Position numbers and translations under genes: made by a program | In this document: piece after piece, positions 1 to 64,000 of the stretch | Layout: every line of letters starts with the position of its first letter | How positions within the stretch are numbered: position 1 is the stretch's first letter | The notes under the pieces: model-generated | Databases searched by the model: none | What the model saw: only the letters and a program-made list of their open reading frames with translations | What the model was told of the DNA's origin: nothing | Origin: Bartonella bilalgolemi | GTDB taxonomy: Bacteria; Pseudomonadota; Alphaproteobacteria; Rhizobiales; Rhizobiaceae | Length of the DNA: 64,000 bases | NCBI RefSeq assembly: GCF_023500045.1 | Contig: NZ_JAMCOF010000002.1 | Coordinates: forward strand, 124,001-188,000 | Direction of reading: 5' to 3'

Positions 1-593
1 TTGGTTTAGCTTATAAATTTTAATTTGTTAAAGTATAAAATTACTTAAAAGTTATATTTTTCTGAATGAAAACCTGCTTTAAGGTAGTTGGGAAGGGGTT
101 TGAGGATAGCTATAGAGGTAAGTTTTGCAGAGTGACAATTAGAAAATCCTATTTAAAATTTCATTATAAGGTTTCTAGTAATTAAAAGATGTAATGCAGT
201 AAAAATATTATAATGTGTAGATTTGCTGTTGGAATATAGACTTTTCAGATGAACTGTAGGAAGAGTTTAGTGTAAGGTGATTGATTAGGCTAGCAATAAA
301 TTTATAAATAAGAAAGATACAAGGGTGATTTAAAAAATATAAGTTTTTATTAAACTCCATCTAGTTTATGAAAAGTATATCTATATTTTTATGGGTAGAG
401 CTGTAAATTTCTTGAATAAGGAAAGAAGATAAAGAGTTTGGAAGTTTTGATTTATTGTGAGAACAATAACATTCAATTTGTACAACAATAGCAGATATGA
501 AATTGCTGGTTTTTTGTAACGCTAGTACAGAAAGGTATACTGAATGGTGTCTTTCGTATTGCTATTGATGAAGTCTTTTCTTATTGGCTTGAA

Positions 594-634
594 AGATCTG
601 CAAGCACTATTTGTTTATAGTGCAGATCTTTTTT
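594..634 (+). terminator. Rho-independent terminator-like hairpin
   Basis: The left arm AGATCTGC..ACTAT pairs with the right arm ATAGTGCAGATCT across a short loop (TTGTTT), with a four-base bulge (AAGC) in the left arm. Seven Ts follow directly, the classical intrinsic terminator layout for the plus strand. No intact gene lies upstream in the window. It either ends a transcript from a lost gene or marks the 3' end of an unannotated small RNA. Confidence 0.6.
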
Positions 635-1117
635 TCAGGTGTCAGCTCGCTATAGAAATATAGCTAAGTCACTTGTTGGAGCCATTAAATAACGACTTTT
701 TGTTTTAAAACGCAGGGTAGAAATCATTTTTTGGGTAAATCTATTATTGAATTTTTAATATTATGCGTACGCAAATTGATGAACAGGGAGTATAAATATT
801 TGTGTAGTAGATAAATGATGTCTCATTCCAGATTTTATTCAATATTTCTTTTATAGCTACTCTTAAAACTTTTTGAACAACTTGCGGAAATTGGTAATCT
901 AAAAAATTGCGTTTGATTTTTTCTTTGATGAAGTATATTTAATTTATTAATAATATTCTTAAGGTTTTAATTGAGAAAATTGAACAGATTTTTTGTTTAA
1001 TTTGTTTAAATGGCATTGAGATTTATTTTACAGAGCTCACTTGATATTCCAGGAGTTCTTTAACTGAGTTTGGGAATTGTATTCAATATGTATTACATAT
1101 TGATATTCCATGTGAAG

Positions 1118-1416
1118 TTAAGGCGGTTAAGAGCTGCTGCTTCAACTTTTTGTGTTAATCCGTAGTTTAATACAATGAAGGCAATAGAACAGCTTTCTAT
1201 AGGAGGAGAACTTATTTCAACTTTAGAAAAAGAAGTAGCTTTATTGGTTGTGTAACATATATTAATTTTTCCTCTACATTCATAGATTAGGCCAATAATG
1301 CAGAGGAAAGTGAGAAATTTATTGCCTCTAGTTCTATTTGGGATCAGTATAAACAGGGTATTAAGTGTGATGCAACTTATGAGATATTATCAAGATCTAG
1401 AAAAAGAAAACTTTAA
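1118..1416 (+). pseudogene. Unidentified decayed coding fragment
   Basis: Two pieces read like protein. One covers about 1118-1255 and includes MKAIEQLSIGGELISTLEKE from an ATG at 1175, after an in-frame stop at 1163. The other covers 1294-1416 and contains EESEKFIASSSIWDQYKQ. They lie in different frames, so if they once belonged to one gene it has suffered at least one stop and one frameshift. I do not recognise the family. The composition is more protein-like than the surrounding sequence, but this could be chance. Confidence 0.3.
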
Positions 1417-1833
1417 TTTCTAAAAAGTAGTCACTAGCAACCTTATTTTGGATTCTGTGATAAAAAGAGTAACAAGTTCAATGACAAATATGCTAGGAAG
1501 AGTTTTGTAAAGACAGGTAAGAATATTTTCGTGGGGTGTTGGACAATATTTTATGTCGAAAATGTAAGAACCGATAGCTATTAACTCTTCTTCTTTTTAT
1601 TATTTAAAGGTAATTTGATATTTTGGTAGATAATCAGATTAGGAATATTTATCAGAATATGATTGTATTCAAGGCAATATCATTGATTAATGATCAGATA
1701 TCCTCAAAAGCTATTATAGTGTATATTATTCAATTGATATCAAACATTATTCGATGTTTGTTCTTAAAAATATTATAAGTATCAAATTAGATTTAGGAGT
1801 GAGATTAATAATTAGAATCAAGGAGATTTTTAA

Positions 1834-2436
1834 ATGACTTTTGAATTAGTTGAGTTGCCTTATGATTATGATGCCCTTTCGCCTTATATGTCACGCGAGA
1901 CACTTGAATATCATCATGATAAGCACCACCTTGCTTATCTTACGAATACTAATAATTTTATAAGAGATTTAGGCTTAGAAGATAAGAATCTTACAGATCT
2001 TATTAGAGAAAGCTTTGGAAAAAATCCTGGTTTGTTTAATAACGCAGCTCAGTATTATAATCACAACCATTTTTGGAATTGGATGAAGAAAGGTGGTGGA
2101 GGACAAAAACTTCCTGCAAAATTAGCTAAAGCTATCGAATCTGATCTTGGTGGTTATGATAAATTCCGTGAAGATTTTATAGCAGCTGGTGGTGCTCAAT
2201 TTGGATCTGGTTGGGCGTGGGTTGCTCTTAAGGATGATAAACTAGAAATTATGAAAACACCAAATGGCGAGAATCCTTTAATTCATGATGCGCAACCTAT
2301 TCTAGGTGTTGATGTATGGGAGCACTCCTATTATATTGATTATCGTAATGCTCGTCCAAAATATTTAGAGGCATTTGTGGATCATTTAATTAATTGGGAT
2401 TATGTTTTAGAACTTTATGAAAGCTATGTATTATAG
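1834..2436 (+). CDS. sodB: Superoxide dismutase, Fe type
   Basis: This 200-residue protein converts superoxide to hydrogen peroxide and oxygen in the cytoplasm. The iron/manganese SOD fold is clear. The N-terminal helix carries YHHDKHH (metal ligand His27), a second His lies in NNAAQYYNHNHFW, and the Asp and His of DVWEHSYYIDY complete the metal site. The Gln in NNAAQ and the AQFGSGWAW motif favour the iron-type enzyme over the manganese type. The length is normal and there is no signal peptide. AAGGAG lies about nine bases upstream of the ATG. The gene stands alone and converges on the oligopeptidase gene downstream. Confidence 0.95.
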   Translation: MTFELVELPYDYDALSPYMSRETLEYHHDKHHLAYLTNTNNFIRDLGLEDKNLTDLIRESFGKNPGLFNNAAQYYNHNHFWNWMKKGGGGQKLPAKLAKAIESDLGGYDKFREDFIAAGGAQFGSGWAWVALKDDKLEIMKTPNGENPLIHDAQPILGVDVWEHSYYIDYRNARPKYLEAFVDHLINWDYVLELYESYVL

Positions 2437-2467
2437 GACTGGGAGTGTATAGTTCATTATAATTAAT

Positions 2468-2500
2468 AAAGGCTTCAAATTTATAGTTTATGAAGCCTTT
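2468..2500 (+). terminator. Hairpin between convergent sodB and oligopeptidase genes
   Basis: A perfect 10-bp stem, AAAGGCTTCA / TGAAGCCTTT, with a 13-base loop lies between the sodB stop (2436) and the end of the reverse-strand oligopeptidase gene (2521). The T-run is weak on both strands. A shared bidirectional terminator is likely from position. Confidence 0.55.
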
Positions 2501-2520
2501 CGTAGGATAAGATATTGAAG

Positions 2521-4614
2521 TTAGCAGTTGTTTTTTCCTACTATTTTCAGAATGTATGCGTATATATATGCAATCTCTTCTAATTTTGAGAAACGTCCAG
2601 CTGCCCCTGCGTGGCCTGTATCCATATTAATCCGTAATAAAACTGCATTATCATCTGTTTTTAAATCACGTAATTTCGCTATCCATTTTGCAGGCTCCCA
2701 GTACGTTACGCGAGGGTCTGTTAATCCTGCAATGGCAAGAATAGGAGGATATTGTTGGGCCTTGATATTATCATAGGGCGAATAGGAGGAAATAAGATGA
2801 TAATCTTCTTCAGATTCAAGAGGATTACCCCATTCTGGCCATTCTGGAGGAGTTAGAGGCAATGAAGCGTCGAGCATTGTTGTTAGGACGTCTACAAAAG
2901 GAACATTTGCGATAATACCAGCAAAATCTTGTGGGGCTATGTTTGCTATGGCACCCATTAACATTCCTCCTGCTGAACCGCCATAAGCAATTAGTCGATC
3001 ATGAGCAGTGAATTTATTATTGACGAGATGACGTCCACAGGCAATAAAGTCTGTAAATGTGTTTTTTTTAAAGAGGTGTTTTCCTTTTTCATACCATTCC
3101 ATCCCCTTTTCTTTTCCTCCACGAATATGGGCAATAGCATAAATAAAGCCTCTATTGACCAGCGAAAATATATTACTATTGAAATTTGCAGGAATTGAGA
3201 TTCCGTAGGCGCCATAGCCGTAAAGGAGGCAAGGTGCATTACCATTAAGATCAGTAGTTTTATGATAAAAAAGGGAGATAGGGATTTTCTCTCCATCACT
3301 TGCAGTTGCCATAATACGTTGTGTTATATAATTATCTTGATTATGCCCAGAAGGAATGTTTTGCGTTTTTAAAAGAATTTTTTTACGATTTTTTATTTCA
3401 TAATCAAAAACTTGATTAGGGGTTGTCATGGATGAATAAATAAATCGAATAGTTTGGCTGTTGTATTCAGCTGCCCCTTGTAGATCTAAAGAATAAGCCT
3501 CTTCTGTAAAAGCAATAGAATGAGTTTTTTTAGTGGTCCGCTCCATGATTTGTATACGAGGAAGTCCCTCAAATTGTTCAAGCCAAATTAGAAATTCTTG
3601 ATAAGCATCATGGGAAAGGACGAGATGCCCCAATTGATGTGGTACAATTTCAGACCAGTGTTCTGATTGCGGTAATGTATATGGTGCTACCATAATTTTA
3701 AAGTCTTTTGCATTATCTCGATTAGTGAGAATATAAAAGACATCGCCTCCTTCTGTGAGTGAGTATTCAATGCCTTTTTCTCTTTTTCGTACACATTGAG
3801 GAGAATTGAGAGGAGCATTGGCAGGGATCAGCCAGACTTCTGAAGTTTCATGATCATGAATATTAATATAAATAAAGTCATTCAGTTTAGAACCACTCAC
3901 ATATAGAAAAAATCCTGGGTCATTTTCACAAAAAATAAGTTTATCTTGAGCTTGATCAGTATTTAATCGGTGATAGTAAAGCTCTGAAGGGCGATGATTT
4001 CTATCCATTTTAGTATAAAAAAATCCTTCAGAATTGGCATCCCATACGATTTGTCCGGATGTATTAATGATTGTATCAGTATAGTGAGGCAATACTCCAA
4101 AATTATGAATTTTAGTTGTGTAATATTCAGAGCCTTTATCATCATAAGTCCATGCTGCATATTTATGATTAGGAGATATTTGAACTGAACCAAATTTGAA
4201 ATAATCTTTACCATTCGCCAAAACATCACCATTAAGGTAAATGTTTTTTTCCCCACCATTTCTTGGTGTGCGGAAATAATGTGGTTGTTGACCTCCGATT
4301 ACATAAGAGAATCCGTAGGCAAAAGGTCCATGTTTTATAGGAACAGAACTGTCATTTTCTTGAATACGGTTTTTCATTTCTGAAAAAAGTAAGTCTTGTA
4401 ATGGTTTTGTATCAGCCATTTGATCAGTCTGATAAGCATTTTCTGCTTCGAGATGTTGTTGAATCTTTTTATCAAGACAGCTGGTTTTTTTTAAAACATC
4501 TTGCCAGTTTGAGGCCCGCAGCCAATGATAAGGATCTTCGCGGTAAATACCGTGATGAATTTCTTTATGAATAATTTTGGGTGCTTTTGGAGGGAGTATA
4601 GACGAACGAGGCAT
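2521..4614 (-). CDS. ptrB: S9 family oligopeptidase (oligopeptidase B-like)
   Basis: This 697-residue serine peptidase cleaves short peptides, in oligopeptidase B after basic residues. The N-terminal beta-propeller half is followed by an alpha/beta-hydrolase domain. The nucleophile sits in YGGSAGGML, the acid in GLTDPRVTYWEP and the histidine in MDTGHAG near the C-terminus. YGAYGISIPANF is also typical of the prolyl oligopeptidase family. The length matches oligopeptidase B (about 690-710). No signal peptide is seen, so a cytoplasmic location is likely. It is a single gene whose start lies about 520 bases from the divergent mucR. The family is certain; subtype B over prolyl specificity is inferred from similarity. 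Confidence 0.9.
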   Translation of the reverse strand: MPRSSILPPKAPKIIHKEIHHGIYREDPYHWLRASNWQDVLKKTSCLDKKIQQHLEAENAYQTDQMADTKPLQDLLFSEMKNRIQENDSSVPIKHGPFAYGFSYVIGGQQPHYFRTPRNGGEKNIYLNGDVLANGKDYFKFGSVQISPNHKYAAWTYDDKGSEYYTTKIHNFGVLPHYTDTIINTSGQIVWDANSEGFFYTKMDRNHRPSELYYHRLNTDQAQDKLIFCENDPGFFLYVSGSKLNDFIYINIHDHETSEVWLIPANAPLNSPQCVRKREKGIEYSLTEGGDVFYILTNRDNAKDFKIMVAPYTLPQSEHWSEIVPHQLGHLVLSHDAYQEFLIWLEQFEGLPRIQIMERTTKKTHSIAFTEEAYSLDLQGAAEYNSQTIRFIYSSMTTPNQVFDYEIKNRKKILLKTQNIPSGHNQDNYITQRIMATASDGEKIPISLFYHKTTDLNGNAPCLLYGYGAYGISIPANFNSNIFSLVNRGFIYAIAHIRGGKEKGMEWYEKGKHLFKKNTFTDFIACGRHLVNNKFTAHDRLIAYGGSAGGMLMGAIANIAPQDFAGIIANVPFVDVLTTMLDASLPLTPPEWPEWGNPLESEEDYHLISSYSPYDNIKAQQYPPILAIAGLTDPRVTYWEPAKWIAKLRDLKTDDNAVLLRINMDTGHAGAAGRFSKLEEIAYIYAYILKIVGKNNC

Positions 4615-5136
4615 GCATAATCCTATGAAGATATCAGTATTTTCTATGTGTTAAATCAAGATTATTGATAGATTAATTCAAGTCCAATGCCTAATGGGTT
4701 TTTATTTATTTACAAAAATATAAGTTAGATGGATTTTATAATTTATATGCTACACTTTTATTCATGATATTTATTTTTATTATTGAAATTAAAAATAATT
4801 TCTTAAATTATTTTTTTGTTAAGAAAAGATTAATTTTTGATATCAAAATTGAAATTGATGGAACTCATACAAGGTGTGACGTTTTTATTTAAAATGAAAA
4901 ATTGTTTTTATATTATAAATTTGCATTTGACATTTCTAGTTCTAATTTTATGCGTTTTTATTATATAATATGACAACAAAGAGAAGTTTATTTGATTTTT
5001 TTGTGTTAACGCAATTTTATAAAATAATTGAATTGACAAAAAAGATTTTTGTACAATATGAACCTTATATGTGTATAATCTCGTTATTACGAGTATAAAT
5101 ACAATGATGTCTCGGTTAAAATTAAAGGAAATAAGA
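4615..5136. other. Intergenic region between divergent ptrB and mucR
   Basis: About 520 very AT-rich bases separate the divergent starts. I see no gene. A reverse reading frame of 87 codons at 4908-5171 overlaps the mucR start and has no protein-like features. The region should hold both promoters. A possible mucR promoter is listed separately. Confidence 0.6.
5028..5057 (+). promoter_or_regulatory. Possible mucR promoter
   Basis: TTGAAT at 5028-5033 and TACAAT at 5052-5057 are separated by 18 bases, giving a plausible sigma-70-type promoter about 80 bases upstream of the mucR start. In such AT-rich DNA, matches of this quality arise by chance, so this is only a candidate. MucR/Ros proteins often repress their own gene by binding AT-rich upstream DNA, which would fit this region. 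Confidence 0.3.
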
Positions 5137-5574
5137 ATGGAACATCGTCCAGTCTTGGAGACTGAAAGCAATTTAGTTATTACGTTGGTTGCCGATATTG
5201 TTGCTGCTTATGTGAGTAATAATTCGATACGGCCGGCGGAAGTGCCAAGTTTGATTGCTGATGTTCATGCTGCTTTTCTAAAAGCGGGGAATATGACATT
5301 AGCGGAAGTTGAAGTCGAAAAACAAAGGCCTGCTGTTAATCCAAAACGTTCAATCTTTCCTGATTATCTTATCTGTCTTGAAGATGGAAAGAAGTTTAAG
5401 TCTTTAAAGCGTCATCTCATGACGCATTACGGGATGTTGCCCGAGGAATATCGTGAAAAATGGCAATTAGACAGCTCTTATCCCATGGTCGCACCTAATT
5501 ATGCGAAAGCACGTTCAGCTTTGGCTAAAGAAATGGGACTTGGACGTAAAAGCGAAAAAAAGAAAATCAAATAG
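5137..5574 (+). CDS. mucR: MucR/Ros family zinc-finger transcriptional regulator
   Basis: This 145-residue DNA-binding regulator belongs to the Ros/MucR family, which in Rhizobiales controls surface polysaccharide, motility and virulence genes and binds AT-rich DNA. The zinc-finger region has the Cys of YLICLEDGKKFKSLKRHL followed by MTHYGM, and the family signature GMLPEEYREKWQL follows. I chose the ATG at 5137 (MEHRPVLETE) because AAGGAAATAAGA lies just upstream and it gives the usual family length. An in-frame start at 5071 would add 22 residues of non-family sequence. The C-terminal tail is rich in Lys and Arg. Confidence 0.9.
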   Translation: MEHRPVLETESNLVITLVADIVAAYVSNNSIRPAEVPSLIADVHAAFLKAGNMTLAEVEVEKQRPAVNPKRSIFPDYLICLEDGKKFKSLKRHLMTHYGMLPEEYREKWQLDSSYPMVAPNYAKARSALAKEMGLGRKSEKKKIK

Positions 5575-5681
5575 TTGCGTTATTTCAAAGATATTGTCTT
5601 AATTTGAAGTCTAGAAGTATTTTTTAGAAAGCATGTTAGTGATGAAGATTTAATGTATTTGGGGGAAAAAGAGTCTTATTG

Positions 5682-6092
5682 TTATAGAAAGCTTTCTGCA
5701 CGAATTCGTTTAATCATTGCTTTAAGGCCATTAGATCGTTGTGGCGTTAAGTTTTCGTTTAGACCAAGCTTTGCAAGAAGTCCTTCAACATCAGCTACAC
5801 GGATTTCAGAAGCTTTTTTGCCTGAATAGAAAGCAAGAAGGATGTAGATCAGACCACGTACAATGTGAGCATCAGAATCTCCTTGGAATGTTAATATTGG
5901 ATTTTCTGAATTATCACGTGAGGAAAAAAGCCATACTTGACTAACACAACCACGAACTTTGTTAGTATCGTTTCGCGCACTTTCTGGAAAAGGTGGTAAT
6001 GCATGGCCAAGCTCAATTACATAGTGATAACGATCTTCCCAGTTATCAAGCTGGGAAAAATCCTCTATAATATCATCGATCGTTCTTGTCAT
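5682..6092 (-). CDS. sufE: SufE-like iron-sulfur cluster assembly protein
   Basis: This 136-residue protein is of the SufE family, which accepts persulfide sulfur from the cysteine desulfurase SufS and passes it to the SUF scaffold. The active cysteine is in NKVRGCVSQVWL, and the N-terminal region DIIEDFSQLDNWEDRYHYVIELG is typical. The length is normal and no signal peptide is seen. It sits apart from any other suf gene in this window. The flanking DUF5330-like gene lies upstream on the same strand about 130 bases away. Confidence 0.9.
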   Translation of the reverse strand: MTRTIDDIIEDFSQLDNWEDRYHYVIELGHALPPFPESARNDTNKVRGCVSQVWLFSSRDNSENPILTFQGDSDAHIVRGLIYILLAFYSGKKASEIRVADVEGLLAKLGLNENLTPQRSNGLKAMIKRIRAESFL

Positions 6093-6222
6093 AATAAACT
6101 TCTTCCTTGTTTTCTGAGGCGCTTTTATGATGGCTTCTTGTTGACAGAAATTATCTTGTTTTTAATGAAGTTAATGAGAAGTACTAGAAGAAATAAGAGT
6201 ATTTTTACAAGGTAATTTTATA

Positions 6223-6582
6223 TTATTTATTTTCTTTTGGTTTTTTTGTACCTGTACTGAAGCTATTTTCTTGGGGAGCTCTCGTGTTTTTATTGCTAAA
6301 TGTACGGTCAAGATATTCATAGATAATTTTTGAACCATTACGTGCGCGTTCACCCATTGATCCTAAAAAGGATTTTCCGATTTTACAAGCCTCTATGTTT
6401 CGTTCACAGAACATTCCTAAATCATTTATAGTTTCCTTAAAAGCAATAATTATATCTTTTGTTGTTGCATCAGTTTCTTTAGAGGAGGAAGGATTATTAT
6501 TGTTTTGCTTCGTTGTAAAAAACGAGATGATGATAAAAATAAAAAATAAAAAAAATGCTGATTTTATTAAAAAACGTATCAT
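6223..6582 (-). CDS. Small membrane-anchored DUF5330-like protein
   Basis: This 119-residue protein of unknown function has a hydrophobic N-terminal segment (residues about 3-22) followed by a polar stretch and a conserved-looking core around MFCERNIEACKIGKSFLGSMGERARNG. The pattern of an N-terminal anchor plus a short domain with two cysteines matches small Rhizobiales proteins annotated as DUF5330; I name the family from memory of its pattern. The ATG at 6582 (MIRFLIKSAFF) places the membrane segment at the N-terminus. A longer frame to 6684 would add 34 unlikely residues. Confidence 0.6.
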   Translation of the reverse strand: MIRFLIKSAFFLFFIFIIISFFTTKQNNNNPSSSKETDATTKDIIIAFKETINDLGMFCERNIEACKIGKSFLGSMGERARNGSKIIYEYLDRTFSNKNTRAPQENSFSTGTKKPKENK

Positions 6583-7705
6583 ATTAGACCAATATGCTGC
6601 TATTATAAATGAATATAAGGATAACTTATAATATTTTGATGCGGTATTCGTAATGCTTAATATTTTATGAAATTGAGCATTCATTTTGAATGATTTATCT
6701 CGTGAGTGATATTATAAAATATATATTTTGTGTTGTATATAAATGATATTTTATCATTGTTTTATTAAAAATTTAACATTAAATTTGTTTGTATATAGGA
6801 AAGTATTGAGAATGTATACCATTTGTGTTTTAAGTAGAATATAAATAGGATTATTACATTATAAGAGGTATGAACAGCGGGCATCTAATGATATTTAAAT
6901 TAATATGCAGAGTGCTGTGCAACTTTTGTATGCTTTGTGCTGTTTTTATGGATAGTTTTAAGCAGAAAAGTATTTTATAAATACCCTCTTCCAAAATAAT
7001 TGAATGAAATTTTAGACTTTTGAAATTAATAGGCAAAAATATAGAAAATTCTAGTAAAATACAGTGCATTTTTTAATATTACAGTTTAGAGCTAGTATTA
7101 AATTGTAGATTGAAATCCAGATAAGAGACTGATTTAGTTTTTAGTCTTTTTTCTCATTGTTCGGATTATTCATAGGACTTTCATAATTTTGCGAGTGAAG
7201 TTTTATTTTACGGCAAAAGAAAAAATAACCAATTTGTGTTAAAAAAATTAAGTAGTTTTTTATTATCTTGAAAATTTCAAATACAGTTATAGATGAAGTC
7301 TATGAAATTTGTTGAATACTAACAGCATGGATTACCATTTGCATATTATATTATATCTGAAATAATTATACTAATTTACTGTTATACAAAGGTATAAATT
7401 TATTATTACATTGTCTTTGAAAAGTGTATGCTGTATTTTACAATAAAGCTTAATTTGATTTTAAATGTTATCAAATATAGGTACAAAAGGAGTGTAATTA
7501 AATTAATTATATAATGCGACTGAGATAATAATAGAAAAAATAATTGGATGAGGTAATAGCTTAACATGAAATAAAATACTGTATAGTAGGAATTTCTTTT
7601 ATTTGTGTTAAAGTTCTGTTGAATGTAAGATCAAAGGATAGAGAGTGGTAATATAAATAATTTTTCACTAACTGAAAATGAAAATAATATATGTTAGTTT
7701 CTATT
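6583..7705. other. Gene-poor AT-rich region
   Basis: About 1.1 kb with no credible gene on either strand. The reverse frame of 71 codons at 6854-7069 has no recognisable composition, start signal or motif. A weak hairpin with a T-run (AGACT..AGTCT then TTTTT) is visible near 7126-7155 but has only five base pairs. This is probably decayed sequence. Confidence 0.55.
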
Positions 7706-8059
7706 ATGGCAAATAAACGAAAGAAACGAAAAAATAAATCTGTAAAACAGAGGATTATTACTATAGCGTTTTTGACAGTAATGTTTCGTTTTGTTCTTTG
7801 GTTAATAAAACAGTTTTATCGCCATACATGTGCAAATGCTTGTTTAGTGATAGGGTTATTTATTTTTATTATAAGTTTTGGATTTTTTATTATGAATGCC
7901 TTGTTTTCACAAATGAAAATGCACCAAGATGTATTGACTAATATAAATTTAGCATTGGTTTCAGCTGTAGCAGAAGATTCTATTTTATCTGAAAAACAAA
8001 TAAGAAACAAAGCGGATTCTCATATTATTTCTGCTTCTATTTCAAGTAGTTTACATTAA
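7706..8059 (+). CDS. Small basic single-pass membrane protein, possibly truncated
   Basis: This 117-residue product begins with a Lys/Arg-rich cytoplasmic tail (MANKRKKRKNKSVKQR), has hydrophobic stretches at about residues 20-36 and 47-66, and continues with FIMNALFSQMKMHQDV. The layout resembles the N-terminal part of Rhizobiales inner-membrane proteins that carry a peptidoglycan-binding repeat after a motif like NALW-Q-H. That repeat is missing here, but a similar fragment (VEEIGKIKLYGGLLDE) can be read in another frame at 8112-8172. I infer a frameshifted remnant; a genuine short protein is also possible. The ATG at 7706 was preferred over one at 7691 because it starts the basic tail. Confidence 0.45.
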   Translation: MANKRKKRKNKSVKQRIITIAFLTVMFRFVLWLIKQFYRHTCANACLVIGLFIFIISFGFFIMNALFSQMKMHQDVLTNINLALVSAVAEDSILSEKQIRNKADSHIISASISSSLH

Positions 8060-8552
8060 GATTTATCTTCGTGCTTGCTCAAAAAGCAATATCAGGAAAT
8101 TTAGTAGATAGGTAGAAGAAATTGGCAAAATTAAATTATACGGTGGTCTTCTAGATGAAGTAAGTAACGCCAATATATATCATATTAGAACATAGTAGGA
8201 ATATAAAATGATCCATTAGCATTTAAAAAATATTTTATTATAAATAATCAGAGAATTATAGTTTTTATTTATTAGGTATAGTGCATTAAAGATAGCAAAT
8301 GCTTCAATAACGACATTGAATGCTTTACTCAAAGAAGCCATTTTAAATGTTGTATTGTGGATATTATTTTGAGAAAGGGAGCTTTATATATTTTCAGCTC
8401 TTAGAGAAATAATCATCTGTATAGAAGATTAAGAACTGAAAATGATTTTAAATAGTCAAAAATATTTACGCTTTCCCATAATAGAGAAATTGATTACAAG
8501 ACTTTGATTAAAATACTAAAGTTGGTTTATTAAATTAAAGATCAGGGCAATT
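8060..8552. other. Gap with possible frameshifted tail of the preceding gene
   Basis: Nearly 500 bases without an intact frame. At 8112-8172 the plus strand reads VEEIGKIKLYGGLLDEVSNA, which resembles the start of a peptidoglycan-binding repeat and could be the lost C-terminal part of the preceding gene. Nothing else is recognisable. The reverse-strand gene at 8553 ends at the right edge. Confidence 0.4.
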
Positions 8553-9092
8553 TTATTTATTGAATATACGACAAGTTGCTTTTGCAAGAAAGGATTCACT
8601 TTCTTTTTTTTCAAGTGGAGATGGAGTGAATACGCGTAAAATAGTAAAACCCTCATTTGATTTTTGAGAGACTAAAACTGGGTTAAGAGTATGCTCAATT
8701 TTTGAGTGTTTGAGTTTTGTTATTTGTAGAGGGCTTCCAATAATAAGATTGAGCTTAGCATTTGGAGTTGTTTTATCATTGAGGTTGTAGAAAATAATTC
8801 CTTCGCTTGTATAGGCTGACAATGACCAAAATTGTGTTGTTTGCGGAGTGGTTAAGTGAACAGGACCATTTTCCAGATTAAATTTGCATACTTTAAGAAG
8901 AAATAAAGGATCCATAGATTGGCGAATAGGATTATATGAAGCCAGGTCGACAAATTGATAAGGAGGCCCTATTTTTTCAAGGCTTGTCCATATATTATTT
9001 CGTGTGTAATGAGGAATTAACAGTAAAATACCAATATGAACAATGATTGTACTGATTCCTATAAGAAGAATTGTATGAATGAATTTAAACAC
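8553..9092 (-). CDS. DUF1254-like membrane-anchored protein
   Basis: This 179-residue protein of unknown function has an N-terminal membrane segment (about residues 5-27) and an exported domain. The region YNPIRQSMDPLFLLKVCKFNLENGPV and the following WSLSAYTSEGIIFYNLND match the pattern of short DUF1254-type proteins in Rhizobiales. It overlaps the DUF1214 gene upstream by eight bases, so the two are translationally coupled. The usual pairing of DUF1214 and DUF1254 supports the call. No catalytic motif is visible. Confidence 0.65.
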   Translation of the reverse strand: MFKFIHTILLIGISTIIVHIGILLLIPHYTRNNIWTSLEKIGPPYQFVDLASYNPIRQSMDPLFLLKVCKFNLENGPVHLTTPQTTQFWSLSAYTSEGIIFYNLNDKTTPNAKLNLIIGSPLQITKLKHSKIEHTLNPVLVSQKSNEGFTILRVFTPSPLEKKESESFLAKATCRIFNK

Positions 9093-9699
9093 ATTTTTCT
9101 CCTGATGGAATTCGTTCTACAGAGGGCATCATAGGTTTTCGTAGTGCTGTTGTAGAGAGAATTGAAGTGTCATATAAGTTAAGGATAAGTCCAAATTCTT
9201 TTTTACTAGTTGATGCAAGCCAATTGCCTGTTTGCGGTGTTGGTGAAATATTTATCCGTAATGAACCATCATTTTCATAAATTACGTTGTAAGTGTGGAG
9301 TGCAGAAGGAGTATTGTTTGCTGAAGTGTATGGTTTAAGGAATTTATCAGCTGTGTACAGAGTAAAGAGGCGCGTTTCAGGAATGTGTCCTTTAAGTAAA
9401 TAATGGCAGTCAGGATGTAACGGATGCCCCTGGTTATCTGTCCAAAGTTGGAAAGTCAGATTTTCTGGATATCCAAGGGAAATATCACCATGCTTTGCAG
9501 TGCGTGCGCGGGTGTAAGGATCAGCTTTAGCTGTTCCTATGTGTAAATAGCTCTTCCATTCTTTAATCTTTAAACACTCAAAATTGACGGTAATATTAAG
9601 CATATAATTAATGCTGAATATTCCACATAAAATGGAAAAAACGAAGATTAGAAAAGTAAAAGTGATATTAAAAAGCACTGTAGGATACTCAAATTGCAT
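9085..9699 (-). CDS. DUF1214 domain membrane-anchored protein
   Basis: This 204-residue protein has one N-terminal membrane helix (about residues 10-32) followed by the DUF1214 domain. Family-like features are KADPYTRARTAKHGDISLG near residue 60, the beta-rich core, and the C-terminal NLYDTSILSTTALRKPMMPSVERI region. The molecular function is unknown. It lies 28 bases downstream of the penicillin-binding protein gene and overlaps the DUF1254-like gene, so the three probably share a transcript, suggesting an envelope role. Confidence 0.75.
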   Translation of the reverse strand: MQFEYPTVLFNITFTFLIFVFSILCGIFSINYMLNITVNFECLKIKEWKSYLHIGTAKADPYTRARTAKHGDISLGYPENLTFQLWTDNQGHPLHPDCHYLLKGHIPETRLFTLYTADKFLKPYTSANNTPSALHTYNVIYENDGSLRINISPTPQTGNWLASTSKKEFGLILNLYDTSILSTTALRKPMMPSVERIPSGEKCV

Positions 9700-9727
9700 T
9701 TGTTGAAGAAAAAGTAGTTTTCGTATT

Positions 9728-11851
9728 TTATAAGGTCATATTTGGTAGTTTTTGTAGGTCTTTGTTGATAGAACGTATAGCGTTTAATGTTGCTGGTGAG
9801 AGTATTTGCGGCAATTTAGAAATGATATAAGGATTATTATCATGGGGAGAATTAATTGGTGACTGATAAGGCAAAATAGAATTTTTTACTCCATAGAGTG
9901 GTTGGAGAACTATATTTTGATGTGCATAGAGCATAATACGATGCCATATCATGGCAGGAATAACACCACCAAAAGCGCGATTCATAGATGAGAAATCATC
10001 ATTTCCCATCCATACAGCGCCGGTATAATTACCAGTAAAGCCAACAAACCAAGCATCACGGTAGGCTTGTGATGTTCCAGTTTTTCCAGCAACAAGTGAC
10101 ATGGGCAGCGCTGCACGTTTACCAGATCCTCGTGTTGTAACGCCAACCAGCATTTGATTCATATAAGCAGCTGATTGTTTACTGATAACTTGATATGATT
10201 TCTTACCATTACGTGTCCAATCCCATATTACATGACCATCTATTGTGCTGATTCGTGTAAAGCCATGGCGATTTCCAGCTATGCCTCCATTAGCGAAGAC
10301 ATTAAAACCAATTGCTTGATCCATTGGTGTCATATTGGATGTCCCTAAAACCATGGTTTTGTGTGATAAAATATGAGAATTAATACCCATATTTTTAATC
10401 AAATTTCTGATTGGTTGAGTATCACGATTAAGATACTGGTAAGTAATATGGACAGGTACTGTATTAATAGAAAAGGCTAAAGCAGTTGCTAAATCGACAT
10501 TGCCGATATAACGGCCAGAATTATTTCGTGGCGACCAACCGCCCCAATTGATAGGTTTATCAGAGACTATAGTATTGGGGGATAAACCATGTTCCATTGC
10601 AGTTGCATAAACGTATGGTTTGAATGAAGAACCAGGCTGTCGACCACCTTGTGTTGCTCTATTAAACTGGCTTTTTTCATAATCAAGTCCTCCGACAATT
10701 GCGCGTACAGCTCCGTTATTATCAAGAATAACGGTGGCTGCTTGTGTTACGTGATATTGTTGGCCATATTGGTATAGATAATATTCGATTGCTTCTTCTG
10801 CTGCTCGTTGAATATTTGGGTCAAGAGTGGTTTGAACAATTAAGGTATGGCTTGGTAATTGATTGCTGATTTGGCGTATTTCATCAAATGCCCAATCAAG
10901 AAAATAATTAGGCTGACTGTTTTTTACTTTTGTAATAATCTTAGCAGGGTAGCGGTATGCTTTGATAATTTGGCTATCCGTCATAAAATTACTGTCAACA
11001 AGATTAGATAAAACTGTATTTGCACGTGCTTGTGCAGCAGGTAAGTTGCTATGAGGAGCATATTTTGTCGGTGCTTTAAAAAGACCTGCTAATATAGCAG
11101 ATTCTGCTAAAGATATGTTGCGTACATTTTTATCAAAATAAAATTTTGATGCCGCTGCAATACCAAAATTATTTCCTCCCATGTATACGCGTTCAAGATA
11201 GAGTTGCAAAATTTGTTTTTTTTTGAGATTTGCTTCCAGCCATAGAGCAAGATAAGCTTCTTTAATTTTGCGTGTTATAGTTCTTTCATGTGTTAAAAAT
11301 AAATTTTTCGCGAGTTGTTGTGTAAGAGTTGAACCACCTTGAACGATAATTTTAGCTTGTATATTTTGTGTAATTGCTCGTATAAGACCATAAAAATCAA
11401 TTCCCCAATGATGAAAAAAACGGCGATCTTCTGTTGCAAGAACTGCTTTGATAAGATAATCAGGCATTTCCTCGACAGGGACAGATAGAGCTGGTAAAGC
11501 TCCACGGTATCCAATAGAATTTCCGTAGCGGTCTAGAAAAAGAATGGAAAAATTCTTGGATGAATACCAATCTTTTTTTGTTAATTCAAAAACAGAAAGA
11601 CCAACGATGGTGAATAAAGTAAAACCAATCAACCCTAATGTTAATGTTTCATCGAGGATTTCAACGATACATCGTTTCCATCCTCGTACATGAAAACGTT
11701 GTGAAATAAGAGCTGTTCTATTCCAGAAGAAATTGTGAAAAGTACGGATATTGTAAAGTGTCGTGTCTAGCCATGCGTCTAATTCAATAAGTTTAGGGCT
11801 ATGGAATGGTTTATTTTGTTGGATTTTCTTTTTTTTTAAAAAATCAAACAT
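9728..11851 (-). CDS. Class A penicillin-binding protein (PBP1-type)
   Basis: This 707-residue bifunctional enzyme polymerises and cross-links peptidoglycan at the outer face of the inner membrane. A cytoplasmic segment is followed by a membrane helix around residues 72-92. The glycosyltransferase domain has EDRRFFHHWGID and GGSTLTQQLAKNLFL. The transpeptidase domain has the catalytic Ser in QPGSSFKPYVYA, SIN in AFSINTVPV and KTG in GKTGTSQAYRDAW. All catalytic motifs are present and the length is normal. It is the first gene of a probable operon with the DUF1214/DUF1254 pair. I do not choose between the names mrcA and pbpC. Confidence 0.93.
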   Translation of the reverse strand: MFDFLKKKKIQQNKPFHSPKLIELDAWLDTTLYNIRTFHNFFWNRTALISQRFHVRGWKRCIVEILDETLTLGLIGFTLFTIVGLSVFELTKKDWYSSKNFSILFLDRYGNSIGYRGALPALSVPVEEMPDYLIKAVLATEDRRFFHHWGIDFYGLIRAITQNIQAKIIVQGGSTLTQQLAKNLFLTHERTITRKIKEAYLALWLEANLKKKQILQLYLERVYMGGNNFGIAAASKFYFDKNVRNISLAESAILAGLFKAPTKYAPHSNLPAAQARANTVLSNLVDSNFMTDSQIIKAYRYPAKIITKVKNSQPNYFLDWAFDEIRQISNQLPSHTLIVQTTLDPNIQRAAEEAIEYYLYQYGQQYHVTQAATVILDNNGAVRAIVGGLDYEKSQFNRATQGGRQPGSSFKPYVYATAMEHGLSPNTIVSDKPINWGGWSPRNNSGRYIGNVDLATALAFSINTVPVHITYQYLNRDTQPIRNLIKNMGINSHILSHKTMVLGTSNMTPMDQAIGFNVFANGGIAGNRHGFTRISTIDGHVIWDWTRNGKKSYQVISKQSAAYMNQMLVGVTTRGSGKRAALPMSLVAGKTGTSQAYRDAWFVGFTGNYTGAVWMGNDDFSSMNRAFGGVIPAMIWHRIMLYAHQNIVLQPLYGVKNSILPYQSPINSPHDNNPYIISKLPQILSPATLNAIRSINKDLQKLPNMTL

Positions 11852-12177
11852 AAAAAGCCTATGATAAAGTAATGCAACTGAACAATTTGATAATTAATTA
11901 TATGGAGTATAAGAACTTTTTTGCTATAGGCATGGCAAAAAAAGAATTTATTTGGGATTTTGATACTTAGTTTATTTGACACATATATTTAGTTTTTATT
12001 TAATTTTATATTTTAAAAAATTTTTGTTATTTTAATTTTGCAGGTCATTAAAAAATGAATTTATAATTACTAAAATTTTAATATTACGATATATATATAA
12101 TAAGGTTATATTTTTCTTTGTGTGATTTTAATTTAAGAAATAAACTAGTTCGTTTATTCGTTTTCTATTCAGATAAA
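11852..12177. other. AT-rich gap upstream of the penicillin-binding protein gene
   Basis: About 330 bases between the divergent penicillin-binding protein start and the decayed feu-like locus. I see no reading frame or RNA structure. It should contain the promoter of the reverse-strand operon. Confidence 0.5.
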
Positions 12178-12430
12178 ATGACTTATAAAAAATTTTCTTT
12201 TTTCGATATTCATAAGTCTTATTAATTTAAATTTTTTAGCAGCTGACTGTATTAAAATAGGAAAAAAAGTTGCTATGCAATAAAATGGAACAATAACTTG
12301 TTCAACACCGAGTGTCGAAGATAGCAAAAATATGTGTGTGGTTGTGATTGTTTTTCCTGAGCATAATGAAGATAAATCACGATGTGTTGAGGTTGTTATT
12401 GCTGCCGATTCACTTTTCCAGGTGGAGTGA
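12178..12430 (+). pseudogene. Remnant of a small exported protein upstream of feuP (feuN-like position)
   Basis: The fragment starts at an ATG (MTYKKFS), shifts frame in a homopolymer-rich stretch near 12195, and continues as a signal-peptide-like segment ISLINLNFLAADCIKIGKK. After an in-frame stop it reads ITCSTPSVEDSKNMCVVVIV and then KSRCVEVVIAADSLFQVE before a TGA at 12428. A short exported protein directly upstream of a FeuP-type regulator matches the position of feuN, whose product in Sinorhizobium modulates FeuQ. The identity rests on position and size only. With one frameshift and one stop it cannot make the original protein. Confidence 0.5.
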
Positions 12431-12907
12431 TGCCTATTTTTAGGCAGTACAGAGTTTTATGATGCTTGTTTTAATGTTAACAGCGCGTGATCGTTGGTCT
12501 GATAAGGTACGTGGTGTTGATGCGGTTGCTGATGATTATGTCGTTAAGCCATTCTATTTAGAGAAAGTGACGGCACGGTTGCGCGTTTTAATTCGCCGTT
12601 CGATGGGACATGCAACAAATATGTTATTTTGTGTGAAGGTTTTATTAGATTCTAAAACTTCTCGTATTTTTATTGATAGAGAGTTAATTAAATTAACATC
12701 ATATGAATTTCGGCTTCTGTCTTATACTATGCATCATAGCGATAAAGTAGTTGCAAGGACAGAGTTTATTGAGTACCTTATGATCAGGATTTTGTTAAAG
12801 ATTCGAATACGATTAAAGTGTTTGTAAGGCAGTTGCGTAAAAAACTTGGAGTAGATTTGATTGAGACTGGTCGTGGATTAGGCTGTAGAATAAATAATGT
12901 TGGGTGA
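12430..12907 (+). pseudogene. feuP: Decayed OmpR-family response regulator, FeuP-like
   Basis: The preserved part is recognisable as FeuP/PhoP type. LTARDRWSDKVRGVDAVADD and YVVKPF come from the end of the receiver domain, and KLTSYEFRLLSYTMHHSDKV comes from the winged-helix domain. The first roughly 70 residues, including the phosphoacceptor Asp, are gone. A frameshift near 12780 separates the open frame (12459-12827) from its C-terminal end, which continues in another frame as YDQDFVKDSNTIKVFVRQLR and ends GRGLGCRINNVG at 12907. The product cannot be a functional regulator. The sensor kinase remnant starts four bases later, preserving the original operon order. Confidence 0.85.
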
Positions 12908-12910
12908 CAA

Positions 12911-14312
12911 ATGAGAGTTTTGAAGAATAATAACCGATTGAAGCGGTTATTTTTTTATTGAAAAATCTCTGGATCTACGTGTTATGATTTTATCAACATT
13001 ATAGGCCATTATTTCATTTTTATCTGTTTCAGCAGTCAGTATTTATTCTATAAGTGTTTAAATTAACAAAGTTTGGATGGTATTCTTTCTTCTCATCTTT
13101 ATAGTCTGATTATAGCTGTAACTGTTACATCTGAGGGATGTTTGAAAGGGAATCATAAATTTGGTGATATTCATTATTCAGATTCAACATCTGGATGGTA
13201 TTGGGCGGTGTGGCCTGTATCATTTAATTTACATGGAAGATTGGTATCACGATCATTAGGAACTAAAGAAATTTTTTTACCGAGCGTTGTTAATGTCTCT
13301 TTTAATAGTCAATTTTTTCTCTCTTATCGAATAAAGGTATAGATGTGGAAAACCTGAAAGTTATTGAAAGTTTGTTATTTTTGATAATCAGAGTCATGTT
13401 GCTCGTTTTCGCTTTGTTGGAAATATTGATGAAGTGTATGCACAGGTAAATAATTTGAACAGACTTTACAAATTTTTCTGTGGAGTTTTGATATAAATAG
13501 TGTTCTCATCAATTTGTTTCTTATTTTTTAGTTTTCAGCTATTGAGATGAATTCAACAAACGTTGAATGATATTCGCATGGGAAAAACTGATTATATAAG
13601 TACAGATTTATTGAGTGAGGTTATGTCATTGGCACAAAAATGAATGCTTTTATTGATAATAATCAGCGTATTATTGAATAATTTCGAACTCAGGTTGTTA
13701 ATCTTGCTCATTCATTAAAGACACTTTTATCAGTTATCATTAATAAAGTCGATAACATAGCAGAGGAACTAGCCCTCTTATTGCACGAGCAAGCTAAAAT
13801 AATGCGTACTCAGATTAATCATTATTTGCGTCGTGTCCGGATTGCAGCACGGCGTGATAGTATTGTTTCTCATATAGCTGTTCGGGAAACAATTAATCGT
13901 TTGGTTAGGGTCATGAAAAAATTTAATTCTGGTAAACAGATTCAATTTACTATGGATGTTAATGATATTATTTTTTTCTGATAAAAAGGAAGATCTAGAG
14001 GAAATTGCGGGTAATGTGATTGAGAATGCTGCTCGGTGGTTTCGTATTAAAATCTTAATTTGTTGTTTTTGAGAAGAAAGTTTTGAAGAAACAGCATTCT
14101 TTAGTATTATTATTGAAGATGATGGTCTTAGTTTGACAGAAGAGCAAATTGATAAAGCTTTAAAAAGAGGTCAACGGTTTGATGGAAGTAAGCCAGGAAC
14201 AGGATTAGGATTAGCGATTGTTTCAGTTATGGTCAGTGAATATGGTGGAAGCTTTTCTTTGTCGCGTTCTAAGCGGGGTAGATTATATACAAAAATTGTA
14301 TTACCAAGATGA
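12911..14312 (+). pseudogene. feuQ: Decayed sensor histidine kinase, FeuQ/PhoQ-like
   Basis: The whole gene can be traced but is broken many times. After MRVLKNNNRLKRLFFY comes a stop. A sensor-domain piece at 13073-13342 carries STSGWYWAVWPVSF, typical of the FeuQ/PhoQ periplasmic domain. The phosphoacceptor box NLAHSLKT is at about 13699, followed by a stretch open from 13781. The ATP-binding domain ends with GTGLGLAIVSVM and a normal-looking C-terminus at 14312. At least five stops or frameshifts interrupt it. Decay of both partners and of the small upstream gene indicates loss of the entire signalling unit. Confidence 0.85.
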
Positions 14313-14521
14313 TAAATGTATTTTCTTTTACTTGGTGTATATATCAAAGACGACATCTGTAATAACAAAGCAATATTTTGTATATAGCTTAAGATAGCAA
14401 ATAATAATATCTTCGTGCCTTAATAGCTATCTTTGTATGTAATGGAGAATATAAATGAAAATTTTGTTTTTATGGTGTTATAGATATCAGAAAAATTGAT
14501 GATGAGTTTTATGGTGTCATA

Positions 14522-14950
14522 ATGCAGAAAGTTTTTTTATTACTGATTGGTATGCTGATTGTCAGTTTGTTAGGGTGTAGCCATACATTGAAATTAGATA
14601 CAAAGGATCTCAATGTAAATGTAGAAGTAGAAGAGGTTAATTTCGATAAGATTAATGGGATGGGGACTGGTCTCCTTGGATCTTCTTTTATGCTATTATC
14701 TTTAGGCGATCGTTATAAAGTTTTGCAAGCAGAATATAATGCACTCGAATATGCTAACGCTGGAAAAAAAGTGCGTTGGGTATCTACAAAAAGAGGTATT
14801 TTTGGTGAAGTAAGTGCAGGGCAGTTTTATCAAGTTGGTTCACAAAATTGTCGTCAGTATAGTCATTCTTTTACACTTAATGGTATATCTGAAGTAGTTT
14901 ACGGTAGCGCGTGTCGCAATCCTGATGGAAGTTGGATGCCTCTTATATAA
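14522..14950 (+). CDS. Lipoprotein with surface-antigen-like domain
   Basis: This 142-residue lipoprotein has a signal peptide ending in the lipobox LLGC (Cys near residue 19), so it is probably anchored in the outer membrane. The C-terminal half has the pattern of the RT0821/Lpp0805-type surface antigen domain: WVSTKRGIFGEVSAGQFYQV, then NCRQYSHSF, then YGSACRNPDGSWMPL. The biological role of the domain is unknown. It is a single gene between the decayed feu-like locus and the cytochrome c maturation genes. Confidence 0.75.
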   Translation: MQKVFLLLIGMLIVSLLGCSHTLKLDTKDLNVNVEVEEVNFDKINGMGTGLLGSSFMLLSLGDRYKVLQAEYNALEYANAGKKVRWVSTKRGIFGEVSAGQFYQVGSQNCRQYSHSFTLNGISEVVYGSACRNPDGSWMPLI

Positions 14951-15024
14951 GCGCTACAATTAATATAAGAATATGAAAGAAATTGGTTGTAGTTTTTTGA
15001 TTTCTATATTGGTGTTAAAGTGAT

Positions 15025-15804
15025 ATGCTATTATCAGTTTTAGCTGCATTTTTTTTTACTTTTTTTACAATTATTTTTTTTCTGCTTTTTTATTGTAGAA
15101 TAAGGCAAGAGAAAATTTCTTTTTTCAGTATTGATCACACTCAACACTGTGAGAGTAAAGCTGATTTTAAACGTTGCACTTTTGACGAAGAAAGTATACG
15201 AAAACTTTATAAATATCCAAAAAGTTTTTGTGCGCTTATAGTGCTAAGTCTTTTATTTATTTTTTTTGTAACATGGGGTGTTTATAGTCTGACGGGCAGT
15301 CCAAGAGTTAAAAGTTATTTTTTTAGTGAATTGATGGAGAGAGATCCCAATACGCTAAATGAATATGAAAGACTTATTCGTTTAGAAGTGCTTTTTTTTC
15401 GTATGCCTCATGATGGAAAGATAGCAGATGCATTGGCAGTAGGGTATCTTGAAGCAGGTCGTTTTCAGGATGCTGTGAATACCTATTTATATGCACTTCA
15501 TTTAAATGGAGAAACAGCTCCAAGGCTGGTGGGATATGGTTTAGCGTTAGTTAATTACGAAGGAGGAGTGATTACGCAAGAAGCACAGGATGTTTTTCAA
15601 AAGGCTGTTAATTTAGCACCAAAAGATTTTTATCCTCATTTACTTTTAGCAAGTGCTTTTTATCAAGCAGGCCGCTCTTCTCAAGCGGTTCAGCTTTTAC
15701 AAAATTTCCTTAATACAACGCCTAAGAATATTAAAGGAAGATCGCGTATTGAAGAAATGATTATTCAGTTGCGTAGTGTTTCTGATGAGCAAGATTTAGA
15801 CTAA
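15025..15804 (+). CDS. ccmI: Cytochrome c maturation protein CcmI (CycH)
   Basis: This 259-residue inner-membrane protein presents apocytochrome c to the heme ligation machinery. It has two membrane helices (about residues 1-23 and 70-92) with a basic loop between, the CcmI N-terminal arrangement, followed by tetratricopeptide-like repeats: IADALAVGYLEAGRFQDAV, then EAQDVFQKAVNLAPKDFYP and LASAFYQAGRSSQAV. The protein is shorter than many CcmI/CycH proteins and seems to lack the C-terminal periplasmic extension. Position directly upstream of ccmE-ccmF-ccmH supports the call. Confidence 0.85.
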   Translation: MLLSVLAAFFFTFFTIIFFLLFYCRIRQEKISFFSIDHTQHCESKADFKRCTFDEESIRKLYKYPKSFCALIVLSLLFIFFVTWGVYSLTGSPRVKSYFFSELMERDPNTLNEYERLIRLEVLFFRMPHDGKIADALAVGYLEAGRFQDAVNTYLYALHLNGETAPRLVGYGLALVNYEGGVITQEAQDVFQKAVNLAPKDFYPHLLLASAFYQAGRSSQAVQLLQNFLNTTPKNIKGRSRIEEMIIQLRSVSDEQDLD

Positions 15805-15956
15805 TTTATAATTGCATAATTAGGTGAGTTTATTCAGAGATGGAAAAATACGTATAATTAAGTTTTACTTATATCAAAGAATATACAAAGCTATTTTAGT
15901 AAAAGGTAGGGCATGTATACAACATACATTGATGAAAATATTTTCATGAGTAGGCC

Positions 15957-16454
15957 ATGAACAGTCGACCTTTAAAAGATTTTTTTTCACTTGAGCTTGT
16001 TTTGCAGAAGCGAAAGAAAAATAGACTACTTATGATTTTGTCATGTCTTTTTATTATGGCAATTGCTACGAGTTTTATATTGTATACAATTCGTAATACA
16101 GTGAATTTTTTTCGTACGCCATCTGATATTACAAGAGAAGATATTTTAACGGGGCGTTCCTTACGTTTAGGTGGTTTTGTTGAAAAAGGAACTGTTGAAT
16201 ACAGTGGAAATATGCAGGTTACCTTTTTTGTAACTGATAGTCTAAAACGTGAAAAGGTTGTTTTTACTGGCATATTACCGGATCTTTTTCGTGAAGGACA
16301 AGGAGTTATTGTAGAAGGATATTTCAATAAACAAAGACTTTTTATAGGTACGCGTATTTTGGCAAAACATGATGAGACTTATATGTCTAGAGAAATGGCT
16401 GATCGCGTAAATAAGTGTCAGAATATGAAGAGGCAATTCGATTGTGCTCGTTGA
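15957..16454 (+). CDS. ccmE: Heme chaperone CcmE (CycJ)
   Basis: This 165-residue membrane-anchored periplasmic protein binds heme covalently and hands it to the ligation complex. It has an N-terminal helix around residues 24-45 and an OB-fold domain with [14 protein letters not shown] and [20 protein letters not shown]. The heme-binding histidine is in the C-terminal KHDETYMS motif. Its last 11 bases overlap the start of ccmF. The start at 15957 gives the usual length and a short basic N-terminus. Confidence 0.93.
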
Positions 16455-18408
16455 ATTGGGTCATCTTTTTTTAGCTGCAGCATTGGCAGTTAGTTTGTTG
16501 CAGGCATTTTTACCAACTTTTGGTGCTTTACAAAAAAAGCCTTTATTGATGCAATTAGCAGTGCCGTTAACGTATATCATTTTTATATTATTGCTCTTAT
16601 CTTTTTTGATCATTGTTTACGCTTATATTGTATCTGATTTTTCTGTTCTTAATGTTGTTGAGAATTCTCATTCAGAAAAGCCAATTCTTTATAAAATCGT
16701 TGGTGTGTGGGGTAACCATGAAGGATCAATGTTATTATGGGTTTTGCTTTTAGCTTTTTTTAGTACATTGATTGCATTATTTTCTCGACAATTACCAGAA
16801 CAGTTTAAAGCATTAGTTTTAAGTTGCCAAAGTTGGATCATAAGTGCTTTCCTTTTGTTTATTCTCTTTATATCTAATCCATTTATACGTGTTCATCCAC
16901 CGGTGTTGCAGGGAAATGATCTTAATCCTGTATTACAGGATATTTCTTTAGCAATCCATCCTCCACTTCTTTATTTGGGCTATGTTGGTTTTTCGGTTTG
17001 TTTTTCTTTTTCAATAGCTGCATTGATTACAGGATATCTTAACAAGATTTGGGCCTATTGGATACGACCATGGGTTTTGCTTGCGTGGATTTTTTTGACA
17101 GTTGGCATTACGGTCGGGTCTTATTGGGCTTATTATGAATTAGGCTGGGGTGGTTATTGGTTTTGGGATCCAGTTGAAAATGTTTCATTGATGCCTTGGC
17201 TTTCGGGAACTGCTCTTTTACATTCGGTGATTGTTTTTGAAAAAAGAAACTTATTGAGAAGCTGGACCTTATTTTTAGCTATTCTTACGTTTTCTCTTTC
17301 TCTTATGGGAACTTTTCTTGTTCGTTCGGGTATTTTAATGTCTATACATAGTTTTGCTGTTGATCCAACACGTGGGAAAGCAATTCTTGCTATTTTGTTT
17401 TTTTTCACGGGAGGTGCTCTTCTTCTTTTTGCTATACGGATGCCTATTTTGAAAACAGGGGGATTTTTTTATCCAGTTTCGCGTGAAGGTTTTATTATTT
17501 TAAATAATTTGCTTCTTATAACAGCAACATCAACAGTTTTAATTGGTACACTCTACCCTTATTTTTTTGAGGCATTAACGGGGCAAAAAATTTCTGTAGG
17601 TGCTCTTTTTTTTAATTTTACATTTGGACCTTTAATGATGGTACTCTTGTTGTTTGTTCCATTTGGGCCGATGATAGCTTGGAAACATGGCGATTTTTTT
17701 GCAGTTTTCGAACGATTATGGTTTGTATTTGCATTGGCTTGTGTAGCGTGTTTTATAACATTTTATGTAAATTCTTTACGTGATATTTTTGCCGCTTTAG
17801 GCGTTGGACTTGCAGTTTTTGTTTTTTGGGGTGGTTTAGCTGATCTTTGGAGCAAGAGTGGCTATTATAAGGTACCTTTTTTAGTGCGAGTTAAGAGATT
17901 TTTGGGATTACCATTGTCTGTTTTTGGTGCTGCGTTGGCACATATGGGATTAGGAGTTACATTATTTGGCATTATCTGTGTTGCAACTTTTGGGCAAGAA
18001 CGTATTTTAATTATGCAAATAGGAGAAACAGTTACGATAGCTGATAAGACTATTCGTTTTGATGAAGTTCATAATATTGCAGGTTCAAATTATTCAGCAA
18101 TACAATTTGATTTTAAAATATATGATAACAAAAATGTGATTAGTGATGTGGTAGCCTCGAAACGTTTTTATTTAAGCCACAATAGATCAACAACGGAAGT
18201 TGGTATTAAAAGTCATGGCTTTTCTCAATTTTATATTGCTCCTGGTCGTATAAATGATCAAGGGCTTGTTGTGCATATATGGTGGAAACCTTATGTGATA
18301 TGTATTTGGTTTGGTGCATTTATGATGGCAGTAGGAGGAGGATTGTCTCTTTTAAATCATTGGATACGTGTAGGTCGGTTGCAATCGATTATAAAGGGAT
18401 CAAGATGA
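16444..18408 (+). CDS. ccmF: Heme lyase subunit CcmF (CycK)
   Basis: This 654-residue polytopic inner-membrane protein is the core of the heme ligation complex that attaches heme to apocytochrome c. The start is GTG at 16444, inside the end of ccmE. It contains [16 protein letters not shown] and the tryptophan-rich heme-handling signature [19 protein letters not shown], flanked by many membrane helices, with a periplasmic domain near the C-terminus. The length is typical. It overlaps ccmH by four bases (ATGA). Confidence 0.95.
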
Positions 18409-18833
18409 GGAAGCTTTTTTGGGGGACTTTTACATTCTTTGTGCTCATTTTTTCTATGCAATTAGTGAGAGCGGTAGAGCCAGATGAGATTTTAATGGAT
18501 CCAGTACTCGAAGCGCGCGCTCGTGATATTTCATCATATTTGCGTTGTCCAATTTGTCAAAATCAAACAATTGATGATTCAAATACTTCATTAGCACGTG
18601 ACTTACGTTTTTTAGTTCGTGAACGCTTGAAAGCAGGCGATAATAATCAGCAGGTTATTAATTTTCTTGTGGAGCGATATGGTGAATTTATTTTATTAAC
18701 ACCACCATTTAATAAAACGACGTGGTTTTTATGGTTATCACCTTTGATCATAATTATTATTGGTATAAGTTTCATTTTATTTCGAATAAAATGGACAAGC
18801 AGAAAGGCATTCATTTCTTTGGATGTTAATTAA
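18405..18833 (+). CDS. ccmH: Cytochrome c maturation thiol protein CcmH (CycL)
   Basis: This 142-residue protein keeps the CXXCH cysteines of apocytochrome c reduced for heme attachment. It has a signal peptide, the redox motif LRCPICQNQTIDDSN and one C-terminal membrane helix (about residues 103-122). I chose the ATG at 18405, overlapping the ccmF stop in ATGA, because it starts the signal peptide; an upstream in-frame start at 18279 lies inside ccmF. This is the last gene of the ccmI-ccmE-ccmF-ccmH group. Confidence 0.93.
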   Translation: MRKLFWGTFTFFVLIFSMQLVRAVEPDEILMDPVLEARARDISSYLRCPICQNQTIDDSNTSLARDLRFLVRERLKAGDNNQQVINFLVERYGEFILLTPPFNKTTWFLWLSPLIIIIIGISFILFRIKWTSRKAFISLDVN

Positions 18834-19039
18834 TGGAAGCATTTTATAATATTGTTGCAATTTAATATGAGTAAAAGAAAAGCAAGGAATTTAAACGGAT
18901 CTTTTAGATTTATTATCATCTGAATTTATTTATCATCGACTTTACAAAACTTTAATAATTTAGACAGAAAACGGTAATATTTACTGTTTTATTGTTAATG
19001 ATAATATGATTAAAATATTACTGAGTAGGAGCATAAAAA

Positions 19040-20545
19040 ATGGTCAAATCAAATTTTCGTATGATGTTAACAGCAGTAAGTTGCTCTGTGTTTTTAGCAA
19101 GTACGATGTTTTTTAATGGATCAAACTTTTGGGTGACAACTACCCATGCAAATCCTGTATTTGTTCCTTCAGTACAACAACAAGGGTTTGCAGATGTTGT
19201 ATCTAAAGTAAAGGCAGCTGTTGTTTCTGTGCAAGTGAAGAGTAATGCCAAAAAAGAAGAACGGTTCTTTAGTAATTTTTTTAGTAATCCAGGGATTGAT
19301 CAGTTGCCAGATCAACATCCTTTGAAAAGATTTTTTAAAGATTTTTATAATCATGCTCTTCCTAATGATAAGCCTTTGAATCGTTCGCGTAAATTTCGTC
19401 CTGTAGCCTTTGGATCTGGTTTTTTTATCTCCCCTGATGGTTATATTGTTACTAACAACCATGTAATTGTAGATGGAACAAGCTATTCTGTCATTCTTGA
19501 TGACGGTACAGAATTTGAGGCAAAACTTATTGGAGCAGATCCCCGAACTGATCTTGCCGTATTAAAAGTAAATGATAAACGGAAGTTTCCATATGTTGGT
19601 TTTGCAGATGACTCGACAATTCATGTGGGGGATTGGGTTGTTGCTGTCGGAAATCCATTTGGCCTTGGTGGAACTGTAACAGCAGGTATTGTTTCTGCAC
19701 GTGGACGTGATATTGGTGCTGGTGTTTATGACGATTTTATTCAGATTGATGCTGCTGTTAATCGTGGTAATTCTGGTGGTCCAACTTTTAATCTTAATGG
19801 ACAAGTTGTTGGAATTAATACAGCAATTTTTTCTCCTTCTGGCGGGAATGTTGGGATTGCTTTTGCTATTCCTTCAGCAACAGCGAAACAGGTTGTAAAA
19901 CAACTTATGGAAAAAGGTTCCGTTCAGCGAGGTTGGATTGGTGTTCAAATTCAACCTGTCACAAAAGAAATTTCTGATTCGATTGGTCTAAAAGAAGCTA
20001 AAGGTGCTTTAATTACTGATCCGCTCAAAGGGCCAGCAGCAAAAGCTGGTGTTAAAGCAGGTGATGTAATTATTGCGGTTAATGGCGAAAAAATTAATGA
20101 TGCACGTGATCTAGCAAAGCGTATTGCAAACACTACACCCGGAGAAACTGTTACTTTAGGAATTTGGAGATCGGGTAAAGAGGAAAGTGTCAAGGTTAAG
20201 CTTGATACGATGCCAGTGGATGAGGGACAGCGAGAAAGAGCAAAATATTCAAGCGAGCACGGTAATTCAGATGAAACATTAGAAGATTATGGTTTGATTG
20301 TAGCTCCTTCTGATGATGGTATGGGGTTGGTTGTAACTGATGTGGATTCAGATACAGATGCAGCTGATAGGGGTGTACGTCCTGGTGATGTTATCGTAAC
20401 GGTTAATAATAGACCTGTCAAAAAAGCATCTGATATTACTGATGCAATCAAAGATGCAAAAAAATTAGGGCGAAATGCGATATTATTGCAAGTGCGAACA
20501 AATGATCAGAATCGTTTTATTGCTCTTCCAATTTTAAAAAAATAA
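19040..20545 (+). CDS. htrA: Periplasmic serine protease DegP/HtrA
   Basis: This 501-residue periplasmic protease and chaperone degrades misfolded envelope proteins. An N-terminal signal sequence (to about residue 35) precedes a trypsin-like domain with the catalytic His in YIVTNNHVIVDG, Asp in PRTDLAVLKV and Ser in AVNRGNSGGPTFN. Two PDZ domains follow: the first begins around RGWIGVQIQPV, and the second contains VVTDVDSDTDAADRGVRPGD. The length matches Do-type HtrA. A hairpin follows the stop. The gene lies between the cytochrome maturation genes and a two-component pair, as in related Rhizobiales. Confidence 0.95.
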   Translation: MVKSNFRMMLTAVSCSVFLASTMFFNGSNFWVTTTHANPVFVPSVQQQGFADVVSKVKAAVVSVQVKSNAKKEERFFSNFFSNPGIDQLPDQHPLKRFFKDFYNHALPNDKPLNRSRKFRPVAFGSGFFISPDGYIVTNNHVIVDGTSYSVILDDGTEFEAKLIGADPRTDLAVLKVNDKRKFPYVGFADDSTIHVGDWVVAVGNPFGLGGTVTAGIVSARGRDIGAGVYDDFIQIDAAVNRGNSGGPTFNLNGQVVGINTAIFSPSGGNVGIAFAIPSATAKQVVKQLMEKGSVQRGWIGVQIQPVTKEISDSIGLKEAKGALITDPLKGPAAKAGVKAGDVIIAVNGEKINDARDLAKRIANTTPGETVTLGIWRSGKEESVKVKLDTMPVDEGQRERAKYSSEHGNSDETLEDYGLIVAPSDDGMGLVVTDVDSDTDAADRGVRPGDVIVTVNNRPVKKASDITDAIKDAKKLGRNAILLQVRTNDQNRFIALPILKK

Positions 20546-20559
20546 TATTTATGAGAAGT

Positions 20560-20589
20560 GAAACAGAAATTTACTGAGATTTCTGTTTC
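20560..20589 (+). terminator. Terminator-like hairpin after htrA
   Basis: An 11-bp perfect stem, GAAACAGAAAT / ATTTCTGTTTC, with an eight-base loop lies 15 bases past the htrA stop and before the response regulator gene. The following T-run is short, so termination may be partial. Confidence 0.5.
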
Positions 20590-20624
20590 ATTAATCATTT
20601 AATAAAATAATGGAGATGCGTTTT

Positions 20625-21311
20625 ATGAAGATACTCATTATCGAAGATGATCGTGAGACAGGGCGTTATCTCGAAAAAGCATTTTTGGAAGCAGGACATG
20701 CAGCTGACATTGCTTATGATGGAGATACTGGTTATACTTTGGCAGAGACGGTAAATTATGATGTGATGGTTATTGATCGCATGCTTCCGTATCGTGACGG
20801 TCTTTCTATTGTTACTGAGTTGCGTGCAAAAGGCAACGAAACACCAGTTCTTATTCTTTCTGCTTTAGGTCAGGTTGACGATCGTGTAACCGGTTTGCGT
20901 GCAGGTGGAGATGATTATCTAACAAAACCTTATGCTTTTTCTGAACTTCTTGCGCGTGTTGAAGTTTTACAACGGAGAAAAAATCCGAAAGAAGCAGAAA
21001 CTGTTTATTGTGTTGGCGATCTCGAACTTGATCGGTTAGCACATATAGTGAAACGTCGTGACAAGAATATTATGTTGCAACCGCGTGAATTTCGTTTACT
21101 GGAATATTTAATGCGATACTCTGGACAGGTTGTCACTCGTACTATGCTTTTGGAAAATGTTTGGGATTATCATTTTGATCCGCAAACAAATGTTATTGAT
21201 GTTCATATATCTCGTTTAAGAGCAAAAATTGAAAAAGATTTTGATGTTCCACTTTTGCATACAGTTCGTGGGGCAGGATATATGCTAAAGGCACCAGAAA
21301 AAAAAATATGA
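20625..21311 (+). CDS. OmpR-family response regulator
   Basis: This 228-residue two-component regulator has a receiver domain with the acidic pocket IIEDD, the phosphoacceptor Asp in VMVIDRMLPYRDG and the conserved Lys in YLTKPYAFSEL. A winged-helix DNA-binding domain follows (MLQPREFRLLEYLMR, then DVHISRLRAKIEKDF). I chose the ATG at 20625 because GGAG lies about ten bases upstream and it begins directly with the first receiver strand. It overlaps the sensor kinase by four bases. The target genes are not known from sequence; the location next to htrA suggests an envelope-related signal. Confidence 0.9.
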   Translation: MKILIIEDDRETGRYLEKAFLEAGHAADIAYDGDTGYTLAETVNYDVMVIDRMLPYRDGLSIVTELRAKGNETPVLILSALGQVDDRVTGLRAGGDDYLTKPYAFSELLARVEVLQRRKNPKEAETVYCVGDLELDRLAHIVKRRDKNIMLQPREFRLLEYLMRYSGQVVTRTMLLENVWDYHFDPQTNVIDVHISRLRAKIEKDFDVPLLHTVRGAGYMLKAPEKKI

Positions 21312-22699
21312 ACCGTTTAATCAACATGATGCGCACGACAGCGTTGAGGCTTTCTGCGCTCTATATTTTGCTTTTTGGATTAGTTGCAGCGGGACTTTCT
21401 CTTTATATGACGGCATTCGCTATTTCATTACTGATAGATCAAACAGAGCAAGCTTTACGTGAAGAATTAAGGAATATCGAGAATACTTATAATTATGGTG
21501 GACTTCCTTTATTAATGCGTACTATTAATTATCGTTCACGACAACCAGGGGCTTTTCTTTATCTTGTCACCGATCCAATGGGCCGTGTTTTGGCAGGGAA
21601 TGTTGCCCATATCGAACCTGGGCTTCTTCAGTCTAAGGGCTCTCTTTCTCATTCTTTTTTGTATTCACGCTTTGGAGAAAATGACCAAATAAATGAATCC
21701 AATAAACATCGTGCTTTAGCGGTCATTATTGATTTACCCAATGCTATGAAGCTGCTTGTTGGGCGAGATTTGGATGAGCCGGAACGTTTTGTGACAGTTA
21801 TTCGTAAAGCCGTTATGATTGCTCTTGCAGCAATGGTTGGAGGCGCTTTGTTAATATGGTTTTTTATTGGTAGGCGGGCCTTACAAAGGATTGATCGTGT
21901 AACAGATGCATCACAGCGTTTAATGAATGGTGATTTTAGTGGACGCTTACCTGTTTCTGGGGCGGGTGATGAGTTTGATCGACTGTCAGTTAATCTTAAT
22001 GTTATGTTAGATCGCATTGAAGAATTAAACACCGGTTTGCGTCAGGTATCAGATAATATTGCACATGACCTTAAGACACCACTAACTCGTCTCCGAAATC
22101 GTGCTGAAGAAGCTCTTTTAGGAAAAAAAACAGAGCTTGAATATCGTCAGGTTCTGGATGAAGTTATTGCTGAATCGGATTATCTTATTCGTACTTTTAA
22201 TGCTATTTTAATGATTTCGCGTATTGAAGCAGGTAGTTCAATTGAGAATCTTGAAATAATGAATATAAAATTGATTCTTGAAGATGCAGTTGAATTTTAT
22301 GAACCTTTTGCCGAAGAGGCTGGTGTTTTACTTCGATTGGGACATACTTTTGATAAAGAACTCAAGCTGAATCGTGAGCTTATTACACAATCAATTTTTA
22401 ATCTTATTGATAATGCAATCAAATATGCATCTATAGGTGAAAAGAAGGCAGAGGTTTCTTTATCAATGGAGTATGATGGTAGACGTTTGCTCGTTGTAGT
22501 TAGTGATAATGGTCCAGGAATTGCAGAAGATAAACGTGAAAAAGTGATAGAACGGTTTGTTCGTCTTGAAGAAAGTCGCACACAACCTGGTTTTGGTATT
22601 GGTTTAAGTATAGCAAAAGCCGTTATGAAACTTCATGGAGGCGAATTGTTGCTTGAAAATGCAAATCCAGGATTGAGAGCTGTTTTGTTGTTTTCTTAA
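21308..22699 (+). CDS. Sensor histidine kinase, partner of the adjacent regulator
   Basis: This 463-residue inner-membrane kinase has two membrane helices (about residues 16-38 and 163-186) enclosing a periplasmic sensor domain, then a HAMP segment. The phosphoacceptor box is ISDNIAHDLKTPLTRL in frame context (core NIAHDLKTPL). The ATP-binding domain contains NLIDNAIKYA, VSDNGPGIAED and GFGIGLSIAKAVM. Its start overlaps the regulator's end in ATGA, so the two are coupled. The C-terminus stops soon after the last strand. The signal is unknown. Confidence 0.9.
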   Translation: MNRLINMMRTTALRLSALYILLFGLVAAGLSLYMTAFAISLLIDQTEQALREELRNIENTYNYGGLPLLMRTINYRSRQPGAFLYLVTDPMGRVLAGNVAHIEPGLLQSKGSLSHSFLYSRFGENDQINESNKHRALAVIIDLPNAMKLLVGRDLDEPERFVTVIRKAVMIALAAMVGGALLIWFFIGRRALQRIDRVTDASQRLMNGDFSGRLPVSGAGDEFDRLSVNLNVMLDRIEELNTGLRQVSDNIAHDLKTPLTRLRNRAEEALLGKKTELEYRQVLDEVIAESDYLIRTFNAILMISRIEAGSSIENLEIMNIKLILEDAVEFYEPFAEEAGVLLRLGHTFDKELKLNRELITQSIFNLIDNAIKYASIGEKKAEVSLSMEYDGRRLLVVVSDNGPGIAEDKREKVIERFVRLEESRTQPGFGIGLSIAKAVMKLHGGELLLENANPGLRAVLLFS

Positions 22700-22793
22700 T
22701 ATTATTATTGCTTGGTTATTTTATAGGTATTGCCTTGTTCTAATTTTGTAATCCAATAAAATAGAATGAAAATTAAAATGCTTTCTTGATGGA

Positions 22794-25724
22794 ATGCAAA
22801 TGAAAACAGCTTTTTTAAAAACGCGTCTTTTTCCTTTACGCCCTCTTGATGAGAGTGGTTCACAATGGTTAAAAGATATTGAAGAACAAGCAAGGAAAGA
22901 GAATTTAGAATCATTGGTTTCCTATATTGTAGGTGGAGGAGAGCAAGTTGATTTCATCTGTGCGGTCATGACCTTATCTCCTTTTTTGCGTGGAGTTTTG
23001 ATAGCAAATCCCTCTTATCTTAGTCCTTTATTGACTGTAGATATAGAAACAAGGCTAAGTCAAATTATAGCAGATATTGCTGCTGCTGATAGAGCTGAAA
23101 TGATTCATGAAACTTCATTAATGGCGGCTTTAAGGTGCAAAAAAAGAGAAGCACATACTCTTATTGCTTTAGCTGATTTAGCTCGTGTTTTTACTTATAA
23201 GGTTTCTTGTGCATGGCTAACACGTCTTGGTGAAGCAGCATTAGGTGCGGCTTTACGTTTTCTTTTGAGAGAAGCACATGATTGCGGAAAAATAAGTTTA
23301 GCTAACCGTGATACACCAGAGAAAGATTGTGGTTTAATTGTTTTAGGTATGGGAAAATTTGGTGCTGAAGAGCTTAATTATTCTTCTGATATTGATCTGA
23401 TTATTTTAATTGATGAAATGTCTCCTCACGTGGGAGATCTCTATGAAAGTATTGATATATTTTCAAAAATGGTGCGTCGATTAATCCGTATCATTCAAGA
23501 ACGCACTGCTGAAGGGTATGTTTTTCGGCTCGATTTGCGACTCCGACCGGATCCGGGTTCAACACCTTTAGCATTACCTATTAGGACTGCTCTGCGTTAT
23601 TATGAAGGACGTGGTCAAAATTGGGAACGTGCAGCTATGATTAAAGCTCGTCCAGTAGCAGGTGATATTGATGCAGGTTTTAATTTTCTTAAAGAACTTT
23701 CTCCTTATGTATGGCGAAAATATCTAGACTATGCAGCTATTGCTGATATTCATTCTATTAAACGCCAAATCCATACCTATAAAAATTATGGGCAAATTGC
23801 TGCTTATGGTCATAATATTAAGTTGGGACGAGGGGGCATTCGTGAGATTGAGTTTTTTGTGCAAACACAACAGTTAATTGCTGGAGGACGCTTACCTCAA
23901 TTACGTGGACGTGAAACAGTTGAGATGTTAGCAGAGCTTTGCAAGCTTGGTTGGATCGGAGAGGAAATTAAAGATAGTCTTATAAAAAGCTATGCCTTTT
24001 TACGTAATGTTGAACACCGTATTCAAATGCTTGCAGATGAACAAACGCATATTTTGCCAGAAGAAGTTGCTCGATTTACGAGTGTTGCATATTTGATGGG
24101 ATATCAAGAGAGTCGCTGTTTTATTCGTGATTTGTTAGAAACACTTTTGATAGTTGAAAAGCATTATGCTGCACTGTTTGAGCATGAGCAAGAACTTGGC
24201 TTGGAAATTGGTAACTTGGTTTTTACAGGTGAGGAAGATGATCCTGAAACACTTGTTACATTAAGTCGTTTAGGCTTTGAAAGAGCAAGTGATATTTGTC
24301 GTATTATGCGGACATTGCATTGTGGGCGTTATAAGGCGACTCAATCTGCTGAAGCGCGTGAAAGATTAACAGAGCTTACACCAGCACTTTTAAAGGCTTT
24401 TGGTGCTACCAAAAGAGCAGATGAGGCAATGTTGTGTTTTGATAGTTTTTTGCAAGGTTTGCCTTCAGGAATACAGCTTTTTAGTTTATTGCAGTCGAAT
24501 CCACCCCTTTTAGATATGTTGGTTTGTATTATGGGCGCTGCACCGCGTCTTGCGGAGATTATTACACGTACACCACATGTTTTTGATGGGATGCTGGATC
24601 CAGCAATTTTTTCAGAATTACCGACAAAAAATTATTTAGAAAATCGTTTAAAATATTTTCTTGAAGGTGTCACTGCTTATGAAGAAATTCTTGATCATCT
24701 AAGGATTTTTGCTGGTGAACAGCGTTTTTTGATTGGTATTCGGCTTTTGAATGGTACAATTAAGGGAGATAAAGCAGGCCTTGCTTTTACTGCGCTTGCT
24801 GATCTCATGATTGAAAAAACACTTATTGCTGTTCAGGAAGAATTTTTTCATCACCATGGCCATATTAAAGGGGGACGTATTGGTATATTGGGTATGGGTA
24901 AGCTAGGAAGCTGTGAATTAACTGCAGGATCGGATGTTGATCTTATTTTATTGTATGAACATGATGAAGATATAGAAATGTCTGATGGAGAAAAGCCACT
25001 CTATGTCTCTCAATATTATACGCGTTTAACACAACGTTTTGTTTCTGCTTTATCTACTTCTACAAATCAAGGAGTTCTTTATACTGTTGATTTAAGATTA
25101 CGGCCATTGGGTAATAAAGGGCCCATTGCTGTTCCCTTTCAGGTTTTTAGAAAATATCAGCGCCAGGAAGCGTGGATATGGGAACATCTTGCTTTAACCC
25201 GTGCGAGAGGCATAGCCGGAGATGCCGATTTTTTGCGAAAATTAGAAGATGAAGTAGGCGCAATTATTGCACTTCCTTGTGATAAAAAGAGGGTTGCAAA
25301 AGAAGTGAGTGAAATGCGCGCTTTAATTGAAATAGAAAAACCACCAGCGAATCGATGGGATTTAAAAACTATACCTGGTGGTATTATGGATCTTGAATTT
25401 ATTGCTCAATTTGCTCTTATAACTCATGTTATTGATTTTCAAATTGGAGCAACTACAGCTGATATTCTTTCTCGTTTACCACCGGATTTTCTAAGTCAAT
25501 CATTGATTTCTGATTTACATTACGCTTATTGTCTTTATACAAATTTGAGTCAAATTATACGTCTTTGTTTAAATGTTTCTCTTAATCCTGATGATATGCC
25601 ACCTGGATTGAGTGATCTTTTGTTGCGTAGTATAGGTGAGCCTGATTTGCCACGTGTTGAAAAATTAATTGAAGAAATAGGACGATCAGTACGTACAATT
25701 TTTACCCAAGTCATGGGAGGTTAG
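22794..25724 (+). CDS. glnE: Bifunctional glutamine synthetase adenylyl-removing/adenylylating enzyme
   Basis: This 976-residue cytoplasmic enzyme attaches AMP to glutamine synthetase and removes it, tuning ammonia assimilation under control of PII. It has the expected duplicated nucleotidyltransferase core. The N-terminal copy carries GMGKFGAEELNYSSDIDLII near residue 190 and the C-terminal copy carries GMGKLGSCELTAGSDVDLIL near residue 700. Both have the paired aspartates. RLRPDPGSTPLALP and DLRLRPLGNKGPIAVP are matching motifs after each copy. The length is normal. It follows the two-component pair by about 95 bases, as in other Rhizobiales. Confidence 0.95.
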   Translation: MQMKTAFLKTRLFPLRPLDESGSQWLKDIEEQARKENLESLVSYIVGGGEQVDFICAVMTLSPFLRGVLIANPSYLSPLLTVDIETRLSQIIADIAAADRAEMIHETSLMAALRCKKREAHTLIALADLARVFTYKVSCAWLTRLGEAALGAALRFLLREAHDCGKISLANRDTPEKDCGLIVLGMGKFGAEELNYSSDIDLIILIDEMSPHVGDLYESIDIFSKMVRRLIRIIQERTAEGYVFRLDLRLRPDPGSTPLALPIRTALRYYEGRGQNWERAAMIKARPVAGDIDAGFNFLKELSPYVWRKYLDYAAIADIHSIKRQIHTYKNYGQIAAYGHNIKLGRGGIREIEFFVQTQQLIAGGRLPQLRGRETVEMLAELCKLGWIGEEIKDSLIKSYAFLRNVEHRIQMLADEQTHILPEEVARFTSVAYLMGYQESRCFIRDLLETLLIVEKHYAALFEHEQELGLEIGNLVFTGEEDDPETLVTLSRLGFERASDICRIMRTLHCGRYKATQSAEARERLTELTPALLKAFGATKRADEAMLCFDSFLQGLPSGIQLFSLLQSNPPLLDMLVCIMGAAPRLAEIITRTPHVFDGMLDPAIFSELPTKNYLENRLKYFLEGVTAYEEILDHLRIFAGEQRFLIGIRLLNGTIKGDKAGLAFTALADLMIEKTLIAVQEEFFHHHGHIKGGRIGILGMGKLGSCELTAGSDVDLILLYEHDEDIEMSDGEKPLYVSQYYTRLTQRFVSALSTSTNQGVLYTVDLRLRPLGNKGPIAVPFQVFRKYQRQEAWIWEHLALTRARGIAGDADFLRKLEDEVGAIIALPCDKKRVAKEVSEMRALIEIEKPPANRWDLKTIPGGIMDLEFIAQFALITHVIDFQIGATTADILSRLPPDFLSQSLISDLHYAYCLYTNLSQIIRLCLNVSLNPDDMPPGLSDLLLRSIGEPDLPRVEKLIEEIGRSVRTIFTQVMGG

Positions 25725-26083
25725 ATATAATGCTCTTATGTAACCATACATTAACTTTTTAGTATAAAAAAATTAATGTATGTTAAAATAAGCCATGAAT
25801 ATTATAATATTCCCTATTTTTTTCTGCTTAATAAATAAAATTTTTTTATTTTCAATTAGTAAGGCAGGTGAGTTTATTACACAAATAAGCTTCCTTTTAA
25901 GCAGCTATTCTTTTCTTTACTAACTAAAAGCGGTCGTTAATAATATTTCTTATAATTTATTTTTATGTTCAATTTAATATATGCATTTTATATGTAAAAT
26001 TGTAGCTAAAAGGGTAACAGTATTTCACATTTGGAATAAGGTTATTTGTTTATGGGTAGAAGTTTAATTTTTAGAGGATTTTT
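25725..26083. other. Intergenic region glnE to ada-like gene
   Basis: About 360 AT-rich bases. A 10-bp stem, CATACATTAA at 25745-25754 and TTAATGTATG at 25773-25782, lies 20 bases after the glnE stop and is a plausible weak terminator. Nothing else is recognisable apart from the AGAGGA ribosome-binding site just before 26084. Confidence 0.5.
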
Positions 26084-26641
26084 GTGAATTTAACGATATC
26101 ACAAGATATAATAAAGAGGAGAAAAAACAAGAGCAAGCAGGCTGCAGTTATTGTGATGGCTAGGGAAACATCAATAGGGAATCTTATGGTGGTGAAGTCT
26201 CATAAGGGTCTTTGTTATATTGCTTTAGGAGATTTGACTGCACAGTTGTTTCAAGAATTAGAAGTGCGTTTTACCAATATAAAGCACAATGTGGATGATT
26301 TTGCATTGCATCAAGATATAGAGTGTATTGTAGAAATGATTGAAACTCCTAAATTGGTGAAGCATCACAATTTTCGATTAGATATAGATGGCACGGTTTT
26401 TCAGAAGAAAGTTTGGGCTGCGTTATGTGAAGTACAATGTGGAGAAACAATTTCTTATGAAGAGTTAGCACAAAATGTTGGTATGCCAAAAGCATACCGT
26501 GCCGTTGCTAATGCATGTGCATGTAATGAATTAGCATTAGTGATCCCTTGCCACCGTGTAGTTCGTAAGAATGGTGCTCTTTCTGGTTATCGTTGGGGTA
26601 TTCAACGCAAACAAATTTTGCTACAACGTGAGCGATATTAA
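26084..26641 (+). CDS. Methylated-DNA--protein-cysteine methyltransferase (Ada C-terminal type)
   Basis: This 185-residue suicide repair protein removes methyl groups from O6-methylguanine. The acceptor cysteine is in VIPCHRVVRKNGALSGYRWG, and the recognition helix region is YEELAQNVGMPKAYRAVANA. The N-terminal part (GNLMVVKSHKGLCYIALGDL) resembles the linker half of Ada rather than a short Ogt, but the Ada N-terminal zinc domain and AraC-like region are absent. It may be a trimmed Ada. GTG start at 26084 with AGAGGA upstream. It is convergent with the kinase gene, with only four bases between them. Confidence 0.85.
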   Translation: MNLTISQDIIKRRKNKSKQAAVIVMARETSIGNLMVVKSHKGLCYIALGDLTAQLFQELEVRFTNIKHNVDDFALHQDIECIVEMIETPKLVKHHNFRLDIDGTVFQKKVWAALCEVQCGETISYEELAQNVGMPKAYRAVANACACNELALVIPCHRVVRKNGALSGYRWGIQRKQILLQRERY

Positions 26642-26645
26642 AAAT

Positions 26646-28955
26646 TTAATTTTGTTGAATTGGCATTATAATCGTTACAATTGTGCCTTTTCCTTCTTTA
26701 GACGTGATTTCCAGTTTCCCTTTATGTAATTCTAATAAAGAACGGGATATAGCTAATCCAAGGCCTGATCCGGGATGGGTTTTGGTAAATTGATTTTCAA
26801 CTTGTTCAAAGGGTTGTCCAAGTTTTTTGATTGCTTCTTGGGGAATACCAACACCTGTATCTTTAATACTAAAGATAAGGTTATTATTTTTCTGGAAAGC
26901 ACGGATATCAATACTGCCGCCAGAAGGTGTGAATTTAACAGCATTGGAGATAAGATTCAGAAAAATTTGTTTCATAGCGCGGCAATCAACATCAGCGTGA
27001 AGTTTTTGTTCAATATTTGTTGTAAGAGAAATCTTTTTCGCTTGTGCTTGTGGTGTTAGTGTACGAATTGTTTCACTGATAATTGGTTCAAGGTTGATAT
27101 TTTTACGGTTAAGGGTGAATCTTCCAGCTTCGATTTTTGACATATCAAGAATATCATTGATAAGAGTTAGAAGATGGGTTCCTGAATTATGAATATCATG
27201 CATATATTCTTTATAGCGTTGTGAACCGAGGGGGCCAAAGGTAGATTGCAACATGATTTCTGAAAAACCAAGAATAGCATTAAGAGGAGTACGCAATTCA
27301 TGGGAGATATTGGCTAAAAATTCTGATTTAGCTTTGTTAGCACTTTCGGCTCGCTCTTTTTCTTCCTGTAGGCTTTTATTAAGCTTTTCAACTTCTGTAG
27401 CACGTTGTTGAGCATTTCCTCGAGCACGTTTTAGTTCTTGAATAAATGAAAAAAGCCGCCTTTCACTATCTTCAAATTTTTCTTGTTGTTGTTTAAGTTC
27501 AGATATATCAGTACCAACACAAACAAGTCCTCCATCTTGTGTGCGTCTCTCGTTAATTTTTAGCCAGTAGCCATCTGCAGTTTGGCGAATACTCGTTAAG
27601 TTACCAGATTCATCTATTTTGAGGGGATATTCATTGATAGCAGGACGTGACATGGCTTCAACAGTTGCACGTTCGATTCCTGATTGTAGCATTTGTTTAG
27701 GGATAGCAGCATATTCACAAAATTTGCTGTTAGACATAACTAGACGCCCTTCTGAATCCCACAAGACAAAGGATTCAGAAATATTTTCAATCGCATCACG
27801 GATACGAAGATCAGCTTGTGCAGTTTGTTCAACAAATTGATGTTGTTCACTAATATCAAAGGAAATGCCAACCAAGTGAGGTTCTTCTTCATCGGTTACT
27901 TCGGCGCGAATGCGCATCCATACATAGTAGCCTTCAGCGTGACGCATAGGTACATTAATGTCGATATGTTTTTTTTTATTGTCCATTAATTCTTGAGCGA
28001 GTTCAAAAAAATTGGCATCTTTTGGGTCAATGATAGCAGTAATTTGAGAAATTGATAGCAGTGCATTTTGAGGTTCATAGCCAAGCATTTCATACATTGC
28101 TCGTGACCAATAAACGCGCCCACTTGCCATATTCCAATCCCATAATCCACAACGTCCGCGCATCATAGCCATATCAATGCGATTTTGAATTTTTTCTGAA
28201 ATCAGATCTGTATTACGCGCTCGTATGATTTGATTATAATAAGCATAGAGAAGAACTAAAATAGTACTCACTGTTCCTATAAATAAAGTTATATTTAATG
28301 AGAATTTTTTTTGCCATTCCGTATAGATATGTTTTTTTGTTGCACTAATGAATACCCCATATTGGCCATTGTCTGTTTGGTTGAATGAAGCGAGAGCAAG
28401 TTCTTGTCCTATTGTAATTTGTATGATTCCAGTATTTTTTTTGAGAGGCAATGAATCGATATTTTCAGAAATAAAATCTTGTAAAGATTTTTCTGAAATT
28501 ATTTCTGAATTAAATAAGGCTAAGATATTCCCATTGCGATCAAGGATAGCTATCATAGGATTGATATTAGTAAAGCTTTGATGATGAAAGTTTATCAGAA
28601 TATTTTGTAAATGATTATGAGAAAGACTAGCTACTTTTTTTTGCTGAGTAAAAGCCAGTAAATCATAGTTGATTTTATTTACGATAGAGGAGGATAAAAG
28701 AGAAAGTGTAGAGTGCGCATTATTGTCAATTGTATGGCGCCAATCATAAAGTGACGCAAAGCGTATTATTGCTAACACAATCAAAGATATAATAATGGCG
28801 AACGGAATAGAACGTCGTAACCAAGGTTCGATAAAGAGGAGTTTCTGGTAAGTTGAACTAGAAATACGTGCTACTCCTACCTTGCAGTTTGAAGTGCTTG
28901 GTTTTGAATCAGAACGCATTCTTGTGGCCGCGTTATACGCGTCCAATTTAGCCAT
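26646..28955 (-). CDS. PAS-containing sensor histidine kinase, PleC/PdhS-like
   Basis: This 769-residue membrane kinase has two membrane helices (about residues 50-68 and 220-242) around an extracytoplasmic region, two PAS-type domains (about 255-370 and 380-490), a coiled-coil linker, and then the kinase core. The phosphoacceptor box is FLANISHELRTPLNAILGFS, followed by the signature FGPLGSQRYKEYMHDI and LINDILDMSKIEAGRF, characteristic of kinases that act on DivK (PleC, DivJ, PdhS). The ATP-binding domain has NLISNAVKFTPSGG and HPGSGLGLAISRSL. A role in cell-cycle or polarity control is inferred from that similarity. No receiver domain is attached. Confidence 0.85.
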   Translation of the reverse strand: MAKLDAYNAATRMRSDSKPSTSNCKVGVARISSSTYQKLLFIEPWLRRSIPFAIIISLIVLAIIRFASLYDWRHTIDNNAHSTLSLLSSSIVNKINYDLLAFTQQKKVASLSHNHLQNILINFHHQSFTNINPMIAILDRNGNILALFNSEIISEKSLQDFISENIDSLPLKKNTGIIQITIGQELALASFNQTDNGQYGVFISATKKHIYTEWQKKFSLNITLFIGTVSTILVLLYAYYNQIIRARNTDLISEKIQNRIDMAMMRGRCGLWDWNMASGRVYWSRAMYEMLGYEPQNALLSISQITAIIDPKDANFFELAQELMDNKKKHIDINVPMRHAEGYYVWMRIRAEVTDEEEPHLVGISFDISEQHQFVEQTAQADLRIRDAIENISESFVLWDSEGRLVMSNSKFCEYAAIPKQMLQSGIERATVEAMSRPAINEYPLKIDESGNLTSIRQTADGYWLKINERRTQDGGLVCVGTDISELKQQQEKFEDSERRLFSFIQELKRARGNAQQRATEVEKLNKSLQEEKERAESANKAKSEFLANISHELRTPLNAILGFSEIMLQSTFGPLGSQRYKEYMHDIHNSGTHLLTLINDILDMSKIEAGRFTLNRKNINLEPIISETIRTLTPQAQAKKISLTTNIEQKLHADVDCRAMKQIFLNLISNAVKFTPSGGSIDIRAFQKNNNLIFSIKDTGVGIPQEAIKKLGQPFEQVENQFTKTHPGSGLGLAISRSLLELHKGKLEITSKEGKGTIVTIIMPIQQN

Positions 28956-29248
28956 TTCTGGGGTCCTTTAATCATGAATAATGTAACTAGAAAACTGTTT
29001 GATACTTATAACAGTTCAACAAGCCTAATGAATCAAAACAAGAGTCTTCTGTCTAGTCTTTTTTTTAAAAAAAGAATAATTTTACTCTTATGAGTATAAA
29101 TTGTGAAAATTAAAAGAACTTTAATATTACTTATAAATAGGTTAGAATAGCTTATTTATAGGCTTATTGTTATGAAAGCCTTAAAAGAATCAAATTCGAT
29201 TCATTAATAGAGCAATATTACAACGATTTAATTGTCAATATTTTTATT

Positions 29249-31876
29249 TTAAGCAAGGATACGATTGATAATATCTGTCACATCGCTTGATAATTTTGCT
29301 GCTGTTGCAATTGTTTTTAATGCAGATTCGAGTTTTTTCTGTCGAATAGGTTCCAATTGTCTCCAAGAGCGCATAATTGTTAATAACCGTGAAGCAAGTT
29401 GTGAATTTTTAGGGTCAATTTCTAAAATAGTTTGGCATAGGAAATGATAAGATGCACCATCAATCCTGTTAAAACCCGTTTGGTTACCAGAAGCAAAAGC
29501 GCCGATCAAAGCACGTACTCTATTGGGATTATCTTGTGAAAAAAGCGGATGTTTTGTGAGTTTTTGAACACAATCAAGTGTTGATGCTCCTGCAACCGTT
29601 GCTTGAATTGAAAACCATTTATCCATGACCAAAGGATCATGATAATATCGATTTTCAAAATCATTTAAAGCATTTTGCGTTTGTTCGCTTTTGTTAAAGC
29701 GTTGTACTAAAATTGTTATGCTGGCAATACGATCGGTCATATTATCAGACACTGCATATTGTGTGGCAGCACGTTTTGGATTAGCTTCGGCAATAGAGAG
29801 ATAGTCTAATATAATATTGCGTAATGCTCTTTTTCCAGTTTGCTCAGCATTTGGCGAATAAGATTCTTTTACCTGCATTTGTACATAGAATTTTGTGAAA
29901 AGTTCTTGATGGGTGTGTGCAATAGAAGCTAAAAATTGATTACGTACATCATAGATTCGGTCTGGATCGATATTTTTACCAATTGCATGTGCAAGTTCAC
30001 TTTCGCTTGGTAAATTTAAACAAAATGCCCGAAATTCTGGCTCTAGGGTTTCATCTTTGATGATGGTTTTAATCAGCTTTAATAGGTTAAAGGGCATGGT
30101 TGCTTTTTCGAGTGTTTTATCTTGAATGGCTCGAACAAGGGCTTGTGTTATTAGAGTATTCAGTGACTGCCAACGATTGATTTGATTGCTATCATTTTGA
30201 GCAAGAAAAATCAGTTCGTTTTCATTAAATGGAGTTTGTAAAATAATAGGAGCAGAAAAATCTCGCAGGAGTGATAAGATAGGTTTATTACGCAGTCCTT
30301 TTAATTGGAAAGTTTGAGCTTCCTTAGAAAGTAATATAACATCTGATTGAATAGTTGTGTCCCCTTCATAGGGGAGTGATTGTCCCTCAGGTCCTAATAG
30401 ACCAAAGGCAATAGGGATAAGCATGGGTTTCTTATTATTTTGCTGTGGTGTTGGTGGAATATGTTGCTTTGCATGAATTGTTAAAATACCATCATTATAA
30501 TGGCTATCAATTTCCACATGAGGAGTACCTGCTTGTTCGTACCATAGCATAAATTGTGAGAAATCTTGATTCGATACTTCAGCAAAACAAGCAATAAAAT
30601 CTTCAATAGTACAAGCTTGTCCATCATGGCGTTGAAAATAGAGGTCCATACCTTTACGAAAGAGTACAGCGCCTAAAATAGTACGTACCATACGCACTAT
30701 TTCTGCTCCTTTTTCATAGATAGTTGTAGTATAAAAATTATTGATTTGACTATATTGATGGGGGCGTACAGGATGAGAAAGAGGACCAGAGTCTTCAGGA
30801 AATTGCGTAGCTTTCAACATTTTTATGTTTTCAATCCTTTGCAGACTACGTATATTTTGATCTGCAGAAAATTCCTGATCACGGTAGACAGTTAATCCCT
30901 CTTTTAAACAAAGTTGAAACCAGTCACGACAGGTAATACGATTACCAGTCCAATTGTGGAAATATTCATGTGCAATGATGCGTTCAATATTTCTATAATC
31001 TTTGTCTGTTGCTGTTTCAGGATCTGCAAGAACATATTTATCATTGAAGATATTAAGACCTTTGTTTTCCATTGCGCCCATATTAAAGTCAGAGACAGCG
31101 ACAATATTGAAAACATCTAAATCATATTCACGCCCGAAACATTGTTCATCCCAACGCATGGAACGTTTGAGGGCATCCATAGCATAAATTGCTTGTTTAG
31201 TTTTACCTTTTTCCACATAGATACCAAGTTTGACACATCGTCCGGAAGCTGTGATAAAATGATCTTCAAGTTTGTCAAGATTTCCAGCAACTAAAGCAAA
31301 AAGATAAGATGGTTTTGGATGAGGATCTTCCCAAAGAGCAAAATGCCGGTTATTCTCAAGGATTCCTGTTTCAATGAGATTACCATTAGAAAGTAAGATT
31401 GGAATCGTTTGAGAATCTGCTTCAATTTTTACTGAATAGGTAGAAAGAATATCGGGACGGTCATAAAAATAAGTAATGCGACGAAAGCCTTCTGCTTCGC
31501 ATTGTGTGCAATAGACACCATTTGAAAGATAAAGCCCCATAAGTTGACGGTTACTTTCAGGATTCAATTCTGTCACTATTTGTAATGTGAAAGAAGTCGT
31601 GGAAGGAGCAATGATTTCTAAGTTTGAAGGAGTACTTTTATAAGCATTTTCGGCTAATTTTTCTCCATTGATAGTAACAGAAACTAATGTCAGTTCGTCA
31701 CCGGAAAGTACAAGAGGTGTTAATTCTTTTGTATGTTTACGAGGTTCAATAGACAATGTTGCCTTAACGACAGTTTTTGTTGGTTCCAGACAGAAATTAA
31801 GTTGTGTTTTAGGTATGGCATAGGGTGTTTGTTGGTAATCTTCTAAATGATAAACAGGGATTGTTTCTTGTTTCAT
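29249..31876 (-). CDS. pepN: Aminopeptidase N
   Basis: This 875-residue M1-family zinc aminopeptidase removes N-terminal residues from peptides in the cytoplasm. The substrate-binding motif is MGAMENKGLNIFN and the zinc site is IAHEYFHNWTGNRITCRDW, with the third ligand Glu in LKEGLTVYRDQEFS. The C-terminal half is the helical domain of the E. coli PepN type (DUF3458). The length is typical. It is a single gene in the reverse-strand group with the glycosylase gene upstream. Confidence 0.95.
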   Translation of the reverse strand: MKQETIPVYHLEDYQQTPYAIPKTQLNFCLEPTKTVVKATLSIEPRKHTKELTPLVLSGDELTLVSVTINGEKLAENAYKSTPSNLEIIAPSTTSFTLQIVTELNPESNRQLMGLYLSNGVYCTQCEAEGFRRITYFYDRPDILSTYSVKIEADSQTIPILLSNGNLIETGILENNRHFALWEDPHPKPSYLFALVAGNLDKLEDHFITASGRCVKLGIYVEKGKTKQAIYAMDALKRSMRWDEQCFGREYDLDVFNIVAVSDFNMGAMENKGLNIFNDKYVLADPETATDKDYRNIERIIAHEYFHNWTGNRITCRDWFQLCLKEGLTVYRDQEFSADQNIRSLQRIENIKMLKATQFPEDSGPLSHPVRPHQYSQINNFYTTTIYEKGAEIVRMVRTILGAVLFRKGMDLYFQRHDGQACTIEDFIACFAEVSNQDFSQFMLWYEQAGTPHVEIDSHYNDGILTIHAKQHIPPTPQQNNKKPMLIPIAFGLLGPEGQSLPYEGDTTIQSDVILLSKEAQTFQLKGLRNKPILSLLRDFSAPIILQTPFNENELIFLAQNDSNQINRWQSLNTLITQALVRAIQDKTLEKATMPFNLLKLIKTIIKDETLEPEFRAFCLNLPSESELAHAIGKNIDPDRIYDVRNQFLASIAHTHQELFTKFYVQMQVKESYSPNAEQTGKRALRNIILDYLSIAEANPKRAATQYAVSDNMTDRIASITILVQRFNKSEQTQNALNDFENRYYHDPLVMDKWFSIQATVAGASTLDCVQKLTKHPLFSQDNPNRVRALIGAFASGNQTGFNRIDGASYHFLCQTILEIDPKNSQLASRLLTIMRSWRQLEPIRQKKLESALKTIATAAKLSSDVTDIINRILA

Positions 31877-31959
31877 AATTGTTTTCCTTGCTATATTGGG
31901 GGAGGTTAATTTGTTGAAAGGCCGCTTATTTCTTAAGAAAAAGCAGAATTTAAAAATGA

Positions 31960-32781
31960 TTAAAGATTATTTAAACGGTTTTTTACTTCTAAAAAGTCTA
32001 TCCATGTGAGCTTTTTTTGACTAGGCGTTCGTAAAAGGTAAGCAGGATGAAAAGTTGGCATAACAGGTATTTTAAGATCTTCGTTTTCGTAGGTAAGCCA
32101 TTTTCCTCTTATTCGAATAATGCCACTCTGCATTCCCGTAAAAAATTGCACGGCAGTGCTTCCCAGCGCTATAAGAATACGAGGCTTGGCTAATAAAATT
32201 TGACGTTCAATAAAAGGGCGACATAATGCAATTTCGCGTGGTGTTGGTGTGCGGTTTCCTGGTGGACGCCAGGGAATAGTATTTGCTATATAAACATTTT
32301 GTCTTGTGAGACCAATTGATGCGAGTATTTTGTTGAGTAGTATGCCTGCTTTTCCTACAAATGGAATTCCTTGTATATCTTCTTCTCGTCCTGGAGCTTC
32401 ACCTAGGAGCATAAGAGGACTTCCTGCTGTTCCATCAGAAAAACAGGTATTTTTGGCTGTTAGTTTTAATGAGCAGCCGTTAAAAGAAAGAAGAGCAGAT
32501 TTCAGCTCATCAAGTGTTTGAGCTTTTTTTGCTATCTCTACGACCGAGAGTACGGGGTGCGTTTTATCCGGATTATCAAGTAAAGTAGTATGCGATTTTA
32601 TGGTTGGTGGTATTTGTTGATGATAGGGGATATCGCATGCTTGGTTTAATTGCGGTTCTACAGGGATAGCTTGATTAAAACGATCAATAGGAATATCAGT
32701 AAGCGCAGTGTCAACACCACTTTCTTTATAGAAACTGAGTAGATCTTCATTTAAGATTACGTCTTTATTTTTTTTTGACAT
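31960..32781 (-). CDS. Uracil-DNA glycosylase, family 4-like
   Basis: This 273-residue repair enzyme of the family 4 fold removes uracil from DNA. Motif 1 is LGEAPGREEDIQGIPFVGKA, and the second conserved segment is FHPAYLLRTPSQKKL. NTIPWRPPGNRTPTPREIA is typical of the alphaproteobacterial subgroup. The N-terminal roughly 80 residues are a low-conservation extension. The four-cysteine iron-sulfur site of classical family 4 enzymes is not obvious. Only GCSLKLTAKNTC and LCRPFI supply cysteines near the expected places, with no CXXC pair. Confidence 0.85.
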   Translation of the reverse strand: MSKKNKDVILNEDLLSFYKESGVDTALTDIPIDRFNQAIPVEPQLNQACDIPYHQQIPPTIKSHTTLLDNPDKTHPVLSVVEIAKKAQTLDELKSALLSFNGCSLKLTAKNTCFSDGTAGSPLMLLGEAPGREEDIQGIPFVGKAGILLNKILASIGLTRQNVYIANTIPWRPPGNRTPTPREIALCRPFIERQILLAKPRILIALGSTAVQFFTGMQSGIIRIRGKWLTYENEDLKIPVMPTFHPAYLLRTPSQKKLTWIDFLEVKNRLNNL

Positions 32782-32907
32782 TTTTCTTTTTGCTTTGTAC
32801 TGATCTATAAATCAATAGACTAAGAAGAATTATTCTTCAAGATTTATAATATGTTTATTGCGAATAGAAATTCAGTATATTCTCAGAAAATGGAGTGGTA
32901 TTAGATT

Positions 32908-33657
32908 TTAATGATCCTTTTGACAATGCTTCAGAAGTAATGTGTAAGTGTATGCTTTCGCATTTTTTATGGCTTCAATCATCGATTGTTTTAACGCTAG
33001 ATGTGCAGCAATAGCACTTGAAAGGATACAACCTGTTCCACGCATTGTTCCTTTTAAACGCGGAGAGGAAATATTTATAACTTCAGTTTTGTTAACTAAG
33101 CTGTCTGTTGCGAAATTATCTTCGGTATGTCCACCTTTTATTAATATATGGCGTGGGCCAAATGAGAGAAGTTTTTGTGCTTGGTGGATTGCTTCTTCAT
33201 GATTAGAAGTCAAAGAGCTTTTACTGAGAAGAGCGAGCTCTGCCATATTGGGTGTTAAAAGATCAATATGAGGAAGCAGTTTATTGAGCATAATATCTGT
33301 GATTTTTTCTGTGGTAAGTTGCCCTCCTGATGAGGCAATAAGCACAGGGTCAAGAATGGTAGGAATATGATGATAATCTTTTAAGATATCACAGATCCCT
33401 TCTATAATTGCTTGGGTTCCTGTCATACCGATTTTAATTGCATGTATTGAATTGTTTTTGAGGGCAATATGCATTTGTGCAGCAACAGTTTCTTTACTCA
33501 TGGGTACAATTTCAGCAACATGGTTGTTATCTTGTACGTTGACAGCTGTGATGGCTAAACTTGCTTTTGTTTGAAAATGTGTTGCTGTTTCTATATCACG
33601 AACAATACCGGCTCCTCCTGTTGGATCGGTACCTGCAACAATAAGTATAGAAGGCAT
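32908..33657 (-). CDS. thiD: Hydroxymethylpyrimidine (phosphate) kinase ThiD
   Basis: This 249-residue kinase phosphorylates 4-amino-5-hydroxymethyl-2-methylpyrimidine (and its phosphate) for thiamine synthesis. It begins PSILIVAGTDPTGGAGIVRD, the ribokinase-like nucleotide/substrate motif, has DPVLIASSGGQL in the middle and the anion-hole motif RGTGCILSSAIAA near the C-terminus. I chose the ATG at 33657, whose first base is shared with the thiE stop (TAATG), over in-frame starts 9 and 30 bases upstream because it gives the family N-terminus. It is the last gene of the thi operon. Confidence 0.92.
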   Translation of the reverse strand: MPSILIVAGTDPTGGAGIVRDIETATHFQTKASLAITAVNVQDNNHVAEIVPMSKETVAAQMHIALKNNSIHAIKIGMTGTQAIIEGICDILKDYHHIPTILDPVLIASSGGQLTTEKITDIMLNKLLPHIDLLTPNMAELALLSKSSLTSNHEEAIHQAQKLLSFGPRHILIKGGHTEDNFATDSLVNKTEVINISSPRLKGTMRGTGCILSSAIAAHLALKQSMIEAIKNAKAYTYTLLLKHCQKDH

Positions 33658-34262
33658 TAGCGCCATGCTTGGGTCACCTTTATCCACTGTTGGACACGTT
33701 CTTCGGGCTTTTTGTTTAAAATAATATCAGTGACAACAGCAGCGCTATTTGCTCCAACTGTTAAAATATTGATTGCGCGTTCTGGTGTTAAACCACCAAT
33801 ACCTACTAAAGGCAAAGAACCAATTTTCTTTCTCCATTGCTTGATTTTTTCTAATCCTTGTGGAGCCCATTTCATCTTTTTTAAAATTGTTGGATAAATG
33901 GGACCAAGTGCAATATATTCAGGAGAGATAGATAAACTTATATCTAATTCGTGTTCATCATGAGTACTAAGACCAAATTTTATATCACTTTTACGGATTG
34001 CCAAAATATCAGCATTTTTTAAATCGTCTTGTCCAAGGTGAATAAAATCACATTTTTCGTCAATGGCTATTTTCCAATAGTCATTAATGACTAATTGGAC
34101 TTTAAATTTATTACATATATTCTTTGCTCGTTTTATATGTTGAATAATCGTTTCTGTATCCTTATCTTTTATGCGTAATTGTATCAGCTTAATCCCAAAG
34201 GGAACTAAACGTTCAACCCAATCTGCACTATCAACAATGAGATAAAATGGGTCAAGTTTCAT
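33657..34262 (-). CDS. thiE: Thiamine-phosphate synthase ThiE
   Basis: This 201-residue TIM-barrel enzyme joins the pyrimidine and thiazole moieties to give thiamine phosphate. Visible signatures are [59 protein letters not shown] and [17 protein letters not shown]. It is slightly short for the family. The start overlaps the thiG stop by four bases and the stop overlaps the thiD start. Confidence 0.92.
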
Positions 34263-35032
34263 GAAAATATTGCTTTGCCAATAACTGGTGTTGAAGGAAC
34301 TGCTACGTTGCGTGCTTCAAGTAATCCTGCTTTGTAACCCATACGTCCTGCTGTAATAGCTTTAGAAAATGCTTCAGCCATTAATACAGGATCACCGGCT
34401 TTAGCAACAGCTGTGTTGAGTAGTACTGCATCATAGCCAAGCTCCATAGCAATGGTAGCATGTGATGGACGTCCAATACCAGCATCGATAACAAGAGTAA
34501 GATCAGGAAGATATGCACGGATAGAACGTAATCCATCAGTATCACGGGGACCTTTAGCAGATCCAATAGGCGCACACCAAGGCATAATGACACGGCAGCC
34601 AACTTCAAAGAGTTTTTCAGCAACAATAAGATCGTCCGTTGTATAGGCAAAAATTTGAAATCCTTCATTATTTAAAATTTGCGCTGTTTCGACTAAAGAA
34701 AAAACATTTGGCTGTAATGTATCTGGATTACCAATAACTTCTAGTTTAATCCAAGGCGTTTTGAAGAGATCTCGTGCTAATTGGGCTGTTGTTACTGCTT
34801 CCTTAACAGTATAACAGCCAGCAGTATTCGGAAGTACAGTTATGTCAAGCTCTTTAAGAAATTGCCAAAATTGTCCGCTCTGTTTTCCTCCTGCAGTTTC
34901 TCGACGTAATGAAATTGTTATAATTTCTGTACCAGATTTATGAATAGCTTTACGAAGAATTTCTGGTGAGGGATATTGAGCCGTACCTAATAAAAGGCGG
35001 GAAGAGAATTTGCGTCCATAAAAATTCAACAT
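34259..35032 (-). CDS. thiG: Thiazole synthase ThiG
   Basis: This 257-residue enzyme forms the thiazole phosphate ring from deoxyxylulose 5-phosphate, dehydroglycine and ThiS thiocarboxylate. It has [20 protein letters not shown] at the N-terminus, the catalytic Lys in [16 protein letters not shown], and the phosphate-binding [20 protein letters not shown]. It is preceded by thiS with a four-base gap. Its substrate deoxyxylulose phosphate is made by Dxs, encoded at the far end of this window. Confidence 0.95.
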
Positions 35033-35036
35033 CGTT

Positions 35037-35234
35037 TTAGCCTCCTTGCATTGGACTTAGAATTTCAATTCTATCTCCTTCATGCAAGACAAATTGACTT
35101 CGTTCATCAAGAGAAACAACTTCAGCATTAACAGCTGTTGCTAGCCAATTACCTTCATAACCTAATTCATCAAGAAGCAAATTGAGGGAGGTTACTTTTG
35201 TTTCAATTATTTCACCGTTAACAGATATTTTCAT
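35037..35234 (-). CDS. thiS: Sulfur carrier protein ThiS
   Basis: This 65-residue ubiquitin-like carrier provides the thiazole sulfur as a C-terminal thiocarboxylate. The protein starts [12 protein letters not shown] and ends in the required Gly-Gly (SPMQGG). [14 protein letters not shown] matches the family core. It lies between thiO and thiG with gaps of three to four bases. No thiF is present in the operon, so the adenylating enzyme must be encoded elsewhere. Confidence 0.93.
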
Positions 35235-35237
35235 GTT

Positions 35238-38587
<3,350 letters not shown>

Positions 38588-39847
38588 TTAGAATGAACGT
38601 TGGAAACGAATCATACTTTGCAAGGCACTTTTTCCATTCAAAGCATTGCTATAGTGTGTGTCATTACTTGCTTTACCTTTGAAAGTACGGTCGTCCTTCC
38701 AAGAAATATACGTTAGCTCAGGTGTAATAACAAATCCTGGAATCAGTTTGTATGCAATATTAACAGATGTTGCGAAAGTTTTTATAGCACTATAAGATAC
38801 TTGAGCATTCAAATTTGCTTTTGGATTGATTTTGTAAGTTGCACCAGCCCACGCTGCCCATTTACCACCCCAGTTTGCATAAATAGTCGTATTCTGACGT
38901 GACAATACATTGTTAGAATCCTCTACAGTATTTACTATATAGTAATCTAAGTTATTTTTATAACCTCCCATTGCCCAAAGATTCAAATTATTATTAATAT
39001 TAAAATCTACACGTGTCTTAGCGGCCCATTTTTTGTAGTAAGCGTCATAAGCGACAATAGTTGAAACACCACCCCATTTTTGCATAAATTTCATACCAAA
39101 TAAGATATTAGGATTATAGTCTTTTGTTTGTTTGCTAGGAAGATCTGTATCATCAACACGAACAATTTTGCTATCTTTATCGATATAATAGTAGTCGATA
39201 TTATCACCAGCGTTTGTTTTAAGAGAAGGGCCTGAAGCATTGCCCAATTCAACTCCGACAATAGCAGAAAAACCAGAATCAGCATTAAAAGTGTAAGAGA
39301 TAACGTTAGTGCGTATATCACCTGCTGGTGCTATGCTGTCATCATTTATAACTTTACCATAACCACCGGTCCAACTGTCGAAAATCGTTTTATCAAGACC
39401 TACACGAAAGCCACCAATTTCTATATAAGCAGCACGAAGTTGCCCACCAGAATTATCTTTTCCTTTGCCCCATTGTGAGCGAATTTCTGCATATGAACGA
39501 AGTGTTCCTAATTCTGTTTCAGAAGCAGCTTGGAAAATAAGGGTTAAACGTGAAGTTGTGCGATAAGTTTTTTTACCATTTGCTAATTCCGCATCGGTTA
39601 TTGCATTAATATTATCACCACCTGCAAAATCAGCGCGGACATTACCAGATATACGAATACATGTTTCTGTTCCAGGAATATAGAAATATCCTGCACCGTA
39701 TGCATCACATGCATGTACGTATTCTACAGGTTCAGGCTCTGCTGGAATAGTTGAAGCCGCTTGAGATCCAGAAACTCCAGAGAGAGCTAATGTAGAGCTT
39801 AAAGAGAGAGCTAATGCAGAGCTTAAAGGGCAGGTTTTAATATTCAT
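38588..39847 (-). CDS. omp43: Outer-membrane porin, Omp2b/Omp43 family
   Basis: This 419-residue outer-membrane beta-barrel porin belongs to the family of Brucella Omp2b. Bartonella Omp43 of the same size is described as a porin that also binds endothelial cells. A signal peptide is followed by the family N-terminus VHACDAYGAGYFYIPGTETC with its two cysteines, and then ISGNVRADFAGG. The barrel strands alternate polar and hydrophobic residues, and the protein ends with Phe (MIRFQRSF), the usual barrel assembly signal. The signal peptide contains a tandem duplication (24 bases, residues LSSALALS / LSSTLALS). It is a single gene with a strong terminator. Confidence 0.9.
   Translation of the reverse strand: MNIKTCPLSSALALSLSSTLALSGVSGSQAASTIPAEPEPVEYVHACDAYGAGYFYIPGTETCIRISGNVRADFAGGDNINAITDAELANGKKTYRTTSRLTLIFQAASETELGTLRSYAEIRSQWGKGKDNSGGQLRAAYIEIGGFRVGLDKTIFDSWTGGYGKVINDDSIAPAGDIRTNVISYTFNADSGFSAIVGVELGNASGPSLKTNAGDNIDYYYIDKDSKIVRVDDTDLPSKQTKDYNPNILFGMKFMQKWGGVSTIVAYDAYYKKWAAKTRVDFNINNNLNLWAMGGYKNNLDYYIVNTVEDSNNVLSRQNTTIYANWGGKWAAWAGATYKINPKANLNAQVSYSAIKTFATSVNIAYKLIPGFVITPELTYISWKDDRTFKGKASNDTHYSNALNGKSALQSMIRFQRSF
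39781..39828. repeat. 24-bp tandem duplication inside the porin signal peptide
   Basis: Two adjacent 24-base units at 39781-39804 and 39805-39828 differ at one base (T versus C). The unit is a multiple of three and encodes eight hydrophobic residues, so the reading frame and signal-peptide character are kept. Confidence 0.85.
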
Positions 39848-40214
39848 TAAAGGATCTCCAGTTGGATTTATTTATAGAACGTATAAAGTGTATAAAAGGT
39901 ATAAAGCACATAATTATGTCTGCTTACTAAAAAAGTACGACGCAATTAAACAAAACATTACATAATGTTAACTATACGAATCTTTATATACAAATCTTTA
40001 TTGAAAATACAAACATAAATTAATCTGGTTGAAATAATAATCTTGTTAAAAATGATTTATGTACTATTTAGATTCATGCGATAAAAAAGACACGAATCTC
40101 CATTATTTTATTTTTTAATTTAATCTAATCAATGAAAATGAAAATTTCAGATATTTTTGAAAAAAATCGAAAATATCTTGAATTTTTTATTGATACTGTT
40201 TATGCATTTTAGTT
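39848..40214. other. Porin promoter region upstream of tRNA-Ser
   Basis: 367 AT-rich bases between the porin start (reverse strand) and tRNA-Ser (forward strand). It must carry both promoters. I see no gene and no structured RNA. Confidence 0.5.
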
Positions 40215-40305
40215 GGAGAGGTGGCCGAGTGGTCGAAGGCGCTCCCCTGCTAAGGGAGTAGGGCTCAAAAGGCTCTCGAGAGTTCGAATCTCTTCCTCTC
40301 CGCCA
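40215..40305 (+). tRNA. tRNA-Ser(GCU)
   Basis: The acceptor stem GGAGAGG at 40215-40221 pairs with CCTCTCC at 40295-40301, followed by the G discriminator and an encoded CCA. The anticodon stem CTCCC / GGGAG encloses CTGCTAA with anticodon GCT, reading AGC and AGU serine codons. A long variable arm (class II) and GTTCGAATC in the T-loop confirm serine identity. Confidence 0.97.
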
Positions 40306-40645
40306 GTTTTTATAAAAATAATATATTATTAAAGATTAGAGATAGGTAACTAAGATTTGGAATAGGGCTTTGATATTTGTTCCTAGAGCGCGCGTCTTTT
40401 TTCTTTCGGCTTTCTCCATTAAATTTTTTAAAGCTCTGGTATATAAAAAGCTGTAGAGGCTATAGAGAAGTTTCGTTAATTTGATGGTTCAATAATGAGT
40501 TAATAAGTTTGAGTGTAAGATGCTAAACTGCTCTACAGAAGTATCTATATTAAGAACAATAGTTTATATGAAAAAGTCTATTCGAAAATCTTGATTTTCC
40601 GATTGAATCAAATTTTTTTCAGGAAAAGATATTGTATTATATGTG
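40306..40645. other. Gap between tRNA-Ser and hmuV
   Basis: 340 bases with no credible open frame. An imperfect hairpin (TCGAAAAT / ATTTTCCGA) near 40579-40600 is followed by Ts, but it lies far from the tRNA end. I assign no function to it. Confidence 0.45.
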
Positions 40646-41440
40646 TTATAAATGAGATGCTGTTTGTGGTAGTATGAAAGGGATGTTTTTTTTAGGTATT
40701 TCAGAAACTGTGAGCGAGCAATTATAAGCTTTACGCAGATTTTCTGTTGTTAAAACAGTGGAGGCGTCTCCTTCACAACAAATTTTCCCTTGTTTTAATA
40801 GTATCATTTTATCGGCATAGTGAGCGGCAAGATTGAGATCATGTAGAACAGCAAGAACACCACCACCACAACGAACGAAATTTTTTATAATATTCATAAC
40901 AATCAGCTGATGCTGTATATCAAGGTTGGCAATAGGTTCATCTAATATCAACCAACGAGCAACTCCATTATAAATAGGCTCCCATACTTGGCAAAGAACA
41001 CGGGCAAGCTGGACTCTAGCTTGTTCGCCACCAGATAACTGGTGATAATATCGGTTTTCATAATCTGCTAGACCAACACGTTTTAAGGCTTTTTGAGGGA
41101 GGCTTTTAAATTGAGCTTTTGTGATGTTAATTTGGTTGATAGAAAGACCAAGTCTTACTACTTCATGAACAAAAAATGGAAATGCTAATGTTGTTGATTG
41201 GGGTAAAACTGCACGCATCATTGCCATTTTATTTGCTTGTGTTTGTTTAATATCATGGCCATTTAGAGTCATTTTGCCATTATAAGGAATTTCTCCACTA
41301 AGTGCTTGTATAAAGGTGCTTTTTCCAGATCCATTTGGGCCAATAATGATAGTGAGAGCGCCACTTCTAGCTTGAAGATGAATATGATTGAGAATATGTG
41401 TTTTCCCGCGCTGAATACAGATATTAATTGCCTCAATCAT
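40646..41440 (-). CDS. hmuV: Heme ABC transporter ATP-binding protein
   Basis: This 264-residue cytoplasmic ATPase energises heme import through HutC. The Walker A motif is IIGPNGSGKSTFIQ, the signature motif LSGGEQARVQLARVL, and Walker B RWLILDEPIANLD with the switch His in AVLHDLNLAAHYAD. I chose the ATG at 41440 (MIEAINICIQRG), which overlaps the hutC stop in ATGA; an in-frame start at 41545 lies inside hutC. The gene is also called hutD. It is the last gene of the hemS-hutB-hutC-hmuV group. Confidence 0.93.
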   Translation of the reverse strand: MIEAINICIQRGKTHILNHIHLQARSGALTIIIGPNGSGKSTFIQALSGEIPYNGKMTLNGHDIKQTQANKMAMMRAVLPQSTTLAFPFFVHEVVRLGLSINQINITKAQFKSLPQKALKRVGLADYENRYYHQLSGGEQARVQLARVLCQVWEPIYNGVARWLILDEPIANLDIQHQLIVMNIIKNFVRCGGGVLAVLHDLNLAAHYADKMILLKQGKICCEGDASTVLTTENLRKAYNCSLTVSEIPKKNIPFILPQTASHL

Positions 41441-42534
41441 GAAAAATTTATTCCTCGTTGGTATATAAGGATCCAAAGAAAAAAAGGTGCGCCAAAAAGT
41501 GCTGTGACAATTCCAATAGGTAATTCTGCTGGAGCAATAATACAACGCGCAAAGGTATCAGAAAAAATGAGTAATACTGCCCCTAAGAGAGCTGAACAGG
41601 GAATGAGATAGTGGTGATCATGACCAATAAGCAGACGTAAAATATGTGGAACAACAATACCAATAAAACCAATACCACCACTGACAGCAACTGCTCCTCC
41701 ACACATGAGAGCAACAAGTAAAACAGCAATATTTTTAATTCGTTGAATATGAAAACCAATATGTTGAGCGACAGCTTCTCCGAGTGCTAGTGCATTGAGC
41801 GCACGTGATAAAAATGGAGAAAAAAGCAAGCCAATCCAAACAATAGGTAAAATAAGACAAACTTTTAACCACGTGGCACCTGAAAGGGAACCAAGATTCC
41901 AAAAAGTAATATCACGCAATTGTTGATCATTGGCAGTGAAAATTAAACTTCCAACAATAGCACTACTGAAAGCACTGAGAGCAATGCCTGCAAGAAGCAT
42001 CGTTGCAATAGAGGTAAAATTGTGTCGTGTTGCTATTACATAGAGAATCATTGTTGATAAAAGCCCACCAAGAAATGCACCTATGACAATTTTGTAAGAT
42101 TCTAGAAAAGGAATAAAGAAAGGTGGGAAGGAAACACCAATGACAATGACTAATACAGCGCCGAGACTCGCACCTGCTGATACACCTACGATTCCAGGAT
42201 CTGCAAGAGGATTACGAAAGAGCCCCTGCATAAGAACCCCAGAAACAGCAAGAGCTGCCCCAACCAATGAACTTAAGATAATACGAGGTAATCTGATATC
42301 AATAAGTATAAGGTAATCATATGTCTTACTAGCTACTGAAAAATTTTGCGTAAGAATTATATGAATGAGATTAATGAGAGAAGCATTTGATGCACCACTG
42401 AATAATCCACTAAAAATACTGAAGATAAGGAGCACTATTAAACTTAATAACGCAATTTTTCCTCGGTTTGTAGTTTTTTCTTTTGTATTTTCTATTGTTT
42501 CAGAAATATGCGTTGTGGAAATATGCTTAACCAT
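41437..42534 (-). CDS. hutC: Heme ABC transporter permease
   Basis: This 365-residue FecCD-family inner-membrane permease forms the heme channel. It has about nine or ten hydrophobic helices, with the family motifs IRLPRIILSSLVGAALAVSG and LADPGIVGVSAGASLGAVLV, and GFIGIVVPHILRLLIGHDHH near the C-terminus. A hydrophilic N-terminal extension of about 25 residues precedes the first helix. It overlaps hmuV by four bases and follows hutB by six bases. Confidence 0.93.
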   Translation of the reverse strand: MVKHISTTHISETIENTKEKTTNRGKIALLSLIVLLIFSIFSGLFSGASNASLINLIHIILTQNFSVASKTYDYLILIDIRLPRIILSSLVGAALAVSGVLMQGLFRNPLADPGIVGVSAGASLGAVLVIVIGVSFPPFFIPFLESYKIVIGAFLGGLLSTMILYVIATRHNFTSIATMLLAGIALSAFSSAIVGSLIFTANDQQLRDITFWNLGSLSGATWLKVCLILPIVWIGLLFSPFLSRALNALALGEAVAQHIGFHIQRIKNIAVLLVALMCGGAVAVSGGIGFIGIVVPHILRLLIGHDHHYLIPCSALLGAVLLIFSDTFARCIIAPAELPIGIVTALFGAPFFLWILIYQRGINFS

Positions 42535-42540
42535 TTCTAT

Positions 42541-43443
42541 TCAACTCTTACCATTTTGTTCTGTGTTATAAAGCATATTAATCAGCTCTTTTGATGCATC
42601 TGCAGTGCGTGGACCAAAACCTAAAAAATACATGGTATCTATTTGTTTAATAGCATGGTTTTGAGCTGCAGGTGTTGCTCGAATTGCTGGTATAGCTAAA
42701 ATTGTATCAATTTTAGTTGCATTTCCATTGTGATTTACAAACAAGATGAAATCAGGATTTGAGTTTAATAAGGCTTCATTATTTAAAAGTTTGTATCCTT
42801 TATAATCAGAAATGGCATTTATACCTCCTGAAAGTTTTATCATACCATCAGCTGCAGTATCTGTTCCAGATACCATAACACCTCCGTTTTGTACGGAAAA
42901 AATAAAAAGAACACGTTTTGGTTTAGTTATTTTTGCTAAAAGCATATCATTGTTCATAAAGTTACGGTTCAGTTTTTTAATCAGTTCAGTTGCTTGAACC
43001 TCTCGATGTAGAGCTTTACCAATAAGGTGAATTTTTTCTATGACACTTTCACGTGAAAAGTTTTCTGGTATGATTATAAGAGGTATTGATGTTTTTTTGA
43101 GAACATCAATTGTTGAAGGAGGACCGCTTCCTTCAATAAGTAATATACCTTCTGGAGAAAGAGATAAAATACCTTCAGGGGAAAGGTTACGCATATACCC
43201 AAGTTCAGGAAGTTTGAGTGCAGCTTGTGGATAGATACTTGTGCTGTCACGAGCTACAAGTTGATTTTGAGCTCCTAATGCATAAACAATTTCTGTAAGA
43301 GAACCACCAATGGAAATAATTCGCGCATTTTCAGGAAAATTTATTGTCGGTTCGGCAATTACTTGTCTAGAAAAAAAAGTAAAAAAGAACAACAAACCTA
43401 AAACAGAAAGGCCTGATGGTTTATGTAAAAAAGGTCTCAACAT
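42541..43443 (-). CDS. hutB: Periplasmic heme-binding protein
   Basis: This 300-residue substrate-binding protein delivers heme to HutC/HmuV. It has an N-terminal signal peptide (to about residue 30, ending near VIAEP) and a type III periplasmic-binding fold. The family segment is RIISIGGSLTEIVYALGAQN, whose Tyr corresponds to the candidate heme ligand region, followed by STSIYPQAALKLPELGYM. It is co-directional with hemS (17-base gap) and hutC. Confidence 0.92.
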   Translation of the reverse strand: MLRPFLHKPSGLSVLGLLFFFTFFSRQVIAEPTINFPENARIISIGGSLTEIVYALGAQNQLVARDSTSIYPQAALKLPELGYMRNLSPEGILSLSPEGILLIEGSGPPSTIDVLKKTSIPLIIIPENFSRESVIEKIHLIGKALHREVQATELIKKLNRNFMNNDMLLAKITKPKRVLFIFSVQNGGVMVSGTDTAADGMIKLSGGINAISDYKGYKLLNNEALLNSNPDFILFVNHNGNATKIDTILAIPAIRATPAAQNHAIKQIDTMYFLGFGPRTADASKELINMLYNTEQNGKS

Positions 43444-43459
43444 ATCTAAGTTTTATCCT

Positions 43460-44503
43460 TTAAGTAATGTTTGTTTCTTGGTACAAAGGTAAATTATTCA
43501 ATAAAGAACGCCATTTTTCGCATTCTTTTTGACCTTCTTTTCTTAGACCAAAGAATTGAACAATCATTTCGCCATTTTGGTCAAAAACTTCAAGAGAACT
43601 AACATAACCCTCACTTATAGGTTTGCGAACGTGCCATACTTTGTTAACGCCAGAAATAAGCATATGTAAGTGAAATTTTTCATCGAGAATATTGAGCCAA
43701 GGTCCCATTTGTTTAATGTTTTTAATTGGTCCGCTGAAAATTTGGATGCAGCCTTTATTACCAACAAAACACATAATTGGTATTTCTTTTTCAACAGTCT
43801 TATTCAGCATAATTTCAATAGATTCTACACTTAATTCATCAGTAAACTCGTTTCCAGCGAGTTTTACAGCATCATGCCGACCAATTTTAAATTCGGAAGT
43901 AATTTCATGGAGCTGATGCACATCAGTCATTTTTCTCCAACGGTCACGAAATTTCTCAACATCTAAATTTGTTATATTGTGTTGTATAGGCGCGGGGGTA
44001 GAAAGAATGTGAAGATCAGATGATTGATCTTCATGAAGCAATTTTTCAACAAGTTCATCCCATTGTTTCATATTTGTCATATCTTTAGAATAGACTTTAA
44101 AAATAGCAGTTCCGTATTGATCGAAAAATTGTAAACTTTTTGTTGGTTTTCCAAAAACCATCATTTCGTATTCAAAACCGAATTCCCATTTTTTGGGAAA
44201 AATTCGCAAATCAATTTCCCCAAATGTCATAGGGATATGTTCATTCAGAACAATTTTTTCAAAACATCCTGTTTTTTCATGAACGGCATATTCATTGCGT
44301 GTTAATGCCATAACCGTTTCAACTTTAGGAGCTTTTTCAAGGAGAGTGGGAATATCAACTTTTAGTCTTTTTGCTTTTCCGATTGTACGATAAGCTGCGA
44401 TGAATTCTGCTTCAGATATACCAATCGAAGTAGCAAAATCACGATTACGCATATCTTTTTTTTCTTCACGCAGTTTAATAATCATTTCAGCTGTATAAGA
44501 CAT
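43460..44503 (-). CDS. hemS: Cytoplasmic heme-handling protein HemS
   Basis: This 347-residue protein of the HemS/HmuS/ChuS family binds imported heme, and members of the family degrade it or pass it on. It shows the internal duplication of the family. The first half contains VETVMALTRNEYAVHEKTG and the second half IPIMCFVGNKGCIQIFSGPI, with matching motifs (VKSLQFFD-like and SLEVFDQNGEMIVQFFG). Heme is usually bound by a His in the second half. It is the first gene of the hemS-hutB-hutC-hmuV transcript. Confidence 0.92.
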   Translation of the reverse strand: MSYTAEMIIKLREEKKDMRNRDFATSIGISEAEFIAAYRTIGKAKRLKVDIPTLLEKAPKVETVMALTRNEYAVHEKTGCFEKIVLNEHIPMTFGEIDLRIFPKKWEFGFEYEMMVFGKPTKSLQFFDQYGTAIFKVYSKDMTNMKQWDELVEKLLHEDQSSDLHILSTPAPIQHNITNLDVEKFRDRWRKMTDVHQLHEITSEFKIGRHDAVKLAGNEFTDELSVESIEIMLNKTVEKEIPIMCFVGNKGCIQIFSGPIKNIKQMGPWLNILDEKFHLHMLISGVNKVWHVRKPISEGYVSSLEVFDQNGEMIVQFFGLRKEGQKECEKWRSLLNNLPLYQETNIT

Positions 44504-44547
44504 AGATTTTCCTTACTTTATTTAGAGTCAATTTTACTTCATTTTAA

Positions 44548-44583
44548 AAAACTACGCTGAGTCATTGTAAACAATGACTCAGC
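44548..44583 (-). terminator. Terminator of hutA (perfect palindrome)
   Basis: Arms GCTGAGTCATTGT (44556-44568) and ACAATGACTCAGC (44571-44583) are perfectly complementary around two bases. On the reverse strand the hairpin is followed by GTAG and six Ts, so it is oriented to end hutA transcription before hemS. This suggests hemS-hutB-hutC-hmuV has its own promoter. Confidence 0.8.
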
Positions 44584-44744
44584 CTGCTAATAAATCGCTC
44601 CTATCAATAACAAAAATTGAATCTGATAAATTAAAATATTTATAATCCTTTTGGGAGGGTAGAATAAAGTAAGGATTAAAATGTAATAACATACCTTTTT
44701 ATCAATTATGATTTCCTTAATAGTTTAAAGATTAACAGCAACAA

Positions 44745-46946
44745 TTAGAATTTTTGTACATAAGACACCTTAAAATTACGACCCGGCTGACTAAAATAAT
44801 CTTTTGGTGGTAGTGATTGGCGTCTAGGGATAGGAGAAGGGGAAGGTAGATCAGTTGCATTCCAGTATTTTTGGTCAAAAAGATTATAAATACCAGCTCT
44901 TATAATTGGGCCTTTTTCACCGAAAGGTTTCCACCAACCCAATATATCAACTACACCATAACCTGGAACTGTATTATAATCAGAATTTCCTTTTACTTTA
45001 TCACGCTTAGCAGCTAAAGTAAGTACAATATCTGTTCCCCAAAGTTCTTTTTCATATCCTAATCCAAATACTGTTTTAAAGGCTGGGATTGAGTTAAGAT
45101 ATTCATTTTTATCAAGATCTTTTCCTTGTGTATAAGCAAGGGCAAAATTACTATAAAGACCATTCATCAAGGTGAAATGTGCTTTTGTTTCAACACCAGA
45201 AATACGCACATGAGCACGATTTATATAATGTTTGCGCGCATATATAAATTCTTTTGAAGGCCCCTTATCTATAACATCAATAAGGTTTTTATATTCATTG
45301 GTGAAAACACTGAAAGAACCATTAAAATGCATGTTGTTGTATTGTACACCGATATCATATCCATTACCAGTCTCTGGTTTGAGATTAGGATTTCCAATCA
45401 TATAATAAAAAGAAGGCCTGACAAAGGTTAAGTAAAGCTCTGAAACGCTTGGAGCACGAAAAGCTTGCGCCCATTGAGTATAAAATAATATTTGATTATC
45501 AGTATCCCATTCTATTCGCATTTTAGGAGAAAAATGTGAGCCGCTACTTTCTTTGGGCATTACTTTAGAACCTAATGCTTTTTCAAAAGCAGGTGTCTTT
45601 TGAGGGATATGTTTGTACCAATCATAACGTATTCCTGGGATAAGACGAAGACTATTGTTAGAAAAACCAATTTCGTTTTCGAAAGCCAAACCAAAAGCCT
45701 GGCTATTTGTATTTGGTGCATCTGATTTGTTGGTACTTAGGAATACACATGCATGCTCACTTCCTTTTAAATGACAATTATCTTTACCCAATGCATATTG
45801 ATGGAATTTAGAAACGAAAACATTTGTAGCAAACTTTAGCTTATGACTTACAGAACCAATATCTAATTTTTTGAAACTATGAGTATTAAAGCCATAACCA
45901 ATATTTCTCATAAAATTATCTCTTAAATAGTCTCCTTTTGGCATTTGTATACGATATCCATTTAAGATGTGATTATTTGATTGCTTTTGCCAATAAAGCT
46001 GTCCATGAAATGCATCAAAAATAGCATCTTCATTACCATTATAATCATAGGAGACAGAAAAACGTTTACGATGTGTGTGTTTCTCATTGTAAACAGATTG
46101 TCGCAAAAATATTTCAGTTGAAGTATTTAATGCATGAGTGTCTTTATTGTAAGCAAAACGCTCTGCTGTAAAGCCAAATCGGTGATTATCATTAAAATAT
46201 TGGTGGACTTTAAAAAGCAAATTATTTTTATCAAAGTTAGCAGGGTTCTCTCGTGTACGTTTATCTCCATAACCTTCTACAGTACCCATATTTTTACGTT
46301 GATGACCTTCTGCACGAGAACCTTGAAAAAGCAATAAAGTTTGATTAGCTCGCACTGCAAAAGCTTGATCTACGTGCCAACTTTTATCAACAGAATTATA
46401 GCTCCCTTTTGTAAGAGTCCCCCATTTTTTTTCTTTTGTGAGGAGGTCTTCAGGATTAAGAGTACGTAAGGCAATAATCCCACCTAGTGCACCAGAACCA
46501 TGAAGGCTAGAATCTGAACCACGAACAATGTCAATTGTAGAAAGCGCATTAAAAGCAAATGCAGAACTTCCACCTTTAATACCACGCACCCCATCGTCAA
46601 GCCATGGAAGAGGAATGCCATCCATTGTTGTTAAAATGCGATTGGCATTTAGACCACGAATTACAAAGCTGTTATTATCTGCACTATAGTTTATAGATGG
46701 ATTAAGATGGTTAACATCGTGAATATCATTTATTTGTTTCTTATCAATATTTTGAGCAGTGTTACGATCTGTCAAAACAGTTTTTTTATTGAAGGGATGT
46801 TCTACTTTTTTTTCAATTATGATTGGTTTAAGTTTAGTTATCTTACCGTTGTTTTGTGCAAAAACAAATGAAGGTATACAAACTAAGAGCATACTTAAAA
46901 TCATATGCCCTTTATACTCTTTATAGATATTCCGTTTTATTCGCAT
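44745..46946 (-). CDS. hutA: TonB-dependent heme receptor HutA
   Basis: This 733-residue outer-membrane receptor takes up heme with energy from TonB. A signal peptide (VCIPSFVFAQ) is followed by a plug domain with the TonB-box-like region near LKPIIIEKKVE and DNSFVIRGLNANRILTTMDG, and a 22-strand barrel. The heme-receptor motifs FRAPSVSELY and NPNLKPETG are present, and the C-terminus ends in Phe (VSYVQKF). No His lies between these two motifs, unlike the heme-ligand position of HemR-type receptors. I chose the ATG at 46946 over 46994 to place the signal peptide near the N-terminus; 46904 is another option. It is divergent from tonB. Confidence 0.92.
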   Translation of the reverse strand: MRIKRNIYKEYKGHMILSMLLVCIPSFVFAQNNGKITKLKPIIIEKKVEHPFNKKTVLTDRNTAQNIDKKQINDIHDVNHLNPSINYSADNNSFVIRGLNANRILTTMDGIPLPWLDDGVRGIKGGSSAFAFNALSTIDIVRGSDSSLHGSGALGGIIALRTLNPEDLLTKEKKWGTLTKGSYNSVDKSWHVDQAFAVRANQTLLLFQGSRAEGHQRKNMGTVEGYGDKRTRENPANFDKNNLLFKVHQYFNDNHRFGFTAERFAYNKDTHALNTSTEIFLRQSVYNEKHTHRKRFSVSYDYNGNEDAIFDAFHGQLYWQKQSNNHILNGYRIQMPKGDYLRDNFMRNIGYGFNTHSFKKLDIGSVSHKLKFATNVFVSKFHQYALGKDNCHLKGSEHACVFLSTNKSDAPNTNSQAFGLAFENEIGFSNNSLRLIPGIRYDWYKHIPQKTPAFEKALGSKVMPKESSGSHFSPKMRIEWDTDNQILFYTQWAQAFRAPSVSELYLTFVRPSFYYMIGNPNLKPETGNGYDIGVQYNNMHFNGSFSVFTNEYKNLIDVIDKGPSKEFIYARKHYINRAHVRISGVETKAHFTLMNGLYSNFALAYTQGKDLDKNEYLNSIPAFKTVFGLGYEKELWGTDIVLTLAAKRDKVKGNSDYNTVPGYGVVDILGWWKPFGEKGPIIRAGIYNLFDQKYWNATDLPSPSPIPRRQSLPPKDYFSQPGRNFKVSYVQKF

Positions 46947-47204
46947 AGTCCACCATAGTTCTTTAAAAAAATGTCCCCCTCTATAGCTTCTCACATATAA
47001 AACAAATACAATAAAAACATTTGCCTTACTAATTACAAAATGTAGTCATATAATTGATAAGCCAAGCGCTAATTCAATTTATAGCTATTAACGCGATCAT
47101 ATTAAACATGATAAAAATCGTCAAGAAAAAAGTTGTGCTTTAAAGACGACCTGTTTTCATAAAATTAAGCATCGATTATTTAGCTTAGGATGGTGGTAGA
47201 TGAG

Positions 47205-47981
47205 ATGATGAAGGGTGCAAGTATTTGGCGAATATCAGCTCTTTGGATAGGTGCTTTTGGGTGTGCTTTTGCTTTACATGTTGGAGTAGGAGCACGATTT
47301 TATTCGAAGAGTATTCATATAAATGGGTTTGTATTCTCACCGATGGCTATGTTAATTGTTGTACCAGAAATTGTGCACCCTGATGTTAATCCAGATTCAG
47401 AAATATTAGAGTTTAATGTTTTAAAGGAAGAAGAAATATCAAAACCAGAACTTAGTAAAGTTCGACCAGAGAATTCTCTATCAAAAGAGCATCAGATTAC
47501 GAAAGAGTTTCAGTCTATCGTAAAAAAAGATGGTTTTACAGTGCTGAAACCTTTGAAAAGATCTTCTCCATCAAAGATAAATCGTAAAGTTTTTATAAAA
47601 AAGCAATCATCAACACTGAATATTACAGAGAAGAAAATTAATCGAAAAAAAGCACATTCATTTGCTGTAAGTAGAGAGAGTAATACAATAGCACTTGATA
47701 ATGCATTATCAGAACATTGGTTAGCAAAGGTGCAAACACAGTTAGAAAAACAAAAAAGTTACATTGTAGGACAGCGTATTAGTAGTGTACAGGGAGTCGT
47801 GCAGTTAGAATTTAAGGTGCGTGAACAAGGAGATATTTTTGCCAACCGTGTTATATTTTCTTCTGGTAGTCGGGAACTTGATTGGTTGGCTATGACAGCA
47901 CTTAAACGTATTGACATGTTTCCTCCACCACCACGTGAAATGGTGAATAAAACTATCAGAGTATCTTTGGTTTTTAATTAA
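47205..47981 (+). CDS. tonB: Energy-transducing protein TonB
   Basis: This 258-residue inner-membrane protein transmits proton-motive energy to HutA. One N-terminal membrane helix (about residues 8-26) is followed by a charged, Lys-rich periplasmic linker and the conserved C-terminal domain. That domain contains GVVQLEFKVREQGDIFANRV, SSGSRELDWLAMTALKRIDMFPPPPRE and ends with SLVFN. The start could also be 47190; I prefer 47205 because GGTGG lies about eight bases upstream. No exbB or exbD is present in this window. It is divergent from hutA. Confidence 0.9.
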   Translation: MMKGASIWRISALWIGAFGCAFALHVGVGARFYSKSIHINGFVFSPMAMLIVVPEIVHPDVNPDSEILEFNVLKEEEISKPELSKVRPENSLSKEHQITKEFQSIVKKDGFTVLKPLKRSSPSKINRKVFIKKQSSTLNITEKKINRKKAHSFAVSRESNTIALDNALSEHWLAKVQTQLEKQKSYIVGQRISSVQGVVQLEFKVREQGDIFANRVIFSSGSRELDWLAMTALKRIDMFPPPPREMVNKTIRVSLVFN

Positions 47982-48656
47982 AGAAAGTAAAATTACTATA
48001 CAAAATCATACCTTATATCGTATTTAGATTTTTCAGGAAGATAATATTATTGGGGCTTGTGGTATTCATAGTCGTATTGAGAATGGGAATAACTAATTTC
48101 ATGATAGCTTCTGTTAGATTTATAGAGATAGAAAAGTTGATAACACTATCAATATTTCTGATTACATATCTGCGTTTCTACGTTACTAAAAATGTTTATG
48201 TTTATAACAAAGATGCAGTTATGACTATATAGGGATTTATGGAAGAGAACGTTGTTAAAAACGCTTAACTTTATGGCAAAATTCGCTTTGCGAGATTTAC
48301 GAAACTGAGATTACTTTGAATATATCCTCGAAGAAAAAGTGTATGTTACCCAATAAAAACTAATTAGCTTATAATTTTTGTTAAGATTGAAGGGCTAACT
48401 GAAATTTATGCGCATATTCTTTCTAGATACTCAATGAGAAGAGATAGAGAAGGTCAGTAAAAAGGAAGGAAGTAATTACTTTTAAAAGTAAAACTATTTT
48501 GTTGTACACAGAAAATAAGCAATGCGTTTATATAAAAATTAAGTTAAATTATTTAACTGTTATGCTAATATAGCAATAATTTATTATAAGGTTTGCAGAA
48601 AATGGGTAGCGATGCAAAAATGGATGCATATTTTTTCATATTCGTGATTTTCAGAT
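47982..48656. other. Gap between tonB and rnhB, probably decayed sequence
   Basis: 675 bases with no convincing gene. A 60-codon frame at 48050-48232 is hydrophobic and has no motif or good ribosome-binding site. An alternative frame nearby reads GACGIHSRIENGNN, which is protein-like but too short to identify. I regard the segment as eroded coding DNA of unknown origin. Confidence 0.4.
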
Positions 48657-49295
48657 ATGCTTAATGTACCGTTTCAGCCAAATTTTTCATATGAATTGGA
48701 TTTGCAAAAAAAGGGTTTTTTTTATGTAGCAGGTGTTGATGAAGTTGGACGTGGGCCTTTAGCTGGGCCTGTAGTGACGGCAGCAGTTGTTTTAGATAAA
48801 GACCATATTCCTGAAGGCTTGAATGATTCAAAAAAGCTTTCTAGCCAACAACGCAATAGACTTTATTATGAAATTTTGCAAAATGCATTAGCGATTTCGG
48901 TTGCTAGTCTTTGTGCTCGGACAATTGATAAGTCTGATATTAGAAAAGCGACTTTAGAAGCAATGCGGCGTTGTGTTACAGGGCTTGCCATTTCAGCACA
49001 TTACGCGTTGATTGATGGGCGTGATATTCCTTCTAATTTGCCTTGTCCTGCAATTGCTTTGATTAAAGGTGATCAGTCTTCGGTTTCAATTGCTGCGGCG
49101 TCTATTATTGCTAAAGTGATTCGTGATAGGATGATGCAATACGCTGGACGGGTTTATCAAAATTATGATTTAGAGAAGCATGTAGGTTATGGAACGGCAG
49201 CACACCGTGCAGCTATTGATAAGTATGGACCTATTGTAAGATTACATCGTTATAGTTTTTCTCCTCTTAAAGAACGCTATAAGGATAGTATTTAA
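48657..49295 (+). CDS. rnhB: Ribonuclease HII
   Basis: This 212-residue enzyme cuts the RNA strand of RNA-DNA hybrids and removes single ribonucleotides from DNA. The first catalytic block is [20 protein letters not shown] (Asp and Glu), and the others lie in [14 protein letters not shown] and [13 protein letters not shown]. The length is normal. The stop overlaps the next start in TAATG. Confidence 0.95.
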
Positions 49296-50257
49296 TGGCA
49301 ATTTTACCATTTAATAGTGCTGCAATAAACCAAGCAGTTGCGATTCTTCAACAGGGACAATTGGTCGCCCTGCCAACAGAAACTGTTTATGGATTAGCTG
49401 GTGATGCGACAAATGGAAAAGCTGTAGCGTCTATTTTTTCTATAAAGGGACGTCCATTCTTTAATCCCCTTATTGTTCATGTAAGTGACATAGTTATGGC
49501 AGAGTGTTATGTGAAAATTGATTTTCTTTCACGTCGGTTAATGGAGGCATTTTGGCCAGGTCCTTTAACCATGGTTCTACCGTTAAAGGCTCATCATAAT
49601 ATTCATCCTTTGACAACTGCTGGTCTTAATACATTGGCTGTTCGTTTTCCAAAAGGAGGCTTTGCAGAAGTTATTCGTCATTTTGGCCGTCCTTTAGCTG
49701 CACCTAGTGCTAATCAATCAGGAAAGTTGAGTCCTACTTCAGCTATATCTGTATTTACATCTTTAGGAACATCAGTGCCTTTAATTATTGACGGTGGAGC
49801 TTCAAAAATAGGGCTTGAATCAACGATTATTAAGATTTCTGATGAAAATGTTTACTTATTGCGTCCGGGAGGATTAGCTATTGAAGAAATTGAAAAAGTG
49901 GTAAAGAAGCCTGTAAAACGTTTGGATCAGCAAACTGCAATTGAGGCTCCAGGGATGTTAAGGTCACATTATGCGCCTAATACTTCTATGCGTTTAAATG
50001 TAAAAAAGGTGGAAAGCGGCGAAGCATTGTTAGCATTTGGACCTAAACGTGTTGAGGGTGTTGAAAACGCTGTCGCTGTTCTAAATCTTAGTGAAAGTGG
50101 TCGATTAGAAGAAGCTGCGTTCCATTTATTCCAGTATATGCAGCAATTGGATTCACCTAAAGTGAAGTGCATTGCAGTGGAGCCTATCCCATTTTATGGA
50201 TTGGGGGAAGCTATTAATGATCGTTTAATACGAGCTGCAGCTCCAAAAGGGAAATAA
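49295..50257 (+). CDS. L-threonylcarbamoyladenylate synthase (Sua5 type)
   Basis: This 320-residue enzyme makes threonylcarbamoyl-AMP, the precursor of the t6A37 modification in ANN-decoding tRNAs. The YrdC domain has ALPTETVYGLAGDATNGKAV, KGRPFFNPLIVHVSD and APSANQSGKLSPTSA. A C-terminal Sua5 domain (about residues 215-320) follows a linker with EAPGMLRSHYAPNT. It is coupled to rnhB by overlap and sits two bases upstream of the FAD oxidoreductase gene. Confidence 0.92.
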   Translation: MAILPFNSAAINQAVAILQQGQLVALPTETVYGLAGDATNGKAVASIFSIKGRPFFNPLIVHVSDIVMAECYVKIDFLSRRLMEAFWPGPLTMVLPLKAHHNIHPLTTAGLNTLAVRFPKGGFAEVIRHFGRPLAAPSANQSGKLSPTSAISVFTSLGTSVPLIIDGGASKIGLESTIIKISDENVYLLRPGGLAIEEIEKVVKKPVKRLDQQTAIEAPGMLRSHYAPNTSMRLNVKKVESGEALLAFGPKRVEGVENAVAVLNLSESGRLEEAAFHLFQYMQQLDSPKVKCIAVEPIPFYGLGEAINDRLIRAAAPKGK

Positions 50258-50259
50258 AA

Positions 50260-51669
50260 ATGGAGCAAGGTTTGATTGAGTCTTTTAGAAGCATTGTTGG
50301 TTCTGAATATGCTATAACAGATCAAGCGTTGATTACACCTTATTTATTTGAAAATCGGCGACTTTTTCATGGAAAAACGCCATTACTTTTACGGCCATCT
50401 TCCACAAAAGAAGTATCATTGATTATGCAATTGGCTAGTCAAACGTATACGCCGATTGTTCCTCAAGGAGGAAATACTGGTCTTGTAGGTGGTCAGCTGC
50501 CAGATGATAGCGGGCACAGTGTTATTTTATCTATGGAACGTTTAAACAGGATTCGAGCATTGGATCTTAAGGGTAATTTTGCTGTAGTGGAGGCTGGAGT
50601 CGTTCTACAAACATTACAAAAAAAAGCCGATGAAATGAATCGTTTTTTTCCTCTTTCTTTGGCTTCTGAAGAATCTTGTCAGATAGGAGGAAATCTATCT
50701 TCTAATGCGGGAGGTACGGGAGTCTTAGCTTATGGTAATATGCGTGATCTTTGTCTTGGTCTAGAAGTCGTTTTACCTGATGGACGTGTTTTGGATGATT
50801 TGCGATTTGTTAAAAAAGATAATAGCGGTTATAATCTGAAAGATCTTTTTATTGGTGCTGAAGGGACTTTAGGGGTTATTACTGCAGCAGTTTTAAAGCT
50901 TTTTCCAAAACCAAAAGGAAAAGAAGTGGCGCTTGTAGGCTTAGATAGTCCAGCGAAAGTTGTAGAGCTTTTGTCTCTTTCTCAATGCTATGGGGGGACA
51001 TTATTGACTGGTTTTGAGCTCATGGGAAAACTTAGTTTTCAAATGGCTTTAAATTATAAGATGTGTGCCAAATCTCCTTTTGATCATGAGCATGAGTGGT
51101 ATGTTTTGATTAATATGTCATCATTACGGAGTGACAATGATGCATTATCAGCACTGCATGTTGTTTTAGAAATGGCTTTAAAGAATTCTATTATTGACGA
51201 TGCAGTTATTGCACAATCATTAAAACAGCAAGATTTTTTTTGGCAATTGCGTGAAAGTATATCATCTGCACAGAAATTAGCAGGAGGATCTATTAAACAT
51301 GATATTGCTGTACCTATTGCTTTCATTCCTGATTTTATTGCTGAGTCTGCTCTTATTGTGGAAGAAATGATACCAGGTGCACGAGTAGTTTGTTTCGGAC
51401 ATGTGGGTGATGGGAATCTTCATTATAATATTACGCAACCAATTGGAGCAGATACTACAGCATTTTTAAAATTATGGCCGAAAATAACCCATCGTATTCA
51501 TTGTTTAGCAATGCAATATCAGGGAACATTTTCTGCTGAACATGGAATTGGTCAGCTTAAACGAGAAGAACTACGTACTTTTAAATCCCCTGTTTCACTA
51601 GAAATTATGCAAGAGATTAAGAAAATATTTGATCCTTTAGGGATTATGAATCCAGGAAAAATATTATAA
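50260..51669 (+). CDS. FAD-linked oxidoreductase (GlcD / D-2-hydroxyglutarate dehydrogenase type)
   Basis: This 469-residue flavoprotein oxidises a D-2-hydroxy acid; the substrate cannot be fixed from sequence. The FAD-binding domain has IVPQGGNTGLVGGQLPDDSG, SNAGGTGVLAYGNMRD and KDNSGYNLKDLFIGAEGTLG. The C-terminal substrate domain has CFGHVGDGNLHYNI and SAEHGIGQLKREELR. The length fits D-2-hydroxyglutarate dehydrogenase-like enzymes. It follows the Sua5 gene by two bases, so the three genes from rnhB may be cotranscribed. Confidence 0.9.
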   Translation: MEQGLIESFRSIVGSEYAITDQALITPYLFENRRLFHGKTPLLLRPSSTKEVSLIMQLASQTYTPIVPQGGNTGLVGGQLPDDSGHSVILSMERLNRIRALDLKGNFAVVEAGVVLQTLQKKADEMNRFFPLSLASEESCQIGGNLSSNAGGTGVLAYGNMRDLCLGLEVVLPDGRVLDDLRFVKKDNSGYNLKDLFIGAEGTLGVITAAVLKLFPKPKGKEVALVGLDSPAKVVELLSLSQCYGGTLLTGFELMGKLSFQMALNYKMCAKSPFDHEHEWYVLINMSSLRSDNDALSALHVVLEMALKNSIIDDAVIAQSLKQQDFFWQLRESISSAQKLAGGSIKHDIAVPIAFIPDFIAESALIVEEMIPGARVVCFGHVGDGNLHYNITQPIGADTTAFLKLWPKITHRIHCLAMQYQGTFSAEHGIGQLKREELRTFKSPVSLEIMQEIKKIFDPLGIMNPGKIL

Positions 51670-51817
51670 TTTCAGAAGAATAAATATTTTTTGGCATTTT
51701 TATTTAGAATTTAATAACCAAAAAGAAACTAAGTTTTTTTATATAACTTTGTTAATAATCCAATGAAGAAAATCTGCTAGATTACTTGAGTTATTGAAAA
51801 AATTGGGAACAGTGTAT

Positions 51818-52348
51818 ATGGCTAATCAATGCTTTAATCAGGCAAAGGCGGTGCTTGAATTTCGACTAGATCCGTGCCATTTGCCACAAATAACGACATA
51901 TTTTGTATCAAAAACGGGTAATCAAATAGTTTGTTCGTTAAATAAATGTGGTGTTTTTTTTAAATTTGGGGCTTTTTCAGGTCTATCACACTTGATCCCA
52001 GCTCACCATTTTAGGGGGATTGCAGCGCGTATAGTAGATACTCTCTCAGGTGAGAAAGCCATAACATTGGAGCTATTCCACGTAGATGAGGAGATTTGTA
52101 TTCCACTTTTAGTTTCTAGAAAATTAAATAATGTTTTTTTAGATTGGCGATTGTGGACGCAGATTTACAATCTTCCTATGCTTATGATTGATGAATATAA
52201 TAGTATTATCAAGGTTCAGGATCGTTCTGTTATACATAAATTTTTTCACATAGTATCATCTAATTCTGTACAGAAACGTTTTTTACTTCGTGGTCATAAT
52301 TCATTAGGTTTACGTTTGAAGATTGACAATCAAACTGTATTACAGTGA
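51818..52348 (+). CDS. Conserved Rhizobiales protein of unknown function (DUF6101-like)
   Basis: This 176-residue protein has no recognisable catalytic motif. Features are EFRLDPCHLPQITTYFVSK at the start, ITLELFHVDEEICIPLLVS in the middle and LDWRLWTQIYNLPMLMI in the second half. The pattern resembles a Rhizobiales-specific family that I recall as DUF6101; the label is from pattern memory. I chose the ATG at 51818 because GGGAA lies just upstream. No signal peptide or membrane helix is seen. Confidence 0.55.
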   Translation: MANQCFNQAKAVLEFRLDPCHLPQITTYFVSKTGNQIVCSLNKCGVFFKFGAFSGLSHLIPAHHFRGIAARIVDTLSGEKAITLELFHVDEEICIPLLVSRKLNNVFLDWRLWTQIYNLPMLMIDEYNSIIKVQDRSVIHKFFHIVSSNSVQKRFLLRGHNSLGLRLKIDNQTVLQ

Positions 52349-52487
52349 GATATGTGTTAATTTTTTATATGCTATGCAGTCATATATGTTTATTTCGTTT
52401 GTGTTTTGACTTTTTATTCAATGATATTTAGATTACTATCTAATAAAAATAGAAAAGAATTTTACGTATTTGAAACATTCAGAAAAA

Positions 52488-53039
52488 ATGAAAATGCGTG
52501 TGCTTGCCTTTGAGCTTGATCAAAAGAAGGCAATAGAAGCGCAAAAAGCACATTGCCGTCGTTATATCAGAAGATTGAAGACATTTTTATATTTATTAAT
52601 ATTGTGGCTAATTTGTGTTGTTATTTATTGTGGTTTTCTCATCATGATTGAGGGGCAAGATTGGACGCATTATTGGGGAAAGTCTTTTATCAAAACGGCT
52701 TGCATTTATGCTGCAATTATTTGTGTTATTTGGACATTGAATTATTATATTTTAGTAAATCATAAAGCATATCGTTTAGTAAAAAATAATCAACAAATAG
52801 GCCTTAAACAAATATGGCAATGGGATGATCATGCGCTTGCGATTCGAAATTCTTATATACAGGGTACTTACCCTTTTCGTCTGTTTTATGATTGGCATGA
52901 GTATCCACATTTTATAGCGCTTTATATTTCAGAAGAAAAATTTAACATTCTCCCTAAAGCTATAATGACTAAAGAGCAGTTAGTCGATTTACGTACTATT
53001 CTATCACGTGAAATTACGAGTCCTAAAAAAAGACTTTAA
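52488..53039 (+). CDS. YcxB-like membrane protein of unknown function
   Basis: This 183-residue protein has a charged N-terminal stretch, two membrane helices (about residues 32-54 and 68-90) and a C-terminal soluble domain. That domain contains LKQIWQWDDHALAIRNSYIQ and DWHEYPHFIALYISEEKFNI, the pattern of the YcxB-like C-terminal domain. Function is unknown. A TTG at 52470 is a possible alternative start. It converges on purD, with only 14 bases between their ends. Confidence 0.6.
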   Translation: MKMRVLAFELDQKKAIEAQKAHCRRYIRRLKTFLYLLILWLICVVIYCGFLIMIEGQDWTHYWGKSFIKTACIYAAIICVIWTLNYYILVNHKAYRLVKNNQQIGLKQIWQWDDHALAIRNSYIQGTYPFRLFYDWHEYPHFIALYISEEKFNILPKAIMTKEQLVDLRTILSREITSPKKRL

Positions 53040-53053
53040 AAGTCTAGAAAAGT

Positions 53054-54328
53054 CTAGTTTTCTCGCATAATAGCACGCCATCCAATATCACGGCGTACAA
53101 AACCTTGTGGCCAATCAATATAGTCGACTGCTTCGTAAGCGCGTTTTTGAGCGAGTTTTATGGTTTTTCCTATTGCTGTTATATTTAAAACACGTCCGCT
53201 ATTCGCAATTAATTCCCCATTACGTAAGGCTGTACCGGCTTGAAAAATTTTTACATTAGGAAGAGAATCGGCTTTATCAATATTGCGAATCACACTACCT
53301 TTTTGAGGAGAAAAAGGATAACCATTAGCGGCCATAACAACTGTTAAAGCAGTTTCTTCAGACCATTGAAGATTTTTCTTTTTAAGATTTCCTTGAGCGG
53401 CTGTAAGAAAAAGTGGAAGAATGTCATCTTTTAGACGCATCATTAAAACTTGGCATTCAGGATCACCAAATCGCACATTAAATTCAATTAATTGGGGACC
53501 TTTTTGTGTTACCATCAATCCAACGAAGAGAATGCCCCTAAAAGATATATCCATTTCAGCTAGACCGCGTAGAGCTGGTGTAACAATTTCTTGAAGAGTA
53601 CGGTTAACCATTTCTTCGGTCATTATAGGAGCCGGTGAATAAGCACCCATGCCGCCTGTATTGACACCCGTATCGCCATCACCAACACGTTTATGATCTT
53701 GTGCAGATCCAAAGGGGATGGCTACTTTGCCGTCACAAAGGCAGAAAAAACTTGTTTCTTCTCCCTCCAAATAAGCTTCAACAACTACTTCTTTTCCTGC
53801 ATCGCCAAATGTACCTTCAAAACAGGCGTCAATTGCATCAAATGCTTCTTCCATTGTTACAGCAACTACGACGCCTTTACCGGTAGCTAAGCCATCAGCT
53901 TTAATAACAATAGGAATGCCTTGTTGATGAATATAAGATTTAGCTTTCAAGGCATTATCAAAGCGTTGATAAGGAGCTGTAGGAATGTTATTTCTGTAAC
54001 ACAAGTCTTTTGTAAAACCTTTTGATCCTTCTAGCTGAGCAGCTTTTTGATTCGGTCCGAATACACAGATATGAGCCGCATTAAGAGCATCTGTTATACC
54101 CGCTACTAATGGAGCTTCTGGACCGACAACTACGAGATCAATGGCATTTTTTTTACAAAAATCAATGACACTACAATGATCATCAATGTTCAAATTAATA
54201 TTTGTGCCAAATTCCATTGTTGCAGGATTTCCAGGAGTACAATATAATTTCGTTAGCAATGGGGATGCCGCTATTTTCCATGCTAAAGCATGTTCTCGTC
54301 CGCCTGAACCTATAAGAAGAACGTTCAT
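53054..54328 (-). CDS. purD: Phosphoribosylamine--glycine ligase
   Basis: This 424-residue ATP-grasp enzyme couples glycine to phosphoribosylamine in purine synthesis. It begins [19 protein letters not shown] and has [18 protein letters not shown], the ATP-binding [16 protein letters not shown] and the metal-binding [17 protein letters not shown]. The length is normal. It is a single reverse-strand gene divergent from ubiA. Confidence 0.95.
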
Positions 54329-54418
54329 TGCTTGCTCCTATCATAGAAGATGGTTAAATTAATTATTTGTCATAAGAATGAAATATTTCTATTGCAAGTT
54401 TAAAGGTAAAATCATTTA

Positions 54419-55426
54419 ATGAAAAAAAGTAAAGATATTTTGCATATTCAGTCCTATGAGAAGCAGGGACGAGTTATGGATGCAGCTCCAAAACAGTGGG
54501 TTTATGATTTTCTTCCTTGTTCTTTATGGTTATATGCTCAATTAGCTCGATGGGATAGGCCTATTGGATGGAAGTTATTGATGTGGCCCTGTTTTTGGTC
54601 AACAACTATGGCTATTTTTTCTTATGAGATATCACAATTATCTATTTTGTCGATTGTCATTAATTGGATTTGGTATCTTTTTTTATTTTTTGTAGGCTCT
54701 ATAGCTATGCGGGGTGCAGGTTGTACATGGAATGACCTTGTTGACCAAGAAATTGATTCTCAAATAGAGCGAACACGTTCTCGACCATTGCCTACGGGGC
54801 AAGTGAGTCGATTTCAGGCAAAAATTTTCATATTAATACAATGTATTATAGGCTTAGGTGTTTTATTGCAATTTAATGTATTTACTTTTTTTTTAGGTCT
54901 TTCATCATTGGTAGCAGTTGCATTTTACCCTTTTATGAAACGTATAACAAATTGGCCGCAATTTTTTTTAGGTGTTGCATTTAATTGGGGAGCATTAATG
55001 GGGTGGGCTGCTGTGCATGGCAGTTTAAGTTGGGCACCAATAGCACTTTATATAGGCTCAATTCTATGGACGGTAGGCTATGATACAATTTACGCTCATC
55101 AAGATAAGGATGATGATGTAATTGTTGGTGTTCGCTCTACAGCACTCCTCTTTGGTAAAAGAACTAAATATGCATTGGTACTTTTATATGGCGGTTTTGT
55201 AATTTTAACTAGCTTGGCATTTTATCTGGCGCAAGTCCCTATTCTGAGTTTTTTAGGGATTTTAATTGCAGCTATCCATATGTTTATACAAATTAAAGTT
55301 ATTGATATCGACAACAGTTTGCAATGTTTACAGCTTTTCAAGTCTAATTCGTTTGTTGGTTTTTTGATCTTCGCTGGTTTGCTATGTGGAGGAATTTCGA
55401 CAATACTGTATTCGATAATTTTGTGA
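54419..55426 (+). CDS. ubiA: 4-hydroxybenzoate polyprenyltransferase
   Basis: This 335-residue integral membrane enzyme attaches the polyprenyl chain to 4-hydroxybenzoate in ubiquinone synthesis. The first aspartate-rich motif is CTWNDLVDQEIDSQIERTRS and the second is AHQDKDDDVIVGVRSTAL. About eight membrane helices surround them. The N-terminal roughly 45 residues are an extension; MDAAPKQW at residue 20 is a possible alternative start. Its aromatic substrate derives from chorismate, whose synthase gene is broken in this window. Confidence 0.93.
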   Translation: MKKSKDILHIQSYEKQGRVMDAAPKQWVYDFLPCSLWLYAQLARWDRPIGWKLLMWPCFWSTTMAIFSYEISQLSILSIVINWIWYLFLFFVGSIAMRGAGCTWNDLVDQEIDSQIERTRSRPLPTGQVSRFQAKIFILIQCIIGLGVLLQFNVFTFFLGLSSLVAVAFYPFMKRITNWPQFFLGVAFNWGALMGWAAVHGSLSWAPIALYIGSILWTVGYDTIYAHQDKDDDVIVGVRSTALLFGKRTKYALVLLYGGFVILTSLAFYLAQVPILSFLGILIAAIHMFIQIKVIDIDNSLQCLQLFKSNSFVGFLIFAGLLCGGISTILYSIIL

Positions 55427-55517
55427 TATTTATGGTAATATGAAATAATCTATAATGTTATTAAAACAGAAATTTGTTGTAATATAAACAGAAGGTATTG
55501 CTTTAAGAGCTTGAGAA

Positions 55518-56141
55518 TTAGGGATAGAGTTTTTGCTTCTTCCAGTTGTTTTGTTTAATTGAGGCTCGTGTAAAGAGTAAGCGATCATGTAAACGGAATG
55601 GACGATCACGCCAGAATTCAATAGATAAAGGATTTACACAGAAACCAGACCAGTGAGGTGGGCGTGGGATTTTTTCTGCAGCATATTGTGTAGTATATTT
55701 AGCGATTGCTTTTTCAAGGGTAAAGCGGTTGTCTAATATTTGAGATTGTTTAGACGCCCATGCACCAATTTGGCTTTCACGTGAACGTGATTGAAAATAT
55801 GCATCTGCTTCTTCAGTGCTGACTTTCTCAACGGTTCCTCTGATTCTAACTTGACGATGGAGTGATTTCCAATGAAAGCCTAAGGAGGCTTTCATTGATG
55901 CTAAAATTTCTTGTCCTTTGCAACTTTCATAATTTGTATAGAAGATGAATCCTTTAGAATTAAAATCTTTGAGAAGAACCATACGAACATTAGGTAAGCC
56001 TGTTGCATCTACTGTTGCTAAAGCCATAGCGTTTGGATCATTGATTTCGCTTGTCGTTGCTTCTTTAAGCCAACGTGTAAAAAGTACAAAAGGTTCTTGC
56101 ATTTGCGCAAAATTATCATTTGTTTGTGTTGTGCTGTTCAT
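55518..56141 (-). CDS. pdxH: Pyridoxamine 5'-phosphate oxidase
   Basis: This 207-residue FMN enzyme makes pyridoxal 5'-phosphate. Visible features are [65 protein letters not shown] and the C-terminal [17 protein letters not shown] with TRASI. The length is normal. It is convergent with ubiA. Confidence 0.95.
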
Positions 56142-56449
56142 AATGGACTTGTATCAATTAGTGCGAATGAAAGATTGTCTGATTCGTTTTTTCTACCAGC
56201 TGACAATGATAAAAGGCTGTTCTTTTTTATTTTTTTAAATTAATTTATCACGATTTTTCAACGATGTTAGTTTTAGTATAGATTACAATACATTATATTG
56301 GATATAAAATATTTATTCCATATGGTATTTTCATTTATTTATAAACATATAGATAAAATAGAAATTACTTTAGTTAAATTGATTCAAAAATAAAGTTATA
56401 AAAATATGCCGGTTAATATTAAAAATGACAAAGCTGGAAAGAGGACAAT
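56142..56449. other. Intergenic region between divergent pdxH and the J-domain gene
   Basis: 308 AT-rich bases separate the divergent starts. I see only a plausible ribosome-binding site (AAGAGG) before 56450 and no gene. Confidence 0.5.
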
Positions 56450-57340
56450 ATGCGTGATCCTTATACGGTTCTAGGCGTGGCACGCACTGCAAGACCGCAA
56501 GAGATTAAATCTGCATTCAGAAAACTAGCAAAAAAATATCATCCAGATCATAATATGGGTGATGTGAAGGCTAAAGAAAAGTTTGCTGAAGTGAATCAAG
56601 CCTATGAAATTATAGGAGATAAAGATAAAAAGATACAATTTGATCGTGGTGAAATTGATGCAGAAGGAAAACCACTTCATCAAGCTTATGGTGCTGGAGG
56701 ACATTTTAGAGATGGACATAATCCTTTTTCAGGAACTACAAGGGGATTTGATTTTGGTTCTTCAGGTGGTGTAGGTTTTGATGCAAGTGATATTTTTCGT
56801 GATTTATTTGGAAGAGGAAGAAATTTTTCAAATTCTACACAACATAATCAACCTCAACAAGGAGCTCATATTCGTACCAGTCTTTCCGTAACATTGGAAC
56901 AGATGGTTGGTGCAGAAAAGGTAGAAACAATTTTTCCTAATGGCAAAAGACTAAAAATTAAGCTCCCAATTTATGTTGAGGATGGACAAACTATCCGTTT
57001 AAAAGGTCAGGGAGAAAAAGTACCATATGGACAATCAGGAGATGCGTTGGTAACTGTTTATATTCAAAAACATCCTCATTTACGAGTTGAAGGAAGGGCA
57101 CTTCATCTTGATTTGCCAATTCCTCTTAAACATGCTGTGTTGGGAGCAAAAGAGGAAATTCAGACATTAGAAGGGCGTGTCGTTGTAACAATTCCTGCAT
57201 GGTCAAGTTCTGATCGTGTTTTACGGTTAAAAGGGAAAGGGCTTCGTTTAAAAAATGGAGAAAGAGATGACCTTTTTGTCCATGTTCGTATCATGTTACC
57301 CCAAAAAGATCCTGCATTAGAACAGTTTTTTCAAAAATAG
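56450..57340 (+). CDS. J-domain co-chaperone (DnaJ/CbpA-like)
   Basis: This 296-residue co-chaperone stimulates DnaK. The J-domain covers residues 1-70 with the HPD motif in [11 protein letters not shown] Gly/Phe-rich linker (about 75-130) follows, and then the two beta domains of the DnaJ C-terminal region ([39 protein letters not shown]). The CXXCXGXG zinc domain of DnaJ is absent, so this is a type II protein like CbpA rather than DnaJ itself. Confidence 0.9.
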
Positions 57341-57471
57341 AAAGTTAAGATTTTTTATAGTACAAAATTATAGTTTTGAATTGATTTTAAACCAACTGCT
57401 TGAAGAAAAAGTTTACCTGTGCCATAGGCAAATGGGTAATGTTAATTTTTAGTTGCAATGAGGCAATGCTA

Positions 57472-58290
57472 ATGGCTAATAGTGGTAATTTATTATGCGG
57501 TAAGCGTGGTCTAATTTTGGGGTTGGCCAATAATCGATCTATCGCTTGGGGGATAGCCAAGGCAGCAAGTGCTGCAGGGGCAGAGCTTGCTTTTACCTAT
57601 CAAGGTGAAGCATTGAAGAAGCGTGTTGAGCCTTTGGCCGAAGAAGTGAGAGGAATTGTTTGCGGTCATTGTGATGTATCTGATAGTAAATCTATTGATG
57701 CAATTTTTAATGAAATAGAGAAAAGATGGGGTAAGCTTGATTTTTTAGTTCATGCCATTGGTTTTTCTGACAAAGATGAATTGAGCGGTCGTTATATTGA
57801 TGTCAGCGAATCAAATTTTATGATGACAATGAATATTTCTGTTTATTCTTTGACAGCTCTTACACAGCGTGCGGAAAAGTTGATGTCAGATGGTGGTTCA
57901 ATTTTAACACTGACTTATTATGGTGCTGAGAAAGTTGTTCCTAACTATAATGTGATGGGGGTTGCTAAGGCTGCTCTTGAGGCTAGCGTAAAATATTTAG
58001 CTGTAGATTTAGGACCGAAGAATATTCGTGTTAATGCTTTGTCGGCAGGGCCTATAAAAACGTTGGCTGCTTCTGGTATTGGGAACTTTCGTTATATTCT
58101 TAAATGGAATGAGTATAATGCTCCTTTACGTCGTACAGTGACAATAGAAGAGGTTGGTGATTCTGCGCTATACTTTCTTTCGGATTTATCTCGTTCTGTT
58201 ACGGGAGAGGTGCATCATGTAGATTCAGGGTATCATATTATAGGTATGAAAGCTGTTGATGCACCAGATATTTCCGTTATTAAAGAATAG
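57472..58290 (+). CDS. fabI: Enoyl-[acyl-carrier-protein] reductase (NADH)
   Basis: This 272-residue reductase completes each round of fatty acid elongation. The dinucleotide-binding start is CGKRGLILGLANNRSIAWGI, and the catalytic Tyr-x6-Lys is YNVMGVAK in the family context NYNVMGVAKAALEASVKYLA. VNALSAGPIKTLAASGI and SVTGEVHHVDSGYH complete the short-chain dehydrogenase fold. I chose the ATG at 57472 with GAGG upstream; 57466 is equally possible, and 57400 would add a hydrophobic lead not typical of FabI. The next gene downstream is the broken aroC. Confidence 0.92.
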   Translation: MANSGNLLCGKRGLILGLANNRSIAWGIAKAASAAGAELAFTYQGEALKKRVEPLAEEVRGIVCGHCDVSDSKSIDAIFNEIEKRWGKLDFLVHAIGFSDKDELSGRYIDVSESNFMMTMNISVYSLTALTQRAEKLMSDGGSILTLTYYGAEKVVPNYNVMGVAKAALEASVKYLAVDLGPKNIRVNALSAGPIKTLAASGIGNFRYILKWNEYNAPLRRTVTIEEVGDSALYFLSDLSRSVTGEVHHVDSGYHIIGMKAVDAPDISVIKE

Positions 58291-58446
58291 GGAGGCAAGC
58301 TCACTTTATCAGCGACAATTTGACTAAAGTTGAAGTGGTTAATAATAGTCTTAGGTGAGATGATCTTATTTGTAGCTCAATGTACATATGGCTATATGTA
58401 TTTTGTATTCTATGGTTGAGTATATTTAAAAAATGAAACTGTTTCC

Positions 58447-59340
58447 ATGTCGCATATACATGCGATCATTTGTTTCATGTGATAATATGGTATGAGAGTT
58501 ATAGAGTTACGTTGAGTGTATTATTGATAGTTGTTCTCCAGGGATTATTTTCACTCTTACAGGATTTCAAGCATATCTTGATAACGGTGATCAGGACAAT
58601 CAAAATATGGAGTACAACGTTAAGAATTAAGTCAGATAGAGGTTCTTTCGGGAGTTGTGACTCAGGTTGATGTTACAAACTTAGTAATAATAGGAGCACC
58701 AGTTTCAATATTTTCTGAGATACAGACAGTGATCAGAGGATTATAATATGGGATTCTTTATTATTGTAGTAGTGGGCGTGCTTCAACATATGAAACAGTA
58801 GAGCATGTTGCAGCAGATATATTTATACGTAAAATTATTTTTTATTTGATTATTTGGGGCGCTGTGATAGTGGTTGTCTCCTATCAGATTAATTGTGGTT
58901 GATGGAATTAGTCAAAGGTCTATAATAGTCCTTTTTTACACTTTCTACTTATGAAGCACGTGTTTTCGCTGATTATATGGATAAATTACTTAAAGATGGA
59001 TCGTTCGTTGATACTGTTGTTGAGATTATTGCAGAAAATGTTTCATCATGGTTAGCAACACCTAATTTGTGCGAGACTTAATCAGGATATTGTATCGTTT
59101 TTAATGTTAATTAATGCAGTTTTAATGGTGTTGAAATTGATGATGGTTGTGTGTTTTGCAGTTAAGCCCAATATCATCGATTTTAACTTTTCTTTGTTCA
59201 ATTGATGTTGATGGTAAAAACGTGGATGTTATCACAGACGAGTGCTATGATTCGGGTTGTTTCTGTTGGTGAAGCAATGCTTCCTTTTGCTATTGTTGAT
59301 CATTAGCTGAGGCATCGCGGTCAAATTGGTTGTATAGGAA
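58447..59340 (+). pseudogene. aroC: Decayed chorismate synthase gene
   Basis: The gene is traceable along its length in shifting frames. It starts MSHIHAIICFM at 58447, shifts to FHVIIWYESYRVTLSV (matching the FRVTTWGESHG start of AroC), and continues with VIIGAPVSIFSEI (TTGTPISL region) near 58675. GRASTYETVEHVAADIFIRK near 58775 is the GRSSARETA region. Near 58935 it reads YEARVFADYMDKL, near 59165 ISSILTFLCSIDVDGKNVDV, and near 59250 VVSVGEAMLPFAIVDH then LRHRGQIG. At least six frameshifts or stops separate these blocks, so no enzyme can be made. It sits in order between fabI and ribB. Confidence 0.88.
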
Positions 59341-59349
59341 GGAAAAGCA

Positions 59350-60462
59350 ATGATTTATAATCAGAAAAAAGTTGTTTCTGCTATTCAAGCTTTTGAACGC
59401 GGCGAAATTGTTATAGTTATGGATGATGATGATCGCGAAAATGAAGGTGACTTAATCGTTGCTGCTATCCATTGTACAGAAAAAAAAATGGCATTTATTA
59501 TGCGTTATACATCCGGTATTGTTTGTGCGCCCTTACCGAAGGAGAAAGCACAACGATTAAATTTAGCTCCTATGGTATCAGATAATGATTCAATGCACTG
59601 TACCAAGTTTACTGTTACTGTTGATTTTAAATACGGAATAACAACAGGGATTTCAGCACACGATCGTACATTAGCAGTTCGTAATCTTGCTAATCCAAAT
59701 GCTAATGCTAATGATTTTGTCCGTCCAGGACATATTTTTCCTTTAATTGCACATGAAGGTGGTGTTCTGATGCGGTCCGGACATACTGAGGCTGCAGTTG
59801 ATTTATGTAAATTAGCTGGTTTGCCACCAGTTGGTGTGATTGGTGAATTAGTTAATGATGATGGGAGTGTTAAACACGGAGATGAGGTTATAAAGTTTGC
59901 ACAGGATCATCAGTTGCATACAATAACAGTTGCAGATCTTATTGCTTATCGTCAGCGTAAAGAGACGCTAATAAAACATGTCGGAGAAATGCAAATTGAA
60001 ACATCTGTAGGGCCGGCTGTAGTTCAAAGTTATCAACTGCCTTGGGAGACGGTTCAGCATGTTGCGATTGTTTTTGGTGATATCCGTGATGGTGAGGATA
60101 TTCCGGTACGTTTGCATCGTGAAAACATTTTAAATGATGTTTTTGGTCAAGCATCAAATATTGAAGTTATTATGCGTCGTATGGTAGAAGAAGAGAAACG
60201 CGGTGTGTTTGTTTATCTGCGAGGAGGGTTCGTTGGTGTTGATTGTCAATCAGCTATTGATAATCAGGAAATAACGAAAAGAGATTTAGAAAATCATATG
60301 CAGGCGATTGAACGTGAAAAAGAGTGGCGCCAAATTGGTTTAGGAGCTCAAATTTTGAGACATTTAGGGATTAGTTCTGTTATTGTCTATGCTTCTAAAG
60401 AACGTCATTATGTTGGTTTAGAAGGTTTTGGAATTCGCATATCTAGAACAGATATCTTGTGA
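59350..60462 (+). CDS. ribB: 3,4-dihydroxy-2-butanone 4-phosphate synthase with degenerate GTP cyclohydrolase II domain
   Basis: This 370-residue protein makes dihydroxybutanone phosphate from ribulose 5-phosphate for riboflavin. The N-terminal domain (about 1-205) is intact: [38 protein letters not shown] and [16 protein letters not shown]. The C-terminal half has the RibA fold, but the zinc-binding cysteines are missing: the position usually reading VHSECLTGD here reads [14 protein letters not shown]. It is therefore predicted to be a RibB-only enzyme. A short NANANAND stretch is encoded near residue 115. It directly follows the aroC remnant. Confidence 0.88.
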
Positions 60463-60469
60463 GGGTTAC

Positions 60470-60724
60470 ATGAAGCAAGACACAAAAAAAGAAGATATTG
60501 CTACGTTGAGTTTTGAGGAAGCACTTAAACAACTTGAAGCGATTGTCGAAAATTTAGAACGTGGAGATGTTCCTTTGGAACAGTCGATTGATATTTATGA
60601 ACGTGGTGAAGCTCTTAAAAATCATTGTGATAGGTTACTAAAAGTAGCTGAAGCTAAAGTTGAAAAAATTCAACTTTCAGATGAGGGAAAACCTGAAGGT
60701 GTAGAACCACTAGATCCTGAATAA
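60470..60724 (+). CDS. xseB: Exodeoxyribonuclease VII small subunit
   Basis: This 84-residue subunit partners XseA to degrade single-stranded DNA. The family core is [20 protein letters not shown] followed by [17 protein letters not shown] and [16 protein letters not shown] chose the ATG at 60470 with GAGGG upstream; an in-frame start at 60428 lies inside ribB. It follows ribB by seven bases. Confidence 0.93.
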
Positions 60725-61172
60725 TATAAGTGATTTTTTTATTTTATTAAGTACAAGAAGTACAAAAAAAACTCATATGAAATAAACTGATTAATCTCAT
60801 TTTTTAATACAAGCGAGTCAAAAGTATGCATATGAATGGTCAAAATATATGCTTATAATGGTAATTATATTCATATAATTACTACATAATGTGTTTATCA
60901 ATATTTTCTTTTTCTTGATAACAATTAATCGATAAAAATATTATTATGTAGTGTATAGACTGTTGCGATAGGAGCTATCTGCACTTCATTGAATATTCGC
61001 ATACATCATGATATCTACATCATTATTTTTTTTATATTCTGTTCATACAGGACCGTTTTTATAAAGAAGCAGCGATTAAAACACTTGTTAAGGTATAGAT
61101 TTTAAAAAGGTGTAGAAAGAGTAAAATAACATAATTGATTGCTCTATACTATAATAATATAAGGAGTTCTTT
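60725..61172. other. Intergenic region between xseB and dxs
   Basis: 448 AT-rich bases without a credible gene. The ribosome-binding site AAGGAG precedes the TTG start of dxs at 61173. I found no clear terminator after xseB. Confidence 0.5.
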
Positions 61173-63095
61173 TTGTCTCGCCCATTAACGCCACTGCTTG
61201 ATCTGATTCATTTACCGCAAGATTTGCGAGTGTTGCCGGAGTCTAATTTGCTACAGTTGGCTCATGAATTACGCGCCGAGACAATTGATGCAGTTTCTGT
61301 AACAGGCGGTCATCTTGGGGCAGGTCTCGGTGTTGTTGAACTCACTATTGCGCTACATTATGTTTTTAATACACCTGATGATAGGATTATTTGGGATGTT
61401 GGTCATCAAACCTATCCTCATAAAATTTTAACTGGTCGCAGAGATAAAATTCGCACATTACGTCAAGAGGGTGGTCTATCAGGTTTTACAAAACGTTCAG
61501 AAAGTGTGTATGATCCATTTGGCGCGGGTCATTCTTCCACTTCCATTTCAGCGGGTCTTGGTATGGCAATGGTTAGTGCATTGGAAGCTGAAGAAAGACG
61601 CAACATTATTTCTGTGATTGGTGATGGCGCTATATCTGCAGGTATGGCTTATGAAGCGATGAATAATGCTGGTGCTTTGGATGCACGTTTGATTGTTATC
61701 CTTAATGATAATGATATGTCTATTGCATCTCCTACGGGTGCTATGAGTGCTCATCTTGCACGATTGGTTTCACGTCCATCTTACCGCAGTTTGCGTGAAC
61801 GAATAAAGATTTTAAGCAAAAAGTTACCAAAATTCTTTTTGGAGAAAGCACGTTATTCAGAAGAATTTGCGCGTAGTTTTTTTGTTGGAGGGACCTTGTT
61901 TGATGAGCTTGGCTTTTATTATGTTGGACCGATAGATGGTCATAATTTTGGACATTTGTTACCTGTTCTGAAAAATGTTCGCGAATGTCCTGATGGTCCT
62001 GTTTTAGTGCATGTGGTAACGCATAAAGGGAAAGGATATCCACCTGCAGAAGCTTCATCTGATAAATATCATGGTGTTAATCGTTTTGATGTTATTACCG
62101 GTAAACAAGTTAAAGCACAAAGTAACTCTCTTTCTTATACTAAAGTGTTCTCTCAAGCTTTAATAGAAGAGGCTACACATGATAATAAAATTGTTGCTAT
62201 CACGGCAGCAATGCCAAATGGAACAGGACTTGACTCTTTTTCTGAAAAATTTCCAAAAAGGATGTTTGATGTTGGTATTGCTGAGCAGCACGCTGTAACT
62301 TTTGCTGCAGGTATTGCATGTGAAGGGTATAAACCCTTTGTTGCGATTTATTCTACCTTTTTACAGCGTGCTTATGATCAGATTATCCATGATGTATCGC
62401 TTCAAAAATTACCGGTGCGTTTTGCTATTGATAGAGCAGGCTTTGTTGGAGCAGATGGTGCGACGCATGCGGGGAGTTTTGATATTGTTTTTTTGGCAAC
62501 TCTTCCTGATTTTGTTGTTATGGCACCTTCTGATGAGGTTGAACTTATGCATATGGTGCGTACGGCAGCAGCGTATGATCAGGGACCTGTTTCTTTTCGT
62601 TATCCGCGTGGTGAGGGTATTGGTATGGATTTGCCGCAGCGTGGTGAAGTGCTTGAAATTGGAAAAGGGCGTGTTTTGTGTGAAGGAAGTAAGATCGCTC
62701 TGGTTTGTTTTGGGACACGATTGTCTGAAGTATTGGTTGCAGCTGATGAATTAGTGGCAGAAGGATTATCTACGACTGTTGCAGATGCGAGGTTTGCGAA
62801 GCCTTTGGATAAGGATTTGATGCGTCGGTTAGCACGGGAGCACGAAGTCTTAGTGACAATTGAAGAAGGAGCAGTAGGTGGATTTGGAGCGCATTTACTA
62901 CAGTTTTTGGCGCAAGAGGGACTCTTAGAGCATGGCTTAAAAGTCCGTACCTTGAAGTTTCCTGATGAATATTTAAATCATGGCTCGCCAAATAAAGTTC
63001 TCTCACAGATTGGGCTTGATGCAACAGGTGTTATTAATACTGTTTTTAGCGCTTTAGGACGTAAACTTCGACCTATATTGCAAAAACGAGTATAA
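61173..63095 (+). CDS. dxs: 1-deoxy-D-xylulose-5-phosphate synthase
   Basis: This 640-residue thiamine diphosphate enzyme joins pyruvate and glyceraldehyde 3-phosphate, the first step of the MEP isoprenoid pathway, and supplies the carbon for thiazole and pyridoxal. It has [18 protein letters not shown], the cofactor motif [20 protein letters not shown], the catalytic Glu in [14 protein letters not shown], and [17 protein letters not shown]. The start is TTG at 61173, supported by AAGGAG seven bases upstream and by the family N-terminus [12 protein letters not shown]. The length is normal. It is followed within three bases by tlyA. Confidence 0.95.
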
Positions 63096-63097
63096 AT

Positions 63098-63844
63098 ATG
63101 ACAGTCACAAAAAGATTGGATGTTCTTTTAGTCGAAAAATTTTTTTTTGCAACTCGTTCACGGGCACGTGATGCAATTGCACGAAAAACAGTTAAAGTTG
63201 ATGGGCAAATCGTTTTTAAAGCTGGAAAAATGATTTCTGATGATGCAACAATTACGGTTTTTGATCCTGCGCAAAGTTATGTATCTCGGGCAGCATTAAA
63301 ACTTATTTATGCACTTGATATGTTTCCAGTGATGACAAATAAAATTACTGCAATTGATGTTGGTGCATCGACAGGTGGTTTTACGCAAGTTCTTTTAGAA
63401 CGAGGAGCTGCTCATGTGATTGCTCTTGATGTTGGTCACAATCAATTTGATACTCGTTTATCTGCTAACAGTGCAGTAACCTTATTAGAGGGCTTGAATG
63501 TTAGGGATTTAAAACGGGAACATTTAAGTGGTCGTGAGATTGACCTTATTGTATCAGATGTAAGTTTTATTTCTCTTAAACTTGCATTACCATCTGTTTT
63601 ATCTTTGACAAAAAAGAGCGCCCAAGCAGTTTTATTGGTAAAACCTCAATTTGAAGTTGGTCGAGCGGGTATTGGTAAGGGAGGAATATTGAAAGATCCA
63701 TTAATAGCAAAAAGAACTGCTGAAGAGCTTTTTGATTGGCTGAATATTCAGATAGGATGGACAGCAAAAGGTTTGCTTCCTGCACCTATCACAGGTGGTG
63801 ACGGTAATTTAGAATATTTGTTATTCGGAGAAAAAAGTGAGTAA
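63098..63844 (+). CDS. tlyA: TlyA-family rRNA methyltransferase
   Basis: This 248-residue protein is related to TlyA, a 2'-O-methyltransferase acting on rRNA cytidines; older hemolysin labels are probably misleading. An N-terminal S4 RNA-binding domain (RLDVLLVEKFFFATRSRARD) precedes a Rossmann methyltransferase with DVGASTGGFTQVLLERGAAH, LIVSDVSFISLKLALP and LLVKPQFEVGRAGI. The length is normal. It is coupled to dxs upstream and overlaps the next gene by eight bases. Confidence 0.9.
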   Translation: MTVTKRLDVLLVEKFFFATRSRARDAIARKTVKVDGQIVFKAGKMISDDATITVFDPAQSYVSRAALKLIYALDMFPVMTNKITAIDVGASTGGFTQVLLERGAAHVIALDVGHNQFDTRLSANSAVTLLEGLNVRDLKREHLSGREIDLIVSDVSFISLKLALPSVLSLTKKSAQAVLLVKPQFEVGRAGIGKGGILKDPLIAKRTAEELFDWLNIQIGWTAKGLLPAPITGGDGNLEYLLFGEKSE

Positions 63845-64000
63845 TGATGTTATAATTGATCATATTGGCGTGAACGGCCATGGTATTGCCAAAGCAGCAT
63901 ATGGTTCAATTTCTGTGCCTTTTACTTTGCCTGGAGAAGTTGTTAATATTGCTCTTCATGGAAAATACGGTACGCTTATTACTCTAAAAAAAAATCATCA
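63837..64000 (+). CDS. Partial RlmD/TrmA-like RNA methyltransferase (N-terminal TRAM domain)
   Basis: The window ends after about 54 codons. The GTG at 63837, eight bases before the end of tlyA, starts VSNDVIIDHIGVNGHGIAKA, then YGSISVPFTLPGEVVNIALH, a TRAM-type domain as found at the start of uracil-C5 rRNA methyltransferases. The order dxs-tlyA-RNA methyltransferase is common in Rhizobiales. The catalytic domain is outside the window, so the precise subtype is inferred. Confidence 0.75.
   Translation, partial: MSNDVIIDHIGVNGHGIAKAAYGSISVPFTLPGEVVNIALHGKYGTLITLKKNH

Follow-up and report, generated by a model that had tools for sequence, protein, structure and literature searches.

UbiC converts chorismate to 4-hydroxybenzoate (4HB), for ubiquinone, and UbiA consumes the 4HB. 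Among described systems, Rickettsia keeps UbiA but has neither UbiC nor the synthesis of chorismate, and has been inferred to import 4HB (PMC5615194). On a wider scale, shikimate gene sets are incomplete in 91 of 295 host-associated bacteria versus 16 of 147 free-living ones (PMC3018139, Table 2), and within the Bartonellaceae the ant symbiont Ca. T. hoelldobblerii has lost aroE (PMC6044324). Loss of the pathway with scavenging of 4HB is, in short, of an already known kind.

The locus considered here lies in a stretch of 64,000 nucleotides of Bartonella bilalgolemi (the window), which belongs to G000, one of 71 Bartonella genomes surveyed and itself a draft (1.607 Mb, 36 contigs) whose completeness is rated at 100%. 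The features of the window on which the argument depends are the following:

54419..55426, + strand: ubiA, 4-hydroxybenzoate polyprenyltransferase, intact (NCBIfam TIGR01474, 366.8 bits against a cut-off of 275)
57472..58290, + strand: fabI, intact, upstream of the aroC remnant (PF13561, 5e-91)
58447..59334, + strand: remnant of aroC (chorismate synthase), a pseudogene split into six pieces over three frames
59350..60462, + strand: ribBA, intact, downstream of the aroC remnant and without overlap with it (PF00926, 9e-81)

The aroC remnant between fabI and ribBA

The original prediction had traced the aroC family from start to end, at 58447-59340, in at least six pieces and different frames, and it holds, as does its placing of the DNA in Bartonella. 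With four intact Bartonella AroC proteins as tblastn queries (from G028, G011, G007 and G037, 364 aa each), six plus-strand pieces are found in all three frames, with residues 5-363 in order along 58458-59333 and a best E of 4e-30; with the G007 query the pieces run to residue 364, at 59336, while two of the six overlap and approximately residues 254-301 have no match. At the DNA level, nucleotides 1-1090 of the 1095 of G028 aroC align to 58447-59334, which fits the predicted coordinates. The best real score is 102 bits; of 500 dinucleotide shuffles, 121 gave any match, and none of these exceeded 23.5 bits. A functional AroC would occupy one open frame of some 364 codons; in the plus strand of the fabI-ribBA interval the longest stretch without a stop is 77 codons, and compared with G028 the remnant carries about 12 frame-breaking gaps and 8 stops, counts that are approximate, as the method yields up to four spurious gaps in open aroA genes. 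The position is conserved, and the proposed comparison of this interval gave a uniform result: it also houses aroC in 12 of the 12 intact genomes read. No Rfam match that might reveal a hidden RNA gene appeared within 57000-60600.

A single scan with the RibBA of the window gave matches from three genomes, Bartonella sp. AR 15-3, B. rochalimae and B. clarridgeiae, whose RibBA proteins are 98%, 96% and 95% identical to it, respectively; by their coordinates these genomes are G041, G036 and G014. Between G000 and G041 the aroC remnant has diverged at 0.095-0.101 of its sites, and dS is 0.10-0.11 in aroA, rpsA, ribBA and fabI, 0.12 in ubiA and 0.20 in cmk. The remnant evolves at the synonymous rate, that is, in neutral decay, and since dS varies by gene, neutral here means like most of the genes compared; the adjacent fabI has a dN/dS of 0.06-0.09 among G000, G041 and G036. 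Homology, conserved position and neutral evolution together confirm the feature as an aroC pseudogene. (In one other genome, at G045:C3:493391-494501, ribBA matches as two overlapping pieces, unlike in the other 70, through a frameshift or an assembly error.)

Given that the draft is in 36 contigs, one might invoke a faulty sequence or assembly, or else a second, intact aroC hidden in a contig gap, and yet this is so improbable as to be negligible. Five frame-breaking gaps in the coding part are common to G000, G041 and G036, so that the lesions stand in the assemblies of two sister species; on this ground assembly error is rejected for aroC, and the resequencing that had been considered as a way of restoring the frame would be very unlikely to do so. 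Furthermore, five other shikimate genes are dead as well, and a PF01264 profile search that detects aroC in 14 of 14 control genomes gives no match in the G000 draft at E<=10, so that no second copy was found there.

Collapse of the shikimate pathway and its repetition

The loss of aroC is real but incomplete as a description, because in G000 six of the seven shikimate genes are dead, aroA being the open exception. In the 71 genomes, aroC is full length without stops in 63 (PF01264 profile), henceforth aro+, a set that includes G011, with a split aroE, and G037, with a TAG in aroQ. The gene aroB exceeds its cut-off in 63 genomes and aroK is full length in 63, after exclusion of the weak SKI matches of many genomes, which cover 25-40 profile positions inside a longer protein; aroG passes in 62 (the 85%-complete draft G062 has a 374-position match), aroE in 62 (that of G011 being in two pieces) and aroQ in 59. 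The eight genomes that fail for aroC are G000, G002, G006, G014, G036, G041, G042 and G046, and the same eight are broken in, or lack, aroB, aroK, aroG and aroE, with aroQ lost in seven of them; in G014, the least decayed of the dead-pathway genomes, aroQ is one open frame of 150 codons with a score under the cut-off. Further exceptions for aroQ are G001 and G021 (full length, just below the cut-off), G030 (split) and G037 (one TAG). What befell aroC belongs, then, to a collapse that took in the entire shikimate pathway.

Two lesions stand apart in pathways that are otherwise complete, the split aroE of G011 (L110) and the single TAG in aroQ of G037 (L112); these are either first lesions or assembly errors, and the UbiA of G037 (L124) likewise reads short.

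A tree of cmk, rpsA, ribBA and fabI was built for 21 of the 71 genomes, in protein and DNA versions (G006 without ribBA, G047 without fabI, G002 with ribBA and fabI only, G010 with cmk and rpsA only), and in it the dead genomes occupy four places: (i) G000, G041, G036, G014 and G042, a group that we take to be the one named lineage 3, with a support of 100; (ii) G006, separately; (iii) G046, grouped with the aro+ G047 (support 82 in the protein tree and 95 in the DNA tree); and (iv) G002, grouped with the aro+ G007 and G008 (79 and 97). A sister relationship between G006 and G046 would lower the count to three. Within lineage 3, the coding part of aroC in G014 is broken by one gap only, shared with none, and G042 has a gap set of its own, in which one 1-base gap coincides in place with G036 only. 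Judged from the tree and the lesions, aroC would have been broken about four times on the 21-genome tree, perhaps six.

As for age, the five shared gaps mean that the loss predates the split of G000, G041 and G036, which lies at a dS of ~0.2, aroC being dead before G036 branched off; the loss had been called fairly recent, a description that must be set against that date.

Last uses of chorismate and the retention of UbiA

A match to UbiC (PF04345) without stops is present in 49 of the 71 genomes and one with a stop in G014 and G042, while the 20 genomes with no match are six of the eight aro-dead genomes and 14 carrying PF00425, the TrpE/PabB fold. The latter family occurs in 15 genomes, namely those 14 and G031, and is absent from 56, of which 48 have an intact aroC. 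Taken together, UbiC or PF00425 is intact in 63 of 63 aro+ genomes versus none of the eight aro-dead ones. No UbiC remnant was seen in G000, G041 and G036 in stretches of rough synteny, and since these may be misplaced, only the whole-genome search for UbiC counts. PheA (PF00800) matches in 56 genomes, with the match split or interrupted by stops in G012, G030 and G032, and is absent from the eight aro-dead genomes and from G007, G008, G011, G028, G037, G040 and G047, which are aro+ and have UbiC; in these seven, UbiC is the sole consumer among the three families tested (UbiC, PF00425 and PheA).

Two side observations belong here. At G032:C1:284859-285383 and G012:C2:95858-96388, pheA carries stops in the presence of an intact aroC, a loss of PheA in progress. 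The 14 genomes without a UbiC match (G003, G004, G013, G043-G045 and G056-G063) are large, with an intact aroC and PF00425; if they make ubiquinone, an enzyme other than a recognizable UbiC would supply their 4HB.

It had been argued at the outset that the loss of aroC would leave the organism dependent on its host, or on a second copy, for aromatic amino acids, folate and 4HB. Supply from outside is indeed implied, no second aroC having been found in G000 and the pathway genes being dead, and among the uses of chorismate tested 4HB for ubiquinone remains at stake. Tryptophan and folate, in contrast, are not newly lost, because PF00425 is missing in 56 of the 71 genomes, 48 of them with an intact aroC, and folate is not at stake given that B. 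henselae is tabulated without FolK and FolP (PMC1971073). The case of phenylalanine is similarly qualified, as PheA is also missing in the seven genomes with an intact aroC.

UbiA has followed another course. It is open in all eight pathway-dead genomes, with 287-292 residues from a shared motif and the aspartate motifs present, and the dN/dS of ubiA is 0.06-0.13 among G000, G041 and G036 and 0.19 for G014-G042, four pairs of aro+ relatives giving 0.03-0.09. UbiA is under strong selection while the tested steps to 4HB are gone, and the genes present the pattern of a 4HB scavenger, with UbiA kept and UbiC and the shikimate pathway absent or dead. With UbiC dead or missing in just the eight genomes that have lost the pathway, and UbiA intact under strong selection, ubiquinone was probably the last product to depend on that pathway.

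The history that we consider quite probable is one in which chorismate, in this part of Bartonella, would have been reduced to a single detectable use, that is, UbiC to 4HB to ubiquinone. At some stage 4HB would have become obtainable from the host, in blood or in the vector, by import; UbiC and the shikimate pathway would then have lost their purpose together and decayed, aroC with them, while UbiA would still have been required. In order of loss, PheA would have gone first, and then UbiC with the pathway. The import of 4HB would be the simplest way of accounting for both the constraint on UbiA and the lost steps to 4HB.

The ring of ubiquinone might instead have a source other than imported 4HB, either made from tyrosine by an unrecognized route or replaced, if UbiA accepts it, by a compound such as 4-aminobenzoate. 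This we regard as quite unlikely. The 14 genomes with an intact aroC and no UbiC match speak for it, since, if they make ubiquinone, there would be a second route to 4HB somewhere in the genus; however, those 14 are of another type, being large (2.2-2.9 Mb) and carrying PF00425, and we know of no candidate gene for an alternative ring route in G000. Import of 4HB is the reading retained here.

An open aroA frame without its active site

The exception to the collapse is a gene outside the window:

Contig C1:31222-32490 of G000 (L034): aroA, open and annotated-looking, with three active-site positions gone

Across the survey aroA exceeds its cut-off in 69 of the 71 genomes and fails to do so in G002 and in G057, a draft that is 86% complete. 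It forms one open frame in six of the eight dead genomes (G000, G041, G036, G014, G006 and G046); in G042 there is a frameshift near the 5′ end that leaves 390 open codons, and in G002 only remnants are found, just before cmk. Like the EPSP synthase AroA (2ggd_A and relatives), the G000 protein exceeds the TIGR01356 cut-off (351.8 bits against 287, over positions 1-414 of the 415 of the profile), and NCBIfam still names it aroA. The active site was read by alignment to the solved enzyme 2ggd_A, presumably the CP4 EPSP synthase, at the positions that we take to form the site: R33, R128, Q175, R200, K353, E354, R357 and R405. All eight are unchanged in 13 aro+ genomes and in G014. Unlike that enzyme, G000 AroA has R33, R128 and E354 replaced, and the others are replaced at 128, 354 and 405 (G041), at 33, 128, 175, 200, 354 and 405 (G036) and at 200 and 357 (G042), as well as, counting listed or neighbouring substrate-site positions, at 29 and 33 (G006) and at 28, 33, 128, 175 and 200 (G046). 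Five of the six open copies in dead genomes are thus without some active-site residues, and the set of positions lost differs between genomes.

The frame, in contrast to that of the other genes, has been spared. Comparison of G000 with G041 gives 7 frame-breaking gaps for aroC (910 nt), 10 for the aroG stretch (1596 nt), 11 for the aroK-aroB stretch (1946 nt) and none for aroA (1329 nt), where ~8 would be expected at the pooled rate, a rough figure, as both stretches include some non-gene sequence and the aroK-aroB stretch differs by only 0.042 between these genomes. Between G000 and G036 the gaps number 11, 35, 16 and 0, respectively, and over the trio of G000, G041 and G036 they range over 7-22, 10-36, 11-22 and 0. 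The missing gaps are the strong part of the evidence; the missing stops are weak evidence, with 1.8-3.6 expected under neutrality.

By pairwise counts, the dN/dS of aroA is 0.30-0.40 within the trio versus 0.11-0.18 in 11 of 11 control pairs (10 between aro+ genomes and one of G014 with an aro+ genome). There is no such rise in cmk, ribBA and fabI, and rpsA gives 0.08 in the trio versus 0.01-0.09 in the controls. Pairs with G006 or G046 give 0.10-0.19, with no rise, at a dS near or above 1, so that these values neither show nor exclude relaxation. Relative to the mutation spectrum of the aroC remnant, taken as the neutral reference, nonsynonymous change in the aroA of the trio proceeds at 0.44-0.55 of the neutral rate (binomial p 0.011 to 3e-6). 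The amino-acid differences are shared evenly between the invariant and the variable sites of 14 copies with an intact active site (17/246 and 17/192; 32/246 and 23/192; 30/246 and 30/192) and are spread over all six sixths of the gene; a constraint limited to the 3′ end, for the ribosome-binding site or promoter of cmk, is accordingly not seen.

AroA would have kept its open frame after loss of the active site in at least three separate lines (G000/G041/G036, G006 and G046), maintained for transcription or translation upstream of cmk-rpsA or for a new, non-catalytic role, and in function would count as a pseudogene, although profile-based annotation takes it for an intact enzyme; for this statement as a whole the chances seem evenly balanced.

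As to the reason, aroA is presumably the gene called aroF elsewhere. The order aroF > cmk > rpsA is a stable linkage in alphaproteobacteria (PMC1173090). In each of the 20 genomes read, the stop of aroA and the inferred start of cmk overlap in the sequence TTGA; cmk (214-215 codons) and rpsA (566) are open in all 20, and a G-rich site resembling a ribosome-binding site for cmk lies inside aroA. Stops or frameshifts in aroA would, in this position, cut the transcription or translation of cmk and rpsA, amino-acid changes being tolerated, and the expression of rpsA could be harmed by loss of the frame. Such operon polarity is the leading guess and the most likely cause, unproven, with about an even chance of being right: the overlap, the absence of gaps and the even fall of differences on invariant and variable sites all favor it, but a rate of 0.44-0.55 of neutral is lower than pure frame-keeping predicts, and aroA has decayed in G002, where cmk and rpsA are both present, and is frameshifted in G042. 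The comparison with aroE also counts against it. That gene overlaps coaE by 4 nt in G028 in a similar manner, and stops nonetheless break it in G000, G041 and G036; it is broken in G014 too and mostly deleted in G042, which weakens translational coupling as the sole guard of aroA. In G006, aroE (L111, 1416-1757), which lies between maf and coaE, has been shortened by a large deletion but continues to read as a single open frame, 113 codons long.

That the protein is kept for a second, non-catalytic role is unlikely. It would be consistent with a frame open in five genomes that have lost active-site residues, with a trio dN/dS above the controls but below 1 and with the absence of a rise in pairs with G006 or G046, at their high dS; the differences, however, are neither steered away from conserved sites nor confined to one part of the gene, and the positions lost vary from genome to genome. 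Polarity upstream of cmk-rpsA thus remains the preferred account.

Meaning and comparison with known systems

Among these closely related species, some with the pathway and some without it, a biosynthetic route can be watched as it dies again and again, and their comparison suggests that its last use was the quinone ring. This predicts 4HB as a nutrient that could improve defined media for these species, as well as a type of uptake gene worth searching for. In B. bacilliformis, AroA has been put forward as a drug target (PMC7416641); blocking it should not matter in the eight dead genomes, even where aroA is annotated. The open, active-site-dead aroA would, in turn, be a clean system in which to ask whether its place in the operon is by itself enough to preserve a reading frame that has no use.

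Among the matches listed in a literature search of titles and abstract openings, with few subscription journals, none was a paper on the loss of aroC or the shikimate pathway in this Bartonella lineage. The loss is like that of host-associated bacteria, in which shikimate genes are lost more commonly than in free-living ones; the accessible text of PMC3018139 mentions Bartonella only as an example of genome reduction, with no detail on aroC or on the lineage. It is also like that of Ca. T. hoelldobblerii, where a shikimate gene is lost within the same family, although there it is one gene, in an insect gut symbiont, discussed as a matter of amino-acid supply, and the terms shikimate, chorismate and ubiquinone are absent from the available text of PMC6044324. 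To our knowledge, three features are apparently undescribed: that the loss recurs inside a single genus, that UbiC is lost in parallel, and that open but inactive copies of aroA have arisen convergently.

The closest likeness in gene pattern is to the quinone metabolism of Rickettsia, with UbiA and without UbiC or the shikimate pathway. Unlike Rickettsia, Bartonella grows outside host cells, and its loss can be seen while still under way, in several instances, next to close relatives in which the pathway is intact.
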